A stretch of 64,000 nucleotides of DNA from Helicobacter sp. TUL. Its GTDB lineage: Bacteria > Campylobacterota > Campylobacteria > Campylobacterales > Helicobacteraceae. Shown here in pieces: positions 1 through 64,000 of the stretch. Location of the stretch: NCBI RefSeq assembly GCF_002287135.1, contig NZ_NESU01000001.1, forward strand, positions 124,001 to 188,000, in the 5' to 3' direction. The notes below the pieces were generated by a model. The model was given only the letters and a program-made list of their open reading frames with translations, made no database searches and was not told the origin of the DNA. The stretch's first letter is position 1. Every line of letters starts with the position of its first letter. The position numbers were made by a program, and so were the translations under genes.

Positions 1-266
1 GGATGTGTGCCATCTCTCATATCTGCGCCAATGTTATCTCTGTTTGTTGAACCAAGCTCACTCCATACGATACAACCATCAGTAGGGCATGCACTTGCAC
101 AAGCAGGTTGCTCATTGTGTCCCACACATTCTACGCATTTATTAGAATATACATAATAAATGCCTTCACCTGTTGGGTTATCATCATCATCTACGATTGC
201 TCCCACTGGACATTCATCAATACAAGATCCACAAGCGATACAAATATCAGTTATTTTAACAGCCAT
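1..266 (-). CDS. fdxA: 2[4Fe-4S] ferredoxin, partial (3' end outside window)
   Basis: The reading frame starts at the ATG at 266-264 (MAVKITDIC) and is open to the window edge, giving 88 residues. Two cysteine clusters are visible, CIACGSCIDECP and CVECVGHNEQPACASACP. The second has the longer spacing (six residues and a proline-alanine step) typical of the Allochromatium-type 2[4Fe-4S] ferredoxins found in epsilonproteobacteria. It should be a small cytoplasmic electron carrier, for example for pyruvate or 2-oxoglutarate oxidoreductases. A GGGAGAAAA ribosome-binding site lies just upstream. The partner enzyme is not in view, so the specific role is inferred from the family. Confidence 0.9.
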   Translation of the reverse strand, partial: MAVKITDICIACGSCIDECPVGAIVDDDDNPTGEGIYYVYSNKCVECVGHNEQPACASACPTDGCIVWSELGSTNRDNIGADMRDGTH

Positions 267-370
267 CTTTTTCTCCCTTACATGTATTATTTTGGTGTAA
301 CCAAAATCAAAGTATAAAAATATTCATCTTAAAATAAACTAAATAATAAGAAAGTTAAATATTATTTAAT

Positions 371-871
371 CTAAAAAGCTTTTTTCAAGAGATTTTCAAC
401 TCGCAAGATTGTAATAAGCCTATCTTCACGCTTACCAATACCTTGCATGAAATTCTCACCTTCTCCAATAGTCTCTGGCACAGGATCTATATCGCTTTGA
501 TTAATTCGCACCGCCTCATTAAGCTTGTCTATCACAAACCCTGCAACTTCATCTTTATATGTCACCACAAGATAGCGTGTATCTTGATCTTGCTTGATAG
601 CTGACAATCCAAATTTTAGACGCAAGTTTATAAGTGGAAATACCCCACCGCGCAAGTTAAACACACCCATAACATAATTTGGAGTCCCCGGCACTCTCGT
701 GTATTCCATAGGCTTAATGATTTCTTTAACATTAAGGATAGGCACTGCAAATTCCTCACTCCCTACCATAAAGCTTATAGCTTGGAGTGTATCATCATAA
801 AATGTATTATCCTCGCCCTGCGTTTTTTTCTTTTGTTGTTTTTCAAATACTTCTTTTAATTCTTCATTCAT
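371..871 (-). CDS. cheW: Chemotaxis coupling protein CheW
   Basis: A single CheW domain of about 165 residues links chemoreceptors to the CheA kinase at the cytoplasmic face of receptor arrays. The domain hallmarks FMVGSEEFAVP, VKEIIKP, YVMGVFNLRG and PLINLRLKFG are all present. The frame could start at 886, but that ATG is read across the cheA stop region. The ATG at 871 (MNEELKEV) has GGGGAG eight bases upstream and is preferred. It follows cheA after four bases, so the two are co-transcribed and probably translationally coupled. The order cheV-cheA-cheW matches Helicobacter pylori. Confidence 0.95.
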   Translation of the reverse strand: MNEELKEVFEKQQKKKTQGEDNTFYDDTLQAISFMVGSEEFAVPILNVKEIIKPMEYTRVPGTPNYVMGVFNLRGGVFPLINLRLKFGLSAIKQDQDTRYLVVTYKDEVAGFVIDKLNEAVRINQSDIDPVPETIGEGENFMQGIGKREDRLITILRVENLLKKAF

Positions 872-875
872 AATC

Positions 876-3266
876 TTACTCCCCATCCGTTACAAGATTA
901 ATATTTCGCTTCACCACATTCACAAGATATTCAGGTGTATATGGCTTTGTGATATATTCGGTCATACCAGATTCTACACCGCGCATTCGGTCAGTCTTGC
1001 TACTTCTACTTGTCACTGCGATAAGTGGCAAGTTTCTAAATTTATTATATTTACGAACCTCTGAAGCAAATGTATAACCATCCATTTTTGGCATCTCAAT
1101 ATCCACGAGCACTGCATCAAGTTGCTTATCACCATTTTTAACAATATCCAAAGCTTCCAAACCATTTGAAGCCTCAAGCACTGTGACACCCAATGTTTTG
1201 AGACATTTTTTCATAATAGCACGATCGGTGCTACTATCATCAATAGCAAGGACAACATAATCACTTGGTGAGTTTTTAGCTTTTTGTGCCCCTACTTCAT
1301 CAAGCAATTTATTAATGCTCACTTTCACACTCTTAGCCATTGTCATCATACCAGCAACATCAACAATCAATGTGATCTTACCATCGCCACGCACCGTAGC
1401 TCCTGTAATGCCCTCGATACCTTTTAGGTAATACCCAAGAGATTTGATCACCACTTCCTCTTGTCCTACGAGATAATCCACAATCACACCAATCTTTTGA
1501 TCAGCTAATCCAATAATAACCACATAGACATCACTCATCGCTTCAAGCACAGAATCTACTTTAAAAATATCTGCCAATCGGACAAGTGAGAGAACCTCAT
1601 CACGGAGTCGCAACACACTCTTACCATCAACGGTGTAAATCTCATCTTGGCTAATGCGCACTGTTTCAATCACCGATGAAAGTGGGATAGCATAGTATTC
1701 TTCTTGCACACCAACAAGCAATGCTTGCATAATTGCTAGTGTCAAAGGAATTTTTAATTTCTGTGTTGTCCCCACGCCTTTTTCAGATTCTATTTCAATA
1801 ATACCGCTAAGCTTTTCTATATTGGTTTTTACCACGTCCATTCCCACACCGCGTCCAGAGACATTGGTAATAGTTTTGGCAGTAGAAAATCCTGGTTTAA
1901 AAATGATTCCAAATGCCTCTTTATCCGACATAGAATCCGCTTCTCTTTCGCTAATCAAACCTTTTTCAATAGCTTTTTGTTTCAACATCTGTGCATCAAG
2001 ACCCTTACCATCATCGGTTACTTCAATCACAATATGGTTGCCTTCATTGTAAGCCTTAAGTTGCACGGTTCCCACAGCAGGCTTGCCTAATGCCTCTCTA
2101 TCCTCTGGAGATTCAATACCATGATCACAAGAGTTTCTAATGATATGCACCAATGGATCGCCAATCTCTTCCACAATAGACTTATCTACCTCTGTTTCCT
2201 CACCTGTGATGATGAGATCAATATTCTTATTAAGCTCTCTAGAAAGATCGCGCACCATACGCGGAAACTTATTAAATACCTTACCTACTGGCTGCATTCT
2301 TGTTTTCATAACTGCAAGTTGCAAATCTGTAGTAACAGAAGATATAGAGGACACGACCTGATTAAGCTCTTCAAGGAATTTTTCACCATCATAGCGTTCC
2401 TCTACATCGCCATAGATTCGAATAAGTCTATTTTTACCTAACACCAATTCTCCGATGAGATTCATCAAGTGATCCAAGCGACGCACATCAACGCGAACGG
2501 TTTGTTCAACATTGGTTGCTGGAGCACTACCATCCTCTTTTTTTGCTGCTTTTGGAGCTGCTTGTGGAGCGGGTTTTGGTGTCTGTGGAGCAGCTGCCTT
2601 TGGAGCCTCTTGAGGTGCACTTGGTGCTTGCACTTTAGGTGCTACTCCCTGATTTTTGAGTTCCTCTCGACGCGCTTTATCAGCTTCTTGTCGTTTTTTC
2701 AAAAGTCTCTCAATCTCTGCTTCTACTTGCTCACTACTCATTGATGAATAATCCAAATCCGGTTCATCAGAAAGTGGATTCTCTGATGCTTGCGCACTTG
2801 GTGCTTGTGGTGCTTGATCAGCTGGTTTAGAATCTTGCTTACTTGCTTCTTGTACTGGAGCTTCTTGCTCACCACCATCCCCTGAAACCTCTTGAAGTCG
2901 CTTAACAATGTCTGTGATATCAATACCACTATTTGCGTCTGTCCCATTGTCTCTAATCGCAGTTAAAAGCGCTTTCATAAGATCCACAGATTGCAACACG
3001 ACATCCATCACATCAGGAGTGATTTTTAATTCTGCACGACGCGCTTTATTGAGCACATCTTCCATATGGTGAGTTAGGCTTGTCAAAATATCAAAATTTA
3101 AAAATGAACTTGAGCCTTTGATTGTGTGTGCTACACGGAAGATTCTGTTGAGAAGATCTAAATCCTCAGGATTACTCTCCAATTCCACCAAATCCTGATC
3201 GAGTTGCTCGACCATCTCGAAAGCTTCTATAAGAAAGTCTTCCATTATTTCTTGCATATCATCCAT
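876..3266 (-). CDS. cheA: Chemotaxis histidine kinase CheA with fused receiver domain
   Basis: This 796-residue hybrid kinase phosphorylates itself and its receiver in response to receptor arrays. In order it has an N-terminal HPt domain with the phosphorylated His47 in RVAHTIKG, an Ala/Pro/Lys-rich linker (about 140-250), a dimerization segment, an HATPase domain (HIIRNSCDHG, DDGKG, GRGVGMDVV), a CheW-like regulatory domain, and a C-terminal receiver with Asp722 in VDIEMPKMDGY. The CheA-receiver fusion is the form typical of epsilonproteobacteria (CheAY). A TTG codon lies two codons upstream, but the ATG at 3266 has GTGAGG at a better distance. It sits downstream of cheV. Confidence 0.96.
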   Translation of the reverse strand: MDDMQEIMEDFLIEAFEMVEQLDQDLVELESNPEDLDLLNRIFRVAHTIKGSSSFLNFDILTSLTHHMEDVLNKARRAELKITPDVMDVVLQSVDLMKALLTAIRDNGTDANSGIDITDIVKRLQEVSGDGGEQEAPVQEASKQDSKPADQAPQAPSAQASENPLSDEPDLDYSSMSSEQVEAEIERLLKKRQEADKARREELKNQGVAPKVQAPSAPQEAPKAAAPQTPKPAPQAAPKAAKKEDGSAPATNVEQTVRVDVRRLDHLMNLIGELVLGKNRLIRIYGDVEERYDGEKFLEELNQVVSSISSVTTDLQLAVMKTRMQPVGKVFNKFPRMVRDLSRELNKNIDLIITGEETEVDKSIVEEIGDPLVHIIRNSCDHGIESPEDREALGKPAVGTVQLKAYNEGNHIVIEVTDDGKGLDAQMLKQKAIEKGLISEREADSMSDKEAFGIIFKPGFSTAKTITNVSGRGVGMDVVKTNIEKLSGIIEIESEKGVGTTQKLKIPLTLAIMQALLVGVQEEYYAIPLSSVIETVRISQDEIYTVDGKSVLRLRDEVLSLVRLADIFKVDSVLEAMSDVYVVIIGLADQKIGVIVDYLVGQEEVVIKSLGYYLKGIEGITGATVRGDGKITLIVDVAGMMTMAKSVKVSINKLLDEVGAQKAKNSPSDYVVLAIDDSSTDRAIMKKCLKTLGVTVLEASNGLEALDIVKNGDKQLDAVLVDIEMPKMDGYTFASEVRKYNKFRNLPLIAVTSRSSKTDRMRGVESGMTEYITKPYTPEYLVNVVKRNINLVTDGE

Positions 3267-3322
3267 TACCAAAACCTCACTTTCAAAAATTAAACTTTTC
3301 CCATTCTAACAAAAAAAATTTT

Positions 3323-4267
3323 TTATTTTGATAAAATCCGCGATATTTCATCATAAAATAATCCGGCATCAAATTTTACCAAATACGCCTCCGCCCCAAT
3401 TTCTTTTCCTTTTTCCTCGCTAAGTTTATCACAAATAGAAGAATTAAAGATAATCGGAATATTTTTAAAACGATCATCGTTTTTAATTTGTGCAGCAAAA
3501 TGAAACCCATCCATTTTTGGCATTTCCACATCTGAAACGATAATCTTTAAATGCTCACCAAGCTTGTCGTGATATTGCCCATAAAGCTGCTCTAATTTCT
3601 CTATGCCATCCTCACCATTCACGGCTTCAACAATATCAAATCCAGCATCTTTAAGCGAGGTTCGCAAAAGCTTACGCGCTATGAGGCTATCATCTAAGAT
3701 TAAAGCCGTGCCACTAAATTTTGGCACCTCTCTTTGACTACCATCTTCATTGATCATCGCTTTCATCGGATCATAAAAGTTACAATCATCTAAAATCCCT
3801 TCCAAGTCAAGAATAAGCAATGTCCTGCCGTCTTCTATGCGCGTTGTTCCTGTGATTTTTCCACGCTGATTATCATTACTCACACTAAATGCTGCACCTT
3901 CAATATCTTTCCAATTAATGCGGCGGATTCTTTTTGCTTCGTGGATAATAAAACCAATTTTAATGTTATTAAACTTCGCTATAACTACTTTTTTATGCAC
4001 GCGCGATGGGTCTGTCTGCACACACATCCATTTACCCAAATCCACTAACGGCAGAATCTCTCCGCGCAAATCAAATGTCCCAACGACATAATCAGGTGCA
4101 GCAGGAAGATCAAAGATGTGATCAGGGAATTCTACTACCCCATCAACTTTAGAGACATTAATTCCATACACACCCTCATAATGTTCGCCATTATGCATTT
4201 CATAGATTCTAAAATCTACCAATTCCATTTCGTTTGTTGCAAGATGTAAGAGATTTTTCTTAGCCAT
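3323..4267 (-). CDS. cheV: Chemotaxis protein CheV (CheW domain plus receiver)
   Basis: The protein of 314 residues has a CheW domain over about 1-170 (VVGTFDLRGEILPLVDL) and a receiver domain over about 185-314. The receiver shows the acidic pair LDDS, phospho-acceptor Asp246 in SDVEMPKMDG, and a Lys in the LVKF motif. CheV proteins couple receptors to CheA and can accept phosphate. H. pylori has three; the position beside cheA and cheW suggests this is the CheV3 equivalent. It is the first gene of cheV-cheA-cheW, and the 50 bases before cheA hold no clear terminator. Confidence 0.93.
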   Translation of the reverse strand: MAKKNLLHLATNEMELVDFRIYEMHNGEHYEGVYGINVSKVDGVVEFPDHIFDLPAAPDYVVGTFDLRGEILPLVDLGKWMCVQTDPSRVHKKVVIAKFNNIKIGFIIHEAKRIRRINWKDIEGAAFSVSNDNQRGKITGTTRIEDGRTLLILDLEGILDDCNFYDPMKAMINEDGSQREVPKFSGTALILDDSLIARKLLRTSLKDAGFDIVEAVNGEDGIEKLEQLYGQYHDKLGEHLKIIVSDVEMPKMDGFHFAAQIKNDDRFKNIPIIFNSSICDKLSEEKGKEIGAEAYLVKFDAGLFYDEISRILSK

Positions 4268-4283
4268 TTCTACTCCAAAAACA

Positions 4284-5027
4284 TTAGCGATCTATTATTG
4301 TGGATTCTAACTCAAAAATTCTTCTATCAATATAAAATGAAGGCAAGCACACATACAAAATATTCTCTTCTTTTGTATTGACATAGGTGCTATGCCCCAA
4401 ATGAAAATGCCCCTCGATAATGACTTGAGGCATCACATCGCGCTTACAAAAATATTTCTTATAGGCCTCTACTCGTCGCACACAAAATGCTTCATATTCT
4501 CCATAAAATCCACGAATATGCTTAGAATCTATGCTTTTTTGGAGAGTGCGATACACATAGCCATGTGAGAGCCAATCCACACACCGCAACGCCCATAACC
4601 CAAAGCATGAATTTAGCACATTGATATACAACTTATATCGGATATTTAAAAACAAATCGCCATGCGCCAAACTCACTATCATACCTTTATAAGTCGCCAT
4701 AAGTGGTTGGTGCTTGCGCGGCACAAATATCACTTTGGGCAAAATCTGCGCTAATGCTTGTAGTCCAAAATCGTGATTACCCTCTAGCCAATAGACACAA
4801 CTACGCTCACTAAGTCTTTGTATGCACTCAAGTAAGGCTTTGTTAGATTCTATGCTTGTTGCAAGATTTCCTACAAGCATTTGGGCAATATCACCCATAA
4901 GCAATACCTGTGAATTTTGCAAAGCATTCAGACATTCCAAGAGCTCTGTATCGCCATTTTTCCAATGTGAATCTGCAATGCACACCACATCATCATGAAG
5001 CACAATAGGCTTTATGTCGCTTTTCAT
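4284..5027 (-). CDS. Calcineurin-like metallophosphoesterase
   Basis: The metal-binding motifs of this superfamily are in order: ADSHW, LMGDIA, EGNHDFG, AHGDLF and EGHFHLGH. The layout resembles UDP-2,3-diacylglucosamine hydrolases (LpxH) and related enzymes, so a lipid A role is possible but not proven. The frame is open to 5072, but the ATG at 5027 lies one base after the argC stop and is the likely start, giving 247 residues. It is the last gene of the pepD-argC operon. A homologous gene beside the chemotaxis genes also occurs in H. pylori, to my recollection. Confidence 0.8.
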   Translation of the reverse strand: MKSDIKPIVLHDDVVCIADSHWKNGDTELLECLNALQNSQVLLMGDIAQMLVGNLATSIESNKALLECIQRLSERSCVYWLEGNHDFGLQALAQILPKVIFVPRKHQPLMATYKGMIVSLAHGDLFLNIRYKLYINVLNSCFGLWALRCVDWLSHGYVYRTLQKSIDSKHIRGFYGEYEAFCVRRVEAYKKYFCKRDVMPQVIIEGHFHLGHSTYVNTKEENILYVCLPSFYIDRRIFELESTIIDR

Positions 5028-5028
5028 C

Positions 5029-6054
5029 TCACCATCCCACTTGTGGTATGCCAGATTCTGGTGCAAAACCACACATTATATTTGCATTCACTACCGCTTG
5101 AGAACTCGCTCCACGCATAAGATTATCAATCGCACTATTGACATATAATGCACGACCTCGTTTGAGAGCATACACATCACACATATTACTCCCACGCACA
5201 TTGCTTACACGCACACTTTCAGAACAGATTCTCACAAACGGCGAATCTTTGTAGGTTTGCTTCAAAATTTCTAAGGGCTCTATATCTATATATTCCTCTT
5301 TGAGCGTTGCAAAAACACTCACAAGCATACCGCGCGTAAAGGGACATAAATGTGGAATAAAATTCACCTGCACACGTTGCATACCAAAACGCTCACATTT
5401 TTCCTCAATCTCTATTTGATGGCGATGTGCAAGGGGCGCATAACTAAACATATTTTCATTGATATTGGGATAATGCGTATCATCTGTGAGTTTTTTACCC
5501 GCACCACTCACGCCACTTTTTGCATCAACAAAAATCTCACCCTCAATGTAAGCCAAAAATGGCAATAATGCCAAAAGTGTTGCGGTGGGATAACAACCCG
5601 GATTTGCCACCAAAGAAGCTTTAGCAATTTCATTATGCGCATATTCTGGTAGCCCATATACAGCATGTGTAAGCCCCTCTATATCGATATGCGGGCAATA
5701 CACCTCCTCATAATGCTTAGCACTCAAACGATAATCCGCGCTCAAATCCACTATTTTTATCCTTTGAGAATCTCCCTCATAAGCCCTTAGTGCCTTGACA
5801 AACTCCATAGCGCTTTTGTGTGGCAAAGCCAAAAATACGACATCACATTGCGCGCATACATCTTGCACACAAGCCTTAGAAACCTCTAAATCTAAAACAT
5901 TATAAAATTCTTTATGCACCTCGCTTAATGCCATACCACCTTGAGTGTTTGCTACATAGGTTAATCTAAAATAAGGGTGCTTATAAAGAATTTTTACCAA
6001 ATCCGCCCCTGTGTAGCCACTCACGCCAACAATCCCTGCACGCAATGTTTTCAT
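5029..6054 (-). CDS. argC: N-acetyl-gamma-glutamyl-phosphate reductase
   Basis: ArgC reduces N-acetylglutamyl phosphate to the semialdehyde with NADPH, in arginine biosynthesis. The 341 residues start with the nucleotide-binding motif GIVGVSGYTGADLV, and the catalytic cysteine lies in the motif NPGCYPTATLL. The conserved segments VDLSADYRL, SGVSGAGKK and HRHQIEIE are also present. The start overlaps the pepD stop as ATGA, and the stop is one base before the next start, so this is a tight operon. No other arg genes are in the window. Confidence 0.96.
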   Translation of the reverse strand: MKTLRAGIVGVSGYTGADLVKILYKHPYFRLTYVANTQGGMALSEVHKEFYNVLDLEVSKACVQDVCAQCDVVFLALPHKSAMEFVKALRAYEGDSQRIKIVDLSADYRLSAKHYEEVYCPHIDIEGLTHAVYGLPEYAHNEIAKASLVANPGCYPTATLLALLPFLAYIEGEIFVDAKSGVSGAGKKLTDDTHYPNINENMFSYAPLAHRHQIEIEEKCERFGMQRVQVNFIPHLCPFTRGMLVSVFATLKEEYIDIEPLEILKQTYKDSPFVRICSESVRVSNVRGSNMCDVYALKRGRALYVNSAIDNLMRGASSQAVVNANIMCGFAPESGIPQVGW

Positions 6055-7439
6055 ACTCTCGCTCCTAATGCTTGTAATGTCCCTTGCAAAATCGCCACAA
6101 AAGCCCGCAAGCTTTCAAGATTCAATCGCTCCTTTGTGCTATGAGGAAACTCGATAGTTGGACCAATGGAAAGAATCTTTGTGGCATTTGGCTTTTGTAG
6201 CTCTCGCAATCTCTGTCCCAAAATCCCGCATTCTAATCCCGCATGAATCTGTGTGATATGGGGCGTAATCCCATTTGCCTCATATAGCCCTAAAAGTATA
6301 GCCAAAAGCGCATCATCATCGCTAATACTGCGTTGCCACGCACTATAAAAATCACTATATGCCACACCAAACCCAAATACACCTAAAAGCGCGTGAATAC
6401 GGCGTTGCATACGCACTAATTTGGTATCATCATTCGCACGAGCAAAAAGCTCAAATGTGAGCACTCCATCTTGCAAATGCACGCACGAGAGATTTAGTGA
6501 ATCTACCACACTTTTGGTGCTAGATTCTATCTCATACACTCCGCTGTGCAATGCAATGATAGGCAATAGAATCTCTTTGCTCTCATAGACTTTATGTGTT
6601 TGTTGGATAGAAATGCCTAAAGACTCCAAGTGCTCTGTAGATTCTATGCGTGTGATAGAAAAATGCGCATTTTCATAAGCACACAAATCTTTATCTCCAT
6701 ATACCACGCATTCCACACCCACAGGGATAGAGTTTCGCTTCTCTCCTGCACGCAATGCAAGAATCTGCACTGGTTTATCCATAAGAAAATGCGCAAATTC
6801 CACGATGGCATTAGGGATATTTTTGTGTATATCCACGCCACTATGCCCACCCACAAAGCCATGTGATCGTATCACAAACATCTCATCAAAAGTTTTCATA
6901 CAAGGGTTTAGATGAAGCGTTGCATTTATATCCACACCACCTGCACACCCTAGCACAATCTCATGAATATCTTCAGAATCTAAATTTAATAGCACATCAG
7001 ATTCTATAAGCATATGAAGATTTTTTGCTCCTAGCATACCTACTTCTTCATTATTAGTGATGAGAACCTCAAAATTACTCATTTTCTCACCAAGAGCCAA
7101 CATACACGCCAAAGCAATGCCATTATCTGCGCCCAAACTCGAATCTTTTGCACGGAGATATGGCACCCCTTGTATGTCCTCCTCATAAGTTTGTATAGCT
7201 AGATTCTGTGCTGCATAACCCACGCACACCATATCATAATGTCCCTGCAAACAACACACTGGCTTTGTGCTTTGAGAATCTACTTTTTTTGCATAGATGT
7301 TATATGCCTCATCACTACTGACTATAAATCCGAGGTTTTCTAAAGTCTTTGTGAGATACAAAAAAAGCTCTTGGGTATGAAAGCTCCCATGAGGAATGGC
7401 ACAGATTTGTGAAAAATACGCCAACACTTTTTGATACAT
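6051..7439 (-). CDS. pepD: Aminoacyl-histidine dipeptidase (M20C peptidase, PepD-like)
   Basis: This is a zinc dipeptidase of about 462 residues that cleaves dipeptides such as Xaa-His in the cytoplasm. The visible family motifs are a CAIPHGSFHT start, the metal-site segments QGHYDMV and GADNGIALA, the catalytic glutamate pair in NNEEVGMLGA, LDSE, and HAGLECGI near the C-terminus. Two ATGs stand side by side at 7442 and 7439. The upstream AAGGGGAG is almost fused to the first, so the second has the better spacing. It is the first gene of the pepD-argC-phosphoesterase operon. Confidence 0.9.
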   Translation of the reverse strand: MYQKVLAYFSQICAIPHGSFHTQELFLYLTKTLENLGFIVSSDEAYNIYAKKVDSQSTKPVCCLQGHYDMVCVGYAAQNLAIQTYEEDIQGVPYLRAKDSSLGADNGIALACMLALGEKMSNFEVLITNNEEVGMLGAKNLHMLIESDVLLNLDSEDIHEIVLGCAGGVDINATLHLNPCMKTFDEMFVIRSHGFVGGHSGVDIHKNIPNAIVEFAHFLMDKPVQILALRAGEKRNSIPVGVECVVYGDKDLCAYENAHFSITRIESTEHLESLGISIQQTHKVYESKEILLPIIALHSGVYEIESSTKSVVDSLNLSCVHLQDGVLTFELFARANDDTKLVRMQRRIHALLGVFGFGVAYSDFYSAWQRSISDDDALLAILLGLYEANGITPHITQIHAGLECGILGQRLRELQKPNATKILSIGPTIEFPHSTKERLNLESLRAFVAILQGTLQALGARV

Positions 7440-7474
7440 CATCTCCCCTTAAGGCGTTTTATCGCTAAGTTTGC

Positions 7475-7480
7475 TATAAT
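7475..7480 (+). promoter_or_regulatory. -10 element (TATAAT) upstream of manC
   Basis: The sequence TTGCTATAAT forms an extended -10 box for the housekeeping sigma factor, as is common in Helicobacter and Campylobacter, where -35 boxes are weak. It lies about 65 bases before the manC start, which has its own AAGGAG. Confidence 0.6.
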
Positions 7481-7487
7481 TTTTGCC

Positions 7488-7493
7488 ATTATA
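7488..7493 (-). promoter_or_regulatory. -10 element (TATAAT) upstream of pepD
   Basis: On the minus strand TTATAATGG reads as a -10 box about 50 bases before the pepD start. It lies eight bases from the plus-strand -10 of manC, so this 105-base gap holds two closely spaced divergent promoters. Confidence 0.55.
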
Positions 7494-7547
7494 ACTTAAC
7501 TTCAAGCAATATTGAGTATCTCAATATCGGTTATCTAAGGAGACTTT

Positions 7548-8975
7548 ATGACAATTAGCATACTTTGTGGTGGATCTGGCACGAGGCTTTGGCCACTTTC
7601 ACGAGAACTACTTCCCAAACAATTCGCACCAATCCTTCCAAACACCCAAAAAGATGCAACAGATTCACTAAACACGCTTTTTGCACACACACTAAAGCGC
7701 AATCAGATTCTTACAAAAACCCATAATGCCACCTTTGGTGTCATCACAAATGACAAACACTTTTTTTTAGCCAAAGATATTGCACAAGAAGTTGGCATAT
7801 CTATAGATTCTTATATCTTAGAATCTCTTGCCAAAAATACTGCTCCTGCCCTTTGTTTTGCTGCACTACAAGCCACAGAAAAACAAGAAGATGAGATCAT
7901 TCTTGCCTTGCCAAGCGATCACCTCATCAAAGATGAAGATCAATATCTTGCATGCATACACAAAGCCCTAGATTTGGCGCAAAAAGGCTTTCTTGTAACA
8001 TTTGGGATTACACCCACTACACCACACACAGGCTATGGCTATATCAAGGCACAAAATGGTATCGTAGAACAATTTGTCGAAAAACCTGATCTTGCTACAG
8101 CACAAAAATATCTGCAAAGTGGTAAATATTTTTGGAATAGTGGTATGTTTTGTTTTCGTGCTGATGTGTTTTTGCGTGAATTACAAGCCCACGAACCAAA
8201 ACTCCTTGAATCTTGCACAAAAGCCTATATCCAAAGCAAACACACTGCACCAAATGCACACACAATCCGCCTAGAGCCTAAAGTATGCGAGGATATACAA
8301 GAAATTAGCATAGATTATGCACTTATGGAAAAAAGCACAAAAGTAGCTTGCGTGGAAGGGACTTTTGTATGGAATGATGTGGGAGGATTTGAAGCACTAA
8401 AACAAGAGTGGCAAAGCGATGAAAAAGGCAATGCAACAAAAGGAGCGTATGTCCAATTAGATTCAGCAAATAATTTTATCCTTTCTGACAAACTCGTAGC
8501 AACTATTGGTATAGATAATCTCGCAGTAGTCAATAGTGGAGATTGTTTGCTTATTGCCCCACTAAACCAAACACAACGCATTAAAGAACTTATCCCAATC
8601 CTCAAAACAACATATCCAGAATCCACACAGATTCACAACACCGCCCACAGACCTTGGGGGACTTATAGTGTGCTTTTAGAATCTCATACATATAAAATCA
8701 AGCAAATTATTGTTAAACCAAAACATAGGCTAAGCTTACAAAAACACTTCCACAGAAACGAACATTGGATTGTAGTAAGTGGTAGCGCACTCGTGCAAAT
8801 TGGAGATAAAGAAGTATTTTTAAAAGCCAATGAATCTACATATATTCCTATGGGTGCTTCACATAGGCTAGAAAATCCGGGTAAAATCCCTCTAGTGCTT
8901 ATAGAAGTGCAAATGGGTGAATATCTAGGTGAAGATGATATTGTGCGTTTAGAAGATGATTATAAGCGCTCTTAA
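7548..8975 (+). CDS. manC: Mannose-1-phosphate guanylyltransferase / mannose-6-phosphate isomerase
   Basis: This is a bifunctional type II enzyme of 475 residues. The N-terminal nucleotidyltransferase domain makes GDP-mannose (GGSGTRLWPLSRELLPKQF at the start, then VEKP at about residue 180). The C-terminal cupin isomerase domain carries RPWGTY, KPKHRLSLQ and the metal-site QKHFHRNEHW. GDP-mannose feeds fucose-, mannose- or heptose-type sugars of LPS or capsule, which fits the surface-sugar genes at 17-23 kb. It is preceded by AAGGAG seven bases from the ATG and appears to be transcribed alone. Confidence 0.95.
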   Translation: MTISILCGGSGTRLWPLSRELLPKQFAPILPNTQKDATDSLNTLFAHTLKRNQILTKTHNATFGVITNDKHFFLAKDIAQEVGISIDSYILESLAKNTAPALCFAALQATEKQEDEIILALPSDHLIKDEDQYLACIHKALDLAQKGFLVTFGITPTTPHTGYGYIKAQNGIVEQFVEKPDLATAQKYLQSGKYFWNSGMFCFRADVFLRELQAHEPKLLESCTKAYIQSKHTAPNAHTIRLEPKVCEDIQEISIDYALMEKSTKVACVEGTFVWNDVGGFEALKQEWQSDEKGNATKGAYVQLDSANNFILSDKLVATIGIDNLAVVNSGDCLLIAPLNQTQRIKELIPILKTTYPESTQIHNTAHRPWGTYSVLLESHTYKIKQIIVKPKHRLSLQKHFHRNEHWIVVSGSALVQIGDKEVFLKANESTYIPMGASHRLENPGKIPLVLIEVQMGEYLGEDDIVRLEDDYKRS

Positions 8976-9046
8976 AGAGAGTGTAAATCTTTATTGCATA
9001 TTGTCATATAGAATTTTATCTAATATCTAAAGCATAAAGGTATGTG

Positions 9047-11272
9047 ATGAAAGAAGCACATTTTTATATTGATGGCATGAGTTGTTCAGCGTGTAGTAGC
9101 GGTATTGAGCGCGCACTTTCACGCAAACCCTATTGCAAAGATATACAAGTTAATCTCATTAGCCAACAAGCACAAATTACCTATGATGAAACCCAAATAA
9201 GCTTAGAAGAGATTTTTGCCTTTATTGCCAAGCTTGGCTACACACCTAGTATGCTCCCAAACCATAACACGCAAGATTCTCCACAAGGCATATTTGCGCG
9301 TTTTAATGCTCTAGATTCTGCGCTATTGCCACCTAAAAGGCGCCTTATTTTTGCTGGTATTTTTACACTCATCACCCTTGTATTTGCCCTAAATGCAATG
9401 TTTGGATTTCTGAACCCGCATTTTCTTATTTCTATAAAGGCAGATTCTCTCATTATGCTTGTTAGCACACTTGTTGTTATGCATATGGGGCGAAACTTTT
9501 ATTTCAAAGGCTTTAAAGCCCTCATCGCAAGAAATCCCACTATGGATTCACTCATCGCACTTGGCACAAGTGCAGCGTTTTTGTATAGTCTCAAAGGTAT
9601 GATTGATATTTTTAGCTTAGGGATTCACGCACATTTATATTTTGAAAGCGTAAGTGTGATTTTGTGCTTTGTAATGATTGGAAAATATATCGAAAACACC
9701 TCCAAAGATGAGGCTAAAAAGAGTGCAAATTTTTTACTTGAAATCAACCAAAAAAAGATTCTTAAACGCGCGCGCAATGATGAATGGATAGAAGTCTTGG
9801 CACAAGAGGTGCAAAAAGATGATGTGATTAAAATCCTACCTAGCGATGTCGTGGTTGTAGATGGGTTTGTGTTGGAAGGGCAAAGCAGCGTTGATGAAAG
9901 TAGCATTAATGGTGAAAGTATCCCTGTGCTGAAAAAAGCTGGAGATTCACTCTCTTCTGGCTCTATCAATCTTGATGGCGCACTGATCATACAAGCCACG
10001 CAAGTAGGCGCACAAACAATCCTAAGCCAAATCTTTACACTCATTAATAATGCCACACAATCTAAAGCTCCAATTGGAATTTTAGCCGATAAAATTGCTG
10101 GAGTCTTTGTGCCATTTGTGATATGTATCGCGCTTGTGGCTGGGATATTTTGGTGGATTATGCGTGATTTTAGTTTCGGACTTGATATATGTATTGCTAC
10201 GCTTGTGATTTCTTGTCCTTGTGCGCTTGGGTTGGCTACACCTATGGCATTTTTACATGCCAAAGCAAAGGCTCATAAAATGGGGGTATTTTTTAAAACT
10301 GCAAGTTGCCTAGAATCTCTTAGTAAAATCACGCATATCGTTTTTGATAAAACCGGCACACTCTCTGAAGGGCTAGAAGTTTTTGATATCCAAACTCACA
10401 TAGATAGACAAGAATTTCTCTCGCTTGTATATAGTTTAGAATCTAATAGCACACATATCATCGCTCAAGCGCTTATCGCGTATGCCAAAACCCACAATGC
10501 CACATATAAAGTGGTGCAAGAATTTAGCTCTGCAACTGGATTTGGGATACAGGGCAAAATAGACAATAACACCTATCTTTTGGGCAATCTCGAATATATC
10601 CAACAACACATACCAAATCTCCACAATCCATACCAAAACCACCAACAATCTGCCAAACTCGCTGTATATCTAGCAGATTCACATAATATTATTGGAGTGT
10701 TGTATTTGCGCGATTTACTACGCCAAGACATTATCCCCACACTAGATTCATTACGCACACAAAACCTTCATATCACTATGCTAAGCGGTGATACCAAACA
10801 AAGCGCCCTACAAAGTGCAAAGATTCTAGGCATTAAGGAAGTTATAGCGCAAGCAAAACCCAAAGATAAGCTAGATTTTATCACACACACCAAAGCACAA
10901 AACCCAAATGCACAGATTCTTATGATTGGTGATGGGGTCAATGATGCTGCTGCACTCAAAAGCGCAGATGTTAGTATGGCATATGCAAGTGGCAATGATG
11001 TAGCGCAAAATTGTGCTGATATTATTATCTACAATCGCAATGCAAAGGCAATTCTGAACGCCTACAACCTAAGCAAAGCGACAATTGCAAACATAAAAGG
11101 AAATTTATTTTGGGCTTTTGGGTATAATATCATCTTTATTCCCATTGCATGTGGGGCATTAGGGGGATTTGGAATATTCTTAGATCCGATGTTTTGTGCA
11201 TTAGCTATGAGTCTTAGCTCTATAAGTGTTGTGCTCAATGCCTCAAGGTTGCGAAGATTCTCAATTCTCTAA
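9047..11272 (+). CDS. copA: Copper-exporting P1B-type ATPase CopA
   Basis: The protein of 741 residues pumps Cu(I) out of the cytoplasm. It has an N-terminal HMA domain with GMSCSACSSG, the membrane CPC motif at residues 390-392 (SCPCALGLATP), the phosphorylated Asp434 in FDKTGTL, the actuator motif NGESIP, and GDGVNDAAAL. The usual SEHP histidine is present as THIIA, without the proline. The frame is open from a GTG at 9044, but the ATG at 9047 has AAAGG at the right spacing. The chaperone copP follows directly. Confidence 0.94.
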   Translation: MKEAHFYIDGMSCSACSSGIERALSRKPYCKDIQVNLISQQAQITYDETQISLEEIFAFIAKLGYTPSMLPNHNTQDSPQGIFARFNALDSALLPPKRRLIFAGIFTLITLVFALNAMFGFLNPHFLISIKADSLIMLVSTLVVMHMGRNFYFKGFKALIARNPTMDSLIALGTSAAFLYSLKGMIDIFSLGIHAHLYFESVSVILCFVMIGKYIENTSKDEAKKSANFLLEINQKKILKRARNDEWIEVLAQEVQKDDVIKILPSDVVVVDGFVLEGQSSVDESSINGESIPVLKKAGDSLSSGSINLDGALIIQATQVGAQTILSQIFTLINNATQSKAPIGILADKIAGVFVPFVICIALVAGIFWWIMRDFSFGLDICIATLVISCPCALGLATPMAFLHAKAKAHKMGVFFKTASCLESLSKITHIVFDKTGTLSEGLEVFDIQTHIDRQEFLSLVYSLESNSTHIIAQALIAYAKTHNATYKVVQEFSSATGFGIQGKIDNNTYLLGNLEYIQQHIPNLHNPYQNHQQSAKLAVYLADSHNIIGVLYLRDLLRQDIIPTLDSLRTQNLHITMLSGDTKQSALQSAKILGIKEVIAQAKPKDKLDFITHTKAQNPNAQILMIGDGVNDAAALKSADVSMAYASGNDVAQNCADIIIYNRNAKAILNAYNLSKATIANIKGNLFWAFGYNIIFIPIACGALGGFGIFLDPMFCALAMSLSSISVVLNASRLRRFSIL

Positions 11273-11297
11273 GATTTTATATGAAAGGAATATAGTT

Positions 11298-11495
11298 ATG
11301 GAAATCACATTAAGCGTAAATGGCATGAAGTGTCAAGGTTGTGTCGATAAGCTTGAAAAGTTTGTAGGCGAATTAGAAGGCATAGAACGCATACAAGTAG
11401 ATTTACCTGCTAAAAGCGTGAAAGTAGAATTTAATGCTCCTGCTACAAAAGAACAAATTTGTGAAGCTATCTTAGATGCTGGGTTTGAGCTATAA
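11298..11495 (+). CDS. copP: Copper chaperone CopP (HMA domain)
   Basis: This is a 65-residue single HMA domain with the copper site GMKCQGCVDK, followed by a typical betaalphabetabetaalphabeta pattern (VEFNAPATKEQICEAILDAGF). It should carry Cu(I) to the CopA pump encoded just upstream, as in the H. pylori copAP operon. A longer frame upstream is copA sequence in another frame. The ATG at 11298 has AAAGGA nine bases before it. The stop is directly followed by the GTG of the next gene. Confidence 0.92.
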   Translation: MEITLSVNGMKCQGCVDKLEKFVGELEGIERIQVDLPAKSVKVEFNAPATKEQICEAILDAGFEL

Positions 11496-13214
11496 GTGAA
11501 AACTCTTATTCAATTTTTTAGACGCTTTTTGCCCTATATCAAAGGGCACTATGCTTCATTTTTGATCGCTGTTGGCGCATCGTTATTAGCAGCACTCTGC
11601 ACGGCAGGGGCGACTTATATGATTGAGCCATTGCTAGGCACACTTATGGGAAAAGTGCCAAAAGATACGCCATTTTTTAGCTTTGAGGATATGGCAAAAA
11701 ATAATCTTCTTGCCATTGCTATGCCACTTTTAATTATCCTCATTTATTTTGGTAAAGCTGGTGGCACCTATGTCCAATCGTATTTTATGAATTTTATAGG
11801 GCAAGATATTGTCCGCCAAGTGCGCGATAAAATGCTTACACATATGCTAAGCCTTGAGCTAAACTTTTTTAATAAAATGCGTGGTGGGGAGCTTATGTCT
11901 CGTATCACAAATGATATTGGCATTATTCGTATGGCAGTGTCCAACTATATTACTGATTTTATTCGAGAATTTAGCACGATAATTGGGCTTATTTTTATTG
12001 TCTTTTATCAAAGCCCAAAACTTGCCATTATAGGGCTTATTGTCATTCCTCTAGCAATCATACCAATAAATATCATTATCCGAAAAATGAAAAAATATGC
12101 ACGTTCCTTGCAAGAAAAAAACGCAGACATTACTTCCAAACTTACAGAAATTTTTAACAATATCGAAATTATCAAAGCAAGTAATGGTGAAGCTCTTGAG
12201 GCAGAACATTTCAAAGAACAAAACAAGCAATTTCTTAAAATCAGTATGAAATCTGTGCGTGTCGGAGAACTTACCTCTCCACTTATGGAATTCCTTGGGG
12301 CAGTGGCACTAGCTGCAATCATCTATATAGCGACGATAGAAATTCACGCTGGGAATCTTAGCGCCGAAGAGTTTGGGTCATTTGCCGCTGCACTTTTTAT
12401 GATTTTTACTCCATTTAAAAAGCTTGTCAATCTTTGGGGTAATATGCAAAATGCCATTGTTGCAAGCGATAGAATCTTTGAGATTCTTAACAAAACTTCA
12501 AACATTACAGATGGCACACATATCCTCCATAAGCCAATAGATTCTATAAAAATCAAAAATGCGACTTTTTCCTATGAGCAAACACACGCTTTGCGCGGTG
12601 TTAGCTTAGATTTTAAACGCAATGAAATTATTGCCTTGGTAGGCAAAAGTGGCAGTGGTAAAAGCACATTAGTAAATCTCATATTACGCCTTTATGAATG
12701 CGATAGCGGGGAGATTCTCATCAATGATAAAAATATCAAAGATTACACACAAAAGAGTTTGAGAGAAAATATTGCCATTGTGACGCAGAGAATCTTTATT
12801 TTTAATGATACGATTGCCAAAAATGTCGCTTATGGTATGGAAGTGGATGAAAATCGCGTAATAGAAGCTCTAAAGAATGCGCAAATGTATGAATATGTCC
12901 AAGCTATGCCTCAAGGGATTCACACGATATTAGATGAATTTGGCACAAATTTAAGTGGTGGTCAGCGCCAACGCATAGCCATAGCTAGGGCAATGTATAA
13001 AAATCCCGATGTATTCATACTTGATGAAGTAACAAGTGCGCTAGATTCACAAACCGAAGATTTGATTAAAGAAGCTATTCATCTCATTCGCAAGGATAAA
13101 ATTATTATTCTTATTGCTCACAGACCAAGCACGATTGAACTTGCCAACAAAGTCGTAGAAATTAGTGAAGGAAAAGTAACAAAAATACACGAGCAAGAAA
13201 AAACTTTCTTATAA
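11496..13214 (+). CDS. msbA: MsbA-type ABC exporter (membrane domain fused to ATPase)
   Basis: This 572-residue half-transporter has six transmembrane segments in its first 320 residues and a nucleotide-binding domain with Walker A GKSGSGKST (about residue 384), the Q-loop ENIAIVTQ, signature LSGGQRQR, Walker B VFILDE and an H-loop (AHRPST). MsbA family members flip lipid A-core or drugs across the inner membrane. The start is a GTG immediately after the copP stop, without a strong ribosome-binding site, so translational coupling to copP is likely. Confidence 0.85.
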   Translation: MKTLIQFFRRFLPYIKGHYASFLIAVGASLLAALCTAGATYMIEPLLGTLMGKVPKDTPFFSFEDMAKNNLLAIAMPLLIILIYFGKAGGTYVQSYFMNFIGQDIVRQVRDKMLTHMLSLELNFFNKMRGGELMSRITNDIGIIRMAVSNYITDFIREFSTIIGLIFIVFYQSPKLAIIGLIVIPLAIIPINIIIRKMKKYARSLQEKNADITSKLTEIFNNIEIIKASNGEALEAEHFKEQNKQFLKISMKSVRVGELTSPLMEFLGAVALAAIIYIATIEIHAGNLSAEEFGSFAAALFMIFTPFKKLVNLWGNMQNAIVASDRIFEILNKTSNITDGTHILHKPIDSIKIKNATFSYEQTHALRGVSLDFKRNEIIALVGKSGSGKSTLVNLILRLYECDSGEILINDKNIKDYTQKSLRENIAIVTQRIFIFNDTIAKNVAYGMEVDENRVIEALKNAQMYEYVQAMPQGIHTILDEFGTNLSGGQRQRIAIARAMYKNPDVFILDEVTSALDSQTEDLIKEAIHLIRKDKIIILIAHRPSTIELANKVVEISEGKVTKIHEQEKTFL

Positions 13215-13308
13215 CATTTTGGCTTCTTAATCTTTTTAAAAGTATTTTGTCCTAAAATCAAAACATATTCACTTAATGAGGAATATAACATAATGCTAAG
13301 GAGAAAAT

Positions 13309-14070
13309 ATGCAAGAAGAGAAAGTGATTGAGAGTTACACAGGCGTAACTTCAGAACGCAAGCATAGTAAGATTCCAGCAAAACTGGATTTTTACCAAAG
13401 TGCTACAGGCTTGTTTTTGGCGTTATTTATGATAGCGCATATGTTTTTTGTTTCAAGCATTTTGCTTGGCAAAGAAGCGATGTATGCCGTAACCAAATTT
13501 TTTGAGGCAGATTTTTTATTTGAGGGTGGCAACACAATCATCGTTAGTATCGTAGCTGCAATTGTTATCATTGCATTTGTTACACACGCATTTTTGGCAG
13601 TCCGAAAATTCCCTATTAACTATAAACAACTTTTGTCTTTCAAGGTGCATAAAAACCTTATGAAACACGGAGACACAAGCTATTGGGGCTTGCAAGTTCT
13701 TACAGGCTTTGCACTCTTTTTCTTAGGGAGCATTCACCTCTACATCATGCTTACCAAACCAGAAACCATTGGTCCAAGCACTTCATCATATCGCTTTGTG
13801 CAAGATCATTTTTGGCTTTTATATTTAGTGCTTCTTATTGCAGTAGAAGTTCATGGCTCTGTAGGTCTGTATAGACTTTGTATTAAATGGGGTTGGTTTG
13901 AAGGACTTGGTATCAAAACACTTCGTGCTATCAAAATGGGTATGACAATTTTCTTCCTTGCACTTGGTATATGCACATATATTGCGTATGTATCCATTGG
14001 TTTAGAATTAGATCCACAAAAGAGCATACAAGATTACAAAGCGCAAGATGTGCGAGATTTTGGTAAATAA
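13309..14070 (+). CDS. frdC: Fumarate reductase cytochrome b subunit
   Basis: FrdC is the diheme membrane anchor that takes electrons from menaquinol to the FrdAB pair on the cytoplasmic side. The 253 residues contain five predicted membrane helices with candidate heme histidines in [24 protein letters not shown] and [14 protein letters not shown] stands before the ATG, and the gene begins the frdCAB operon with the Wolinella/Helicobacter order. Fumarate respiration is central in this group. Confidence 0.95.
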
Positions 14071-14081
14071 AAGGAGAGCAG

Positions 14082-16064
14082 ATGAAAATAACATATTGTG
14101 ATGCACTTGTAATAGGTGGTGGATTGGCTGGACTTAGAGCGTCAATTGCGGCAAAACAAAAAGGCTTAAATACCATAGTTTTATCCCTCGTGCCTGTAAA
14201 AAGATCGCACTCTGCAGCAGCACAAGGCGGTATGCAAGCTAGTCTTGGAAATTCAAAAATGAGTGATGGAGATAATGAAGATTTGCATTTTGCTGACACA
14301 GTAAAGGGAAGCGATTGGGGTTGCGATCAAAATGTGGCAAGAATGTTTGTAACCACTGCACCAAAAGCCATTAGAGAACTAGCATCTTGGGGTGTGCCTT
14401 GGACAAGAATTAAAAAAGGCGATAGAACAGCTATTATCAATGCACAAAAAACTACCATTACCGAAGAAGAATTTAGACACGGCTATATCCATTCACGCGA
14501 CTTTGGTGGCACAAAAAAATGGCGAACTTGCTACACTGCCGATGCTACTGGGCATACAATGCTTTATGCTGTGGCAAATGAAGCATACAAAAATGGTGTA
14601 GAGATTCAAGATAGAAAAGAAGCATTAAGCCTTATCCACAAAGATGGAAGATGCTATGGTGCTATCGTGCGCGACCTTGTGAGTGGTGAATTAAGTGCAT
14701 ATGTTTCTAAAGGCACACTTATCGCCACTGGTGGCTATGGCAGAATCTACAAAAACACGACCAATGCCGTAATCTGTGAGGGAACAGGTTTGGCGATTGC
14801 TATGGAAACAGGTGTTGCAAAACTCGGAAATATGGAAGCGGTGCAATTTCACCCAACTCCACTTTTCCCATCTGGAATCTTGCTCACCGAAGGTTGTCGC
14901 GGTGATGGCGGAATCTTGCGCGATGTAGATGGGTATCGCTTTATGCCTGATTATGAACCTGAGAAAAAAGAATTAGCAAGCCGTGATGTGGTTTCACGCA
15001 GAATGATTCAAAGAATTCGCGAGGGTAAAGGTGTTAAATCCCCATATGGAGAGCATTTGTGGCTTGATATTTCTATTCTAGGACGCGAACATATTGAACG
15101 CAATCTCCGTGATGTCCAAGATATTTGTAAGGTATTTGCTGGTATCGATCCTGCTGATGAGGGAAGAAAAGGTTGGGCGCCTGTGAAGCCTATGCAACAC
15201 TACTCAATGGGTGGGATTCGGACAAATTACCAAGGACACACATATCTACAAGGACTTTTTGCTGCTGGTGAATCTGCGTGTTGGGATTTGCACGGCTTTA
15301 ACCGCTTAGGTGGAAACTCTGTAAGTGAAGCGGTGGTGAGCGGTATGATTATTGGTGATTACTTTGCTCAATTCTGTGAAAGCGCACAAACAGACATTTC
15401 TACAAATGTTGTAGAAACTTTTCTTAATAAGCAACAAAGCTATCTTGAAAGTCTTCTTAATAATTCTGGTAATGAAGATGTATATGTCATCAAAAACCAA
15501 ATGAAAGAAATTATGGAAGAAGATGTAGGAATTTTCCGCGAAGGCAAAGGCTTACAAGATGCAGTAACACGACTAGAAGAACTCTATAAACGCAGCAAAA
15601 ATATCCAAGTCAAAAACAAAAAGCTTCACGATAATCCAGAACTTGAAGATGCCTATCGTGTGCCAAGAATGCTAAAAATAGCACTTTGTGTGGCGCTTGG
15701 AGCATTACAAAGAACAGAATCTAGAGGCGCACATAGCCGCGAAGACTATCCAAAACGAGATGACCTCAATTGGCTTAAACGCACACTTGCAAGTTGGGAA
15801 GATCCAAACCAAACACTACCAACCATTACCTATGAAGATTTGGATATTATGAAAATGGAACTTGCACCTGGATTCCGCGGATATGGGGCTAAAGACAATA
15901 TGATAGAAAACCCTCTCTCTGCACAAAGACAAGCACAAATAGATGCTATCACGCAAGAGATTCAAAGCAAAGGTGGTGATAGATACGCTATCCAAGAAGC
16001 ACTAATGCCTTTTGAGCTACAAAGCAAATTTAAGGCAAGAAACCAACGATTAGGAGATAAATAA
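14082..16064 (+). CDS. frdA: Fumarate reductase flavoprotein subunit
   Basis: The catalytic subunit of 660 residues reduces fumarate to succinate. It has the FAD-binding [10 protein letters not shown] at residues 12-21, His43 in [10 protein letters not shown], which is the covalent FAD site known from Wolinella, the substrate-site segments FHPTPL and HYSMGGIRT, and the conserved [22 protein letters not shown] stands before the ATG. The stop overlaps the frdB start by one base. Confidence 0.97.
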
Positions 16065-16795
16065 TGAGCACACAAGCAAGAACCTTAACCATTAAAGCAT
16101 TAAAGTTTGATCCACAAAGTGCTGTTTCTAAGCCACATTTTCGAGAATATAAACTTCAAGAAACAGATTCTATGACTATTTTTATCGCGCTCAATCTCAT
16201 TCGCGAACACCAAGATCCGGATTTGAGTTTTGACTTTGTGTGTCGTGCAGGGATTTGTGGAAGCTGTGGTATGATGATCAATGGACGTCCGCGCCTTGCG
16301 TGTCGCACACTCACAAAAGATCTACCTGAAGTCATCACACTTATGCCTCTACCGGCGTTTAAACTCATTAAAGATTTGAGTGTTAATACCGGTGAGTGGT
16401 TTGAGGGAATGACAAAACGCGTAGAAAGCTGGATACATTCTCAAAAAGAAGTAGATATCTCTGCATTAGAAGAGCGTGTAGAGCCTGAAGTCGCACAAGA
16501 AGTCTTTGAGCTTGATCGCTGTATTGAATGCGGTTGCTGCATAGCAGGTTGTGCAACAAAAGTAATGCGTGAAGATTTCTTGGGAGCTGCTGGTATGAAT
16601 CGCGTCGTGCGATTTATGATTGACCCACACGATGAGCGCAGCGATGAAGACTACTATGAACTCGTGGGAAATGACAATGGTGTCTTTGGCTGTATGAGTC
16701 TTATTGCTTGTCATGATGTCTGCCCAAAAGAACTTCCATTACAAAGCAAAATAGCTTATCTCCGACGAAAAATGGTAGCCGTAGGAATGAAATAA
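16064..16795 (+). CDS. frdB: Fumarate reductase iron-sulfur subunit
   Basis: FrdB (243 residues) carries electrons from FrdC hemes to FrdA. Its N-terminal half binds [2Fe-2S] through C60, C65, C68 and C80 ([10 protein letters not shown] and a later RLAC). The C-terminal half has [11 protein letters not shown] for [4Fe-4S] and [12 protein letters not shown] for the [3Fe-4S] cluster. The ATG overlaps the frdA TAA as TAATG, and GGAG lies in the frdA tail. A perfect hairpin follows the stop. Confidence 0.97.
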
Positions 16796-16802
16796 CCCCC
16801 TC

Positions 16803-16831
16803 ACTTCTCTTGTGGCACACACAAGAGAAGT
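16803..16831 (+). terminator. Hairpin terminator after frdCAB
   Basis: A perfect 12-bp stem (ACTTCTCTTGTG / CACAAGAGAAGT) with a five-base loop lies eight bases after the frdB stop. It has no strict T-run directly behind it, though the next 30 bases are T-rich, so it may act as a terminator or as a 3'-end stabilizer. Confidence 0.75.
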
Positions 16832-16865
16832 ACATCCAATACTTTTGATTTTTCAAAAAATATCG

Positions 16866-16871
16866 TATAAT
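16866..16871 (+). promoter_or_regulatory. -10 element (TATAAT) for the ATP-grasp/aminotransferase block
   Basis: TATCGTATAAT stands 31 bases before the ATG at 16903, which has AAGGA at 16891. The apparent ATG at 16870 falls inside this -10 box and is therefore not the start. Confidence 0.6.
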
Positions 16872-16902
16872 GTCGCAATCTTTATCAAAAAAGGATTTTG
16901 TT

Positions 16903-18057
16903 ATGTTCCAAGGACTCAAATCCCAAGTTAAATCTTATGCAAAACGCATGATATATTCATATCGCCAAGCACAATCATTAAAATATTTCTTTGATAAAAC
17001 CACTCAATATATGGCTATCCACAAAACTTTAAAACCATTGCCTTTGGAGCACAAAGAAGCTGTATTGGATTATTGGAGCAAATTTATAAATATGGGGGGG
17101 GGTAATACACAAAGGCTTAAACTCACTCTGGACTGGCACACAATCATCTATAATGTTAATCAATCGCATCCATTAGATGTCCGTTATTTAGATAATCCAT
17201 TTTACTATCTCAACATACTTCCATACTTTAATCCTCAAAATTATGCCTCAACTTTTGCCGACAAAAACTATTACGACACGCTTTTCCCACATCACCACAA
17301 ACCAAAAAGCATTATAAAAAATATCCGAGGCAATTTCTATCAACCACACAATAATAATCCTAATGTGCTTATCCCAATAGACAAAAATTCTGCTATACAG
17401 CTTATGAAATCTTATGAAAAGGTAGTAGTAAAACCTACTGAATCTGATACAACAGGATCAGGTAAAAATGTGCAAATTCTTTATACTCAACAAGATGAAG
17501 CACTGATCACACAAACCTTACAAGACTACAAGAATGATTATATTGTGCAAGAGTTTATACAACAACATTCCTATCTTAGCAATCTCAATGAAAGTTCAGT
17601 TAATACCTTTAGAATTATGACTCTTCTATACAAGGGTAAGATTCATACACTCCCCAGTAGTCTTCTTGTGGGAGATACACGTCCGACATCTAATGGCGGA
17701 TTTTTTCGAATTGGCATTGATCAATCTGGTAATTTACGGAACTTTATTATCAGGGGCAAGGGAGAAGCAATATCATCCCTGCCTAATGTTAAAGGGGATT
17801 TTGATGTACAAATTCCACACTTTTCGGATGTCATAGATATGGCTAAGTCTATGCATATGTGTATTCCACATATTGGACTTGTTGGTTGGGATTTTAGTCT
17901 TGATAAAGTTGGTAATCCCATTTTTATAGAACTTAATCCCATGTATCCTGGGTCTGAAATTATAGAGCTTTGTAATACTCCATTATTTGGTGATTTGAGC
18001 GATGAAATTTTTGCAGAAGTCACTAAAAAAGATCAAATTTTGAAAACTGTGTTATAA
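16903..18057 (+). CDS. Sugar-transfer-associated ATP-grasp protein, phase-variable (G9)
   Basis: This 384-residue protein shows ATP-grasp features: VVVKPTESDTTGSGKNV for the nucleotide-binding loop, IVQEFIQQH, NTFRIMTLL, GGFFRIGID and the metal-binding end VGWDFSL...FIELNPMYPGSE. It resembles the ATP-grasp family found beside glycosyltransferases in polysaccharide loci, which ligate amino groups to carboxylates. A run of nine Gs at codons 64-67 keeps the frame ON here; ten Gs give an immediate TAA and eight Gs a stop about 30 codons on. It is the first of four co-directional genes (ATP-grasp, two aminotransferases, HAD phosphatase), so it may form an amide on a uronic acid. That role is inferred. 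Confidence 0.8.
   Translation: MFQGLKSQVKSYAKRMIYSYRQAQSLKYFFDKTTQYMAIHKTLKPLPLEHKEAVLDYWSKFINMGGGNTQRLKLTLDWHTIIYNVNQSHPLDVRYLDNPFYYLNILPYFNPQNYASTFADKNYYDTLFPHHHKPKSIIKNIRGNFYQPHNNNPNVLIPIDKNSAIQLMKSYEKVVVKPTESDTTGSGKNVQILYTQQDEALITQTLQDYKNDYIVQEFIQQHSYLSNLNESSVNTFRIMTLLYKGKIHTLPSSLLVGDTRPTSNGGFFRIGIDQSGNLRNFIIRGKGEAISSLPNVKGDFDVQIPHFSDVIDMAKSMHMCIPHIGLVGWDFSLDKVGNPIFIELNPMYPGSEIIELCNTPLFGDLSDEIFAEVTKKDQILKTVL
17094..17102 (+). repeat. Poly-G (9) phase-variation tract inside the ATP-grasp gene
   Basis: Nine consecutive Gs lie inside the coding frame (ATG GGG GGG GGT). Such tracts slip during replication in Helicobacter and Campylobacter. The present length is in frame; plus or minus one base truncates the protein at about residue 67 to 95. 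Confidence 0.85.
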
Positions 18058-18122
18058 TTCTCTAGACAGAATGTCGGAGTTAAAAAACTTGGAATTGTAT
18101 CATTGCATTAAGGAATTTAAAT

Positions 18123-19298
18123 ATGATAAAGTCTTATAAATCTCAAACAACAAGTGGTAATCATGCTTCAATACAGGAATACAACAATTCTAACTTTCAT
18201 GAGGATTTACAAAAACAAGATTCTAAGAATACATTACTACCCTCTAATCATTACGTTCAAACTCTTAAACCATATATTCCCACTTCACATAAAGTTTGGG
18301 AACAGCCACATAAAGAAAAGATTTTAAAACTTGATTGGAATGAATCCACGCTACCACCATCACCTTTAGTTACACAAGCCTTACAAGAGTATCTAAACAC
18401 AGGTGTCTTGCAGTGGTATCCTGACACAAAAAATACAGAACTCTACACACTTCTCGCCCAATATGTCGGTGTCGATTCAGACCAAATCGAGGTCTTTGGT
18501 GGTTCAGATTGTGCACATGAATATATCCTTCAGGTCTTTTTAGATACGAATACAAAGGTTCTAATAGTCTCCCCTACATATGATAATTTCCGAGCTAGAG
18601 CGCAAGGCATTGGAATTAACACATATTTTTTCCCTCTCTCATCAGATTTTAGTTTAAACTTTGAAGCCTTAAATGAAGCTATCATAAACTATACTCCACA
18701 GATGGTCTATGTTTGCAATCCAAACAATCCTACAGGCACGGCCTATTGTAGCACTCAATTACAAAACCTAATCCAAGCCCATCCTTACACGATATTTCTT
18801 ATTGACGAAGCATACTATGAATTTTGTGGCCAAACTTTGTCCCATCTCACAACCACGTATAAAAACCTTATTATTACAAGAACATTTTCTAAAGCATTTG
18901 GTTTAGCAAGTTTTCGTGTTGGCTATTGCATAAGTCATGCGCAAAATATAGCTTTGATTAACAAATTACGCAATCCCAAAAGTCTCTCTGCATTTGCACA
19001 AATAGCAGCTACATATGCCCTTAAAGACGAACAATACATGTGGGCATATGTAGAAGAAATAAAAAACGCTAGAGAGTGGTTTAATACACAACTTGATGAT
19101 CTCGATATTAAAACTTACCCTTCATCGGCAAATTTTATACTCATTTCTCACATAGAGGATCTCTACAGGCTTTTGGAGCAACATCAAATCTTTATACGAG
19201 ACTATCGTCATATTATTCCTAATCACTTTCGAATCACTATTGGCACACGCACTCAAATGGAAAAAGTCATTGAAGTATTAAGGGGGGGGGGGCAATAA
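18123..19298 (+). CDS. HisC-like aminotransferase with poly-G at the 3' end (Cj1437-like?)
   Basis: This is a fold-type I PLP enzyme of 391 residues. Its core begins near residue 68 at LDWNES and resembles histidinol-phosphate aminotransferase. It shows FGGSDCAHEYI, VCNPNNPTGT, IDEAYYEF, the PLP lysine in TFSKAFGLAS and a late FRITIGTR. About 65 N-terminal residues precede the core. The last codons are a run of 11 Gs, giving the tail RGGGQ. With ten Gs the frame would run on about 55 codons to a TAA overlapping the next ribosome-binding site. The order with its neighbours suggests the DHAP-to-serinol-phosphate transaminase of C. jejuni capsule synthesis; this is inference from order. Confidence 0.8.
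   Translation: MIKSYKSQTTSGNHASIQEYNNSNFHEDLQKQDSKNTLLPSNHYVQTLKPYIPTSHKVWEQPHKEKILKLDWNESTLPPSPLVTQALQEYLNTGVLQWYPDTKNTELYTLLAQYVGVDSDQIEVFGGSDCAHEYILQVFLDTNTKVLIVSPTYDNFRARAQGIGINTYFFPLSSDFSLNFEALNEAIINYTPQMVYVCNPNNPTGTAYCSTQLQNLIQAHPYTIFLIDEAYYEFCGQTLSHLTTTYKNLIITRTFSKAFGLASFRVGYCISHAQNIALINKLRNPKSLSAFAQIAATYALKDEQYMWAYVEEIKNAREWFNTQLDDLDIKTYPSSANFILISHIEDLYRLLEQHQIFIRDYRHIIPNHFRITIGTRTQMEKVIEVLRGGGQ
19282..19292 (+). repeat. Poly-G (11) phase-variation tract at the aminotransferase 3' end
   Basis: Eleven Gs form the last glycine codons. Loss of one G (or gain of two) shifts into a frame open to the stop at 19459-19461, adding about 55 residues rich in Ile, Leu and Phe. Gain of one G gives only eight further codons. 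The tract would thus switch the C-terminus rather than abolish the protein. Confidence 0.8.
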
Positions 19299-19470
19299 CA
19301 AAACCATCTATGTAATATTTCTACTATTTATCCACGCATCAAACTTCCCATTTTGTACTATTTTTACCTCCAAAATCTTATTAGTGTTATGTCTGCTTTA
19401 TTTATATCACACACATTCTACAACTTCCATACCCAGTCACATATTTAGAAACCCATACTAAGGAGATTTT

Positions 19471-20640
19471 ATGCAATTCACTAAAGAACAGAGAATTATT
19501 GCAGAACAAATTAAAACATTAAAACATGCTGCTGGTAGTCATAGTCCAAGTATCTTAACACTTACACAGCAAATACCAAACCTGAATATCGATATTGATG
19601 CATGTTTTTTATCCAATCCATATGCTACAGATCTTTTTATGGATTACATGAAGCACGATCTAATTAGTACACAATCAATCAGAAATGTATTGGAGTTTTA
19701 CCCATCACAAAATGGTGTAATTGCTGAAATCTTAGCACAACGCTTAGGCATTGATAAAGAATGTTTATTTATAGGAAATGGGGCTATAGAAGTTATCCAA
19801 GCGATTTTACATAATTTTGTGCAACACAAAATCATAGTCAACATCCCTACATTTTCGTCCTACTATGAATTTAGCAATGCCAAAACCGAAGTGGTATTCT
19901 ACCAATTAGAAAAAGATAAAAACTTTATGCTAGATGTATCATCCTATATTGAATTCGTAAGGACTCAAAAACCACAAAGTGTCGTTATTATCAATCCTAA
20001 TAATCCAAATGGTGGCTACATACCTTATGAAGATCTCCGAACAATTATTGCAAATCTACCAGAAGTAGAGAACATTATTATTGATGAAAGTTTTCTACAC
20101 TTTGCCTTTGAAGATGATGAGTATAAGTTCATTTCATACAAGACACTTTTTTCAGAATTTCCTAATGTAATTTTAATAAAAAGCATGTCAAAAGATTTTG
20201 GTATAGCTGGTATTCGTGCAGGATATGGGGTTATGGCGAAAGACAAGGTTTCCAAGCTTCTAAATAATGGCTACTTATGGAACTCAAATGGACTTAGTGA
20301 ATATTTCTTCAGACTCTACGCACAAGACATATTTACAAACAAATACGAAAGTGTTAGAAAGCTCTATATTCAGCAAACACAAGATTTTTTTATGCGTCTT
20401 TCTGAAATCCCTCAACTTAAGATTTATCCAAGCAAAGCAAATTTTGCTCTCATAGAAATCTTAGATTGGAAAGAAGATTTAGACTTTGTAATGACGATGC
20501 TTATCAAATATGGAATCTATATACGCACATGTAGTGATAAAGTGGGACTTGATGAATCATTTATACGTCTAGCTTCAAGAAGCAAAAGCGAAAATGATCA
20601 AATCATACAGGCGCTAACTGATGTTTTTTCGCTTGCTTAA
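19471..20640 (+). CDS. Class I/II PLP aminotransferase or decarboxylase (Cj1436-like?)
   Basis: The 389-residue fold-type I enzyme has GNGAIEVIQAI, NPNNPNGGY, IDESFLHF, and the PLP lysine in KSMSKDFGIAGIRAGYG. It is distantly related to histidinol-phosphate aminotransferases and to CobD-type threonine-phosphate decarboxylases. AAGGAG (19460-19465) is five bases from the ATG. It has no homopolymer tract, unlike the gene before it. The proposed role, decarboxylation of serine phosphate to ethanolamine phosphate by analogy with C. jejuni Cj1436, rests on gene order and size only. Confidence 0.75.
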   Translation: MQFTKEQRIIAEQIKTLKHAAGSHSPSILTLTQQIPNLNIDIDACFLSNPYATDLFMDYMKHDLISTQSIRNVLEFYPSQNGVIAEILAQRLGIDKECLFIGNGAIEVIQAILHNFVQHKIIVNIPTFSSYYEFSNAKTEVVFYQLEKDKNFMLDVSSYIEFVRTQKPQSVVIINPNNPNGGYIPYEDLRTIIANLPEVENIIIDESFLHFAFEDDEYKFISYKTLFSEFPNVILIKSMSKDFGIAGIRAGYGVMAKDKVSKLLNNGYLWNSNGLSEYFFRLYAQDIFTNKYESVRKLYIQQTQDFFMRLSEIPQLKIYPSKANFALIEILDWKEDLDFVMTMLIKYGIYIRTCSDKVGLDESFIRLASRSKSENDQIIQALTDVFSLA

Positions 20641-20723
20641 ATAGAAAAAATTATCATATCTTCGCTATACTAATCCGCAGAGAGTATCTTTAACTACTTA
20701 TCTAAGTATCATAGGAAATAAAA

Positions 20724-21374
20724 ATGCAAAAAATATTAGCTATTTTTGATTTTTGTGAGACACTAGTTTCTATTCAAAGTCTTTTGCCATATTTAGAAAT
20801 GGTTGGTAAGGAAAATCCTCACTACAATGGGAGAATATTACGCTTGCAGCAAAGAATATTACCACGCCTTCACAGATACACAAAAATTCCTTTATTTGAT
20901 TTCAAAGCTCCTCGCTATCCTCAATTAAAAGGAATGGATATATTGCACGCTCGAGAGCTAGCAAAAGAATATGTGCAAAAAGAGCTTATATATAAAACCA
21001 ACGAAAAGGTGTTGGAACGATTACGATTTCATCAAGAAAATGGGCATACTATCATCATAGTTTCCGGAGGGCTAGAAATATACATCACAGAATTTGCCAA
21101 GCTTTTTGGCATAGAAAATGTGGTAGCGATTAGCCTACAAGAACAAAATGGAATTTTAAATGGTGAAATAGATGGGATTCATACCATGGAGTATCGCAAG
21201 CTTTATAAGCTTACACAAATGTTTGATATGAGTATGTTTGACCTCCAAAATTCCTATGCATACAGCGACTGCCCTAGTGATATACCATTGCTTTCTTTTG
21301 TAGGAAATGGTGTAGCTATAGAATGCGGAAAAGATATACAATGGGCAAAGATCATGGGATATAAGATTTTATAA
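20724..21374 (+). CDS. HAD-IB family phosphatase (SerB-like, Cj1435-like?)
   Basis: The 216-residue HAD hydrolase has motif I as FDFCETLV, motif II as IIIVSGGLE, a Lys in EYRKLYK, and motif IV as YSDCPSDIPLL with a GNGVAI tail. The second aspartate of the usual DxD is a cysteine here, which is unusual because that residue is the general acid. It would remove phosphate from a small amino-alcohol phosphate made by the two enzymes before it, by analogy with the C. jejuni serinol/ethanolamine capsule pathway. An 83-base gap with a possible GCTATACT promoter precedes it. Confidence 0.75.
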   Translation: MQKILAIFDFCETLVSIQSLLPYLEMVGKENPHYNGRILRLQQRILPRLHRYTKIPLFDFKAPRYPQLKGMDILHARELAKEYVQKELIYKTNEKVLERLRFHQENGHTIIIVSGGLEIYITEFAKLFGIENVVAISLQEQNGILNGEIDGIHTMEYRKLYKLTQMFDMSMFDLQNSYAYSDCPSDIPLLSFVGNGVAIECGKDIQWAKIMGYKIL

Positions 21375-21387
21375 TAAGTTTTTCCAC

Positions 21388-21549
21388 TACAAAAATATCG
21401 AACCTAAGGTTTTTGCCGAAGAACTTTTGGGAGAGAGTGTGCAGATTCCACAAACTCAAGACTTAGATTCACAAAAGATTGAAAATGGTAATTTTCATAC
21501 ATTGTTGCAAAACTTCAAAGTGCCTGATGATTATAAGTTTCATTGTTTT
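21388..21549 (+). repeat. Inverted repeat A, left copy (162 bp)
   Basis: This segment matches the reverse complement of 22432-22593 over 162 bases with two mismatches. Both copies encode the same part of the TupA-like ATP-grasp protein (YKNIEPKVFAEELL to YKFHCF). Together with repeat B it frames the broken copies and the end of the intact gene. Confidence 0.9.
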
Positions 21550-21824
21550 GGAGATGAAATATTTGTGCAAGTAGATACGGATAGATTTATAAATCACACA
21601 AGAACAATTTTTGATGCTCAGTGGCAGAAAATGCCTTTCACATACTTATACCCACTTTATACACCAAAAATTGACAAGCCAAAAAATTTTCTACTTTTAA
21701 AAGAAATAGCTCGGAAACTTTGTGGAGATTTTGCAATGATGCGTGTAGACACATACTGCATAAATCATAAAGTTTATATTGGTGAGTTGACTTTTACGCC
21801 AGAGGGTGGGACTGGTAAATTTAC

Positions 21825-21874
21825 TCCAAATGAATGGGATGCAAAGTTAGGAAGTTTGTGGCATATGAAAAACT
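21825..21874 (+). repeat. Inverted repeat B, left copy (50 bp)
   Basis: Fifty bases encoding PNEWDAKLGSLWHMKN are identical to the reverse complement of 22086-22135, the 3' end of the intact TupA-like gene. Confidence 0.9.
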
Positions 21875-21883
21875 GATTTGTGA

Positions 21884-22021
21884 ATTACTTTAGACAATAG
21901 CTATGTGCTAGAGCAGCAACTTTACATTGGAGAACTTACAATGACACCAAGTGGTGGTTGTTTGCCTATTAGACCATATAAGTATGATGCAATTTTGGGA
22001 AATTTTTGGAGCGGTATTTGA
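21884..22021 (+). pseudogene. Second remnant of a TupA-like ATP-grasp C-terminus
   Basis: A 45-codon frame without a start (LDNSYVLEQQLYIGELTMTP, then SGG and ILGNFWSGI) ends in TGA TAA. It matches the final metal-binding part of TupA-like ATP-grasp proteins (xYIGELTxTPxGG ... LGxxW), but differs in sequence from the intact gene and from the fragment before it. It is therefore a third C-terminal version, reduced to a tail. Confidence 0.7.
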
Positions 22022-22083
22022 TAACACATCAGAATCTGAATTTAACAAATATTGACAAATAAATATCATGTTATAGCCCCGAG

Positions 22084-23271
22084 TTAGTTTTTCATATGCC
22101 ACAAACTTCCTAACTTTGCATCCCATTCATTTGGAATACATCGCTCTGTGCCTCCACCATGGGTCAATGTAATTTCACCAACAATAATTTTTTGCGGTTT
22201 GTAAAAAGGTCTATAATATAAATCAATACGCACATAATCAAATGCCTTAGACAATATGAAAGATATATTTTCTAGATATTCCAAATCATTAGGCTTTGGT
22301 GGAATAGGGCGATTTGTATTGTCATATAAAAAACCAAAAGGAGCAAGTTTCCATTCTTTATTCAAAATGGTACGCTTATGGTTTGTGAATCTATTAGCGG
22401 TGAGTTGGACATAATACTCTCGCAATCCCTGAAAACAATGAAACTTATAATCATCAGGCACTTTGAAGTTTTGTAACGATGTATGAAAATTACCATTTTC
22501 AATCTTTTGTGAATCTAAGTCTTGAGTTTGTGGAATCTGCACACTCTCTCCCAAAAGTTCTTCGGCAAAAACCTTAGGTTCGATATTTTTGTAATGCCAC
22601 TCTCTAAAAAGAGTATAGAAATTTGTGTTAAGGTGCTTGGTGAGTTTTTCCATAGCTTCCCTAAATGCCTTAGAATCTCTCAAAAATGCTTCTTTATTCG
22701 GAACAATAACTACCCCACCTCCATCATGGTTCGTCTTAAGCACAAAAGAATTAGGCAATTCATCAAAGTTAATATCTTCTACACTTTTATAAATGCCATA
22801 GAGCTTTGGTAAAAATGGGCAAACATTGGTATCAAAAAGAAGCTGTGTAAGAGTATCGATGGGTGCAAATAATGGCGAAGAAGATTTAGGATCCAAAAAT
22901 GTCGGAGAATCTGCAAGAGTCTGAAATTTTTCTTTAAGCTCCTTAGATTGATTAGCTTTAGACATGCACGCTGCTTCACTCTCCAAATCAAGATTTGCAA
23001 GTTTTGCGGCAATATAAATTCTTGCCTTAAGTTTATCAGCAAGTGCAGTATAAAGAGGATTTCTATCATAGAGGATTCTGTGCACAATTTTTTCGTTAAA
23101 TGTTTGTGGATTCTTAAAATCTGGTGTATAGCCAAAGATTTTTTTATGTCTGCGTATGAAATATGCTTCATCATCAAGCTTGGATTCTATATAGGCATTA
23201 TACTTTTTACGCATAGGCAAAATATAGTGTTTATATATAGGATTTTCACGCACAAAAGACTTAAATGACAT
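22084..23271 (-). CDS. TupA-like ATP-grasp protein
   Basis: The 395-residue protein belongs to the TupA-like ATP-grasp family, common in capsule and teichuronopeptide loci and thought to join an amino acid or sugar amine to a glycan. It has the family N-terminus (RHKKIFGYTPDFKNPQTFNEKI), the nucleotide loop SFVLKTNHDGGGVVIV, EELLGES, and the metal-binding end DYVRIDLY...VGEITLTHGGGTE. The ATG has GGAGA close upstream. It faces the phase-variable block and its own truncated copies; inversion between the repeats would exchange its C-terminal 115 residues. Substrate unknown. Confidence 0.85.
   Translation of the reverse strand: MSFKSFVRENPIYKHYILPMRKKYNAYIESKLDDEAYFIRRHKKIFGYTPDFKNPQTFNEKIVHRILYDRNPLYTALADKLKARIYIAAKLANLDLESEAACMSKANQSKELKEKFQTLADSPTFLDPKSSSPLFAPIDTLTQLLFDTNVCPFLPKLYGIYKSVEDINFDELPNSFVLKTNHDGGGVVIVPNKEAFLRDSKAFREAMEKLTKHLNTNFYTLFREWHYKNIEPKVFAEELLGESVQIPQTQDLDSQKIENGNFHTSLQNFKVPDDYKFHCFQGLREYYVQLTANRFTNHKRTILNKEWKLAPFGFLYDNTNRPIPPKPNDLEYLENISFILSKAFDYVRIDLYYRPFYKPQKIIVGEITLTHGGGTERCIPNEWDAKLGSLWHMKN
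22086..22135 (-). repeat. Inverted repeat B, right copy (50 bp)
   Basis: This is the partner of 21825-21874, identical in reverse complement, at the extreme 3' end of the intact gene. Confidence 0.9.
22432..22593 (-). repeat. Inverted repeat A, right copy (162 bp)
   Basis: This is the partner of 21388-21549 in reverse complement, within the intact TupA-like gene at about residues 227-280. The 882 bases between the two copies hold both alternative C-terminal coding parts. Confidence 0.9.
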
Positions 23272-23335
23272 TATGTCTCCTTAATTTATTCTACAAGATT
23301 CTTTGTATTATCGCACATATTTACTAAAGCCTGAC

Positions 23336-24682
23336 TTACACACTCATTTCATATAATTTCTTGCGCTCACTAGAACTTGCGATATTGAGTTGTTGTCTAT
23401 ATTTAGTGATCGTTCGGCGCACCATTTTGATACCAAACTTCTCTTCAACACTTTTTAGAATCTTCACATCACTTAAAGGTTTTTTCTTATTTTCATTTTT
23501 GACAAGATCAAGGATAAAATCTTTAATCGAAGCATTGGAAGTTTCTCCATCTACGGCCGCAGTAAAAAAACTCTTGATAGGGAAGATTCCCCGATCGCAT
23601 TCTAAGTATTTGTTGGCGATAGCGCGAGAGATTGTGCTAGGTGCATAGCCCAAATCTTGGGCAATATCTTTAAGCTTCATTGGGCGTATTTCTCCACCCA
23701 TAAAAAAATCATATTGATTTTCGCGCAACGCCAAAGCGATTTTTAAAATCGTAGCCTTGCGCATATCTAGCGCATCGACAAGATCTTTTGCTTCTTTAAG
23801 TTTATCGCGGATAAAACTTTGGGCTTGTTTTTGCGCATCGCTTTGGGATTTTGTCTGCTTGCTTGATGTGTCTTGATGTTCGATAATGATTTTAGGATAA
23901 TACATATCATTCACACGCACTTCAAGCTCATAAGTATGTTGCAATGAATCTTCCTTTAGGCGCTCAAAAATAAAAATATCTGGTATCACCTCTGGAATCT
24001 TCACACCAAAATCACAAGTTGGTGGATTTCTAAAACGTTTTATAGTGCGCATTACCTCATCATAATATGGATTGTTTTTATGTATTGCGTGGTTTTGGAG
24101 ATTGTTAATAATCTCTAATCCCAAAGTAAAGGCTTCATCATTTAAATCACTCTCTTGCAGCTGAAAATGCAAAGATTCTCTCATATCTTTTGCACCCACA
24201 CCACAAGGCTCAAGATACACAAATCGCCCTCGCACACGCTCAAATTCCTCCACGCTCACGCCCACTTCCTCTGCAAGTTCTGCCACATCACAATCCAAAT
24301 ATCCTTCATCATTGATATTTTCAATGATACTATAAGCGATGTTTTGAGAAGTTTGACTTGGGAAAAGGCGTGGTGTTATTTGTGTAAGCAAACTCTCATA
24401 TAAATCCTGCGTGGTAGTGCTTAGAGATTCTATCTTGTCTGTAATAGAGTTTTTTTGCGATTGGGATTTAGAGGTAGCCTTAGATTTTTGTGGCAGGGAT
24501 TGTGTGCGTTGGCTTTGAATCTGCACATAAGGATTTTCTTGGGCAAACTCTTGCACAATTTCTTCTATACTATCAGCTCCACTTTGTAAGATAGGTAGCC
24601 AATTTTTTAGCGTTGCCGAGAGCTTTGGTTTTATAGCGACATTGGTGCGTAATCTCCCTCCTAAACCCGATCTTGCACTCAT
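23336..24682 (-). CDS. rpoN: RNA polymerase sigma-54 factor RpoN
   Basis: RpoN (448 residues) directs transcription of the middle flagellar genes in this group. The core-binding domain (about 100-300) contains ENINDEGYLD and LEPCGVGAKDMRES; the DNA-binding end has the HTH STISRAIANKYLECDRG and the RpoN box as RRTITKYRQQL. The N-terminal activator-interacting region is short. Two sigma-54 promoters in this window (flgG at 28218, fliK at 55398) would be its targets. The start overlaps the lptB stop as ATGA. Confidence 0.95.
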   Translation of the reverse strand: MSARSGLGGRLRTNVAIKPKLSATLKNWLPILQSGADSIEEIVQEFAQENPYVQIQSQRTQSLPQKSKATSKSQSQKNSITDKIESLSTTTQDLYESLLTQITPRLFPSQTSQNIAYSIIENINDEGYLDCDVAELAEEVGVSVEEFERVRGRFVYLEPCGVGAKDMRESLHFQLQESDLNDEAFTLGLEIINNLQNHAIHKNNPYYDEVMRTIKRFRNPPTCDFGVKIPEVIPDIFIFERLKEDSLQHTYELEVRVNDMYYPKIIIEHQDTSSKQTKSQSDAQKQAQSFIRDKLKEAKDLVDALDMRKATILKIALALRENQYDFFMGGEIRPMKLKDIAQDLGYAPSTISRAIANKYLECDRGIFPIKSFFTAAVDGETSNASIKDFILDLVKNENKKKPLSDVKILKSVEEKFGIKMVRRTITKYRQQLNIASSSERKKLYEMSV

Positions 24683-25401
24683 GCTTTAAAATTCTCTCCC
24701 AAATAATATTTACGCACAAGGGCATTTTGATAAATCTCTTGTGCATTACCGCTCGCCAAAAGTGCGCCACTTTTGATAACATAACTTCTATGACAAACCG
24801 ATAGCGTCTCACGCACATTATGATCTGTGATAAGCACACCTATATCAAGCTCAATAAGCTTTAAAATAATATTTTGGATATCTACCACTGCTTTGGGATC
24901 CACTCCAGCAAATGGCTCATCAAGCAAGACAAATTTAGGATTTTTTACCAATGCTCTTGCGATTTCTACACGCCGACGCTCCCCACCGCTCAAGCTCACA
25001 CCCTTTCTTGCGCGGATTGGCTCGATGTTAAATTCTTCTAGCATTTTTTCTATGCGAATCTTGCGCTCTTTGACACTTTTTATACTCGCCTCTGCCGCCA
25101 AAAGAAGATTTTCCTCTACACTTAAATCTTTAAAAATACTTGATTCTTGCGGAAGATAGCCAATACCCATATTAGATCGCGCGTGCAATGGAAGCTTTGT
25201 GATATCAGATCCATTTAAATACACTGCCCCAGAGGTTGGGTGCAAAAGTCCGCATATCATATAAAAAGTCGTGGTTTTTCCAGCACCATTTGGTCCCAAA
25301 AGTCCCACAACTTCCTTACTATTGACTTCCAAAGAAACATCATTAACAATTTTTGTTTTTTTGATTTGCTTACTAAGATTGTGTGCTTGTAATGTATTCA
25401 T
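24679..25401 (-). CDS. lptB: LPS export ABC transporter ATPase LptB
   Basis: LptB (240 residues) powers LPS extraction from the inner membrane together with LptFG. Walker A GPNGAGKTT, signature SLSGGERRRVEIARA, Walker B FVLLDEPFAGVDP, and the H-loop TDHNVRE are all present. The AGVDP and GGERRR forms are typical of LptB rather than amino acid transporters. It overlaps tsaE by 29 bases and rpoN by four, so the genes are translationally coupled. Confidence 0.93.
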   Translation of the reverse strand: MNTLQAHNLSKQIKKTKIVNDVSLEVNSKEVVGLLGPNGAGKTTTFYMICGLLHPTSGAVYLNGSDITKLPLHARSNMGIGYLPQESSIFKDLSVEENLLLAAEASIKSVKERKIRIEKMLEEFNIEPIRARKGVSLSGGERRRVEIARALVKNPKFVLLDEPFAGVDPKAVVDIQNIILKLIELDIGVLITDHNVRETLSVCHRSYVIKSGALLASGNAQEIYQNALVRKYYLGENFKA

Positions 25402-25810
25402 CGCTGATTATATACTCCCTTTCTCCAGAATCTAAAGGCACAATATCCACACGCACAATTGCAAAACCACATTTTTGCAAAAGATCTTTGATACCCGTAT
25501 CAGCCCATTCGATAAAATGTATACCCTCACGCTCAAAAAGTTCAATAAATCCAAGTTCTAAGAGGTGATTATATTCTTTTTGATAAAAATCATAATGAAA
25601 TACATCATCATAATCTTGTGAAAGACTAAAGGTGGGCGAAGTCACATCATCTCTGCCACCCCTAAAACGCACAAAATTTCTCACAAGTGTCGTCTTGCCA
25701 CTCCCCAAATCACCATTAAGCAAAAAAAAGACTCGCTTGTGTCCTTTTGTGCGTGAATCTAAATAGCCACAAAGTGGCTCCAAACCTTCCTCTCCTAGTG
25801 TAAATGTCAT
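25373..25810 (-). CDS. tsaE: tRNA threonylcarbamoyladenosine synthesis ATPase TsaE
   Basis: TsaE is the small ATPase of the TsaBDE complex that makes t6A in tRNAs. The 145 residues show Walker A NGDLGSGKTTLVRN, the SPTFSLSQDY segment, HYDFYQ and the FIEWAD end. Two ATGs are adjacent; the AAGGAGGA leader is better spaced from the second, at 25810. It sits between dnaX and lptB, as in H. pylori. Confidence 0.93.
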   Translation of the reverse strand: MTFTLGEEGLEPLCGYLDSRTKGHKRVFFLLNGDLGSGKTTLVRNFVRFRGGRDDVTSPTFSLSQDYDDVFHYDFYQKEYNHLLELGFIELFEREGIHFIEWADTGIKDLLQKCGFAIVRVDIVPLDSGEREYIISDEYITSTQS

Positions 25811-25832
25811 CATTCCTCCTTGTGCGTGATAT

Positions 25833-27476
25833 TTAGGATTTAAAATAATCTTTAATCCCCAAATGCTCCTCCAAGCTTGCTACAATCTCTTTATTGTGCT
25901 CTATAAACTCTCTATCTTGAGCTTTTTGGCTGTTTGGAGTGCTTTGGCTTGTAGGCATATCTTGATTTCCTTGCGTGTCTGTATGCATCACAATATCTTG
26001 ATTTACCTCATTTTCTTGTGCCTTAGTAGCTTGTGGTTGTGTGAGTTGTAGTTGTGATTTTTGCACGCTAATTTTAGTATGTGCACCAAAAACTTGCGCT
26101 ACAAATGCCTTTATAATCTCAAAATGTCGCGTAAGTCTCTCTTTATCCTCACCCTCCGCACTTGAATGCCAAGTAAGCGTGTCATTTTCAAAACTCACAA
26201 ATTTCACACACCGCGCAAAACACTCACCTAACTCATAATTTCTGTCATATAGCTTTTGTGTAAGGATTTCAAAAGGGCTTTGAATCTTTGGAATAGGTGC
26301 TTGTGTGGGATTTTGTGCTAGATTCTGTGTGGATTGGCTCTGTAGTTGATTTTGTATCGGTTGGCTTGGCAAAACATTTGCTGTAGTATGTGTAGCATTT
26401 GGAGTTGAAGCACCAAAAATTTGATGTTCCAAATCCACAATCATCGCATCAATTTCTTTTATTTTTAGGGCTTCTTGCATTTTGAGCAAAGTTAGCAAAA
26501 GCACAAAACTTCCATCGGTATTGTGTGCAAGCAAGATTTTAGAATCTGTTAGGATTCTAAAAAATCTATCCAAAAGCAAGGGCGGATAGGCTTTATCATT
26601 TGCCAAAAGCTTGTCTTTAAGGAAAAGTATCATTTCATCTATGATCATCTCACTTTCGTATTCTTGCAATACCTCTATACTTGCTTGAATGTCGCTAAGG
26701 TTGTTTGCCAAAAGATTGCCAAAAAGCTCACTAAAAATCTGTGGATCAACGATGCCTAACATATCCGTAACGCCACTTGTATCAATATCATTTTTACAAA
26801 AAATAATCGCTTGATCAAGAAGTGTTAATGTATCTCGCAAACTTCCAGATCCACTACGCGCGATAATTTCTAATGCTTGTGTGTCATATCGCACTTGTTC
26901 TTTATCCAAAATATGGGCAATATGCTCCACCACAAGCCGTTGTGGGATTTGTTTAAACCTAAAATGCTGTGTCCTGCTTAAAATCGTGGGTGGGAGTTTG
27001 AGCGGATCTGTCGTAGCCAAAATAAATTTTACATATTCAGGTGGTTCTTCAAGCGTTTTTAATAATGCGTTAAATGCCTCGCGTGTAAGCATATGCACTT
27101 CATCAATGATAAAAATCTTGTATCGTCCAAATGCTGGGCGATATTTAGTCTGCTCGATAAGATCACGAATATCATCAATCTTGCGACTAGAAGCCGCGTC
27201 CATTTCAATAATATCCAAATGCCTACCCTCTAATGCAGCCTTGCAATTTTGACATTCACCGCAGGGCTTTGAAGTAGGTCCTTTATCGCATTGCAAAGAG
27301 CGCGAAAAGATTCTAGCTGAACTCGTTTTCCCACTGCCACGCAAACCACTAAAAAGATAGGCGTGTGAGATATGTTTAGAATCTAGCGCAAGAGAAAGCG
27401 TTTGAGAAACCGCGTGCTGTCCTATGAGATCCTCAAAGGTAGTGGGGCGATATTTCAAAGCAAGAGCTAATGACAT
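25833..27476 (-). CDS. dnaX: DNA polymerase III subunit gamma/tau
   Basis: This is the clamp-loader ATPase, 547 residues. It has Walker A GLRGSGKTSSA, the zinc-binding CDKGP...CGECQNC, Walker B IIDEVHML, the SRC-like segment SRTQHFRF, and the sensor GSLRDTLTLLDQA. The region after residue 360 is a low-complexity Gln/Ser/Thr linker followed by a short C-terminal domain. No slippery heptamer of the E. coli type was noticed. AAAGGA precedes the ATG. Confidence 0.93.
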   Translation of the reverse strand: MSLALALKYRPTTFEDLIGQHAVSQTLSLALDSKHISHAYLFSGLRGSGKTSSARIFSRSLQCDKGPTSKPCGECQNCKAALEGRHLDIIEMDAASSRKIDDIRDLIEQTKYRPAFGRYKIFIIDEVHMLTREAFNALLKTLEEPPEYVKFILATTDPLKLPPTILSRTQHFRFKQIPQRLVVEHIAHILDKEQVRYDTQALEIIARSGSGSLRDTLTLLDQAIIFCKNDIDTSGVTDMLGIVDPQIFSELFGNLLANNLSDIQASIEVLQEYESEMIIDEMILFLKDKLLANDKAYPPLLLDRFFRILTDSKILLAHNTDGSFVLLLTLLKMQEALKIKEIDAMIVDLEHQIFGASTPNATHTTANVLPSQPIQNQLQSQSTQNLAQNPTQAPIPKIQSPFEILTQKLYDRNYELGECFARCVKFVSFENDTLTWHSSAEGEDKERLTRHFEIIKAFVAQVFGAHTKISVQKSQLQLTQPQATKAQENEVNQDIVMHTDTQGNQDMPTSQSTPNSQKAQDREFIEHNKEIVASLEEHLGIKDYFKS

Positions 27477-27494
27477 TGCGATTCCTTTTGTTTC

Positions 27495-28148
27495 TTATTT
27501 ATGTGATTTATGTGTATCTTCATAGGAAAATGTGGGGAGATTTAGCTTATAACCAATCGCAAACAAGCGCAAAAGTGTGCCAAATACAAGCGTGATAAGC
27601 ACTGCAAGCAATGAATCTACTCCAACACCCACCACAAGCACATAATATAAAGTCGCTGCAATCATACTCACCCCAGCATATAATTCTTTTTGAAACACAA
27701 GCGGAATGCGATTGCAAAAAATATCGCGCAAAATTCCGCCAAAAATCCCTGTAATACACGCTGCACTCACAGCGATAATAAAACCATGACCATTTTTCAT
27801 CGCTACTTGCGCACCAATAATGCTAAATACCACCAATCCCAACGCATCAAGGCTTAAAAAAACTTTTTCAAATCGCACAAGCTTTTTGGGAATAAGTGTC
27901 GTAAGAATCGCACTTACACAGATAATAATCACATATGATGGATTCTCTACCCATGTAAGCGGATAAGTCCCAAGTAATACATCGCGGATAGAACCTCCAC
28001 CAATAGCAGTAACAAGTGCGATAAACATCACGCCAAAAAGATCCATTTTATGCCTACCTGCCGCCAAAGCACCCGTTATTGCCTCAACAATAATCCCAAC
28101 AACAAAGAGTATATGCAATAATGTAGTATCGCTGATAGGATAGGACAT
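27495..28148 (-). CDS. TRIC/YicG-family membrane protein (UPF0126 repeats)
   Basis: This 217-residue inner-membrane protein has about seven hydrophobic helices and two copies of the UPF0126 motif: [11 protein letters not shown]...PLTWV near residue 50 and [16 protein letters not shown] near 138. Such proteins are called trimeric intracellular cation channels, though the bacterial role is not settled. It is the first gene of the minus-strand dnaX run and is divergent from flgG, sharing an ATTATAAT promoter core. Confidence 0.85.
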
Positions 28149-28184
28149 TTTTTCGTGCCTTTTGGTTGTAAATCTATGGCGAGG

Positions 28185-28192
28185 ATTATAAT
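28185..28192. promoter_or_regulatory. Symmetric -10 core ATTATAAT between flgG and the TRIC gene
   Basis: The eight bases ATTATAAT contain TATAAT on both strands, so one site could serve as the -10 box for the minus-strand gene and for a plus-strand transcript towards flgG. It lies about 37 bases before the minus-strand start. Confidence 0.45.
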
Positions 28193-28217
28193 GTATTTTC
28201 TCTTACAAGATATTAAA

Positions 28218-28231
28218 GGAATTACTTTTGC
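28218..28231 (+). promoter_or_regulatory. Sigma-54 promoter of flgG
   Basis: AAAGGAATTACTTTTGCTT has GG and GC separated by exactly ten bases and the full -12 element TTGCTT, matching the sigma-54 pattern of Helicobacter. The predicted transcription start near 28243 lies 44 bases before flgG. Confidence 0.7.
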
Positions 28232-28286
28232 TTCTAGATTCTATATTTATGTCGTGCAAGACACAACAAACAACAAAGGATTGCCT

Positions 28287-29075
28287 ATGATGAGGTCTCT
28301 TTATACCGCTACCACAGGTATGCTAGGACAGCAATTACAAATCGATACAACTTCTAATAATATCGCCAATGTCAATACCATAGGCTTTAAAAAACAACGC
28401 GCAGAATTTGCGGATTTGTTTTATCAAGTGCTCCAATATGCTGGGACTTCCACAAGTGAAACAACCATTTCTCCTACAGGTATAGAAGTGGGCATTGGTG
28501 TGCGTCCTATTTCGGTGCAAAAGATGTTTTCTCAAGGACACCCAAAAGAAACAGAAAACAACCTAGATATAGCAATCACAGGTAATGGGTTTTTTCAAAT
28601 CCAACTCCCTGATGGCAATATCGCCTATACACGCGCTGGAAGCTTCAAGCTTGATAGCGAAGGCAATATCGTAACGCCTGAAGGCTATCAACTCATTCCA
28701 AACATTACAATCCCCGAAAATACCACACAAATCAACATAGGCACAGATGGCACGGTGAGTGTGCTAGAAGGCAATCAAACAGAAGTCAATGTATTAGGAC
28801 AAATTGAGATTGTAAATTTTGTCAATCCTGCTGGATTACACGCGCTTGGTGATAATTTGCTTATCAATACCAATGCCTCAGGAGAACCTATCGCAGGCGT
28901 GCCGGGCATAGATGGCTTTGGACAACTACGACAAGGCTTTATAGAATTGAGTAATGTCAAACTTGTAGAGGAAATGACAGATCTTATCACAGGTCAAAGA
29001 GCTTATGAGGCAAATTCTAAGACAATCCAAACAGCAGATGCTATGCTACAAACCGTCAATGGATTAAAACGCTAA
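28287..29075 (+). CDS. flgG: Flagellar distal rod protein FlgG
   Basis: FlgG forms the distal rod of the flagellum. The 262 residues begin with MMRSLYTATTGMLGQQ and the rod-type motif TTSNNIANVNTIGFKKQRAEF, and end with the coiled-coil LVEEMTDLITGQRAYEANSKTIQTADAMLQTVNGLKR pattern shared with hook proteins. The open frame reaches back to 28155, but AAAGGA at 28275 fixes the start at 28287 (or 28290). It stands alone behind a sigma-54 promoter and ends before a hairpin. Confidence 0.94.
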   Translation: MMRSLYTATTGMLGQQLQIDTTSNNIANVNTIGFKKQRAEFADLFYQVLQYAGTSTSETTISPTGIEVGIGVRPISVQKMFSQGHPKETENNLDIAITGNGFFQIQLPDGNIAYTRAGSFKLDSEGNIVTPEGYQLIPNITIPENTTQINIGTDGTVSVLEGNQTEVNVLGQIEIVNFVNPAGLHALGDNLLINTNASGEPIAGVPGIDGFGQLRQGFIELSNVKLVEEMTDLITGQRAYEANSKTIQTADAMLQTVNGLKR

Positions 29076-29120
29076 GCGTAGCACAAAACCTTATAAGTAA
29101 TTGATACTTACATAAACTCC

Positions 29121-29152
29121 ACACAATCAAAGATTCTAGCTTTTGATTGTGT
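29121..29152 (+). terminator. Hairpin terminator after flgG
   Basis: An 11-bp stem (ACACAATCAAA / TTTGATTGTGT) with a ten-base loop starts 45 bases after the flgG stop. There is no following T-run, so it may be a weak terminator. Confidence 0.55.
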
Positions 29153-29186
29153 CCATACAACACCCTATCCTCACAAAACCTAAAAA

Positions 29187-29211
29187 CCACATACGCTATG
29201 AATGTATGTGG
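29187..29211 (-). terminator. Rho-independent terminator of the globin transcript
   Basis: On the minus strand CCACATAC and GTATGTGG form an 8-bp stem with a nine-base loop followed by TTTTTA, a standard intrinsic terminator 19 bases after the globin stop. Confidence 0.75.
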
Positions 29212-29229
29212 CGTGTAAGGCATAATGCC

Positions 29230-29663
29230 TTATGTATTTTGATATATCTTTGCTTCTATATTGATGTAAAAATCTGCAATCGCTCCATAAGCTTTGCCCC
29301 ACGCTTCTATAACCTCATCACTAGCCGCATCTTGTAAGACTTCTTTGATAGCAATAAGTAGGCATTCTCCAACCAATGGATAATGCTCTGGCAATACATG
29401 CAATCCCACATGTATCTTACCAATCGACTCTACAGAGGGACGAATCTTTTCAAGATTATCAATATTCTTTGCGGCATTCAAGATAGCCATTGCCAAGGCT
29501 TTTGGTTGTTGTCCGCTTTTTTGTTTCTCCATATCAAACATACCCTTTACTTCCGGATAACGACTAAAAAGCTCCCTATAAATACCTTGGTGATATCTTC
29601 TCCATATTCTTTCAAGAGTGGCACTGTGCTTTTTACAATTTCTTTTGTATGAGTTTCTAACAT
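29230..29663 (-). pseudogene. cgb: Single-domain haemoglobin (Cgb-like), one-base frameshift
   Basis: The globin would be about 144 residues, of the Campylobacter nitric-oxide-detoxifying type. The start ATG at 29663 has AAAGGA and reads LETHTKEIVKSTVPLLKEYG, then EDITKVF, after which the frame fails. The rest (YRELFSRYPEVKGMF, MEKQKSGQQPKALAMAI, the proximal His in IGKIHVGL) is in the next frame. One extra T in the TTT at about 29580-29582 would restore a continuous globin. It is either a decayed gene or a sequence error; the conserved remainder favours a recent event. A longer frame starting at 29709 is an artefact. Confidence 0.8.
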
Positions 29664-29754
29664 AAAATTCCTTTCCTAACTTAAAATTTCGCAGAATTCT
29701 ATGAGACAAAAATAAACCAAAAAATAATATTTGCTTGATAAATAGATGACAATG

Positions 29755-30195
29755 TTATAGCTTATCCAACGCGATACTAAATGGCGCTTTATCAAACACA
29801 GCGATATGAAATAGTGAATCAAAAATTTTAATATCAAGCAAAAATCCCTCGACTTTTACCTCGCATTTTTTGGTATCCATTTGCGTTGCAACCGCCTTAA
29901 AAAGCACTTCGTGTCCTAATTCAATAGGGGAGAGAAACTTCACATCTGCAGCAATCATAATGCTATGACGCTTATTAATGGCTGCCATTGCCGCATATGA
30001 AGCGGCATTAAATATATATCCTGCGTGTATAAGGCTATTGTGTGCTTCTTTATCCATTACCATATACTCTTCTGGCACAAACTGCACATTTGCCACTCCC
30101 CTTGTAAGCAATACGATCTCGCCACAAGTATGTAGCTTCGTGCAGATATTAAGCGTATCGTTTTCTAAGGGGAGTTGGTCTTCTTGCTCATCCAT
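29755..30195 (-). CDS. Hotdog-fold protein, PaaI-type thioesterase-like
   Basis: The 146-residue protein has hotdog features: HAGYIFNAASYAAMAAIN for the central helix, and AADVKFLSPIELGHEVLFKA for the following strands. Members hydrolyse acyl-CoA thioesters, but several lack the catalytic acid, and the usual HGG is replaced here by IHAGY. A homolog next to cmoB also exists in H. pylori, to my recollection. It follows cmoB after ten bases. Substrate unknown. Confidence 0.7.
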   Translation of the reverse strand: MDEQEDQLPLENDTLNICTKLHTCGEIVLLTRGVANVQFVPEEYMVMDKEAHNSLIHAGYIFNAASYAAMAAINKRHSIMIAADVKFLSPIELGHEVLFKAVATQMDTKKCEVKVEGFLLDIKIFDSLFHIAVFDKAPFSIALDKL

Positions 30196-30205
30196 ACAAA
30201 GCTCC

Positions 30206-31156
30206 TTATGTTTTTATCAATCTAAAATATCCACGCAATGGTGGCGGATAACCCTCGATTGTTAGCCCACTCTGAGAATCTAAAAAATCCTCCAAACTTA
30301 GAGTATCAATCCAAGGAGTTTTGCGCTGTTCTTGTGTGGTGGTTTGTTGCATACCAAGTATTTCAAAGCTTCCAAACCCCGCACGCTCACACCAACCCTT
30401 TAATGCCTCTAAGCTTGGGATAAAATATACATTACTCATTTTAGCATAGGATTTCTTAGGGCATAGGCATAATTCTTTATCAGATTCTATCAAGAGGCAA
30501 TCCAAAAACAGCTCCCCGCCTCTTTTTAGTCCAAAACTTAGATTTTTAAGTGTCGCGATAGGATCGCTACGATGATACAACACACCAAGACACATAATGC
30601 AATCAAACTTTTGCTCATACGCAATACTAAAATCACGCAAATCCTCAATCCCCAAAGGATAAAAGTGTATGTCTGTTTTGGCAAGGTGATTAAGAAAATT
30701 AAATTGTGCAGCATACACAGCGCTTGGATCAAAACCATAGAGTGCCTTAGGTTTAAAGCGCAACATCTCAAACAAATAATACCCATTATTGCAGCCCATA
30801 TCAAGCACTTCTTTATCGGTAAGATTCAGATATGGCGCAAGGAGATTAAATTTCATAAAACTTTGCCACTCCGTATCGATAAAAAGCGTATCAATCCGAA
30901 ATGGTCCCTTACGCCATGGCTTGAGTGCTAGGGCAGTTTGTGTCAGAATCTCACGCTCTTTTGGTGTAAGCATTGCATTGGGTGTGAGCGTAACACCATG
31001 GCTTGGTATATCTGTAGGTGGTAACTCGAGGCTAAAAGACACATCAAGACTTGTGAGATTTGCTAAGGCTTTGGCAAAGTTAGAAGAATCTTTGCGCGTA
31101 AAAAAGTGTTGGCATTTTTGCTCTAAGGCATATGCTAAATCTTGTTTTACGCTCAT
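30206..31156 (-). CDS. cmoB: tRNA U34 carboxymethyltransferase CmoB
   Basis: CmoB transfers a carboxymethyl group from carboxy-SAM to 5-hydroxyuridine 34 of tRNA. The 316 residues contain the conserved KWRKGPF-like KPWRKGPFRIDTLFIDTEW, the SAM motif VLDMGCNNGYYLFEML, GFDPSAVYAAQF, LGVLYHRSDPI and WCERAGF. CmoA, which makes carboxy-SAM, is not in this window. The start overlaps the stop of the upstream gene as ATGA. Confidence 0.9.
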   Translation of the reverse strand: MSVKQDLAYALEQKCQHFFTRKDSSNFAKALANLTSLDVSFSLELPPTDIPSHGVTLTPNAMLTPKEREILTQTALALKPWRKGPFRIDTLFIDTEWQSFMKFNLLAPYLNLTDKEVLDMGCNNGYYLFEMLRFKPKALYGFDPSAVYAAQFNFLNHLAKTDIHFYPLGIEDLRDFSIAYEQKFDCIMCLGVLYHRSDPIATLKNLSFGLKRGGELFLDCLLIESDKELCLCPKKSYAKMSNVYFIPSLEALKGWCERAGFGSFEILGMQQTTTQEQRKTPWIDTLSLEDFLDSQSGLTIEGYPPPLRGYFRLIKT

Positions 31157-32199
31157 AGTATGCCATCAAAAAGTGTTGGTTGGTGTGTTTGCTCGTGTGT
31201 GCGCAAAATCTCAAGAAGCTTGGCATCATCAATCCCTAAAATCAGCATAAAATTATAATGTTTATGACGGATAGCAAGGGAAAGCTCGGCAGTATTTTTA
31301 TACACAAGAAATTCCTTGGTGCTATCTTTAGATTCAGGGATATCAAACTCGCTAGATTCTGGGATTGCATACAAACGCTTACCCCACTTAGCATATGTAT
31401 CAAAATAATGCATAAAATCTTGAAAATATGCTCTATCCATTTGGGCTATGACAACTTTTTGGGTTTGTCCAAATTCACGCAAACGCCCCTTGTGATCGAT
31501 GAAATTTGGCTTTAAAACATCAAGGCTTTCAAATTTGGCTAAATTATATTCTATGCCATAGGTTTGACAAAAAGCGCACACAACACTTAGCGTATCTACA
31601 AAAAGATATGGAAGCTGCAAAAGATATTCTCTCCCCTCACAGAGCAAACGCACATCAAAAAGTGTGTAAGCAAGAAGCTCAAAAGGTGGGTTTAGTGGTT
31701 TTAGCAATGTAATAAGATTACTAGAGAGAAGTAAAACATCTTGATTATTTGTGATGATATAGCGGATTTTTGGGTGCAAAGATTCTAGGAGGGTTTGGAA
31801 ATCTCCTTGTGTCATATATACAGATTTATCGGTGATAATCTTTTGACTTAGCGCATATTCGATGGCATTCATACTAACCATTTGGATATTCCAAGTAAGC
31901 ATTTTATAATAAATGAGATTTTTTATCGCTTCATGGATATTTAGCACTTCAATCCATGCTATTTCTTGCCATAATGGCTCACTCCACCGCTCATCTTCTC
32001 GCACATTCACATCTTGGGCATACATGATACCATATGCCCCTTGTGCGATAGCTTGAGGAATATCGTGAGGATTTAATGCGACAAAAAGCCACCCACGCTC
32101 AATATTTTCTACCTTAGTGCTTATATTTTCAAACGCACTAATGCTTGGCGTATTTTGCATGAATCCTCTTGCTATACTCACTACTTCTGAAAGTCGCAT
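31153..32199 (-). CDS. Uncharacterised protein with MurE/MurF N-terminal-like domain
   Basis: The first 70 residues (ISTKVENIERGWLFVALNPHD, then AIAQGAYGIMYA) follow the pattern of the UDP-MurNAc-binding domain of Mur ligases (STDSR-x-GxLFVAL). The remaining 280 residues lack the ATP-binding GTxGKT loop, so it is not an active Mur ligase. A gene of this kind lies next to cmoB in H. pylori as a hypothetical protein. It is the first gene of a three-gene minus-strand run. No function is proposed beyond possible binding of a cell-wall precursor. Confidence 0.6.
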   Translation of the reverse strand: MRLSEVVSIARGFMQNTPSISAFENISTKVENIERGWLFVALNPHDIPQAIAQGAYGIMYAQDVNVREDERWSEPLWQEIAWIEVLNIHEAIKNLIYYKMLTWNIQMVSMNAIEYALSQKIITDKSVYMTQGDFQTLLESLHPKIRYIITNNQDVLLLSSNLITLLKPLNPPFELLAYTLFDVRLLCEGREYLLQLPYLFVDTLSVVCAFCQTYGIEYNLAKFESLDVLKPNFIDHKGRLREFGQTQKVVIAQMDRAYFQDFMHYFDTYAKWGKRLYAIPESSEFDIPESKDSTKEFLVYKNTAELSLAIRHKHYNFMLILGIDDAKLLEILRTHEQTHQPTLFDGIL

Positions 32200-32400
32200 A
32201 CCCTACCCTTTTGTTAATACAAAATTTTTTGTTTTACTCTATACAAAATATATACCTTTTGTTAGTATTTACGCACTCTTACACGACAAATAAAACCATA
32301 ATTTCGGATTCTAAGAGATTTTCTCAAACCACATTTTATTTTTTTATATCATTTTTGCTACAATAGCAGACTTTAAAGTTAGCAAAGGCAACAAAAAATT

Positions 32401-33090
32401 ATGAACAAATCCCATAGTGCGTTTAATGAATTAGAGCAAAAAATCCAATACCATTTCAAAGATCAAAAACTCCTTGCTCAAGCCCTCACACATCGCAGTT
32501 ACAAAAAACAAACCCATAATGAACGATTAGAATTTTTGGGCGATGCAGTGCTTGATTTAGTTGTGGGAGAGTATTTGTTTAAAAAATTCCCCAATCTTAG
32601 CGAGGGTGATCTCTCTAAACTCCGCGCCTGTATTGTCAATGAACAAGGCTTTAACAAACTTGCCCTAGCCCTTGATTTAGGCAAATATATTTTTATCTCA
32701 TCAAGTGAAGAGCACAACAATGGACGATCTAAGCCCTCGATTCTTTCTAATACTTTTGAGGCACTCATAGGCGCAGTGTATTTAGAATCTGGCATACAAG
32801 AAGCATCGCGTATCACACACGCACTTTTAGAATCTAACTACCATACAATCGATTTTGGACTTTCAAGTGACTTTAAAACCTCTCTCCAAGAACTCACACA
32901 AGCGCGATTTTCTCAAATCCCACGCTATGAGCTTATCACAGAAAGCGGTCCTGATCACCAAAAATCTTTTACAATGGCGGTATTTATTAATGACAAAGAA
33001 TATGCTCGTTGCACAGGGAATTCCAAAAAAAATGCGCAACAAAAATGCGCCCAAATTGCCTATGAAATTTTACAAAAAGAGTGTGTATGA
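32401..33090 (+). CDS. rnc: Ribonuclease III
   Basis: The double-stranded RNA endonuclease has 229 residues, with the signature [17 protein letters not shown] at about 39-55, the catalytic acids in that motif and in [13 protein letters not shown], and a C-terminal dsRNA-binding domain ([30 protein letters not shown]). A GCTACAAT -10 box is about 40 bases upstream. The stop overlaps the aroC start as ATGA. Confidence 0.96.
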
Positions 33091-34181
33091 ATACATTTGG
33101 TAATAGACTACGCATTAGCACATTTGGAGAATCTCACGGCAGAGGCATAGGGTGTGTGATAGATGGAATCCCTGCAGGATTAGCAATTGATGAAGCATTT
33201 ATGCGAGAAGAAATGTGTTTGCGACAAGGTGGGAGGACGCTCTATGCCACGCAACGCAAAGAACCAGATGAAATAGAAATCTTAAGCGGTGTGTTTGAGG
33301 GCAAAAGCACAGGTGCGCCTATTGCGCTTTTTATCCCAAACCTTGCCAATAAAAGCAAGGATTATGACAATATTAAAGATATTTTTCGTCCAGCCCACGC
33401 GGATTTTACATATTTCCATAAGTATGGCATACGCGATTATAGAGGTGGTGGCAGAAGTTCGGCTCGTGAAAGTGCAGCTAGAGTGGCTAGTGGCGCAATT
33501 GCAAAACTTCTACTCAAAGAATTTGGCATTGTGGTAGGCGGTGGCATTATCGGTATTGGTGGCATAGAATCTATGCGCACAGACTTTAGTCTGCTAGAAT
33601 GCCAAAAGGCGTTAGATTCTGAAATTTTTGCCCTAGATACAACACTAGAATCTTCACAAAAACAAGCCATCTTAGAAGCCAAAAACGCACACGATAGTGT
33701 AGGTGGTGTGGCACTTATCAAAGCATTTGGTGTGCCTGTAGGATTAGGAGAACCACTGTATGATAAGCTAGATTCACACATAGGCGCACAAATGCTTGGC
33801 TTAAATGGCGTCAAAGCTGTAGAAATCGGCGAAGGGTGCAATGCTTCCAAACTCAAAGGCTCACAAAATAATGATTGTATGGATAATAAAGGCTTTATAA
33901 GTAATCATAGCGGTGGCATACTTGGTGGCATAAGCAATGGTGAAGAGATCATCATAAAAGTGCATTTTAAACCCACCCCAAGTATTTTTATCCCTCAAGA
34001 TACACAAGATATATATGGTAATGTCGTGCGATCTCAAATCAAAGGACGCCACGATCCTTGTATCGCGGTGCGTGGGAGTATAGTCGCACAAGCACAACTT
34101 GCTATAATCCTTGCTGATATGCTCCTTGCCAACGCCACTAGCACAATGGCAAATTTACACAAACTCTATACTAGAATCTAA
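33087..34181 (+). CDS. aroC: Chorismate synthase
   Basis: AroC converts EPSP to chorismate using reduced FMN, the last step of the shikimate pathway. The 364 residues carry the three family signatures [26 protein letters not shown] and RGRHDPC-like [12 protein letters not shown] near the end. The ATG overlaps the rnc stop; the in-frame start at 33081 lies further inside rnc and is not needed. Confidence 0.96.
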
Positions 34182-34192
34182 AAGGAATATTA

Positions 34193-35605
34193 ATGGCACG
34201 AAAAATCGTTACGCGTTTTGCACCTTCTCCAACAGGCTATTTACACATAGGGGGCTTACGCACAGCACTTTTTAATTATCTCTATGCCAAAAGATATAAT
34301 GGCGAATTTTTACTCCGTATCGAAGATACAGATATGGCGCGCAATTCCCAACAAGCAACACAAGCAATTATCCAATCATTTGAGTGGGTGGGATTAAGCC
34401 ACGATAGAGAGATTTTTTACCAAAGCAAACGCTTTGATATATACGCAAAATATATTCAAAAACTCCTAGATGAGGACAAAGCGTATTATTGCTATATGAG
34501 CAAAGAGGAGTTAGACGCCAAGCGAGAAGAAGCACAAGCGCAAGGCAAGGTATGGAAATATGATAATCGCTATCGTGATTTTAAAGGCACACCACCAGAG
34601 GGAATTACACCTGTAGTGCGGATTAAAGCACCATTGGAGGGCACAATAGAATTTCATGATGGCGTAAAGGGTGTCATAAGTGTGCATGCCAAAGAGCTTG
34701 ATGACTTTGTTATCGCTAGAGCCGATGGCACTCCTACATATAATTTTGTGGTGGCAATTGATGATGCACTTATGGGGGTTAGTGATGTTATACGCGGTGA
34801 TGATCACATAAGCAACACGCCTAAGCAAATTATTGTATATCAGGCTTTGGGCTTTGAGATTCCAAAGTTTTTTCATGTGCCTATGATTTTAAGCCCAGAG
34901 GGGAAAAAACTTAGCAAACGCGATGGTGCTATGGGGGTTATGGATTATCAAAAAATGGGCTATCTCCCAGAAGCGTTGCTCAATTTTCTTGTGCGACTTG
35001 GGTGGAGCTATGGCGATGAAGAGATTTTTTCACTCTCAAGGCTTTTAGAAATCTTTGATCCCTACACACTAAATACCGCCCCTTCAAGCTATAATCAAGA
35101 AAAACTCTTATGGCTTAATCAACACTACATCAAGCAAACGCCAAATGCCAAACTTGTAGAACTCCTAAAAGATTTTGGTGTGCAAAGTTTGGAAACATAT
35201 GAGGGTATCAATGCAACACCACAAGCCCTAGATTCACTTTTTGGGGAACTCAAAGATCGAAGTAAAACACTAGTAGAATTTGCCACCCAATACAATGAAA
35301 TCCTCCAAGCACCTACTACCTATGATCCTAAATTGCTAAAAAAATTAGATTCACAAGGCAAAGAGATTATGCAAAAACTCTGTGCTTTTCTCCCTACGCT
35401 TTGTGCAGATAGTCCCAGCGATATAGAATCTGCCTTGCATACTTTTGGCGATACGCACCAACTCAAAATTGGGCAGATTATGCCACTTTTGCGATTAGGT
35501 ATTTTGGGCAAAGGTGGTGGTATCGCTATGGGAGTGGCGATTTTTGTCTTAGGGGTGCAAGAATGCACAAAGCGTTTGCACGCCTTATTAGATTCACATC
35601 AGTAG
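34193..35605 (+). CDS. gltX: Glutamyl-tRNA synthetase (GltX1 type)
   Basis: This class I synthetase of 470 residues has the HIGH-type motif APSPTGYLHIGGLRTALFN and the KMSKS-type motif GKKLSKRDGA. Of the two Helicobacter GluRS enzymes it reads like GltX1 throughout (YCYMSKEELDA, NRYRDFKGTPP), so it should charge tRNA-Glu rather than tRNA-Gln. A second gltX is expected elsewhere in the genome. AAAGGA precedes the ATG. Confidence 0.94.
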   Translation: MARKIVTRFAPSPTGYLHIGGLRTALFNYLYAKRYNGEFLLRIEDTDMARNSQQATQAIIQSFEWVGLSHDREIFYQSKRFDIYAKYIQKLLDEDKAYYCYMSKEELDAKREEAQAQGKVWKYDNRYRDFKGTPPEGITPVVRIKAPLEGTIEFHDGVKGVISVHAKELDDFVIARADGTPTYNFVVAIDDALMGVSDVIRGDDHISNTPKQIIVYQALGFEIPKFFHVPMILSPEGKKLSKRDGAMGVMDYQKMGYLPEALLNFLVRLGWSYGDEEIFSLSRLLEIFDPYTLNTAPSSYNQEKLLWLNQHYIKQTPNAKLVELLKDFGVQSLETYEGINATPQALDSLFGELKDRSKTLVEFATQYNEILQAPTTYDPKLLKKLDSQGKEIMQKLCAFLPTLCADSPSDIESALHTFGDTHQLKIGQIMPLLRLGILGKGGGIAMGVAIFVLGVQECTKRLHALLDSHQ

Positions 35606-35613
35606 GTGTCTGT

Positions 35614-35976
35614 ATGGATAAGACTATCAAAATTCAAAAAACCCAAGCACTTTTACAAGAGGTGCTAACCACAGCGCTTAGCGAATTACATGATCCCTTG
35701 CTCCACTCATTAAGTGTTACCAAGGTGCTTTGCTCCAAAGGCAAATATCACGCAAAAGTTTTTATAGAATCTAGTGGATTGGACAAAGATCAACAAAATA
35801 AGATTCTTACGCACCTCAACAGAGCAAAATCTATCTTGCGTGAATATGTCCTAAGTGCGACAGGTTGGTTTAAATGCCCTGATTTTAGCTTTGTATTTGA
35901 TGATGAACTCAATACAAGCAAAAGCCTTGATGCACTCTTTGAACAAATCAAAAACCAAAGGAGTGGTAATGATTGA
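35614..35976 (+). CDS. rbfA: Ribosome-binding factor A
   Basis: RbfA assists 16S rRNA 5'-end maturation in the 30S subunit. The 120 residues follow the family: QALLQEVLTTALSELHDPLL, LSVTKVLCSKGKYHAKVFIE and the C-terminal DFSFVFDDELNTSKSLDALF. The frame is open further back inside gltX, but the ATG at 35614 (MDKTIKIQ) fits. It overlaps rimP by eight bases, as expected for an rbfA-rimP pair. Confidence 0.9.
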   Translation: MDKTIKIQKTQALLQEVLTTALSELHDPLLHSLSVTKVLCSKGKYHAKVFIESSGLDKDQQNKILTHLNRAKSILREYVLSATGWFKCPDFSFVFDDELNTSKSLDALFEQIKNQRSGND

Positions 35977-36427
35977 ATCTTCCCTAGAAGCCCAAATTGC
36001 TAAACTTGCACAATCTATGGGTTTTGTGCTATATGATATTGCGTGGGTTAAAGAAAATGAGCAAAATATCTTGCGCGTTTCACTCACCAAGCCCTATGAT
36101 GATTCCAAAGCCTTGCGTCCACATATCACACTTGATGAATGCGCACTTTTTAGCACTGCACTCTCTCCACTTCTTGATGTTGCCCTTAAACAATCTCAAG
36201 CCTATCATTTAGAAGTTAGCTCACCGGGATTAGAGCGCACACTCAAAAAACCACAACATTTCGCCCTAAGTATAGGCGAGGAAGTATGCGTAACCCTCAA
36301 AGACAAGAGTGTGATTGAAGGGATTTTATGTGCGTGTGATGAAGAAAGTATCAGCTTAGAAAACGCACCAAATATTCCCCTTGCTGAAATCAAAAAAGTC
36401 AAAACTCTTTTTAGATTCAATGCTTGA
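35969..36427 (+). CDS. rimP: Ribosome maturation factor RimP
   Basis: RimP (152 residues) is needed for 30S maturation. The core motifs HLEVSSPGLERTLKKPQHF and the SH3-like C-terminal half (VEVCVTLKD, IPLAEIKKVKTLFRF) are visible. AAGGAG at 35958 marks the ATG at 35969 as start; the longer frame upstream runs antiparallel to rbfA's own frame. It overlaps ribD by eight bases. Confidence 0.93.
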   Translation: MIESSLEAQIAKLAQSMGFVLYDIAWVKENEQNILRVSLTKPYDDSKALRPHITLDECALFSTALSPLLDVALKQSQAYHLEVSSPGLERTLKKPQHFALSIGEEVCVTLKDKSVIEGILCACDEESISLENAPNIPLAEIKKVKTLFRFNA

Positions 36428-37496
36428 TACTCTATTGCTACAATGCGCTATCAACAAAGCGTGGGAATACCAAACCCTAGCATTACCAAACCCTAGCGTG
36501 GGTGCATTGCTGTATGCGCCACAATACGGAATCATAAGCCTCCAAGCACATCAAAAAGCAGGAGCGCCGCACGCAGAAGTTTTGGCTTTTGCCTATGGCG
36601 CACGCAAGCTTTTTGCACACCAAGGAAAACTAGACCTCATTACACATTTAGATTCACTTCTTAGCCTACCATTGACACAACAAAGTGAGGCGCTCCATAC
36701 ATTCCTTATCCAAAATGCGCAAGGCTTGTTTCAAGACTGCACGCTATATGTAACCCTAGAGCCTTGCACACATTTTGGCAAAACACCACCTTGTGTCGAA
36801 CTTACCAAGGCTATGCGTCCAAAACGCGTTGTTATAGGCACTAGCGATCCACATACACAAGCAAGTGGTGGCACAAAAACCCTGCAACAAGCCGGTATAG
36901 AAGTCGTGCGCGGAATCTGTGAAGAAGCAGCACAAGCCTTGCTATATCCTTTTGTATGTTGGCAACATAATGGATATTTTAGGCTTTTTAAACTTGCTAT
37001 GCGTATAAATGGCGATTACACAAGCGGACAAATTTCACAAAAAGCCACGCAAATTTTTACACATAACCAACGCTCTGTAAGTGATACAATTATTGTCTCT
37101 GGAGAAACCTTTCGCACTGATATGCCGCGTCTAGATTCACGCTTTGCTACACCGCCATATGATTCCACACATACGCCAAATGTCGAGATTCTAACGCGAT
37201 CTACACTTACACCAACAATTAATCCACATTTTACTTCACGCCCTGCAAAAATCTGCCATAGTCCAGATTCACTAGACACACACAAAGGTTTTTGTATCAT
37301 TGAGGGTGGTTTTGGGCTACTAGCTACCCTGCAACAAGATATAGATATGGTGCTTTTACATATCGCGCCAAATTTCTATCCAAATGCCTTACCACACGCT
37401 TCATCAAATGCAACACACGATACATTATATACTTTACATCTTTTACACACTACTTCACACACAGGGGATATTAGTCTATGGTTCAAAAACCCTTAG
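36420..37496 (+). CDS. ribD: Bifunctional riboflavin deaminase/reductase RibD
   Basis: RibD (358 residues) carries out two steps of riboflavin synthesis. The deaminase zinc site is APHAEVLAF and LEPCTHFGKTPPCVEL. The distance between the HAE and PC motifs is about 40 residues longer than in E. coli, an insertion rich in Leu and Gln. The reductase half is diverged, but keeps LFKLAMRINGDYTSG, VSGETFRTDMPRL and IIEGGFGLLA. The start overlaps the rimP stop by eight bases, and the stop overlaps the next gene by 19. Confidence 0.87.
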   Translation: MLDTLLLQCAINKAWEYQTLALPNPSVGALLYAPQYGIISLQAHQKAGAPHAEVLAFAYGARKLFAHQGKLDLITHLDSLLSLPLTQQSEALHTFLIQNAQGLFQDCTLYVTLEPCTHFGKTPPCVELTKAMRPKRVVIGTSDPHTQASGGTKTLQQAGIEVVRGICEEAAQALLYPFVCWQHNGYFRLFKLAMRINGDYTSGQISQKATQIFTHNQRSVSDTIIVSGETFRTDMPRLDSRFATPPYDSTHTPNVEILTRSTLTPTINPHFTSRPAKICHSPDSLDTHKGFCIIEGGFGLLATLQQDIDMVLLHIAPNFYPNALPHASSNATHDTLYTLHLLHTTSHTGDISLWFKNP

Positions 37497-38218
37497 CCAT
37501 TTATCAATTTAGTGATGGATATTGTTACAACACCGATAGTCTTATCCTTGCGCATTTCGCCAAAGACTTTCTCAAGCCTCATAATCGAGTCCTAGACATT
37601 GGTGCAGGAAGTGGTATCATCGGACTTTTGTGTGCGCGAGAAATGCCACTTAACTTAGAAATGGTTGAGCTAGATTCAAAAACTTGCGCACTCGCACAAA
37701 TCAACGCACGCAACACAGATTTTGCCAAAGAAGCCATTATCCACAACAAAAACATTTTTGATTTCCAAGCCCAAGGACTCTTTGATGTCATTATCTCAAA
37801 TCCGCCATTTTATAATGCCAATATCATAAAAAGCCCAAATGCACGAAAAAATATTGCGCGCGTGCAAGATTCTATGCCACTTGATAAACTCACCAAATAT
37901 ATCAAGCGTTTGCTAAAACCAAGAGGAAATTTACTTATGTGTTATGACGCGCGTGAATCTTATAATTTCTTATTTGCCCTAAGGAATGCAGGATTTTTTT
38001 TACAAAATATGCAGTTTGTCTATCCTTTAAGTCATAAATCTGCTACACTTTTACTTATTCAAGCAAAAATTGATTACAAAGGTGATGTGAATGTCTTGCC
38101 ACCACTTTTTACACATAATTCCCCAAATCAGCAAGACAACACCAAAGAATTACAAGCCATCTATCAATGGGCAAAAACCTTTAGTATCAAAGTGCATAGT
38201 CACGATGTTTGCATATAA
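37478..38218 (+). CDS. tRNA1(Val) adenine-N6 methyltransferase-like (TrmN6/YfiC family)
   Basis: The 246-residue SAM-dependent methyltransferase has motif I LDIGAGSGIIGLL, acidic motif VELDSKT, and the N6-adenine motif ISNPPFY at about residue 107. The order and spacing match the YfiC family that methylates A37 of tRNA-Val. Its 5' end overlaps ribD by 19 bases, so the pair is coupled. The closing 40 residues are not conserved in pattern. Confidence 0.82.
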   Translation: MVQKPLAIYQFSDGYCYNTDSLILAHFAKDFLKPHNRVLDIGAGSGIIGLLCAREMPLNLEMVELDSKTCALAQINARNTDFAKEAIIHNKNIFDFQAQGLFDVIISNPPFYNANIIKSPNARKNIARVQDSMPLDKLTKYIKRLLKPRGNLLMCYDARESYNFLFALRNAGFFLQNMQFVYPLSHKSATLLLIQAKIDYKGDVNVLPPLFTHNSPNQQDNTKELQAIYQWAKTFSIKVHSHDVCI

Positions 38219-38233
38219 AATCAAAGGAAAATT

Positions 38234-39925
38234 ATGGATTTAGTTACCACCATTACTCTTGCACTTGCACTAAGTGTAGTATTTGGCATTGTTTTTAGTA
38301 AGCTCAAAATCCCTGTCCTTCTTGGCTATATTGTTACAGGGGTAGTTGTTTCGCATTTTGTGCGCCTAAACTCGGAAGACACGGGGCATTTGCGAGAAAT
38401 TGCAGAATATGGAATTGTCTTTTTGATGTTTCTTATTGGTGTTGAGTTTAGCTTTAATAAAATGCGTCAAATGAAGCAAGAAGTTGTGTTTTTTGGGAGT
38501 ATGCAGCTTGTGCTTAGTATGGCGTTGTTTTTTGTAGGCAATTATTATTTCTTTGGTTTTGGACTTCATACCTCGCTTATCATAGCAAGTGCGCTTAGTC
38601 TCTCATCGACTGCAATTGTTCTTAAATATCTCAAAGATTCACGACAAATAGAAACAGGATATGGAAAAAGTTCTGTGGGAATCTTGATTATGCAAGATAT
38701 TGCCGTCATTCCTATCTTGCTAATGATTGCGATGATGAGCAACAAAGATCTTGTGCTTTCTGAAATGTTGCTAAATACCTTTATTTCTATTGCGATTTTG
38801 CTCTTTGTGCTATTTTTTCCCGGTAAATATCTTGCAAAAAAAATCTTACGCTTCACAGCTGGTATGAATACCGATGAAATCTTTGTCGCCGCGGTGCTAC
38901 TCATCGTGCTAGGCTCTTCACTTATTAGTAGCCATTCAGGATTTTCAGCCTCACTTGGAGCATTTTTGGCAGGTATGGTTATCTCAAACACTCCATATCG
39001 CTATCAGGTGGAATCTGTATTGGTAAATTTCCGCGATATTTTACTTGGTGTGTTTTTTATCACTATTGGTATGCAAGTAAAGCTAGATTTTTTAATGCAT
39101 TATTTTTTCCCAATCGCTATCCTCATTGTTTGCACAATGCTTGGTAAAACGCTTGTTGTGTATGCTTTTTTGCGCTTTTTTTGTGGCGATAGAATAGCCC
39201 TAAAAACTGCCCTTTCTCTCTCACAAATTGGGGAATTCTCCTTTGCTGTATTTCTTATTGCAAGCTCTCACCAAGTCCTTAATCTCAAGCCAGAAGGTGG
39301 ATTTATACAATACATTTTGCCACAAGGCTTCCTTGAGAGTATCACACCAGAAGAAATTTACCAATTCCTTACGCTTATGGTGATTTTTTCAATGGTTGCC
39401 ACACCATTTATTCTAGAAAAACTAGAAAATCTTACAAATTTCACTCTCACAAAACTTCATATCCTCACAGAACCTACCCAACAAGATTTGCCATCTACCA
39501 CGACAGATTTACGCAATCACTACATTGTATGCGGTTATGGAAATGTAGGTCAAGAAATAGTCAAAAAACTTCAAGAATATGGCAAGGAATATGTTGCTAT
39601 AGACAACAATCCTACAAATGTGCGTAGTGGATTGGATAAGGGCGATAATGTGATTTTTGCAAATCTCTTATATGGCAATATTTTCCACCAAATAGGACTC
39701 CAAGAATGTGCAGGAGTCATAATCGCAATAGATTCTGTATATGAAACGCGTAGTATTTATGACAAGATTCGAACTCTTGCTCCAGCTTGTAAGATTTTTA
39801 CTCGTATGAATGCACAGGGCAAAAAAGATGGTATTGATTGGCTAGATTTTAGTGCAGTGATTGATGAGCCATCAGAAATTGCAAATATGATCGTGCGCGT
39901 TGCTATCGCCCAAGAGGAGCAATAA
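38234..39925 (+). CDS. Monovalent cation:proton antiporter, KefB-like, with RCK domain
   Basis: The 563-residue inner-membrane protein has about 12 hydrophobic helices (residues 1-400) of the CPA2 fold, including LMFLIGVEF, SSTAIVLKYL and LSQIGEFSFAV. A C-terminal Rossmann domain begins at HYIVCGYGNVGQEIVKKL. It should exchange K+ or Na+ for H+ under nucleotide control. Similar genes in H. pylori are annotated kefB. A hairpin follows the stop and reaches into the 3' end of motB. Confidence 0.85.
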   Translation: MDLVTTITLALALSVVFGIVFSKLKIPVLLGYIVTGVVVSHFVRLNSEDTGHLREIAEYGIVFLMFLIGVEFSFNKMRQMKQEVVFFGSMQLVLSMALFFVGNYYFFGFGLHTSLIIASALSLSSTAIVLKYLKDSRQIETGYGKSSVGILIMQDIAVIPILLMIAMMSNKDLVLSEMLLNTFISIAILLFVLFFPGKYLAKKILRFTAGMNTDEIFVAAVLLIVLGSSLISSHSGFSASLGAFLAGMVISNTPYRYQVESVLVNFRDILLGVFFITIGMQVKLDFLMHYFFPIAILIVCTMLGKTLVVYAFLRFFCGDRIALKTALSLSQIGEFSFAVFLIASSHQVLNLKPEGGFIQYILPQGFLESITPEEIYQFLTLMVIFSMVATPFILEKLENLTNFTLTKLHILTEPTQQDLPSTTTDLRNHYIVCGYGNVGQEIVKKLQEYGKEYVAIDNNPTNVRSGLDKGDNVIFANLLYGNIFHQIGLQECAGVIIAIDSVYETRSIYDKIRTLAPACKIFTRMNAQGKKDGIDWLDFSAVIDEPSEIANMIVRVAIAQEEQ

Positions 39926-39985
39926 TCCAAACAGATTCAATGTATGTGATTATTCATAGAGGATTTAAGTGTTATGCCTATAGCA

Positions 39986-40012
39986 AACCAACAAGATTTA
40001 ATCTTATTGGTT
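39986..40012 (+). terminator. Rho-independent terminator after the KefB-like gene
   Basis: AACCAACAAGAT and ATCTTATTGGTT form a 12-bp stem with one mismatch and a three-base loop, followed by TTGTTTTTC. It overlaps the stop codon of the convergent motB. Confidence 0.75.
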
Positions 40013-40756
40013 TTGTTTTTCTAGCAGTGATTGAATCTTTGAAGCGTTATTCTTGCTTACAAAGAAAAATATCTCCACGCGATTATTTCTAGCGCGATTT
40101 TGTGGCGTGTCATTTGGCACGATAGGATCATAAGGTCCATATCCAGAGATCGAGATTCTATGTGGTTGTATGCCTTTTTGGACAAGTTCATTCATAACAT
40201 TAATAGCTCTAGCACTTGATAGCGCATATTGATCTTTGTAGGGTGATCCCACAGGCAGTGGGCTATCATCAGTATAACCACGCACATCTAAATGCACATA
40301 TTCCGGATATGCCTTGATGATTGTTACAAGTCTCTCAAGGTAAGTAAAATTATCACTATTAGTAATCTCTGCTACACCTGCTTCAAAGAGAATTTGCGAA
40401 GGCAAACGCAAAAATGTCCCAGAATCTATCTGCTCTAACACACCGCCGATATCAGCTTGTATATCCGATGGTATGCTTGGTTCAGAGATAGGACCAGAAG
40501 AGGGCGAGCTTTCATCGGCATCATTTCCTTGATAATTTCCAGAATCTTGATCTACAGGTGAAGGTAGAGGCATAGTGATAGGATAATCAAAAATGATGAT
40601 AAAGGCTTCCTTAAGTGCTTTTGCCTTTTCGGGACTTGTAGAAGAAATCGCCCACAATGCAATAAAAAGCGCAAGCAAAAGGGAGAGAAAATCCGCATAT
40701 GGCACCGCCCACTTTTCACCAGCCGCACACTCAGGACACTTTTTCTTTTTTGCCAT
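40004..40756 (-). CDS. motB: Flagellar stator protein MotB
   Basis: MotB (250 residues) anchors the proton-driven stator to peptidoglycan. It has the short cytoplasmic head CPECAAGEKW, the single membrane helix with the proton-carrying aspartate in VPYADFLSLLLALFIALWA, and a C-terminal OmpA-like domain (VRGYTDDSPLP, LSSARAINVM, ISGYGPYDP, RARNNRVEIFF). The start follows the motA stop after eight bases with AGGAAG between. Confidence 0.96.
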   Translation of the reverse strand: MAKKKKCPECAAGEKWAVPYADFLSLLLALFIALWAISSTSPEKAKALKEAFIIIFDYPITMPLPSPVDQDSGNYQGNDADESSPSSGPISEPSIPSDIQADIGGVLEQIDSGTFLRLPSQILFEAGVAEITNSDNFTYLERLVTIIKAYPEYVHLDVRGYTDDSPLPVGSPYKDQYALSSARAINVMNELVQKGIQPHRISISGYGPYDPIVPNDTPQNRARNNRVEIFFFVSKNNASKIQSLLEKQNQ

Positions 40757-40764
40757 GTTACTTC

Positions 40765-41535
40765 CTATTCAAATTGTGAAATTTTTGGCTCACCGGGCTT
40801 AATGAATCCTAAGAGTTTTTCCTCTAAATTTCTAGGGTTATCACCATTGGCGATACTCACTACACCCTCTACGATCAAAGTTTTCTCTTGCACGATATCT
40901 TTGCTTTTTGCCATAATCTTATGTCCCCAAGGACCAAAGAGCGCATAAGCCCCAAAAATCCCTGTAACCGTCGCGGTAAAAGCTCCAGAAATCCCTGCCG
41001 CCATTGCCTTAGGATCATCAAGGAGTTGGAGCGCGAGCATAAGCCCCATAACCGCACCCACAAGCCCAAATGTAGGACAAGTTTCACCCATCGTAATCCA
41101 ATAATGCGCACAACCATGATAATATTCTTCTAGCACCTCGATTTGAATCTCCATATCCTCACGCACAGCATGTGCATCGCGTCCATCGATAATCATACCA
41201 AGTGCCTTGCGCAAAAAATCATCTTCTATCTGCGCTGCCTTACCCTCCAAAGAAAGCACCCCGTCTTTACGAGCCATTGTAGAAAGCTCAACAAGCTGCC
41301 GAATCGTTTCGTTGAGATTTACCCCTGAATTCAAAAATGCTAATTTTAATTCCTTATAAGCACCCTTGATATACGAGCCGTGTGTGGCTGTCATTGCCGA
41401 AAATGCCGCTGTTGGGATCACAATCATTACCGAACTTAAGTGAATCACATGCAGTGGATTCCCACCTTCCAAAATATCCCCAATAGAGATACTTGTAACC
41501 GCCAAAACCATACCCATAATCGTCGTTAAATCCAT
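40765..41535 (-). CDS. motA: Flagellar stator protein MotA
   Basis: MotA (256 residues) forms the four-helix stator channel partner of MotB. The helices near the N-terminus, the cytoplasmic loop and the conserved ETCPTFGLVGAVMGL and FTATVTGIFGAYALFGP segments with the channel prolines are present. It is the first gene of motAB. AAGGG precedes the ATG. Confidence 0.96.
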   Translation of the reverse strand: MDLTTIMGMVLAVTSISIGDILEGGNPLHVIHLSSVMIVIPTAAFSAMTATHGSYIKGAYKELKLAFLNSGVNLNETIRQLVELSTMARKDGVLSLEGKAAQIEDDFLRKALGMIIDGRDAHAVREDMEIQIEVLEEYYHGCAHYWITMGETCPTFGLVGAVMGLMLALQLLDDPKAMAAGISGAFTATVTGIFGAYALFGPWGHKIMAKSKDIVQEKTLIVEGVVSIANGDNPRNLEEKLLGFIKPGEPKISQFE

Positions 41536-41593
41536 GTCAAGCCCTTAGGAAGTTTATGCTTTTTAAGCAAAAAGCATTCTCAAATTACAAGAC

Positions 41594-42358
41594 TTAAGCG
41601 TTTTTGGAACAAACTGGGCAAGAAGGGTTTTTAGATCTTATGAGTTTTTTGAAATACAATGTTTGCGTATCAAACACCCCAAGGCAATCAACAAGCAAGG
41701 TAGTATGCAAGGTTGGCGTATCTTTGTGCAAGAAATATTTCAAAGCCTCACCTGCTTGCATAGAGCCTAAAATTCCGGTGCTAAATCCACAAACACCACC
41801 TTGAAAGCTTCTGCGTAATTCTTGAGGGGGCAGTGCCTCAAAGATACACGAAAAACACGCACTACTAGGAATGTGTGTCATAATCTGCCCTTGATATTGA
41901 TAATATCCTGCGATACTAAATGGCTTATTTGCCACCACACACGCTTGATTAACCAAAAATGTCGTATGAAGATTATTTGTCGCATCGATAATAAAATCAT
42001 AATTTTGGATAATTTTTAGGGCATTACGCACATCAAGTGCCTCAAAATAACCCTCGATAGTAATCTCTGGATTCATTTTTTGGAGCTTTGCTTGTGCGGA
42101 TCGCACTTTTGGGCGATTAAGAAAGGAGGTTTCATACAACACTTGATGTTGCAAATCACCAATATCAATCGTATCAAAATCGATTAAGCCTATTCTCCCC
42201 ACTCCTGCTGCACTTAAATATGTGCTAGCAATTGAACCAATAGCGCCAACGCCCACAATAAGCACACTAGCGTCTAAAAGCTTTAATTGTCCTTCCTCAC
42301 CAACATTTGGGAGGTTAATAGCGCGTAAATATCGTTGTTTATGAGATTGACTAAGCAT
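41594..42358 (-). CDS. E1-like ThiF/MoeB-family adenylyltransferase
   Basis: The 254-residue protein activates a ubiquitin-like sulfur carrier (ThiS or MoaD type) by adenylation. The P-loop-like VGVGAIGSIASTYLSAAGVG, the VDR loop region LIDFDTIDIGDLQHQ, YETSFLNRPK, and a C-terminal zinc pair (SCPVCS with an earlier CFSCIF) are present. The GTG at 42364 is in frame, but the ATG at 42358 has AGGG at proper distance. The stop of the MBL gene lies three bases before it. Confidence 0.85.
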   Translation of the reverse strand: MLSQSHKQRYLRAINLPNVGEEGQLKLLDASVLIVGVGAIGSIASTYLSAAGVGRIGLIDFDTIDIGDLQHQVLYETSFLNRPKVRSAQAKLQKMNPEITIEGYFEALDVRNALKIIQNYDFIIDATNNLHTTFLVNQACVVANKPFSIAGYYQYQGQIMTHIPSSACFSCIFEALPPQELRRSFQGGVCGFSTGILGSMQAGEALKYFLHKDTPTLHTTLLVDCLGVFDTQTLYFKKLIRSKNPSCPVCSKNA

Positions 42359-42360
42359 AA

Positions 42361-42972
42361 TCACACCCTAGAAATCCAAAATTTTACATTTGCTTGCTCA
42401 TCACAAGCCATAGTCCCCTCTCCATGACCAGGATATACAGGCATTGTAGCCAATTCTTGCATAGATTCAAAACGCAAGAGAGATTCACGCATATCATCAG
42501 GATTAGAATACGCAAAATCACTCCTACCAATACTGCGATAAAAAATAAAATCTCCGCTAAAAATATGCCCTTGTATTTCTATCATACAGCACCCTGGCGT
42601 ATGTCCGGGAAAATGATGAAAGTGTATTTCTATGCCCTCAAGACTAAGCGTTTGCTTGGATTTATACGCTTCAATGAGAAATGTTGGGTTGCTTGGAGTA
42701 AGTCCCAAATCAAACACATCACTTTGCAACAAAAACGCATCAAGGGTATGGCAAATGAGTGGGATACCCTCAAAATGTCGCTGAAGAGAGGCATTATCCC
42801 ATATATGATCAAAATGTCCGTGTGTATTCAAAATAGCCAATGGCTTAGGACAATGTGCAATCACCCACTCACTAGCATTTTCACCGGGATCTATAATAAG
42901 CTGTCCCTGTGGAATATCCACGATATAACAATGCGTTTGGTATGCTCCAAAAGATTGTTGCAAAATCTGCAA
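42361..42972 (-). CDS. Metallo-beta-lactamase-fold hydrolase (glyoxalase II-like)
   Basis: The 203-residue enzyme has the zinc motif NTHGHFDHIWD (THxHxDH), HHFPGHTPGCCM, FSGDFIFYRSIGRSDF and the final PGHGEG. This is the short glyoxalase II-like class that cleaves thioesters such as S-lactoylglutathione analogues. The start is a TTG with AGGAG five bases upstream. It is the first gene of a pair with the ThiF-like gene. Confidence 0.85.
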   Translation of the reverse strand: MQILQQSFGAYQTHCYIVDIPQGQLIIDPGENASEWVIAHCPKPLAILNTHGHFDHIWDNASLQRHFEGIPLICHTLDAFLLQSDVFDLGLTPSNPTFLIEAYKSKQTLSLEGIEIHFHHFPGHTPGCCMIEIQGHIFSGDFIFYRSIGRSDFAYSNPDDMRESLLRFESMQELATMPVYPGHGEGTMACDEQANVKFWISRV

Positions 42973-43051
42973 GCTAGCTCCTTATGTAATCTAAAACCTA
43001 TCTGCATAAAATCCGTATGTCTTAAAACAAAATTTTGCTAGAATCTAAAAA

Positions 43052-44236
43052 ATGAAAATTTTATACTATTTTAGGTGCAAAGTGCTACAAAAATTCTTAT
43101 TTTTCTCTCTAAGTATTACGTTATTACAAGGTTTAGACAAGATTCTTATAGATTCTGCAATCTCCACGCCAAAAGCCTTTGCACACGAACAAGTCCTATA
43201 TACAATCTCTATCAAAATCCACCAAGATATTTTTGATAAGATTCACTCTTTGGACATTGCGCGTTTGTATCTCCCAAATATAAAATCCATAGAAATGGAA
43301 CGCATAGAAGGTGTGCATGAGGGCGAGTATATCCTCTATCAAATGCGTTATTGTCTCTACCCAACGCAATCTGGTATCTTTACCATAGAGCCTTTAGCGG
43401 TGCAAGTAGGGTTTTTGGATAGCACCGATGATGAAAGCACGCACGATGTGTTTTTATCACCAAAATCACCACAAACAACCACGCAAACTTTTTTGAGTGC
43501 CACACATCAGCTAGAAGTTATGCCTCTAACTCTAGATTCACAAGATAATCTCTATACAAAAACACCACTTTATGGAGTAAGTCGCCTCATCACCCACGCA
43601 CTCACGCATAATGTAGGTGCTGGAGAGCCGCTTGAGTTTGACATCGCCCTAGAAAGCTATGGTGATATTTTTGATTTAGATTTTGTGCTTGATATTCCTA
43701 ATGTCAGTATCTATGCCTCTCCTGCTACCATTAGCTCCAAGCAAGATTCAGATAAATACCTCCATACACTTAGCAAACATTTCACCCTCATCGCACAAGA
43801 AACCTATGAGATTCCATCATTTGGGTATAGCTATGTGCAAAATACAAAAGTCTATCCTATCGCTAGCACACCATATGCAATTCATATCCAAGATAGCCCA
43901 ATCCCCACATACACCAAAAAAGATTCTCTATCGTGGTGGTGGCTTTGGATTGTGCTTTGTGGAATCTCGTGCATAAGTATATGGCTATGGTGGAAACGCT
44001 ACCGCACAACACACAAGCTCTATGTCCTAATAGCCAATGCGCATTCTTACAAAGCACTACTACAAGAAATCCTCACGCATTTGCCACACACATACGCACC
44101 TTTTGCCACAATGCTAGAAGCCTATCTTTATAGCCAAACAACTTCTAGATTCTCTACAGATTTTTATGACAAAAAGCTATTATACGCTCTTGCTAAAGAA
44201 TTTTATGCCACACATAACCCTAAGGAAGCACTATGA
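43052..44236 (+). CDS. BatD-like membrane-anchored protein
   Basis: The 394-residue protein has a likely signal peptide (residues 1-28, FLFFSLSITLLQG), a long beta-rich periplasmic part, one C-terminal membrane helix (SWWWLWIVLCGISCISIWLWW), and a cytoplasmic tail of about 90 residues. This topology is that of BatD/oxygen-tolerance proteins. The start has no ribosome-binding site, and a GCTAGAAT -10 lies only 14 bases before it, so the mRNA may be nearly leaderless. It overlaps bioF as ATGA. Confidence 0.6.
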   Translation: MKILYYFRCKVLQKFLFFSLSITLLQGLDKILIDSAISTPKAFAHEQVLYTISIKIHQDIFDKIHSLDIARLYLPNIKSIEMERIEGVHEGEYILYQMRYCLYPTQSGIFTIEPLAVQVGFLDSTDDESTHDVFLSPKSPQTTTQTFLSATHQLEVMPLTLDSQDNLYTKTPLYGVSRLITHALTHNVGAGEPLEFDIALESYGDIFDLDFVLDIPNVSIYASPATISSKQDSDKYLHTLSKHFTLIAQETYEIPSFGYSYVQNTKVYPIASTPYAIHIQDSPIPTYTKKDSLSWWWLWIVLCGISCISIWLWWKRYRTTHKLYVLIANAHSYKALLQEILTHLPHTYAPFATMLEAYLYSQTTSRFSTDFYDKKLLYALAKEFYATHNPKEAL

Positions 44237-45426
44237 ATCCACACACACAACATTTAGATTCGCTCTCTCCATTTACAAAAGCCCTACAAAACCTTGCGAC
44301 CCAAAACAATACGCGCAGTTTGCAGTCATACGCACATCAAGGTATTTTTGTGCGCGATACTCACAACCAACTGCTTATCAATCTCGCCTCCAACGACTAT
44401 CTAGGTTTGCAAACGCTTTGGCAAGATACAATCGCGACATTTCTCCAAAATGCTAGTAAAGATATTGCGTATCTTAGCGCTAGTTCTTCACGCCTTTTAA
44501 GCGGAGATTTTCCCATTTTTTCGCAGTTAGAATCCTATATCGCAAATCTTTATGGCAAAGATTGCTTACTTTTTAATAGTGGGTATCACGCCAATGTCGG
44601 CATGATTCAGTCTTTAGCCAAACTCGGTAAGGTGCTTTTTGTGCTTGATGAGTATGTGCATGCTAGTGTGTTTGATGGCATTTCTCTTGCTCGTGCGCAT
44701 TTCAAGCGATTTGCTCACAATGACATACAAGCCCTCCAAAAGCTTGTAGCACGCTATCACAATGACTATGATATGCTTATTATTGTAGCCGAGGGCTTGT
44801 ATTCTATGGACGGGGATTTTGCGCCATTACACGAACTTGTGCGCATAAAAAAATGCTATAAAAATGTCTATATATATCTTGATGAAGCCCATAGCATAGG
44901 CGTATGTGGCGATGATGGATTAGGCAAGGCAAAAGAACTACATCTAAGTCAAGAGATAGATTTTTTGATTCTCACATTTGGCAAGGCGATAAGCTCTGTT
45001 GGAGCGTGTGTTGTGTGTCATACTCAAATCAAACAATATTGCATAAACACCGCACGAAGCCTCATCTACTCAACCGCCCTACCGCCAATAAATGTCGCCT
45101 TTAGTTTGCAAGTCTTTACTGCTTTGGAGCAATTAGCACCATACAGGACGCACTTACGCGCCCTTAGCACAGAATTAATATCCAATCTCAACACACAACG
45201 CTATAAAGTATTAGGACAAGCACATATCCTTGGTATCGTTGTGGGTAGCAATGAACGCGCATTAGCATTAGCCGCACATCTACGCAAATATGGAATCTTT
45301 GCTCCAGCAATCCGCTATCCTAGTGTCCCAAAAGATACTGCAAGAGTGCGAATCTGCCTTAATGCCGCACTGCAATTCTCACATATCCACCAACTTTTAG
45401 AATCTCTCCATAAGGCAGAAATATGA
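44233..45426 (+). CDS. bioF: 8-amino-7-oxononanoate synthase
   Basis: BioF joins pimeloyl-ACP and alanine in biotin synthesis, a PLP enzyme of 397 residues. It shows NDYLGL, SSSRLLSGDFPIFSQLE, GYHANVG, the PLP-contact DEAHSIGVCGDDGLG and the lysine in LTFGKAISSVGA. It overlaps the BatD-like gene and bioG by four bases each (ATGA). Confidence 0.93.
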   Translation: MNPHTQHLDSLSPFTKALQNLATQNNTRSLQSYAHQGIFVRDTHNQLLINLASNDYLGLQTLWQDTIATFLQNASKDIAYLSASSSRLLSGDFPIFSQLESYIANLYGKDCLLFNSGYHANVGMIQSLAKLGKVLFVLDEYVHASVFDGISLARAHFKRFAHNDIQALQKLVARYHNDYDMLIIVAEGLYSMDGDFAPLHELVRIKKCYKNVYIYLDEAHSIGVCGDDGLGKAKELHLSQEIDFLILTFGKAISSVGACVVCHTQIKQYCINTARSLIYSTALPPINVAFSLQVFTALEQLAPYRTHLRALSTELISNLNTQRYKVLGQAHILGIVVGSNERALALAAHLRKYGIFAPAIRYPSVPKDTARVRICLNAALQFSHIHQLLESLHKAEI

Positions 45427-46046
45427 AAATACATTTTTTTAATGATGCTCCACATACACCTTTTATACTTTTTTGTAGTGGCTTTGGTATCTTGCCACAA
45501 GCCTTTAACCCCAAAAAACCTCTTGCAATGGTATATGATTATCGCGATTTTAGCAACGCTGATGAGATTTGCGCACTTGCCCAAAACGTACATACACTCA
45601 TCGCGTGGTCTATGGGCGTGGCTTTTGCATCGCGGATTTTATACATGCCCACATATGCTCCCACAAAAGCTATAGCTATCAATGGCACACCACTTGGCAT
45701 AGATACACAATATGGCATACACCCCAAACTTTTTAAGCGGACAATCCAACATTTTGATAGAAAATCATTTATACAAGGGTGCTTTGGTGAATCTAACAAT
45801 GATAGTTATCTATCGCCCACGCATATACTCCAAGAAGAATTACAATCCTTAGAATCTTTTTGCGCACACACACCACTAGCCCACCAATCCAAATGGCACG
45901 AAGCATACATTAGCCAAAAAGATATGATTTTTAGCCCCACCGCACAGAATCTCGCGTGGGAAACTTATGCCAAAACGCACCCAAGCTTTAGTATACACAC
46001 ACTCACAAGCCCACATTTTGTCTTTGAAACTCTGGAAATCTTATAA
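45423..46046 (+). CDS. bioG: Pimeloyl-ACP methyl ester esterase BioG
   Basis: The 207-residue protein has the BioG (DUF452) pattern: ILFCSGFGILPQAF, YDYRDF, the nucleophile serine in IAWSMGVAFASRI, AINGTPLGID, and a late histidine in TSPHFVFE. BioG replaces BioH in Campylobacter-like bacteria and cleaves the methyl ester made by BioC. It lies between bioF and bioC with overlaps of four and one bases. H. pylori uses BioV instead, so the presence of bioG is a difference. Confidence 0.88.
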   Translation: MKIHFFNDAPHTPFILFCSGFGILPQAFNPKKPLAMVYDYRDFSNADEICALAQNVHTLIAWSMGVAFASRILYMPTYAPTKAIAINGTPLGIDTQYGIHPKLFKRTIQHFDRKSFIQGCFGESNNDSYLSPTHILQEELQSLESFCAHTPLAHQSKWHEAYISQKDMIFSPTAQNLAWETYAKTHPSFSIHTLTSPHFVFETLEIL

Positions 46047-46780
46047 TGTCTCTTGTCGCTAAACGCTTTTTACATCACGCTCACACTTACACACAACACG
46101 CTATCGTGCAACACAAAATGGCACTAACACTCACGCGCATTCTCCAAACTCACCGCCCAAAACTCCAAAATATTTTTGAATTTGGTTGTGGCGTAGGAAA
46201 CTACACAAGCCTTTTGGCATATCTCTATCCACACGCACATTTTGTGTGCAACGACATCAATGACTACACACAATATTGCAACAAAGAATTTTTGTGCTTT
46301 GATATGGAGCATATCGATGAGATTCTCTCTCCACGCACATTTGATCTCATCACAGCCAATGCCGCTATACAATGGCTCAACCAACAAAAATGTCTGCAAA
46401 CACTACCAAAGTTTTTACGCAAAAATGGAGTTTTGCTTTTTTCAAGCTTTGGTGTGCAAAATTTTTGGCAGATAAAGCAATTATGCGGAGTTGGATTGCA
46501 ATACCTAAGCCTAGAGACATACCAAGAGATTCTAAGCCAAAACTTTGAAATTCTGCACCTCTCTAGCTTTCAGCACACATTATGCTTTGAATCTCCATTA
46601 GAAGTCTTTAGACATCTGCACTATAGTGGTGTCAATAGCCTACAAAAAGGGTTTTTTCTAAGCAAAGAACTCTTATGTGCTTATGAAAAAACATTTTCAA
46701 ACGCGCTGACATATGATTGCATATTTGTATGTGCAAAACGCAAAGACACAATATTGCACAAACACCACCATATCACATAA
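46046..46780 (+). CDS. bioC: Malonyl-ACP O-methyltransferase BioC
   Basis: BioC (244 residues) methylates malonyl-ACP to start pimelate synthesis. It has motif I IFEFGCGVGNYTSLL, acidic NDIND, TANAAIQWL (a BioC hallmark), FLRKNGVLLFSSFG, and the LRHLHYSGVN motif near the C-terminus. It is the last gene of batD-like-bioF-bioG-bioC; bioA, bioD and bioB are not in view. Confidence 0.9.
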   Translation: MSLVAKRFLHHAHTYTQHAIVQHKMALTLTRILQTHRPKLQNIFEFGCGVGNYTSLLAYLYPHAHFVCNDINDYTQYCNKEFLCFDMEHIDEILSPRTFDLITANAAIQWLNQQKCLQTLPKFLRKNGVLLFSSFGVQNFWQIKQLCGVGLQYLSLETYQEILSQNFEILHLSSFQHTLCFESPLEVFRHLHYSGVNSLQKGFFLSKELLCAYEKTFSNALTYDCIFVCAKRKDTILHKHHHIT

Positions 46781-46824
46781 CACGCTATCGTTTGTATCGC
46801 CAAATATTTTTCTATTCATCTAGT

Positions 46825-46917
46825 TTATACACTGCATCTAAAAAGCATAGCATATGAAGCATCAGCTATATCCGCATAATCTCTAAATCTCTTTATCATT
46901 TCTTGATTTGTCAGCAC
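46825..46917 (-). pseudogene. Truncated 'TNxxMIKRFRDYAD' gene start
   Basis: A 30-codon frame starts at GTG 46917 inside the end of the fragment before it and reads LTNQEMIKRFRDYADIADAS, then YAMLFRCSV and stop. The same beginning (TNKQQIKKLRDNAELA) occurs at 47520. Both seem to be 5' remnants of larger related genes that were lost. I suspect lipase-like or other large effector genes, without proof. Confidence 0.5.
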
Positions 46918-47107
46918 GCCATTCTCCTTTAACCCATTTTCCTTTAATAAAACTACCATTTTCTTTATTAAAATAAAAAATATTTTCCTTTGAAGTAAAA
47001 TCTATATCTCTTTCAATACTCCAATAGAATCCTCTACCTTCATCACCTCTTAGCCATAAGCCATATTCTATATACCTAAAAACTCTATAATATGAGATTA
47101 TATGTTT
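46883..47107 (-). pseudogene. Open fragment without start codon
   Basis: About 74 codons (YGLWLRGDEGRGFYWSIERD, and GSFIKGKWVKGEWRADKSRN) are open between stops, but with no ATG, GTG or TTG near the beginning. Composition and charged pattern look protein-like. It may be the 3' part of the lipoprotein gene at 47122-47410 or of a similar gene. It overlaps the start of the next remnant, as an intact pair would. Confidence 0.45.
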
Positions 47108-47121
47108 TTAATTTAACGAAT

Positions 47122-47410
47122 CTATAAAATACATTTAGCAAAACGATATTCGTATATTCTATTGTTTATCATTGTGAGGTCGGTGATTTCTTCAGATTCT
47201 ACGCCATAGCCATTCGAAAGTTTCCTACCACGCTTAAAATTTTCTTGTTGAATTTCATCAAAAAATTTTGGTTCAGCCACATAAAAACCACTCTCTTTTT
47301 CTGCCAAACTTTTAAACTCATAATACTGCGGATCAAAATATTTAAACGAGCAACCACTAACTAAAAAACATTATCGCCAAGATTCCAAAGATTACATATA
47401 TCATTCTCAT
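47122..47410 (-). pseudogene. Small lipoprotein gene broken at a T6 run
   Basis: The ATG at 47410 (AGGAAG five bases before) gives RMIYVIFGILAIMFF and then a stop. One base fewer in the T6 run at 47363-47368 (or two more) would continue as LVSGCSFKYFDPQYYEFKSL to the stop at 47122, with a proper lipobox and about 95 residues. The 61-codon frame from a TTG at 47307 is its distal part. The protein has no recognised family. It is either slipped or decayed. Confidence 0.6.
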
Positions 47411-47457
47411 ACGCACTTCCTAGATTCAAAGAATCTCTTTGCTTGTGTGAATAAAAA

Positions 47458-47520
47458 TCAAATTGCCATAGCCAATTCAGCATTGTCTCTAAGCTTTTTG
47501 ATTTGTTGTTTATTTGTCAT
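47458..47520 (-). pseudogene. Truncated 'TNKQQIKKLRDNAELA' gene start
   Basis: The ATG overlaps the stop of the membrane-protein gene as ATGA and follows GGAGAT. After 20 codons the frame stops. The N-terminus is like the remnant at 46917, so a related gene once followed here. Confidence 0.5.
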
Positions 47521-48275
47521 TGCTTATCTCCTTGATATTGAAAAAATTTCCTTTTTATAATGTATGTGCAACCTATACTATCCTCGAACCACGTAAGATT
47601 ATAACTAGCCATAGATTCTCGCTTTAAATGATAGCGTCTTGTATACCAAGCACCATGGACATTAATTTTAGTTAAATTTTGAGGTGCAAATCCATTTTTA
47701 TTGGCAAATAAATTAACATAACCATAAATTCTTCTTGTTTTCTTTTCTGCTGGGGAAACTCGATATTCTACAATATCTTTTATATAATTATCGCTTCTTT
47801 CATCTAATTTTGCAGCCTCCCTATTCAACTCCTCCCAATCTAGTGTATCTAAACTCGTATCAAAGTAACTTAGAATCTTATTATACTTCTCCTCATTATT
47901 AGGTAATTCATTAAGCTTACACATATTTCTAAATTCCCAATAACTAGGCTCTAAATAAAATGAATATGGTGTGTAATAAAACATAATTAAACCTATACTT
48001 CCAAGCACTACAAGAAATTTAGATATATGCTTTTGTGATTTAAAGAGTTTTCTATATATAAGCCACCATATAATGTATGAAAGAGTAAAGAATAGAAAAT
48101 AAAAAAATACCATAGGCGGATACACAAAAAGCATTACCAAGCCTATACTTACAACAAATGTTAGGGCTATAGAAATCTGTTCTTGTGATTCAAAGAGTTT
48201 TCTATAAATAAGCCATAAAAGAAAATAAAAAATACTAAAGACAATCACGACAAGAACCAAAAGTATCAAAGCCAT
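47517..48275 (-). CDS. Uncharacterised membrane protein with internal duplication
   Basis: The 252-residue protein has four hydrophobic segments in its first 115 residues that come from a duplication: LLWLIYRKLFESQEQIS...SIGLVMLFVYPP and IIWWLIYRKLFKSQKHIS...SIGLIMFYYTP. The DNA shows it as a 32-base direct repeat (48034-48065 and 48184-48215). The rest is soluble and rich in Tyr, Asn and Lys. Codon use is more AT-rich than the neighbours, which suggests a transferred gene. The stop overlaps the truncated gene start as ATGA. Function unknown; a membrane immunity protein is one possibility. Confidence 0.6.
   Translation of the reverse strand: MALILLVLVVIVFSIFYFLLWLIYRKLFESQEQISIALTFVVSIGLVMLFVYPPMVFFYFLFFTLSYIIWWLIYRKLFKSQKHISKFLVVLGSIGLIMFYYTPYSFYLEPSYWEFRNMCKLNELPNNEEKYNKILSYFDTSLDTLDWEELNREAAKLDERSDNYIKDIVEYRVSPAEKKTRRIYGYVNLFANKNGFAPQNLTKINVHGAWYTRRYHLKRESMASYNLTWFEDSIGCTYIIKRKFFQYQGDKQ
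48034..48215. repeat. Imperfect direct repeat, 32 bp, 150 bp apart
   Basis: TGTGATTTAAAGAGTTTTCT at 48034 and TGTGATTCAAAGAGTTTTCT at 48184, each followed by TATAAATAAGCCA-like bases, are the DNA trace of the duplicated membrane hairpin in the 252-residue protein. Confidence 0.7.
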
Positions 48276-48405
48276 TGCATTACCTTTGCGTATGGAATTA
48301 TCACAGATGATGTGTTATATCACCTAAAATGCTAATATATTCATTTTGTCATATCGTATTTTCATTAATCTACTACATACATAGAACATTTTTATTTTCC
48401 TTTAA

Positions 48406-48414
48406 GGGGGGGGG
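48406..48414 (+). repeat. Poly-G (9) tract in the promoter of the TRL-like lipoprotein gene
   Basis: Nine Gs stand directly before the extended -10 box GCTATAAT (48414-48421). A length change would alter the spacing between -35 and -10, a known way to vary expression level in Helicobacter and Neisseria. Confidence 0.8.
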
Positions 48415-48415
48415 C

Positions 48416-48421
48416 TATAAT
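48416..48421 (+). promoter_or_regulatory. -10 element (TATAAT) behind poly-G
   Basis: GCTATAAT is an extended -10 box, 53 bases before the ATG at 48474. No clear -35 is visible; the sequence before the G-run (TTTTCCTTT) is a weak candidate. Confidence 0.65.
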
Positions 48422-48473
48422 TAAAAACTTGTTATTAATCATAACAAAACCCAAAATAATAAAAGGAGAGAAG

Positions 48474-48833
48474 ATGAAAAAATCTTATTTGTTGGGAAGT
48501 CTTGTTGCATTGTTTGTATTTAGTGGATGCTCCACAAACATGGCTCGTTTTTCTATGGCTACAACAAGCAACCTCCCTGTAACAAATCTAAAAAAAGGAA
48601 ATATTGTTGAAGGCAAAGATTGCATCACACAAGTTCTTTGGTGGAGTTTTGGAAACACACAAAATCGCGTAAGTGGAGCAGTAGCAAATGCTATTGATAG
48701 ATCTGTTAAAAAAGGTGATTACGCCGATGCCTTAATCAATGTTGATATAAGCCACTCATATTGGAATGCGTTGCTTTTTGGAAGAGATTGCATAACCGCA
48801 CAAGGACAAGCTATCTCTGTTGCGAGTAAATAA
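48474..48833 (+). CDS. TRL-like lipoprotein
   Basis: The 119-residue protein has a lipoprotein signal peptide (KKSYLLGSLVALFVFSGCS, cysteine at residue 20) and a body (NLKKGNIVEGKDC, VSGAVANAIDRSVKKGDYAD, CITAQGQAI) that fits the small TRL-like family with two conserved cysteines. AAAGGAGAG precedes the ATG at 48474; the frame upstream of it is not used. Its promoter holds a G9 tract, so it is probably phase-variable and surface- or periplasm-exposed. Confidence 0.75.
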   Translation: MKKSYLLGSLVALFVFSGCSTNMARFSMATTSNLPVTNLKKGNIVEGKDCITQVLWWSFGNTQNRVSGAVANAIDRSVKKGDYADALINVDISHSYWNALLFGRDCITAQGQAISVASK

Positions 48834-48840
48834 AACTCTA

Positions 48841-48862
48841 AAGATTCCCTAATGGGAATCTT
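48841..48862. terminator. Hairpin terminator between convergent genes
   Basis: A perfect 9-bp stem (AAGATTCCC / GGGAATCTT) with loop TAAT stands between the lipoprotein gene and prfB. On the minus strand it is followed by TTTAGAGTTTT, so it best serves prfB but may work both ways. Confidence 0.7.
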
Positions 48863-48881
48863 AAAACTTTGTGTAAAGATT

Positions 48882-49973
48882 TTATCCTCTATGCACCAAG
48901 ACAGATTCTATAATTTTGTCAAGATCCCCATCAAGCACCCCACTTGTATCACTTGTGGCATACTGACTACGCAAATCCTTGACTTGCTGATAAGGCGCAA
49001 GCACATAGGATCGGATCTGATGTCCCCAGCCTATCTCACTTTTTTCTTGGGTAGCGACACCTTCTTGTTGTTTTTGCCGCTCTAGTTCGTATAGTTTGGA
49101 TTTGAGCATTTTCATAGCAGTGGCTTTGTTTTTGTGTTGGGATCGATCATTTTGACACTGCACGACAATACCGCTAGGTAAATGTGTGATTCTGATAGCG
49201 GATTCTGTTTTGTTTACATGCTGTCCGCCTGCACCACTCGCACGATATGTATCTATGCGTATGTCTTTGTCCTCGATGACAATATCAATATCATCATCAA
49301 GTTCAGGGCTTACTTGCACACTGCTAAAACTTGTATGCCGCTTGGCGTTGGCGTCAAATGGTGAAATTCGCACAAGCCTATGCACACCATTCTCGCCTTT
49401 TAAATAACCATACGCATTCTCGCCTTTTATGATAAAAGCCGCACCTTTAATCCCAGCCTCCTCGCCGTCTTGATAATCAAGCAATTCGACTTTATAGCCA
49501 CGACGCTCCGCATAGCGCAAATACATACGATAAAGCATACTCGCCCAATCTTGAGATTCTGTGCCACCTGCACCAGGTTGGATTGTAATAATGGCGTTGG
49601 TGTTGTCGTTTGGCTCATTTAACATCACTTGGATTTCAAGATCTGTAATGCTAGATTCTAACTCGGGAGCTTGGGCAAAAAGTTCAGCCAAACTTGCTTC
49701 ATCATTTTCAGATTCTAAAAGTGCAAAAAGCTCTTTAGAATCCGCTAGTAACGTACTTGTTGTATCAAATGTTTCTAAAAGACGCGTGATTTTACTTTTT
49801 TGCTTGCCTATCTCACCGGCTTTTTTGCTATCCTCCCAAAACTTTGGGTCTAACTCCATATGCGAAATATTTGTAAGCTCTTCTCGCAGGGTATTTGGTT
49901 GTATAACTTTTGTAATATTTTGTAGTTTGTTTTCTAATTCCTTTAGCAACTCGCCATATTCGTAGGTATCCAT
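48882..49973 (-). CDS. prfB: Peptide chain release factor 2
   Basis: RF2 (363 residues) terminates at UGA and UAA. It has the stop-recognition motif as [13 protein letters not shown], and the catalytic GGQ in [18 protein letters not shown]. The frame is continuous from MDTYEYGEL, so there is no programmed +1 shift near codon 25, as is common in this class. AGGAGT lies before the ATG. It is followed by nothing on the same strand except the hairpin. Confidence 0.96.
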
Positions 49974-49982
49974 TTTTACTCC

Positions 49983-50699
49983 TTATAATGCTCCAAATCT
50001 GCGGATTCTGTGATAAAAATCTTGCAAGATACTTTCTAATTCTTTGGCACTAAAATCTGGCCAAAGTGTTGGGGTAAAAAACAACTCCGCATACGCACAT
50101 TGCCAAAGCAAAAAGTTTGAAAGTCGCATTTCCCCACCTGTGCGTATTAGCAAATCCACATCACTTGCTCCGCGCGTATCAAGGGTGTTTTCGATATTTT
50201 TTGCTATGTATTCAATGGCTTGTTCACGCTTAAGCGTTTTTGCCTGTGCAAATACATTGCGATCATAAAGAGAGAGTGCAGATCGTGCAATTTCATTTTT
50301 TGCTCCATAATTTAGAGCCAAAAATTGCGTCAAGCCTGTGTTGTGTGCGGTGGCATCTTGCATAGCGTGTATGAGTTTTTGAAGTTTTTTGCTTAATCCC
50401 TCCACATCGCCGATGACAACAAAGCGTATGTTATTGTTTTGATAGACTTCTAGCTCACTTTGCAAATAATGCTCCAAAAGCTTCATCAAAAAATCCACTT
50501 CGGATTTTGGGCGTAGCCAATTTTCGGTAGAAAACGCATATAACGTGAGGTATTTGATATTTTGCCCAGCACAATATTTTGTAATCTCACGCACAACTTT
50601 TGCTCCCTGCCTATGCCCAAAAGTGCGATTTTTCCCCTTGGCACTTGCCCAACGCCCATTGCCATCCATAATAATAGCTATATGCTGTAATGTATTCAT
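49983..50699 (-). CDS. uppS: Undecaprenyl diphosphate synthase
   Basis: UppS makes the C55 lipid carrier for peptidoglycan and surface polysaccharides. The 238 residues show IMDGNGRWA with the catalytic aspartate, GHRQGAKVV, TLYAFSTENW, and LIRTGGEMRLSNFLLWQCAYAELFFT. The ATG overlaps the stop of the acetyltransferase gene by four bases. Confidence 0.96.
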   Translation of the reverse strand: MNTLQHIAIIMDGNGRWASAKGKNRTFGHRQGAKVVREITKYCAGQNIKYLTLYAFSTENWLRPKSEVDFLMKLLEHYLQSELEVYQNNNIRFVVIGDVEGLSKKLQKLIHAMQDATAHNTGLTQFLALNYGAKNEIARSALSLYDRNVFAQAKTLKREQAIEYIAKNIENTLDTRGASDVDLLIRTGGEMRLSNFLLWQCAYAELFFTPTLWPDFSAKELESILQDFYHRIRRFGAL

Positions 50700-51163
50700 T
50701 TGCTCTCCATTGTTCGTAACAATCTCGCTGGATTCCCTGCATAAAATCCGCTCACTGCTATATCTTTGGTTACTACACTTCCTGCGCCAATCACGACATT
50801 ATCGCAAATGCACACAGGTAAGATTGTGGCATTTGATCCGATAGAGACATTATTGCCAATCTTGGTAGCGCGCCACTTTGTCTTAGAATCTGCTGGCGCA
50901 CCTTCACTAAAAAGATCATTGACAAACATCACGCCATGCCCTATAAAACAATCCTCGCCAACCTCCACAAGCGAACAAATAAAGCTATGGCTTTGAATCC
51001 TCGTGCGCGCACCTACATATACATCATTTTGAATCTCACAAAATGGTCCTACAAACACATCATCGCCCAAAGTGCAACCATACACATTACTTGGCATTAT
51101 CACGCGGACATTTTCGCCACTTCGGACATTCACAATCCCACTTTCTTGTATGTATATAGCCAC
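50696..51163 (-). CDS. Left-handed beta-helix acetyltransferase (WlbB/WbpD-like)
   Basis: The 155-residue protein is built of hexapeptide repeats (VYGCTLGDDVFVGPFCEI, VEVGEDCFIGHGV, IGNNVSIGSNATILPVCICDNVVIGAGSVV). HGVMFVND and the final YAGNPARLLR are typical of N-acetyltransferases for amino sugars in LPS. It is coupled to uppS. Substrate not determinable from sequence alone. Confidence 0.75.
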   Translation of the reverse strand: MAIYIQESGIVNVRSGENVRVIMPSNVYGCTLGDDVFVGPFCEIQNDVYVGARTRIQSHSFICSLVEVGEDCFIGHGVMFVNDLFSEGAPADSKTKWRATKIGNNVSIGSNATILPVCICDNVVIGAGSVVTKDIAVSGFYAGNPARLLRTMESK

Positions 51164-51169
51164 TTTTGC

Positions 51170-52843
51170 TTATCCTCGCAATGATTCTAGAGAATCTTTT
51201 ATGTCTTTAAGTTGTGTAGAAAATTTGCATATTTTTTCAAACTTTTGCGCACAATGAGATTCAAAATCTGTGGGTATCACAAGGCTTTTAAGGCTCTCTA
51301 CATCAATACTTTTGGTATAGTGCTCATACAATGCGCTTAAGGCACTTTGTCCATTATGGGAGTAAAAATAACAATATAGCCCAATAGCTTGTTTGGGATT
51401 TACACATCGCACAATCACAATCCCCGCATTTGCCACAGCAAGTTTATGTGCGATATTTGGGCTAAAAATCGTTACCTTTGGGGTATTACCGCGTAGTGAG
51501 AGACAAATATCATAGGGCTTTAGTGCATATTTTTGCACCTTGAGGCGATCACCCAAAAAGCGCTTAGTATAAAATTCCTCGCTAAACCCATATTCATTAA
51601 AATCTGCCAAACCAACATCATAATATTCTATGCGTGTATCATTTTTCCCACCATATACACGCTGTCCGCGAAACACTTCCACACCCAAAGTGCTCAAGGT
51701 AATGCCCTCATTTTGTGATGTGTCTTTGCGTGTAAGTGGGAGATTATAAGAAGTGATATGTGTATAAGGCGTAAGAAAGCAAAAGTCATTTTCTTTACGC
51801 GCAAAAAATGCTTCTGTGATTTCATCAAGATTCACAAGGCGATTGTATTTGCCATCTTTTTTCCAAAAATGCTCACCCTTGGCATCAATACTTAAAATCT
51901 CTTGATTATTTGGCGAGAGGACAAGCACACAAAAATCCGCGTTTTGGTGAGGAAAAATATTTTTAGGTAATTCGATAATTGCTTCAATCAAGCCTTGCTT
52001 ATAGAATCTCTGCATAAACTCACTCTCAAGACTAGATTTTTGCAAAGTTTGTGTGCGCAAAATAAACACTGCGCGCTTTTTTAGATAATACAAAGCGTGG
52101 ATTAAAAAAACCCATTCGGCATATGTTTTTGCCAAAGAATGCAATCCGCTAAAACGCTTATCATCTTTGAGATATTCCACGCCTATATGCGCACTAAATG
52201 GAGGGTTACAAATAATTTTGTCAAATTTTTGCTCAAAAAATGGTGCTTTTAAAATGTCATTTACGATGAGATGTTGATAATCGATATTAGCAAGTTTGCA
52301 TGTAAGCTTTGCTACCTTGGCAAGACGAGCGTCTAGCTCCTCGCCATAAAGGGCTATTGGTGTATTTGGCTGCTTGGCATACAGAATCTGGGAAATCATC
52401 AAAAACAATGTGCCAATCCCATAGCAAGGATTATAAATTTTTTCATCACCTTGTATATCCAAAAGTCGCACAAGAAGTTCATTAATTTCTAAAGGTGTGG
52501 AATAAAAATAAAGCTTATTGGAGGTCTTTTTTTGCGTAATAATGTGCAAAAATTCCTCGATATTGCTCAAAGTTGTATCTGTATCTTGGATAAGTTTGAG
52601 GATTTTTAGAAAATTAATGTTTGGATTAATGGCGATAAAAAGTTCCTTGCTCACAATCTCTTCAAGTTTATGATTGAGACTTTGGGCGATTGGTTTGCGT
52701 TTGGAGCCTAAAGCTATAAATTCCCTTAGGGTATCGGGATAAGCATTTTTAATGATAAAAAGTTCTAACATAATGCTTATAGAATCTAGCATATCGACAT
52801 GATAACGCTTGATATACTCAAAACATTGTAATAACTTCTCCAC
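51170..52843 (-). CDS. Orphan N6-adenine methyltransferase with specificity-like C-terminus
   Basis: The 557-residue protein reads like HsdM fused to half of an HsdS. Motif I is YNPCYGIGTLF (residues 138-147), which departs from the usual DPACGTGGF; motif IV is ICNPPFSAHIG (about 211). The middle (LRTQTLQKSSLESEF, PKNIFPHQNADFCVLVL) is HsdM-like. From about residue 385 (LSTLGVEVFRGQ, CLSLRGNTPKVTIF, YCYFYSHNGQSAL, DVESLKSLVIP) it follows a target-recognition domain. No restriction subunit or nuclease motif is near. It may be a regulatory or decayed methylase. Confidence 0.7.
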   Translation of the reverse strand: MEKLLQCFEYIKRYHVDMLDSISIMLELFIIKNAYPDTLREFIALGSKRKPIAQSLNHKLEEIVSKELFIAINPNINFLKILKLIQDTDTTLSNIEEFLHIITQKKTSNKLYFYSTPLEINELLVRLLDIQGDEKIYNPCYGIGTLFLMISQILYAKQPNTPIALYGEELDARLAKVAKLTCKLANIDYQHLIVNDILKAPFFEQKFDKIICNPPFSAHIGVEYLKDDKRFSGLHSLAKTYAEWVFLIHALYYLKKRAVFILRTQTLQKSSLESEFMQRFYKQGLIEAIIELPKNIFPHQNADFCVLVLSPNNQEILSIDAKGEHFWKKDGKYNRLVNLDEITEAFFARKENDFCFLTPYTHITSYNLPLTRKDTSQNEGITLSTLGVEVFRGQRVYGGKNDTRIEYYDVGLADFNEYGFSEEFYTKRFLGDRLKVQKYALKPYDICLSLRGNTPKVTIFSPNIAHKLAVANAGIVIVRCVNPKQAIGLYCYFYSHNGQSALSALYEHYTKSIDVESLKSLVIPTDFESHCAQKFEKICKFSTQLKDIKDSLESLRG

Positions 52844-52957
52844 GCACTTCCTTAAAAATATGTTGGTAGAAGCGCATTTTAGCAGAGACTCCCTTTAACT
52901 TTTATCAAAGCTACGCTACAATGCAAACCCAAAATCCCTAAAGCCCAAAGGAATAAG

Positions 52958-55396
52958 GTGCTAAGACATTGTAGCCACTGCCATATCGCTTATGAAGAAC
53001 ATATGCTCAAAAAAGTTCCCTTTAATGGTGAGGACTTGTATTTTTGCTGCAATGGTTGTGAGGGCGTGTATATGCTTCTCCAAAAAGCAGACTTAGGGAG
53101 TTTTTATACCAAAAGAGGCGATGTCGCTCTCACACCGCCTACACAAGATACACAAGATTTAAGCTTTTTTGATTCACCCAGCTTCGCGCAAAAATATATC
53201 CGCACAGATTCAAAAAATCCTAATCTTAGTAGCTGTGCGCTCATTCTTACACATATTCATTGTGCGGCTTGTGTATGGCTTAATGAGCAAGTGTTAAACT
53301 CCCAAAAGGGCATAAAAAGCGCAAGTATCAATTACACCAACAATCGCTTATATATCACTTGGGATTCTCAAATCATCACACTTTCTCAAATCATACGACT
53401 TATACAAAGTATCGGCTATGATGCCTACGCGTATGATCCACAACTCCAAGAAAACGCGGACAAAAAACAAACAAAAGACTATTACACGCGTGTCATTGTC
53501 GCCCTTTTTTGCACGATGAATATTATGTGGATTGCTGTAGCCCAATATAGTGGCTATTTTCTTGGGATAGAAGCATACGCACGCAATGTGCTAAATATCG
53601 CCTCATTCATTCTTTGTTCACTTACGCTATTTTATGCAGGATTTGTCTTTTATAGAGGGGCATATTATGGATTAAAAAATGGCTTTATTGGTATGGATAT
53701 GCTTGTAGCGGTGGGCTCAACGCTTACTTATTGTTACTCAATCTATGCCGCTATCACGCATAGTGGGGAAACATACTTTGAATCTGTGAGTATGATTATT
53801 ACCTTTGTCTTGATTGGAAAATTTTTGGAAGTGCGTAGCAAAAAAAGTGCTGGAGAGAATTTGGAGGCTATCTATGCATTTTTGCCCCAAAATATCACTA
53901 TTTGCAAAAATGGCGATGAACGCACACTAGAAATCAAAAAACCTCAAGAAGTGCAAATAGGCGATGTGATTATGAGTTTGCCTGGTGAGAAAATCGCCAT
54001 TGATGGAATCTTGCTAAGCCAAAAAGGGCTTTTTGATACCAAGGCTATTAATGGAGAAAGTATGCCCCTAGAACTTCAATCAGGGCAAGAAGTCATATCC
54101 GGATCTATAAACCTCACGCATAAGATTCTCTACAAAGCAACTAAAAGCTTTAATGATAGCCTTATGAGCAAGCTTCTTAATCTCGTAGAACAAAGCCTAG
54201 CCCACAAACCATCTATACAGAATCTTGCCAATAGTATTTCACAAAATTTCTCACGCACGATTTTGGCTATCGCGCTTTTATGTTTTATGGGCTGGTATGT
54301 GCTAAGTGACAAAGGTGCAGAAGGCGCGATGATTATCGCTATTTCGGTTATTATTATCGCGTGTCCTTGCGCTCTCGCCCTTGCCACACCAATAGCTACA
54401 ATCATAGGAATCTCCCAAGGCTACAAAAAACATATCTTGTTTCGACAAGCAAATTTTTTAGAAACCCTCGCCAAAATAGACACAATTGTTTTTGACAAAA
54501 CCGGCACGCTCACTATGGGAAAACCACAGGTATGCGCTACACATACAGACTTGCTAGATTCTCTAAGCATTAGTCTACTTTATACACTCACACATACAAG
54601 CAAACACCCTATCTCTCTTAGTGTATGTGAATATATCCGCACATACTATGCACACCTAAATCCGAACCTTGTGCATTTACAATCCTTTCAGCAAATAGAT
54701 TCTAAGGGCGTGTGTGGCTACTATGAAGGGGAGCTTGTGCTTGGTGGTAGCCTTGCATTCTTGCAAGAACAAGGCGTGAGAATCCCTGCCCTAGAGCTTG
54801 GTGAAGGTATGATGTTTGGGTTTGCAAAAGGTAGAGAGCTTGTGGCAGTTTTTGAATTACAAGATTCACCAAAGCCCTATGCCAAAGAACTTATAGCGTA
54901 TCTACAATCCCAACATATACATACAATTTTGCTTAGTGGTGATAGGGTACAAAGTGTGCAAAAATGCGCCAAAGAACTTGGGATAAGTGAATATCACGCG
55001 GAATTTTCTCCACTAGATAAAGGTGCATATATTGAGAATCTAAAAGCAAAAACGCATAGGGTGGTTATGGTGGGTGATGGGATTAATGACGCTCTTGCGC
55101 TAAGTAAAAGCGATATAGCCATATCTATGGGTGCTGGAAGTGATATTGCGATTTTAAGTAGTGATGTTATAATCCTTGATGATAGCTTGCAAAGTGTGCA
55201 AAACGCCTTGCATTTGGCTAAAATCACTTTTAAGACAATCAAGCAAAACATATTGCTAAGCATTATCTATAATGCCCTTACTATTCCCATTGCAATTTGT
55301 GGGCTTATCATACCGCTTTTTGCCGCACTCTCAATGAGTCTTAGTTCAATTATTGTGGTGCTAAATTCATTGCGTATCAAAAGCCAAACTCGATAA
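52958..55396 (+). CDS. ccoI: Copper P1B-ATPase for cytochrome oxidase assembly (CcoI/FixI type)
   Basis: The 812-residue pump supplies copper to cbb3 oxidase. An N-terminal cysteine-rich domain (CSHCHIAY, FCCNGCEGVY) precedes an HMA domain with HCAACVWL, then the membrane CPC motif at 469-471 (ACPCALALATP), Asp513 in FDKTGTLTMG, SKHPIS for the conserved HP, and GDGINDALALSKSD. The start is a GTG with AAAGGA. It is distinct from copA at 9047 by its N-terminal domain. Confidence 0.9.
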   Translation: MLRHCSHCHIAYEEHMLKKVPFNGEDLYFCCNGCEGVYMLLQKADLGSFYTKRGDVALTPPTQDTQDLSFFDSPSFAQKYIRTDSKNPNLSSCALILTHIHCAACVWLNEQVLNSQKGIKSASINYTNNRLYITWDSQIITLSQIIRLIQSIGYDAYAYDPQLQENADKKQTKDYYTRVIVALFCTMNIMWIAVAQYSGYFLGIEAYARNVLNIASFILCSLTLFYAGFVFYRGAYYGLKNGFIGMDMLVAVGSTLTYCYSIYAAITHSGETYFESVSMIITFVLIGKFLEVRSKKSAGENLEAIYAFLPQNITICKNGDERTLEIKKPQEVQIGDVIMSLPGEKIAIDGILLSQKGLFDTKAINGESMPLELQSGQEVISGSINLTHKILYKATKSFNDSLMSKLLNLVEQSLAHKPSIQNLANSISQNFSRTILAIALLCFMGWYVLSDKGAEGAMIIAISVIIIACPCALALATPIATIIGISQGYKKHILFRQANFLETLAKIDTIVFDKTGTLTMGKPQVCATHTDLLDSLSISLLYTLTHTSKHPISLSVCEYIRTYYAHLNPNLVHLQSFQQIDSKGVCGYYEGELVLGGSLAFLQEQGVRIPALELGEGMMFGFAKGRELVAVFELQDSPKPYAKELIAYLQSQHIHTILLSGDRVQSVQKCAKELGISEYHAEFSPLDKGAYIENLKAKTHRVVMVGDGINDALALSKSDIAISMGAGSDIAILSSDVIILDDSLQSVQNALHLAKITFKTIKQNILLSIIYNALTIPIAICGLIIPLFAALSMSLSSIIVVLNSLRIKSQTR

Positions 55397-55397
55397 A

Positions 55398-55411
55398 GGA
55401 ATGTATTTTGC
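55398..55411 (+). promoter_or_regulatory. Sigma-54 promoter of the fliK-flgD-flgE operon
   Basis: AAAGGAATGTATTTTGCTTT has GG and GC ten bases apart and the -12 TTGCTT, almost the same as the flgG promoter. It starts two bases after the ccoI stop. Transcription would begin near 55423. Confidence 0.75.
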
Positions 55412-55448
55412 TTTATGCTCTCTAAGATTTCACGCTTAGGAGTATAGT

Positions 55449-56231
55449 ATGATAGAAGATGTTTTGCAGACACAACCAAAAGCCCAAAAGCTTGTAGAAA
55501 AAAGTTCTACGCGTAATTCAGAATTTGAAAAATATTTAAAAGAAACGACACAAAACCTCGAAGGGTTAACGACTAAAAGCACAATACAGGCAGCAGCAAA
55601 GCCAACCCAAGTACAAGACACAAAAGAAAGCAAAACAACGCCAAAAGATAGTCCAAAACTAGCAGAATCTACCCAAACAAAAGAACAAACATCTAAAAAA
55701 GCACCAGATGCCACAGAGCTTTTGGCTGCTTCACTCACACCAGAGGCATTAAAATCCCAAAGCACTGCTACGCCACCACAAACACCAAAGGACACGCCGC
55801 TTACTCAAGCACTCAAGGCTACACAAGAGCAAGGCACAAAAATCGCTCAAGACAAACAAGCCCTACAAGCCCAAAATACAAATATGCAACCCAAAATAGT
55901 GCCTGATACAAAGGATCAAGCACCAAAAACTCTTGATGATGTGCAAGAACTCGCCAAAGATAAGGGATTAAACCCTACAAAAATTATCGCAAGTAGCCAA
56001 ACACAAGAAACACAACCAAAACCTAAAGCAACACCAGAATCTGCTAAACAAAAGATTCAATACGAAATGGAAAACATAGAAGATCGCGTGGCAGTGATTA
56101 ACCGCGGCACGAAAAAACCACAAAACATCACAAGCAAAATTTCTAATATCTATGAGGAAGGCAAAGCAGAACAAAGCACCGCTACGCTAGGGTCAATGCT
56201 TGGTCTAAAGGATTTACCCCAACAAAGCTAA
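55449..56231 (+). CDS. fliK: Flagellar hook-length control protein FliK, N-terminal part
   Basis: The frame starts with TTAGGAG and ATG, and gives 260 residues, very rich in Gln, Lys, Thr and Ala, the style of the disordered ruler part of FliK. It ends LGLKDLPQQS. The second part continues in the +1 frame without its own promoter. Joined by removing one C of the CCCC at 56217-56220, the two parts form a single protein of about 716 residues. The break may be real, a sequence error, or a recoding site. Confidence 0.8.
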   Translation: MIEDVLQTQPKAQKLVEKSSTRNSEFEKYLKETTQNLEGLTTKSTIQAAAKPTQVQDTKESKTTPKDSPKLAESTQTKEQTSKKAPDATELLAASLTPEALKSQSTATPPQTPKDTPLTQALKATQEQGTKIAQDKQALQAQNTNMQPKIVPDTKDQAPKTLDDVQELAKDKGLNPTKIIASSQTQETQPKPKATPESAKQKIQYEMENIEDRVAVINRGTKKPQNITSKISNIYEEGKAEQSTATLGSMLGLKDLPQQS

Positions 56232-57600
56232 GCAAGATGCAATAGAGGCAACACCCAATGCCTCACAGAATCCTAAAAGTGAGAAAAAAGCAAAAGCTTC
56301 ACAAAAAACTAATGCCAAAACCCAAGATAGCGCACCCAAAAATACGCCAAGCAATACTAAAGAAACTATAGCAACAAAAGAGGAAAACGCGCCACAAAAA
56401 AGCCAACAACTCCAGCATTCTAAAGCCCAAAATACACAATCTCAAATTACACAAGAGCCACTTAGCACCCAAGAATCACTCCAAAACCTTGAAATGCCTA
56501 GCACTAACGATATGGCTAACAACGCCACCACAAACACACAAAAAAATCAAAAAAAATCAAAAACACCCAAAGAGACACAAAAACAAACGCAAACAAAAAC
56601 TACCCAAAACTCTCAAAATACACAAAATAAGGTATCAGACACAAAACTAGATTCTAAACAATCCCCCAAAGAAAACACAGAATCTACCCAAAAATCTTCT
56701 CCAATAGATGCTCCTATACTATCGCAAGGTATGCAAATTACACAAGATATACTAGAAGATTCGTTGCATATACCAGAGAATATAAATCTCCAAGAAACAA
56801 AAGAGCTAATCCCTACAATAGAGCACCAAAACAACCACGCACCAAAGGCAAAAAGCCAAGAGCTATCTCAAAAATCCAACACACAACCACACGCAAAAAC
56901 CACACAAACCAATACAGAATCTACGCAAAATGGAGATTCTAAACAACAATCCCAAAATTCCCACACACCACAAGATTCACAAAAATCATCAACAAACCAA
57001 AATGCACAAATAACTAATGAAGAATTTGTGCAAGATTTGGAACAAAGTGCGCGACATATCGAACATATCCACACACAAACAAGCAAAGAAACGCCAACAA
57101 GCAAACAAACCCAAACCTCTAAAGAGGCAACCCAAAACCAAACAACTAACGCAACTCCTACAATGCAGACTATCAAGCATGATATATTCTATAAAAGTGT
57201 TATGGCAAGACAATCTGTGTATAACTTTGCCTCACAACTTACGCAAGAAATGCTGAATTATAAACCACCAATTACTAAGCTATCTCTTGAGTTAAATCCA
57301 CAGAATCTAGGCACGCTTGAACTAACAATCTCCAAAAATGGCAAGGATTTGCAAGTGCAAGTCATCTCTAATCCAACTGCAATCAATCTCTTTGTCAATA
57401 ACCAAATGGAATTGCGCAACAATCTCGCACAAATGGGCTTTAACAATGTTGATTTAAGCTTTTCTCAAAACAATGCAAATTCGGGACAAAGACGCCAACA
57501 AGGACGCAGAGATCAAGCCCAGACCTATAATACAAATCAAGGGAATGAAAATAGCTTAGAATCCCACACAATGTTTATCACAATACCACAATATGCATAA
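56232..57600 (+). CDS. fliK: Flagellar hook-length control protein FliK, C-terminal part (shifted frame)
   Basis: This frame opens at 56209, with the first ATG at 56494, and ends at 57600. It begins with the same Gln/Lys/Thr-rich linker and ends in the FliK C-terminal domain (ITKLSLELNPQNLGTLELTI, LRNNLAQMGFNNVDLSFS) that switches export from hook to filament proteins. No ribosome-binding site is visible before 56494, so it is probably not expressed separately. Without the C-terminal domain a cell would make polyhooks. It lies ten bases before flgD. Confidence 0.8.
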
Positions 57601-57609
57601 AGGGTTTAA

Positions 57610-58431
57610 ATGGCGATTGATTTAGGGGAAGTTACAGGGGCAACTGCCAAAATAGAGAAACAAAAACAAAATCCAAAAAATATCAATGAACTTGATAATG
57701 ATGCGTTTATGAGATTGTTTTTGGAGCAGCTCAAAAACCAAGATCCCACCGCTCCAATGGAGACGGATAAAATCATTACACAAACTGCACAACTCACACA
57801 AGTAGAAATGCAAGAACAAAACAAAAAGACTATGGTAGAAGTGGCAGAAGCGATGAAATCCACACAAGAAACCAACAAGGAGCTTAAAGAATTCCAAGCC
57901 AAAATGAAAGAATCTCTTGAAAGTCTCAATGAGGGTATGAAAACCACCGCTTCCTCTAATAGCGCAATGGCAGCCCTCAATGCCCTCCAATCTGTTTCTA
58001 TGATAGGCAAAATCGCTGAAACTGATGTTTTTGGTGTCAATCTCAATGCCGGTGATAGTGTGAAATTTCAAATCTTTTTTGACCAAGCTATCAATGCCCA
58101 ACAAGGCGAACCAAAGATTCATATCTTTAACCAACAAAATGAACTTGTGCGCACGCTCTCGCTTAAAGAATATGCCGGAAAAAGTGGCTATGTAGAATTT
58201 AATTGGGATGGCAAAAGCGACAATGGCACACAATTACCAACAGGCGGCTACAACATTCGTGCAGAATATAATCTTGATCCAAGCACTAGCCAATATCACA
58301 CTGCGCGAGTGGGGCGTGGTGAAGTGCAAAGCATTATCTTTGATAAGGGCGCACCAATGCTAAGAATGGGCGATATGATTTTGCCACTACAAAGCGCAAT
58401 TGAGTTTTATAATAAGGATCATAGCCTATGA
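57610..58431 (+). CDS. flgD: Flagellar hook assembly protein FlgD
   Basis: FlgD (273 residues) is the cap on which hook subunits assemble. The conserved export and capping end is LDNDAFMRLFLEQLKNQDPTAPMETDKIITQTAQLTQVEMQ in pattern, followed by a coiled-coil and the Ig-like domain (VEFNWDGKSDNGTQLPTGGYNIRAEY). The gene lies between fliK and flgE and overlaps flgE by four bases. Confidence 0.94.
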   Translation: MAIDLGEVTGATAKIEKQKQNPKNINELDNDAFMRLFLEQLKNQDPTAPMETDKIITQTAQLTQVEMQEQNKKTMVEVAEAMKSTQETNKELKEFQAKMKESLESLNEGMKTTASSNSAMAALNALQSVSMIGKIAETDVFGVNLNAGDSVKFQIFFDQAINAQQGEPKIHIFNQQNELVRTLSLKEYAGKSGYVEFNWDGKSDNGTQLPTGGYNIRAEYNLDPSTSQYHTARVGRGEVQSIIFDKGAPMLRMGDMILPLQSAIEFYNKDHSL

Positions 58432-60635
58432 ATGGGACAATGATTAATTCCTTTAGCGGTATCAAAACTCATCAATTTGGCTTAGATTCACTAGCGAATA
58501 ATATCGCGAACGTCAATACAATAGGATATCGCGAGAATCAGCCACAATTTGAAAGCCTCTTTACTTCATCGCTAGATTCACTCAATGCAAATTCCGCAAT
58601 CAATAATGACTACAATTACGGCGTTACAAAAGCAAGCAATGCGATCTCTACCAAAAGCGGAAGCTACAAAAATAGCGATGGAGAGTTTGATGTCGCCTAT
58701 GAGGGCAAAGGGTGGTTTGTCGTAGGTGAAAACAAAGGCGGATCTTTTGTCATCAAAGATGATGGCTATGAAAGTAAGCAAAAAACCTACTTTACGCGTG
58801 ATGGAAGTTTTTTGCGCGATGGTGAGGGGTATATTGTCAATTCTAGTGGATACTATATGTATGGCGTGAATCTAGGCAAGATTAATAATAATGTTTTTAC
58901 CACTAGCAACAATAGTGATGAGGACTTTACCAAACTTGCCACAGGCGAACTTCAGCCTATCCAAATCCCACAAGATTTGTATTATAAACCTGTGCTTACT
59001 ACAAAAGTTGATTTAAGTCTAAACCTCAACAAAAAACAAAGCAGTGTCAATGCTACACAAGTATATAGTCTTCCAGATGGATCATTTGATGAAGAGCGAT
59101 TTTTAAATGCCGATCTCAATGGGTTTTCTGCCAATGGCGAAACGCTTGATGCTACAACCTTTGATAAGATTCTTATTACGATAAACAATAATGGACGCAA
59201 CCAAGACATAGAACTTCGCTATGGCAAAGATTTTCGCACATTTAATGAACTCAAAACCGCACTTTTACAAAAGGCAGGAATTGGGCTAGACATCACGCGA
59301 CTTCCTGATGGTAGCGTTTCAAAAGTAGGCTTAAAACTCTCCAATGCAACATACACAACAAAAGATATGACAATTAGTGGGAATCTCGCAGAAAAACTTG
59401 GCATAGCTGGAAGAAATGAGAATTTCGCAAGTGGCGTGGATTCACAATATCGTCCGAGTAAAAACTATAATAATGGTGATATTGTCAATGATCAAGGTAT
59501 CGTGTTTCGATATATTGGCACAAGTGGCAATAGCGAACCCTTGCAAGATCCTGCAAATTGGGAAGTTTTGGACACAAGTGCTTTAGGCGAGTGGCAGGAG
59601 CGAACAAGCTACCAAGTTGGAGAGCTTGTCAATTATAATGGCAATGTCTATAAACGCACAGAATCTAATGGCAATAGCAATCCTCAAGAAGGTGGCTGGG
59701 AGCAAGTTGTGACTTCAGCACGCAACCTTCCTCAAGATTTTGTAGAAGGGACAAGTTATGCGCCAAAGACGATCATAAATTACCAAGGCAAACTATATGA
59801 ACGCGTAAGTGAGGGTATCTCAAATCCAAAACAAGATCAAATAGGCTGGAAAGCATTGGGCAATGATAGCTTTGAGAGCGCGTATTTGGAAGTGCCTAGC
59901 TACCAAAGCAATGTCGAGGTATATGATGAGAGTGGTGCGAAGTTTTTGCTACAAAGTCATTATTATCTTATCAATTCAGCAGATGTAACCACAGATCCTC
60001 GCATAAATGAAAAATGGGAAGTGCGCACACAACTTTTTAATCAAGATGGCACGATTGCACTAGGAGATGTAAGCACACACGAAATTTCTTTTGATGAAAA
60101 TAACAATCCTATCACACAGCCTATCACTATCGCATTTGGTAATGGACAAATCACATATAATATCGCAGGCACAGATCAAAAGCGTAGTAGCAACCGACTC
60201 TATCAAGATTCACAAATACTCCAAACAGATCAAGATGGTCGCAGCGAAGGGCATTTACAAGATTTGCGTATCGATAAAGATGGCATTATTTTCCTTTCTT
60301 TTAGTAATGGGGCATTTGAGGCTATGGGACGCGTGGGTATATCAGCGTTTGTCAATGATCAAGGTTTGCGCAAGGTGGGAGGTAATCTCTTTGAAATGAC
60401 AGAAATCTCTAATAATGGCGATACCTATGTAAGCAGTGGCAGACCTTTATTGGGCTGGAGCGGACAACATTTGCGTTTTGGGTCTGTATTATACAAACAC
60501 CTAGAAACAAGCAATGTTGATGTAGGGAGCGCCCTCACAGATCTTATCGTTATGCAAAGAGGGTATTCGATGAATGCCAAAGCTTTTACAACTGGCGATG
60601 ACCTCATAAAAGAAGCCATTAACCTAAAACGTTAA
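58428..60635 (+). CDS. flgE: Flagellar hook protein FlgE with inserted carbohydrate-binding-like repeats
   Basis: FlgE (735 residues) builds the hook. The N-terminal rod-type motif DSLANNIANVNTIGYRE and the C-terminal coiled-coil NVDVGSALTDLIVMQRGYSMNAKAFTTGDDLIKEAINLKR pattern are standard. Between about residues 340 and 478 there are three tandem units of about 45 residues with W/Y-x-x-G-x-x-V-x-Y-x-G-x-x-Y and a closing W, resembling CBM5/12 chitin-binding modules. They sit in the variable outer domain and would face the medium. Confidence 0.93.
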   Translation: MNGTMINSFSGIKTHQFGLDSLANNIANVNTIGYRENQPQFESLFTSSLDSLNANSAINNDYNYGVTKASNAISTKSGSYKNSDGEFDVAYEGKGWFVVGENKGGSFVIKDDGYESKQKTYFTRDGSFLRDGEGYIVNSSGYYMYGVNLGKINNNVFTTSNNSDEDFTKLATGELQPIQIPQDLYYKPVLTTKVDLSLNLNKKQSSVNATQVYSLPDGSFDEERFLNADLNGFSANGETLDATTFDKILITINNNGRNQDIELRYGKDFRTFNELKTALLQKAGIGLDITRLPDGSVSKVGLKLSNATYTTKDMTISGNLAEKLGIAGRNENFASGVDSQYRPSKNYNNGDIVNDQGIVFRYIGTSGNSEPLQDPANWEVLDTSALGEWQERTSYQVGELVNYNGNVYKRTESNGNSNPQEGGWEQVVTSARNLPQDFVEGTSYAPKTIINYQGKLYERVSEGISNPKQDQIGWKALGNDSFESAYLEVPSYQSNVEVYDESGAKFLLQSHYYLINSADVTTDPRINEKWEVRTQLFNQDGTIALGDVSTHEISFDENNNPITQPITIAFGNGQITYNIAGTDQKRSSNRLYQDSQILQTDQDGRSEGHLQDLRIDKDGIIFLSFSNGAFEAMGRVGISAFVNDQGLRKVGGNLFEMTEISNNGDTYVSSGRPLLGWSGQHLRFGSVLYKHLETSNVDVGSALTDLIVMQRGYSMNAKAFTTGDDLIKEAINLKR
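59446..59862 (+). repeat. Three tandem CBM5/12-like modules inside flgE
   Basis: Unit 1 has NYNNGDIVNDQGIVFRYIGT, unit 2 SYQVGELVNYNGNVYKRTES, and unit 3 SYAPKTIINYQGKLYERVSE. Each is followed by an N-x-x-P turn and a tryptophan (WEVL, WEQV, WKAL). The DNA sequences have diverged, so this is an old duplication. Confidence 0.7.
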
Positions 60636-60880
60636 AAATATTTTTAATTTTTTATAATTTTTTATAAACTTTGGAGTATAATCAATTCATCTCAAGCAGA
60701 CTATCTAATCTCTTGACACAATCTTTCCAAGCCTACCACTACAGCCCTATGACTGCCTAAAGTAGGAATTTTCATTATCATTTCACATAAGGGAATGCCC
60801 TTAGACAACAGCTATAAGCTCTTGTGTAACAAAAAGAGCACAAGTAATACAAAATATTACTAAAATAATAGCGAGGCTAT
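60636..60880 (+). promoter_or_regulatory. Leader region of the efflux operon with -10 box at 60677-60682
   Basis: This 245-base gap holds a TTTGGAGTATAAT extended -10 (60677-60682), which would give a leader of about 190 bases before the MFS gene. A weak hairpin (CTTGTG / CACAAG) lies within it near 60812-60843. No gene or known riboswitch was recognised; a regulator-binding site or a small RNA is possible. A T-rich stretch (60640-60670) behind flgE may end the hook transcript. Confidence 0.4.
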
Positions 60881-62524
60881 ATGTCAATTGATATAAAAAA
60901 ACATTTTAAACCTAATGAAATGCCCTCTATATGGGGAAGTCCGGCTAAGCCAAATCTTCCTGGCACAATACGCTTACTCTATGGCGTGGGATTTATTATC
61001 GTGCTGCTTACTGCAAGTTTGCAAAATAATCTCATTATAGCCTACATCGACTATCTCCAAGGCGATATGGGCTTTACGCCTACGCAGGGTGCATGCATAA
61101 CAGCCGCCTATTATATGGGAAATGTTTGGACTACAATTATGCTCTTTAGGTTTCGGCAACATTTTGGACTAAAAGTATTTTTCACTTGTATTTTTATTGT
61201 TCTTTTGTTTTCAGAAATTTTGGAATTATCATTTAGCAATTTTGTCATTGTCGTATTTGCGCGTTTTATTGGTGGAGTTGTTGGTGGTGGTATTAGTGTG
61301 CTTTGTATTTTTTACACAATCCAAATGCTCCCAACAAGCAAAAAATATCTACTCTTTCCTACTAGCATAGGACTTACACAAATTGGCTCTGCACTCTCGC
61401 ATTTTATCGTGGCGTATTTTAGTATGAGTGATTATCCGCATTTGATGAATTTCTTTGAGATAGGCTTTTGTCTTATTGCATTTTGCACATTTTTACTTAT
61501 TGAATTACCACCATCACATGTCGCCAAAGCCTTTTTTCCTGAAGATTTTACGGTTATTTTATTTGCGCTTGGCACAGCACTTTGTTGTCTTATTTTTAGT
61601 GTAGGGAATGTTGCATGGTGGCATTATGATCGCATAGCCTATGGCTTATGTATTGGTATTGCGTCTTTTGGGATATTTTTTATCGCAGAGTTTTTTAAAA
61701 AGCGTCCATTTATTCACTTAAATTTTTTGCTCAATATCCAACTTTTAGAAATTTCTCTCGCAGCAGCATTTGTGCGTATGTGTCTCGCAGAACAAAGCAC
61801 AGGGGCTACAGGATTATTCAGAGATGTGCTAAACTTTAGCGACTATCAATTAATGGGATCATATGGAATCTTAACCTTAGGAGCACTTGGCGGTGGACTT
61901 GGCTGTTTATATATCTATAATTATGAACGATCGCATGGTATGGTGCTTTTTGCAGCAGCACTTATTCCAATAGGTAGTTTTCTTTCTATGAATCTCTCCA
62001 TTGATATGCTTCCTAGCAATATTTATCTAGGACAATTTCTTATCGCCTTTGCAAGTGTCTTTTTTATCGGTCCTCTGCTTGCAAATGGCATTATTTTAGG
62101 TGTTGCGCGTGGAACAAATTATGTCATTACCTTTGCGGTAATTTTTACCTTCTCTCAAGGTGTCTTTGGTCTCCTTGGATCAGCGATTATTGAATATTTT
62201 ATCAAATCTCAAAGCATACAAAACGCACAAGATCTTATCAATAACAATATCACCAATCCTCATTTTGACGCACATTCTTATGACATAATCATGCAACACG
62301 CTGGAATCTTGGCTTATGAGGATTTATTTTTTGCTATTGGTGCAATTGGCAGTGTGATTTTTGTCATATTGCTTATGCGTTATATTTATCTCAAACTTAC
62401 AACAAATTCTTTGCGCAGAGAACTTGATATCCTCAAGACTCGATCGATAAAAAAACAACGCCAAAACAGCCAAGATTCTAGAATCTCTTCAAGCCACACA
62501 CTCTATACCACAACACGGAGGTAA
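60881..62524 (+). CDS. MFS efflux transporter (DHA2/EmrB-like)
   Basis: The 547-residue membrane protein has about 14 hydrophobic helices. The N-terminal TM1 region (VLLTASLQNNLIIAYIDYLQGDMGF) and the RFIGGVVGGGISVLCIFYTIQML motif recall the DHA2 drug exporters, with a long charged C-terminal tail (about 510-547). It is followed after three bases by an HlyD-type adaptor and then by an outer-membrane factor, the standard tripartite EmrAB-TolC layout. Confidence 0.85.
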   Translation: MSIDIKKHFKPNEMPSIWGSPAKPNLPGTIRLLYGVGFIIVLLTASLQNNLIIAYIDYLQGDMGFTPTQGACITAAYYMGNVWTTIMLFRFRQHFGLKVFFTCIFIVLLFSEILELSFSNFVIVVFARFIGGVVGGGISVLCIFYTIQMLPTSKKYLLFPTSIGLTQIGSALSHFIVAYFSMSDYPHLMNFFEIGFCLIAFCTFLLIELPPSHVAKAFFPEDFTVILFALGTALCCLIFSVGNVAWWHYDRIAYGLCIGIASFGIFFIAEFFKKRPFIHLNFLLNIQLLEISLAAAFVRMCLAEQSTGATGLFRDVLNFSDYQLMGSYGILTLGALGGGLGCLYIYNYERSHGMVLFAAALIPIGSFLSMNLSIDMLPSNIYLGQFLIAFASVFFIGPLLANGIILGVARGTNYVITFAVIFTFSQGVFGLLGSAIIEYFIKSQSIQNAQDLINNNITNPHFDAHSYDIIMQHAGILAYEDLFFAIGAIGSVIFVILLMRYIYLKLTTNSLRRELDILKTRSIKKQRQNSQDSRISSSHTLYTTTRR

Positions 62525-62527
62525 AAT

Positions 62528-63583
62528 ATGAAACCACATTATTCATGGCTTCCTAGTAAGCCAAAACTCTTTGTTATCATTGCAACAAGTATTGGTATTA
62601 TCACCGGTATTACGCTTATCCTTTATGCGTGGCAATTACCACCATTTTTTCTCAATGTTGTCGTGACAAATGATGCCTATGTCCAATCCAAAACTACCCT
62701 ACTCTCACCCCAAGTAAGCGGTTATATCACACAAGTGTATGTCAAAGATTTTGCATTTGTCAAAGAGGGCGATCCACTTTTGCAAATCGATAAGCGTATT
62801 TTTACCCAAAAAGTGCAAGAAGCGCGTGCAAACCTACAAGGTGCGCAAAGTGCATTACAAGCATATGAGCAAAATTATCGCCTACATGAGGCTGATATTA
62901 TCGAAAAAGAAGCCCAAATTAAAGCCACAGAAGCCAACCTCAAAAATGCTCAAGCAGAAAACAACAGAGTTTCACAACTTGTCAAAAAAGAGAGTTTAAG
63001 CAAACGCGATTATGACAATGCAAGAGCGCAGTTATCAAGTGCGCAAGCTGCATACATACAAGCAAAAGCACAATACCAAAAATCCCTCCAAGAATTTGAA
63101 GCCTTTAAAACCACCAAAGATTCACTACAAGCAGGAGTAAAACGTGCAAACGCCCTCTTAGAACTTGCACTTATTGATTTGGATAATTCCCTTATCAAAG
63201 CTCCTATAGATGGGCAACTTGGGGAAATTTTGGCACATATTGGACAATTTGTCTCCCAAGGTAGCACACTTACTTATATCGTGCCACAAACGCATTGGGT
63301 AATAGCCAATATCAAAGAAAACAAAATGGATAAAGTAACGCTTGGACAAAAAGTGCGTTTTAGTGTTGATGCCCTAAGCGGTGAGGAATTTAGCGGTGTT
63401 GTAGAAGAAATCTCTCCTGCTACAGGTAGCGAATTTAGCCCAATCAAAGTCAATCACGCTACTGGAAATTTTATCAAGGTTATCCAACGCATTCCTGTGA
63501 AAATCGCCATAGATCCTACAAATAAGCGCTTAGAAGAATTGCGTGCAGGAATGAGCGTCATAGTAGAGATTGAAACAAAATAA
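62528..63583 (+). CDS. Membrane fusion protein (HlyD/EmrA family)
   Basis: The 351-residue adaptor has one N-terminal membrane helix (about 13-35), a biotinyl-lipoyl-like domain (VSGYITQVYVKDFAFVKEGDPLLQID, and IKAPIDGQLGEI on the return), and a long alpha-helical hairpin between them (about 95-215). It would join the MFS pump to the outer-membrane channel. GGAGG before the start lies at the end of the MFS gene. Confidence 0.92.
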   Translation: MKPHYSWLPSKPKLFVIIATSIGIITGITLILYAWQLPPFFLNVVVTNDAYVQSKTTLLSPQVSGYITQVYVKDFAFVKEGDPLLQIDKRIFTQKVQEARANLQGAQSALQAYEQNYRLHEADIIEKEAQIKATEANLKNAQAENNRVSQLVKKESLSKRDYDNARAQLSSAQAAYIQAKAQYQKSLQEFEAFKTTKDSLQAGVKRANALLELALIDLDNSLIKAPIDGQLGEILAHIGQFVSQGSTLTYIVPQTHWVIANIKENKMDKVTLGQKVRFSVDALSGEEFSGVVEEISPATGSEFSPIKVNHATGNFIKVIQRIPVKIAIDPTNKRLEELRAGMSVIVEIETK

Positions 63584-63592
63584 AGGATAGAT

Positions 63593-64000
63593 ATGAAATC
63601 TTTACACCTAAAATATGTAGCTCCAAATCTTTTGCTTACAATATCTCTCATATCATTTAGCGCGTGTGTGCCACAAATCACCGATGTGCCAAAAGATTCA
63701 CATATTTCCCTAAATCTTAGTCAATCACAAGAAAGCATTAATGCGCATTGGTGGGAAGATTTTCATAACCCTGCTTTACTCTATTTGCTAGAACACGCAA
63801 GAGAATTTAACACACAAAACAAACTTGCCAAAACACATATTGAAATGGCAAGAAATGACTTAAAAATTGCTAGAGCCAAACTCTATCCAAATATGAATCT
63901 AAGCATAGATCCTGCCTATAATCAAACAATCCTCCACCCACTTTATGCCCTCACACAAGGCAATGTAGATTTTTCTTATCATTTAGATTTTTTTGGAAAA
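63593..64000 (+). CDS. Outer-membrane efflux lipoprotein (NodT family), partial
   Basis: The frame starts with AAAGGA and ATG and is open to the right window edge (136 codons). A signal peptide ends in the lipobox ISFSAC, so the protein is lipid-anchored. NAHWWEDFHNPALLYLLEHA, and RAKLYPNMNLSI are standard for the first half of outer-membrane efflux factors. It completes the tripartite pump. Confidence 0.9.
   Translation, partial: MKSLHLKYVAPNLLLTISLISFSACVPQITDVPKDSHISLNLSQSQESINAHWWEDFHNPALLYLLEHAREFNTQNKLAKTHIEMARNDLKIARAKLYPNMNLSIDPAYNQTILHPLYALTQGNVDFSYHLDFFGK

Follow-up and report, generated by a model that had tools for sequence, protein, structure and literature searches.

Layout of the locus and the encoded enzyme

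The window, by which we mean the whole stretch of 64,000 nucleotides analysed from Helicobacter sp. TUL, contains a minus-strand gene for a TupA-like ATP-grasp ligase, which faces a C-terminal fragment of the same type on the plus strand (Table 1). Both match the profile PF14305 (ATPgrasp_TupA), the gene scoring 108.5 bits against a cut-off of 25 and the C-terminal halves of the two aligning over identical profile positions, 128–238. The initial annotation of this pair and its coordinates hold. The fragment lies directly behind a HAD phosphatase gene; its frame is open throughout, lacks an ATG in the first 84 codons and ends at a stop codon of its own. Its organisation is that of a silent cassette, a startless copy with homology to the flanks of one expression locus. 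The C-terminal classes to which gene and cassette belong carry names, alpha to zeta, coined in this analysis.

Table 1. Features of the locus, in window coordinates
Position	Strand	Feature	Evidence or remark
16870..18057	+	ATPgrasp_ST ligase, second ATP-grasp of the cluster	PF14397 E=1.5e-29
18123..19298	+	HisC-like PLP aminotransferase	PF00155; TIGR01141 just over cut-off
19471..20640	+	PLP decarboxylase, serine/threonine-phosphate type	PDB 6oux E=7e-108
20724..21374	+	HAD-IB phosphatase, putative Cj1435-like role	PF12710, TIGR01490, synteny with L102
21385..21549	+	5' inverted-repeat arm of the silent cassette, equivalent of residues 226–280	98% to other arm
21388..21876	+	Silent class beta C-terminal cassette	PF14305 E=5e-26, frame, missing ATG
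21825..21874	+	3' repeat at the end of the silent cassette, 50 nt, perfect	
21902..22083	+	Remnant of a third cassette (tail of class gamma plus sequence downstream of it)	93% to the 3' end of the H. equorum active gene and downstream
21902..22501	.	Block inverted relative to H. equorum, flanks collinear	same strand, 88% over 600 nt
22084..23271	-	Active TupA-like ATP-grasp ligase gene, 395 aa	PF14305 E=5e-31, AF2 model, class tree
		Halves of the active gene: residues 1–280 constant; 281–395 exchangeable, class alpha	class tree
22086..22135	-	3' repeat at the end of the active gene, 50 nt, perfect	
22432..22596	-	5' inverted-repeat arm within the active gene	inversion edge against H. equorum falls here

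The 5' arms shared by the gene and the silent cassette (21388–21549 and 22432–22593) are 162 nt long with 2 mismatches and are separated by 882 nt; extended to 21385 and 22596, they reach 165 nt with 3 mismatches. Between the 5' and 3' repeats, the middle parts of the two cassettes are only about 55% identical in nucleotide sequence. This architecture, a 162-bp repeat with two mismatches and a perfect 50-bp repeat enclosing a diverged middle, agrees in every element with the earlier description. The next-longest inverted repeat in the surrounding 11 kb has 40 nt at 73% identity, which excludes a chance origin for the two repeats. The arm is read in the same frame in both cassettes, corresponding to gene residues 226 to 280, and a crossover at any point within it would therefore produce an in-frame fusion and an intact hybrid, as had been foreseen for recombination in the 162-bp repeat. 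As in recoding invertons, one repeat arm lies inside the gene and an alternative C-terminus is available in frame. The relic of the third cassette, which is decayed, lies between the active gene and the silent cassette and went unnoticed in the initial annotation.

An AF2 model of the active protein (pLDDT 80) has ATP-grasp amide ligases as its best folds, the leading PDB entries being PsnB, RimK, ArgX and Ddl at a probability of 1.00 and low TM scores of 0.27–0.30; a search of the PDB by sequence found no TupA-like structure. The cassette junction falls just past the strand formed by residues 273–280. Most class-specific residues lie at 287–320, and R348, D350, E366, T368 and T370 are conserved across classes; the silent beta cassette retains the conserved catalytic residues. 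To speak of an N-terminal ATP-binding half, as the initial annotation did, is thus roughly right, but the exchanged half also holds the conserved catalytic core of the ATP-grasp fold. By analogy, the gene product would amidate a uronic acid through amide bond formation, and the enzyme probably attaches small amines to surface sugars.

Comparison with H. equorum and the cassette arrays of relatives

The closest relative found, Helicobacter equorum, has at this locus an expressed gamma gene, a silent alpha cassette, a silent delta cassette and a gamma relic. Window segments 16801–21879 and 22432–26800 align with the opposite strand of H. equorum DNA, at 89% and 93% identity, whereas the block between them, comprising the gamma tail, a spacer and the whole alpha cassette, aligns on the same strand and is therefore inverted between the two species, one of its edges lying inside the 5' arm. 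Through this inversion alpha is active here and silent in H. equorum, and gamma is active there and a relic here. The active alpha half is 83% identical to the silent alpha half of H. equorum and 42% identical to its active half; the N-terminal halves of the two expressed genes are 91% identical. The segment thus occurs in both orientations between related genomes, again as in a recoding inverton, and the comparison of relatives that the initial annotation had proposed does reveal swapped C-terminal halves in the expressed position. These alignments support the view that exchange of the C-terminal half by inversion has occurred at the locus; the comparison is based on one genome per species and on a single between-species inversion, which could be a rare evolutionary event.

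Larger cassette arrays exist in relatives, and arrays occur in two genera. H. canis has one gene and four silent cassettes, the latter arranged as two convergent pairs flanked by inverted repeats of 121 and 241 nt, and classes beta, gamma and delta are all represented among the five. Between the silent cassettes of H. canis (record L039, 9287–9580 and 11090–11362) lie toxin genes resembling ParE and YafQ, accompanied by small partners; such toxin–antitoxin-like genes may help to retain the array. A sister genome (G103) likewise has five cassettes, of the same classes. There we observed REARRANGEMENT in one assembly: contigs C1 and C6 of G103 both contain the array locus. Their flanks differ by 3 mismatches and 29 gaps in 7.26 kb and by 0 mismatches and 2 gaps in 3.14 kb, and the cassette order is A-B-C-D-E on C1 and A-C-D(inverted)-B-E on C6, D being a convergent beta/gamma pair. 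A silent convergent pair appears flipped and another cassette moved, the changes coinciding with the repeats. Contig C6 is indel-rich, with single-base gaps, and looks like a low-coverage long-read contig; faulty assembly, or a sample that was mixed, may have produced the two arrangements.

In the 121 genomes of the family, tupA C-termini were found in 25, and a tree of 50 C-terminal halves resolves six classes carried on interchangeable N-terminal halves. The modularity is clearest in genome G101, where five scattered genes are nearly identical (mostly 98–100%) over about 1,080 nt and then continue into five different C-termini; in G095, the N-terminal parts of four genes are largely common. 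Class beta, silent here, occurs in complete single genes elsewhere. When the search was widened to the order, relatives beyond the family proved few, and the matches listed contained no additional array.

The contrast with poly-G switching that had been drawn for this locus stands for the present genome and for H. equorum, neither of which has a G9–G14 tract in the N-terminal half. It does not extend to the family: all 21 single-gene relatives checked carry such a tract in this position, and the H. canis and G103 arrays have a G9 tract there, so ON/OFF slippage and cassette exchange coexist within the family. The five genes of G101 (L081–L085) are full tupA genes, each with its own G11–G12 tract.

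Selection, recombination and competing explanations

Three pairs of cassettes, silent in H. canis as well as in G103, give dN/dS ratios (NG86) of 0.21, 0.16 and 0.20, values which show that silent cassettes are under purifying selection. With the class tree, this supports the alternative halves as distinct, selected and conserved classes. The 5' arms have 12 species-fixed sites against 1 position-fixed site, arms within a genome being more alike than orthologous arms. Continued recombination between the arms of a genome would leave this pattern, and recent separate duplication would leave one much like it.

We think it probable that this locus works as a cassette switch which exchanges, by recombination, the C-terminal half of a surface-polysaccharide amidoligase. 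A single expressed gene would provide the start, the promoter side and the N-terminal approximately 280 residues, with startless spare C-terminal halves of other classes next to it, mostly tail-to-tail and each opening with a full or partial copy of the approximately 160-nt junction sequence. When two junction copies undergo homologous recombination, the intervening segment would be inverted, or converted, and the gene thereby joined in frame to another C-terminal half, whose class would then pick the amine (serinol-P, ethanolamine-P or others) to be joined to the uronic acid of a surface glycan. Put simply, the back half of the gene can apparently be swapped for an alternative by flipping a short DNA segment, and the presence of up to four spare halves in relatives suggests that these bacteria keep changing their surface-sugar decoration. 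Judged by the comparisons above, the C-terminal cassette exchange system is real and selected, and it resides in a probable surface-glycan amidoligase. Of the switch first proposed for this DNA, the exchange by inversion (the H. equorum block and the G103 arrangements) and the selection on the classes survive; its simple two-state form is rejected on account of the third relic here and the larger arrays, H. equorum having three classes and H. canis five cassettes.

As to how the exchange is driven, no match to serine recombinases (PF00239) was found in this genome, which has two tyrosine recombinases (PF00589), both on other contigs, and a dedicated recombinase was not found nearby. In shufflons, the Rci invertase acts on short sfx sites; here no shufflon invertase gene is adjacent and short specific sites were not seen, the repeats being 70–241 nt long, mostly coding and of variable extent. 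All four array genomes have recA. The most parsimonious reading is homologous recombination, and a RecA-type process is the likely driver. Many known invertons work via a tyrosine recombinase, and with two such enzymes encoded in the genome an Xer-type recombinase might invert the segment site-specifically at a short core inside the repeats. We consider this quite unlikely, because neither gene is near the locus, serine recombinases are lacking, the shared repeats of 70 to 241 nt have different start points, and a non-exhaustive look at them revealed no common non-coding core, the common part having the appearance of coding constraint. Inversion accounts for the H. equorum difference; H. canis cassettes that point the same way as the gene would require either conversion or a two-step route. 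We infer that exchange is frequent enough for phase variation, that is, frequent and reversible.

One alternative is slow evolutionary mosaicism: C-terminal halves would change places only rarely, through horizontal transfer, conversion and an occasional inversion, with the spare halves as passive leftovers outside any working switch. It would account for the single orientation seen per available genome in most species, for the decay of the gamma relics, one here and another in H. equorum, and for G031a, where HisC and HAD fragments follow a zeta C-terminus, as after a past exchange. Against it stand the silent cassettes, which stay open with dN/dS of about 0.2, the homogenisation of arms within genomes, the two arrangements inside one assembly (G103) and the retention of arrays in two genera, and we regard mosaicism as unlikely. 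That the plus-strand half is a dead duplicate beside an ordinary single-function enzyme, as its missing start codon and N-terminal half might suggest, is scarcely credible: the cassette is fully open and keeps the conserved catalytic residues, its class is in use in complete single genes, and the locus is inverted between species. We reject it on the evidence of selection (dN/dS) and inversion.

Putative amine supply and relation to known systems

In the window, the HisC-like, Ser-P decarboxylase-like and HAD genes directly adjoin the switch. In Campylobacter jejuni, glucuronic acid is amidated by Cj1438C with (S)-serinol-P, the product of Cj1437, or with ethanolamine-P, the product of Cj1436, and Cj1435 takes off the phosphate (PMC11800397); the TupA-like ATP-grasp fold of Cj1438C is given in PMC11800379. 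By comparison, the HisC-like aminotransferase would have a Cj1437-like role, supplying serinol-P, and the PLP decarboxylase a Cj1436-like role, supplying ethanolamine-P. A Campylobacter sp. record (L102) has TupA, HisC, SerPdc and HAD consecutively, an order which matches the numbering of Cj1438 to Cj1435, of known enzymology. The UDP-glucose dehydrogenase family, relevant because the uronate precursor needs it, is present in all four array genomes.

Class and neighbourhood are correlated elsewhere in the family. Homologues of the HisC-like gene follow class alpha tupA genes in other genera. All five single class alpha genes, which come from three genera, have a HisC-like PLP aminotransferase and a HAD phosphatase behind them, and all six class epsilon genes have an amino-acid permease; exact tests of this link ignore kinship and use tables counted by hand. 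In G031 (L042, 8182–8695), HisC and HAD gene fragments lie behind a zeta-class C-terminus and are possibly leftovers of a past exchange from alpha.

The link is less strict than these counts imply. Strong homologues of the Ser-P decarboxylase occur in only 5 of 121 family genomes, namely all four array genomes and G100, and the gene was rejected as a marker of one cassette class. What is conserved beside it is ATPgrasp_ST, and in H. canis this pair stands about 55 kb away from the tupA array. The two genes adjoin in H. canis, G103 and G100, even with tupA far off. This pairing away from tupA suggests that ATPgrasp_ST may be the true user of ethanolamine-P. In G103, a HisC-like gene adjoins ATPgrasp_ST, yet there is no alpha cassette; HisC is thus not exclusive to alpha, a strict alpha–HisC rule is weakened, and the amine-supply genes may serve ATPgrasp_ST instead. 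Two G103 records share flanks around this ligase, L133 7940–10453 on C1 (ST-HisC-HAD) and L119 3719–6031 on C2 (ST-SerPdc-HAD), and differ by about 4–5% over one flank, as if the amine-supply gene were itself allelic or the sample mixed.

That the cassette selects the amine is, on sequence and analogy, the most likely reading. The cassette might instead alter the acceptor sugar or polymer context: Cj1438C takes both serinol-P and ethanolamine-P (PMC11800397), so that one C-terminus can use two amines, and a sequence search found no solved TupA-like structure. Against this, the class of the C-terminal half goes together with the amine-supply or amino-acid transport genes next to it, the N-terminal half being common to the classes, and we hold a change of acceptor to be possible but rather doubtful. 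The fuller reading, a combinatorial glycan switch in which C-terminal halves matched to amine-supply genes are shuffled under a constant N-terminal half, so that within a clone the amine on the polysaccharide would change, beyond the mere presence or absence of a modification, with an extra poly-G ON/OFF layer in some species, seems to us an evenly balanced proposition.

Surface sugars of Campylobacter and Helicobacter vary mostly via ON/OFF poly-G slippage. The present locus points to a second layer of variation, in which the modification chemistry itself is exchanged and which may also affect phage adsorption and host recognition. If so, it is a natural domain-swap experiment on an ATP-grasp ligase, one N-terminal half being combined with different C-terminal halves, in a family with little biochemistry. 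Together with neighbour genes that hint at each substrate, the swap makes TupA-like substrate specificity directly testable, and the link between cassette class and substrate supply at this locus is unusually so.

A literature search, with most subscription papers outside its coverage, turned up no description of this locus. Milman in 2023 and Chanin in 2024 reportedly described gene-altering programmed inversions and intragenic invertons. The likeness to such systems lies in an inverted repeat with one arm inside the gene and a C-terminus recoded by inversion, and the difference in an allelic class family common to several species and in the link to substrate-supply genes found here. The C. 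jejuni capsule pathway of Cj1438C (PMC11800397, PMC11800379) shares the TupA-like ATP-grasp enzyme and the set of aminotransferase, Ser-P decarboxylase and HAD phosphatase, but Cj1438 is fused to a glycosyltransferase, and the accessible parts of these papers describe no cassettes for it. Invertible hsdS specificity genes, known for example in Streptococcus pneumoniae (PMC4948785), also combine one expressed gene with partial or alternative genes in inverted orientation, and their inversion swaps the specificity-determining part to give several active states rather than ON/OFF; they differ in that here the target is a carbohydrate amidoligase, not DNA methylation, and the neighbourhood of the gene yielded no dedicated recombinase. 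Shufflons of the Rci, pilV type (PMC11852207) likewise have a constant N-terminal part and multiple C-terminal cassettes in both orientations, but have short sfx sites and the Rci invertase. At this locus, the repeats are 70–241 nt of mostly coding sequence with no invertase adjacent.

In S-layer switching of Campylobacter fetus, silent sap cassettes share a conserved 5' region and are exchanged by homologous recombination. The present locus resembles that system in belonging to the Campylobacterales, in the conserved 5' region common to its silent cassettes and in the homologous recombination proposed, but whereas sap switches whole surface proteins together with a promoter segment, here it is the C-terminal half of an enzyme that would be exchanged.
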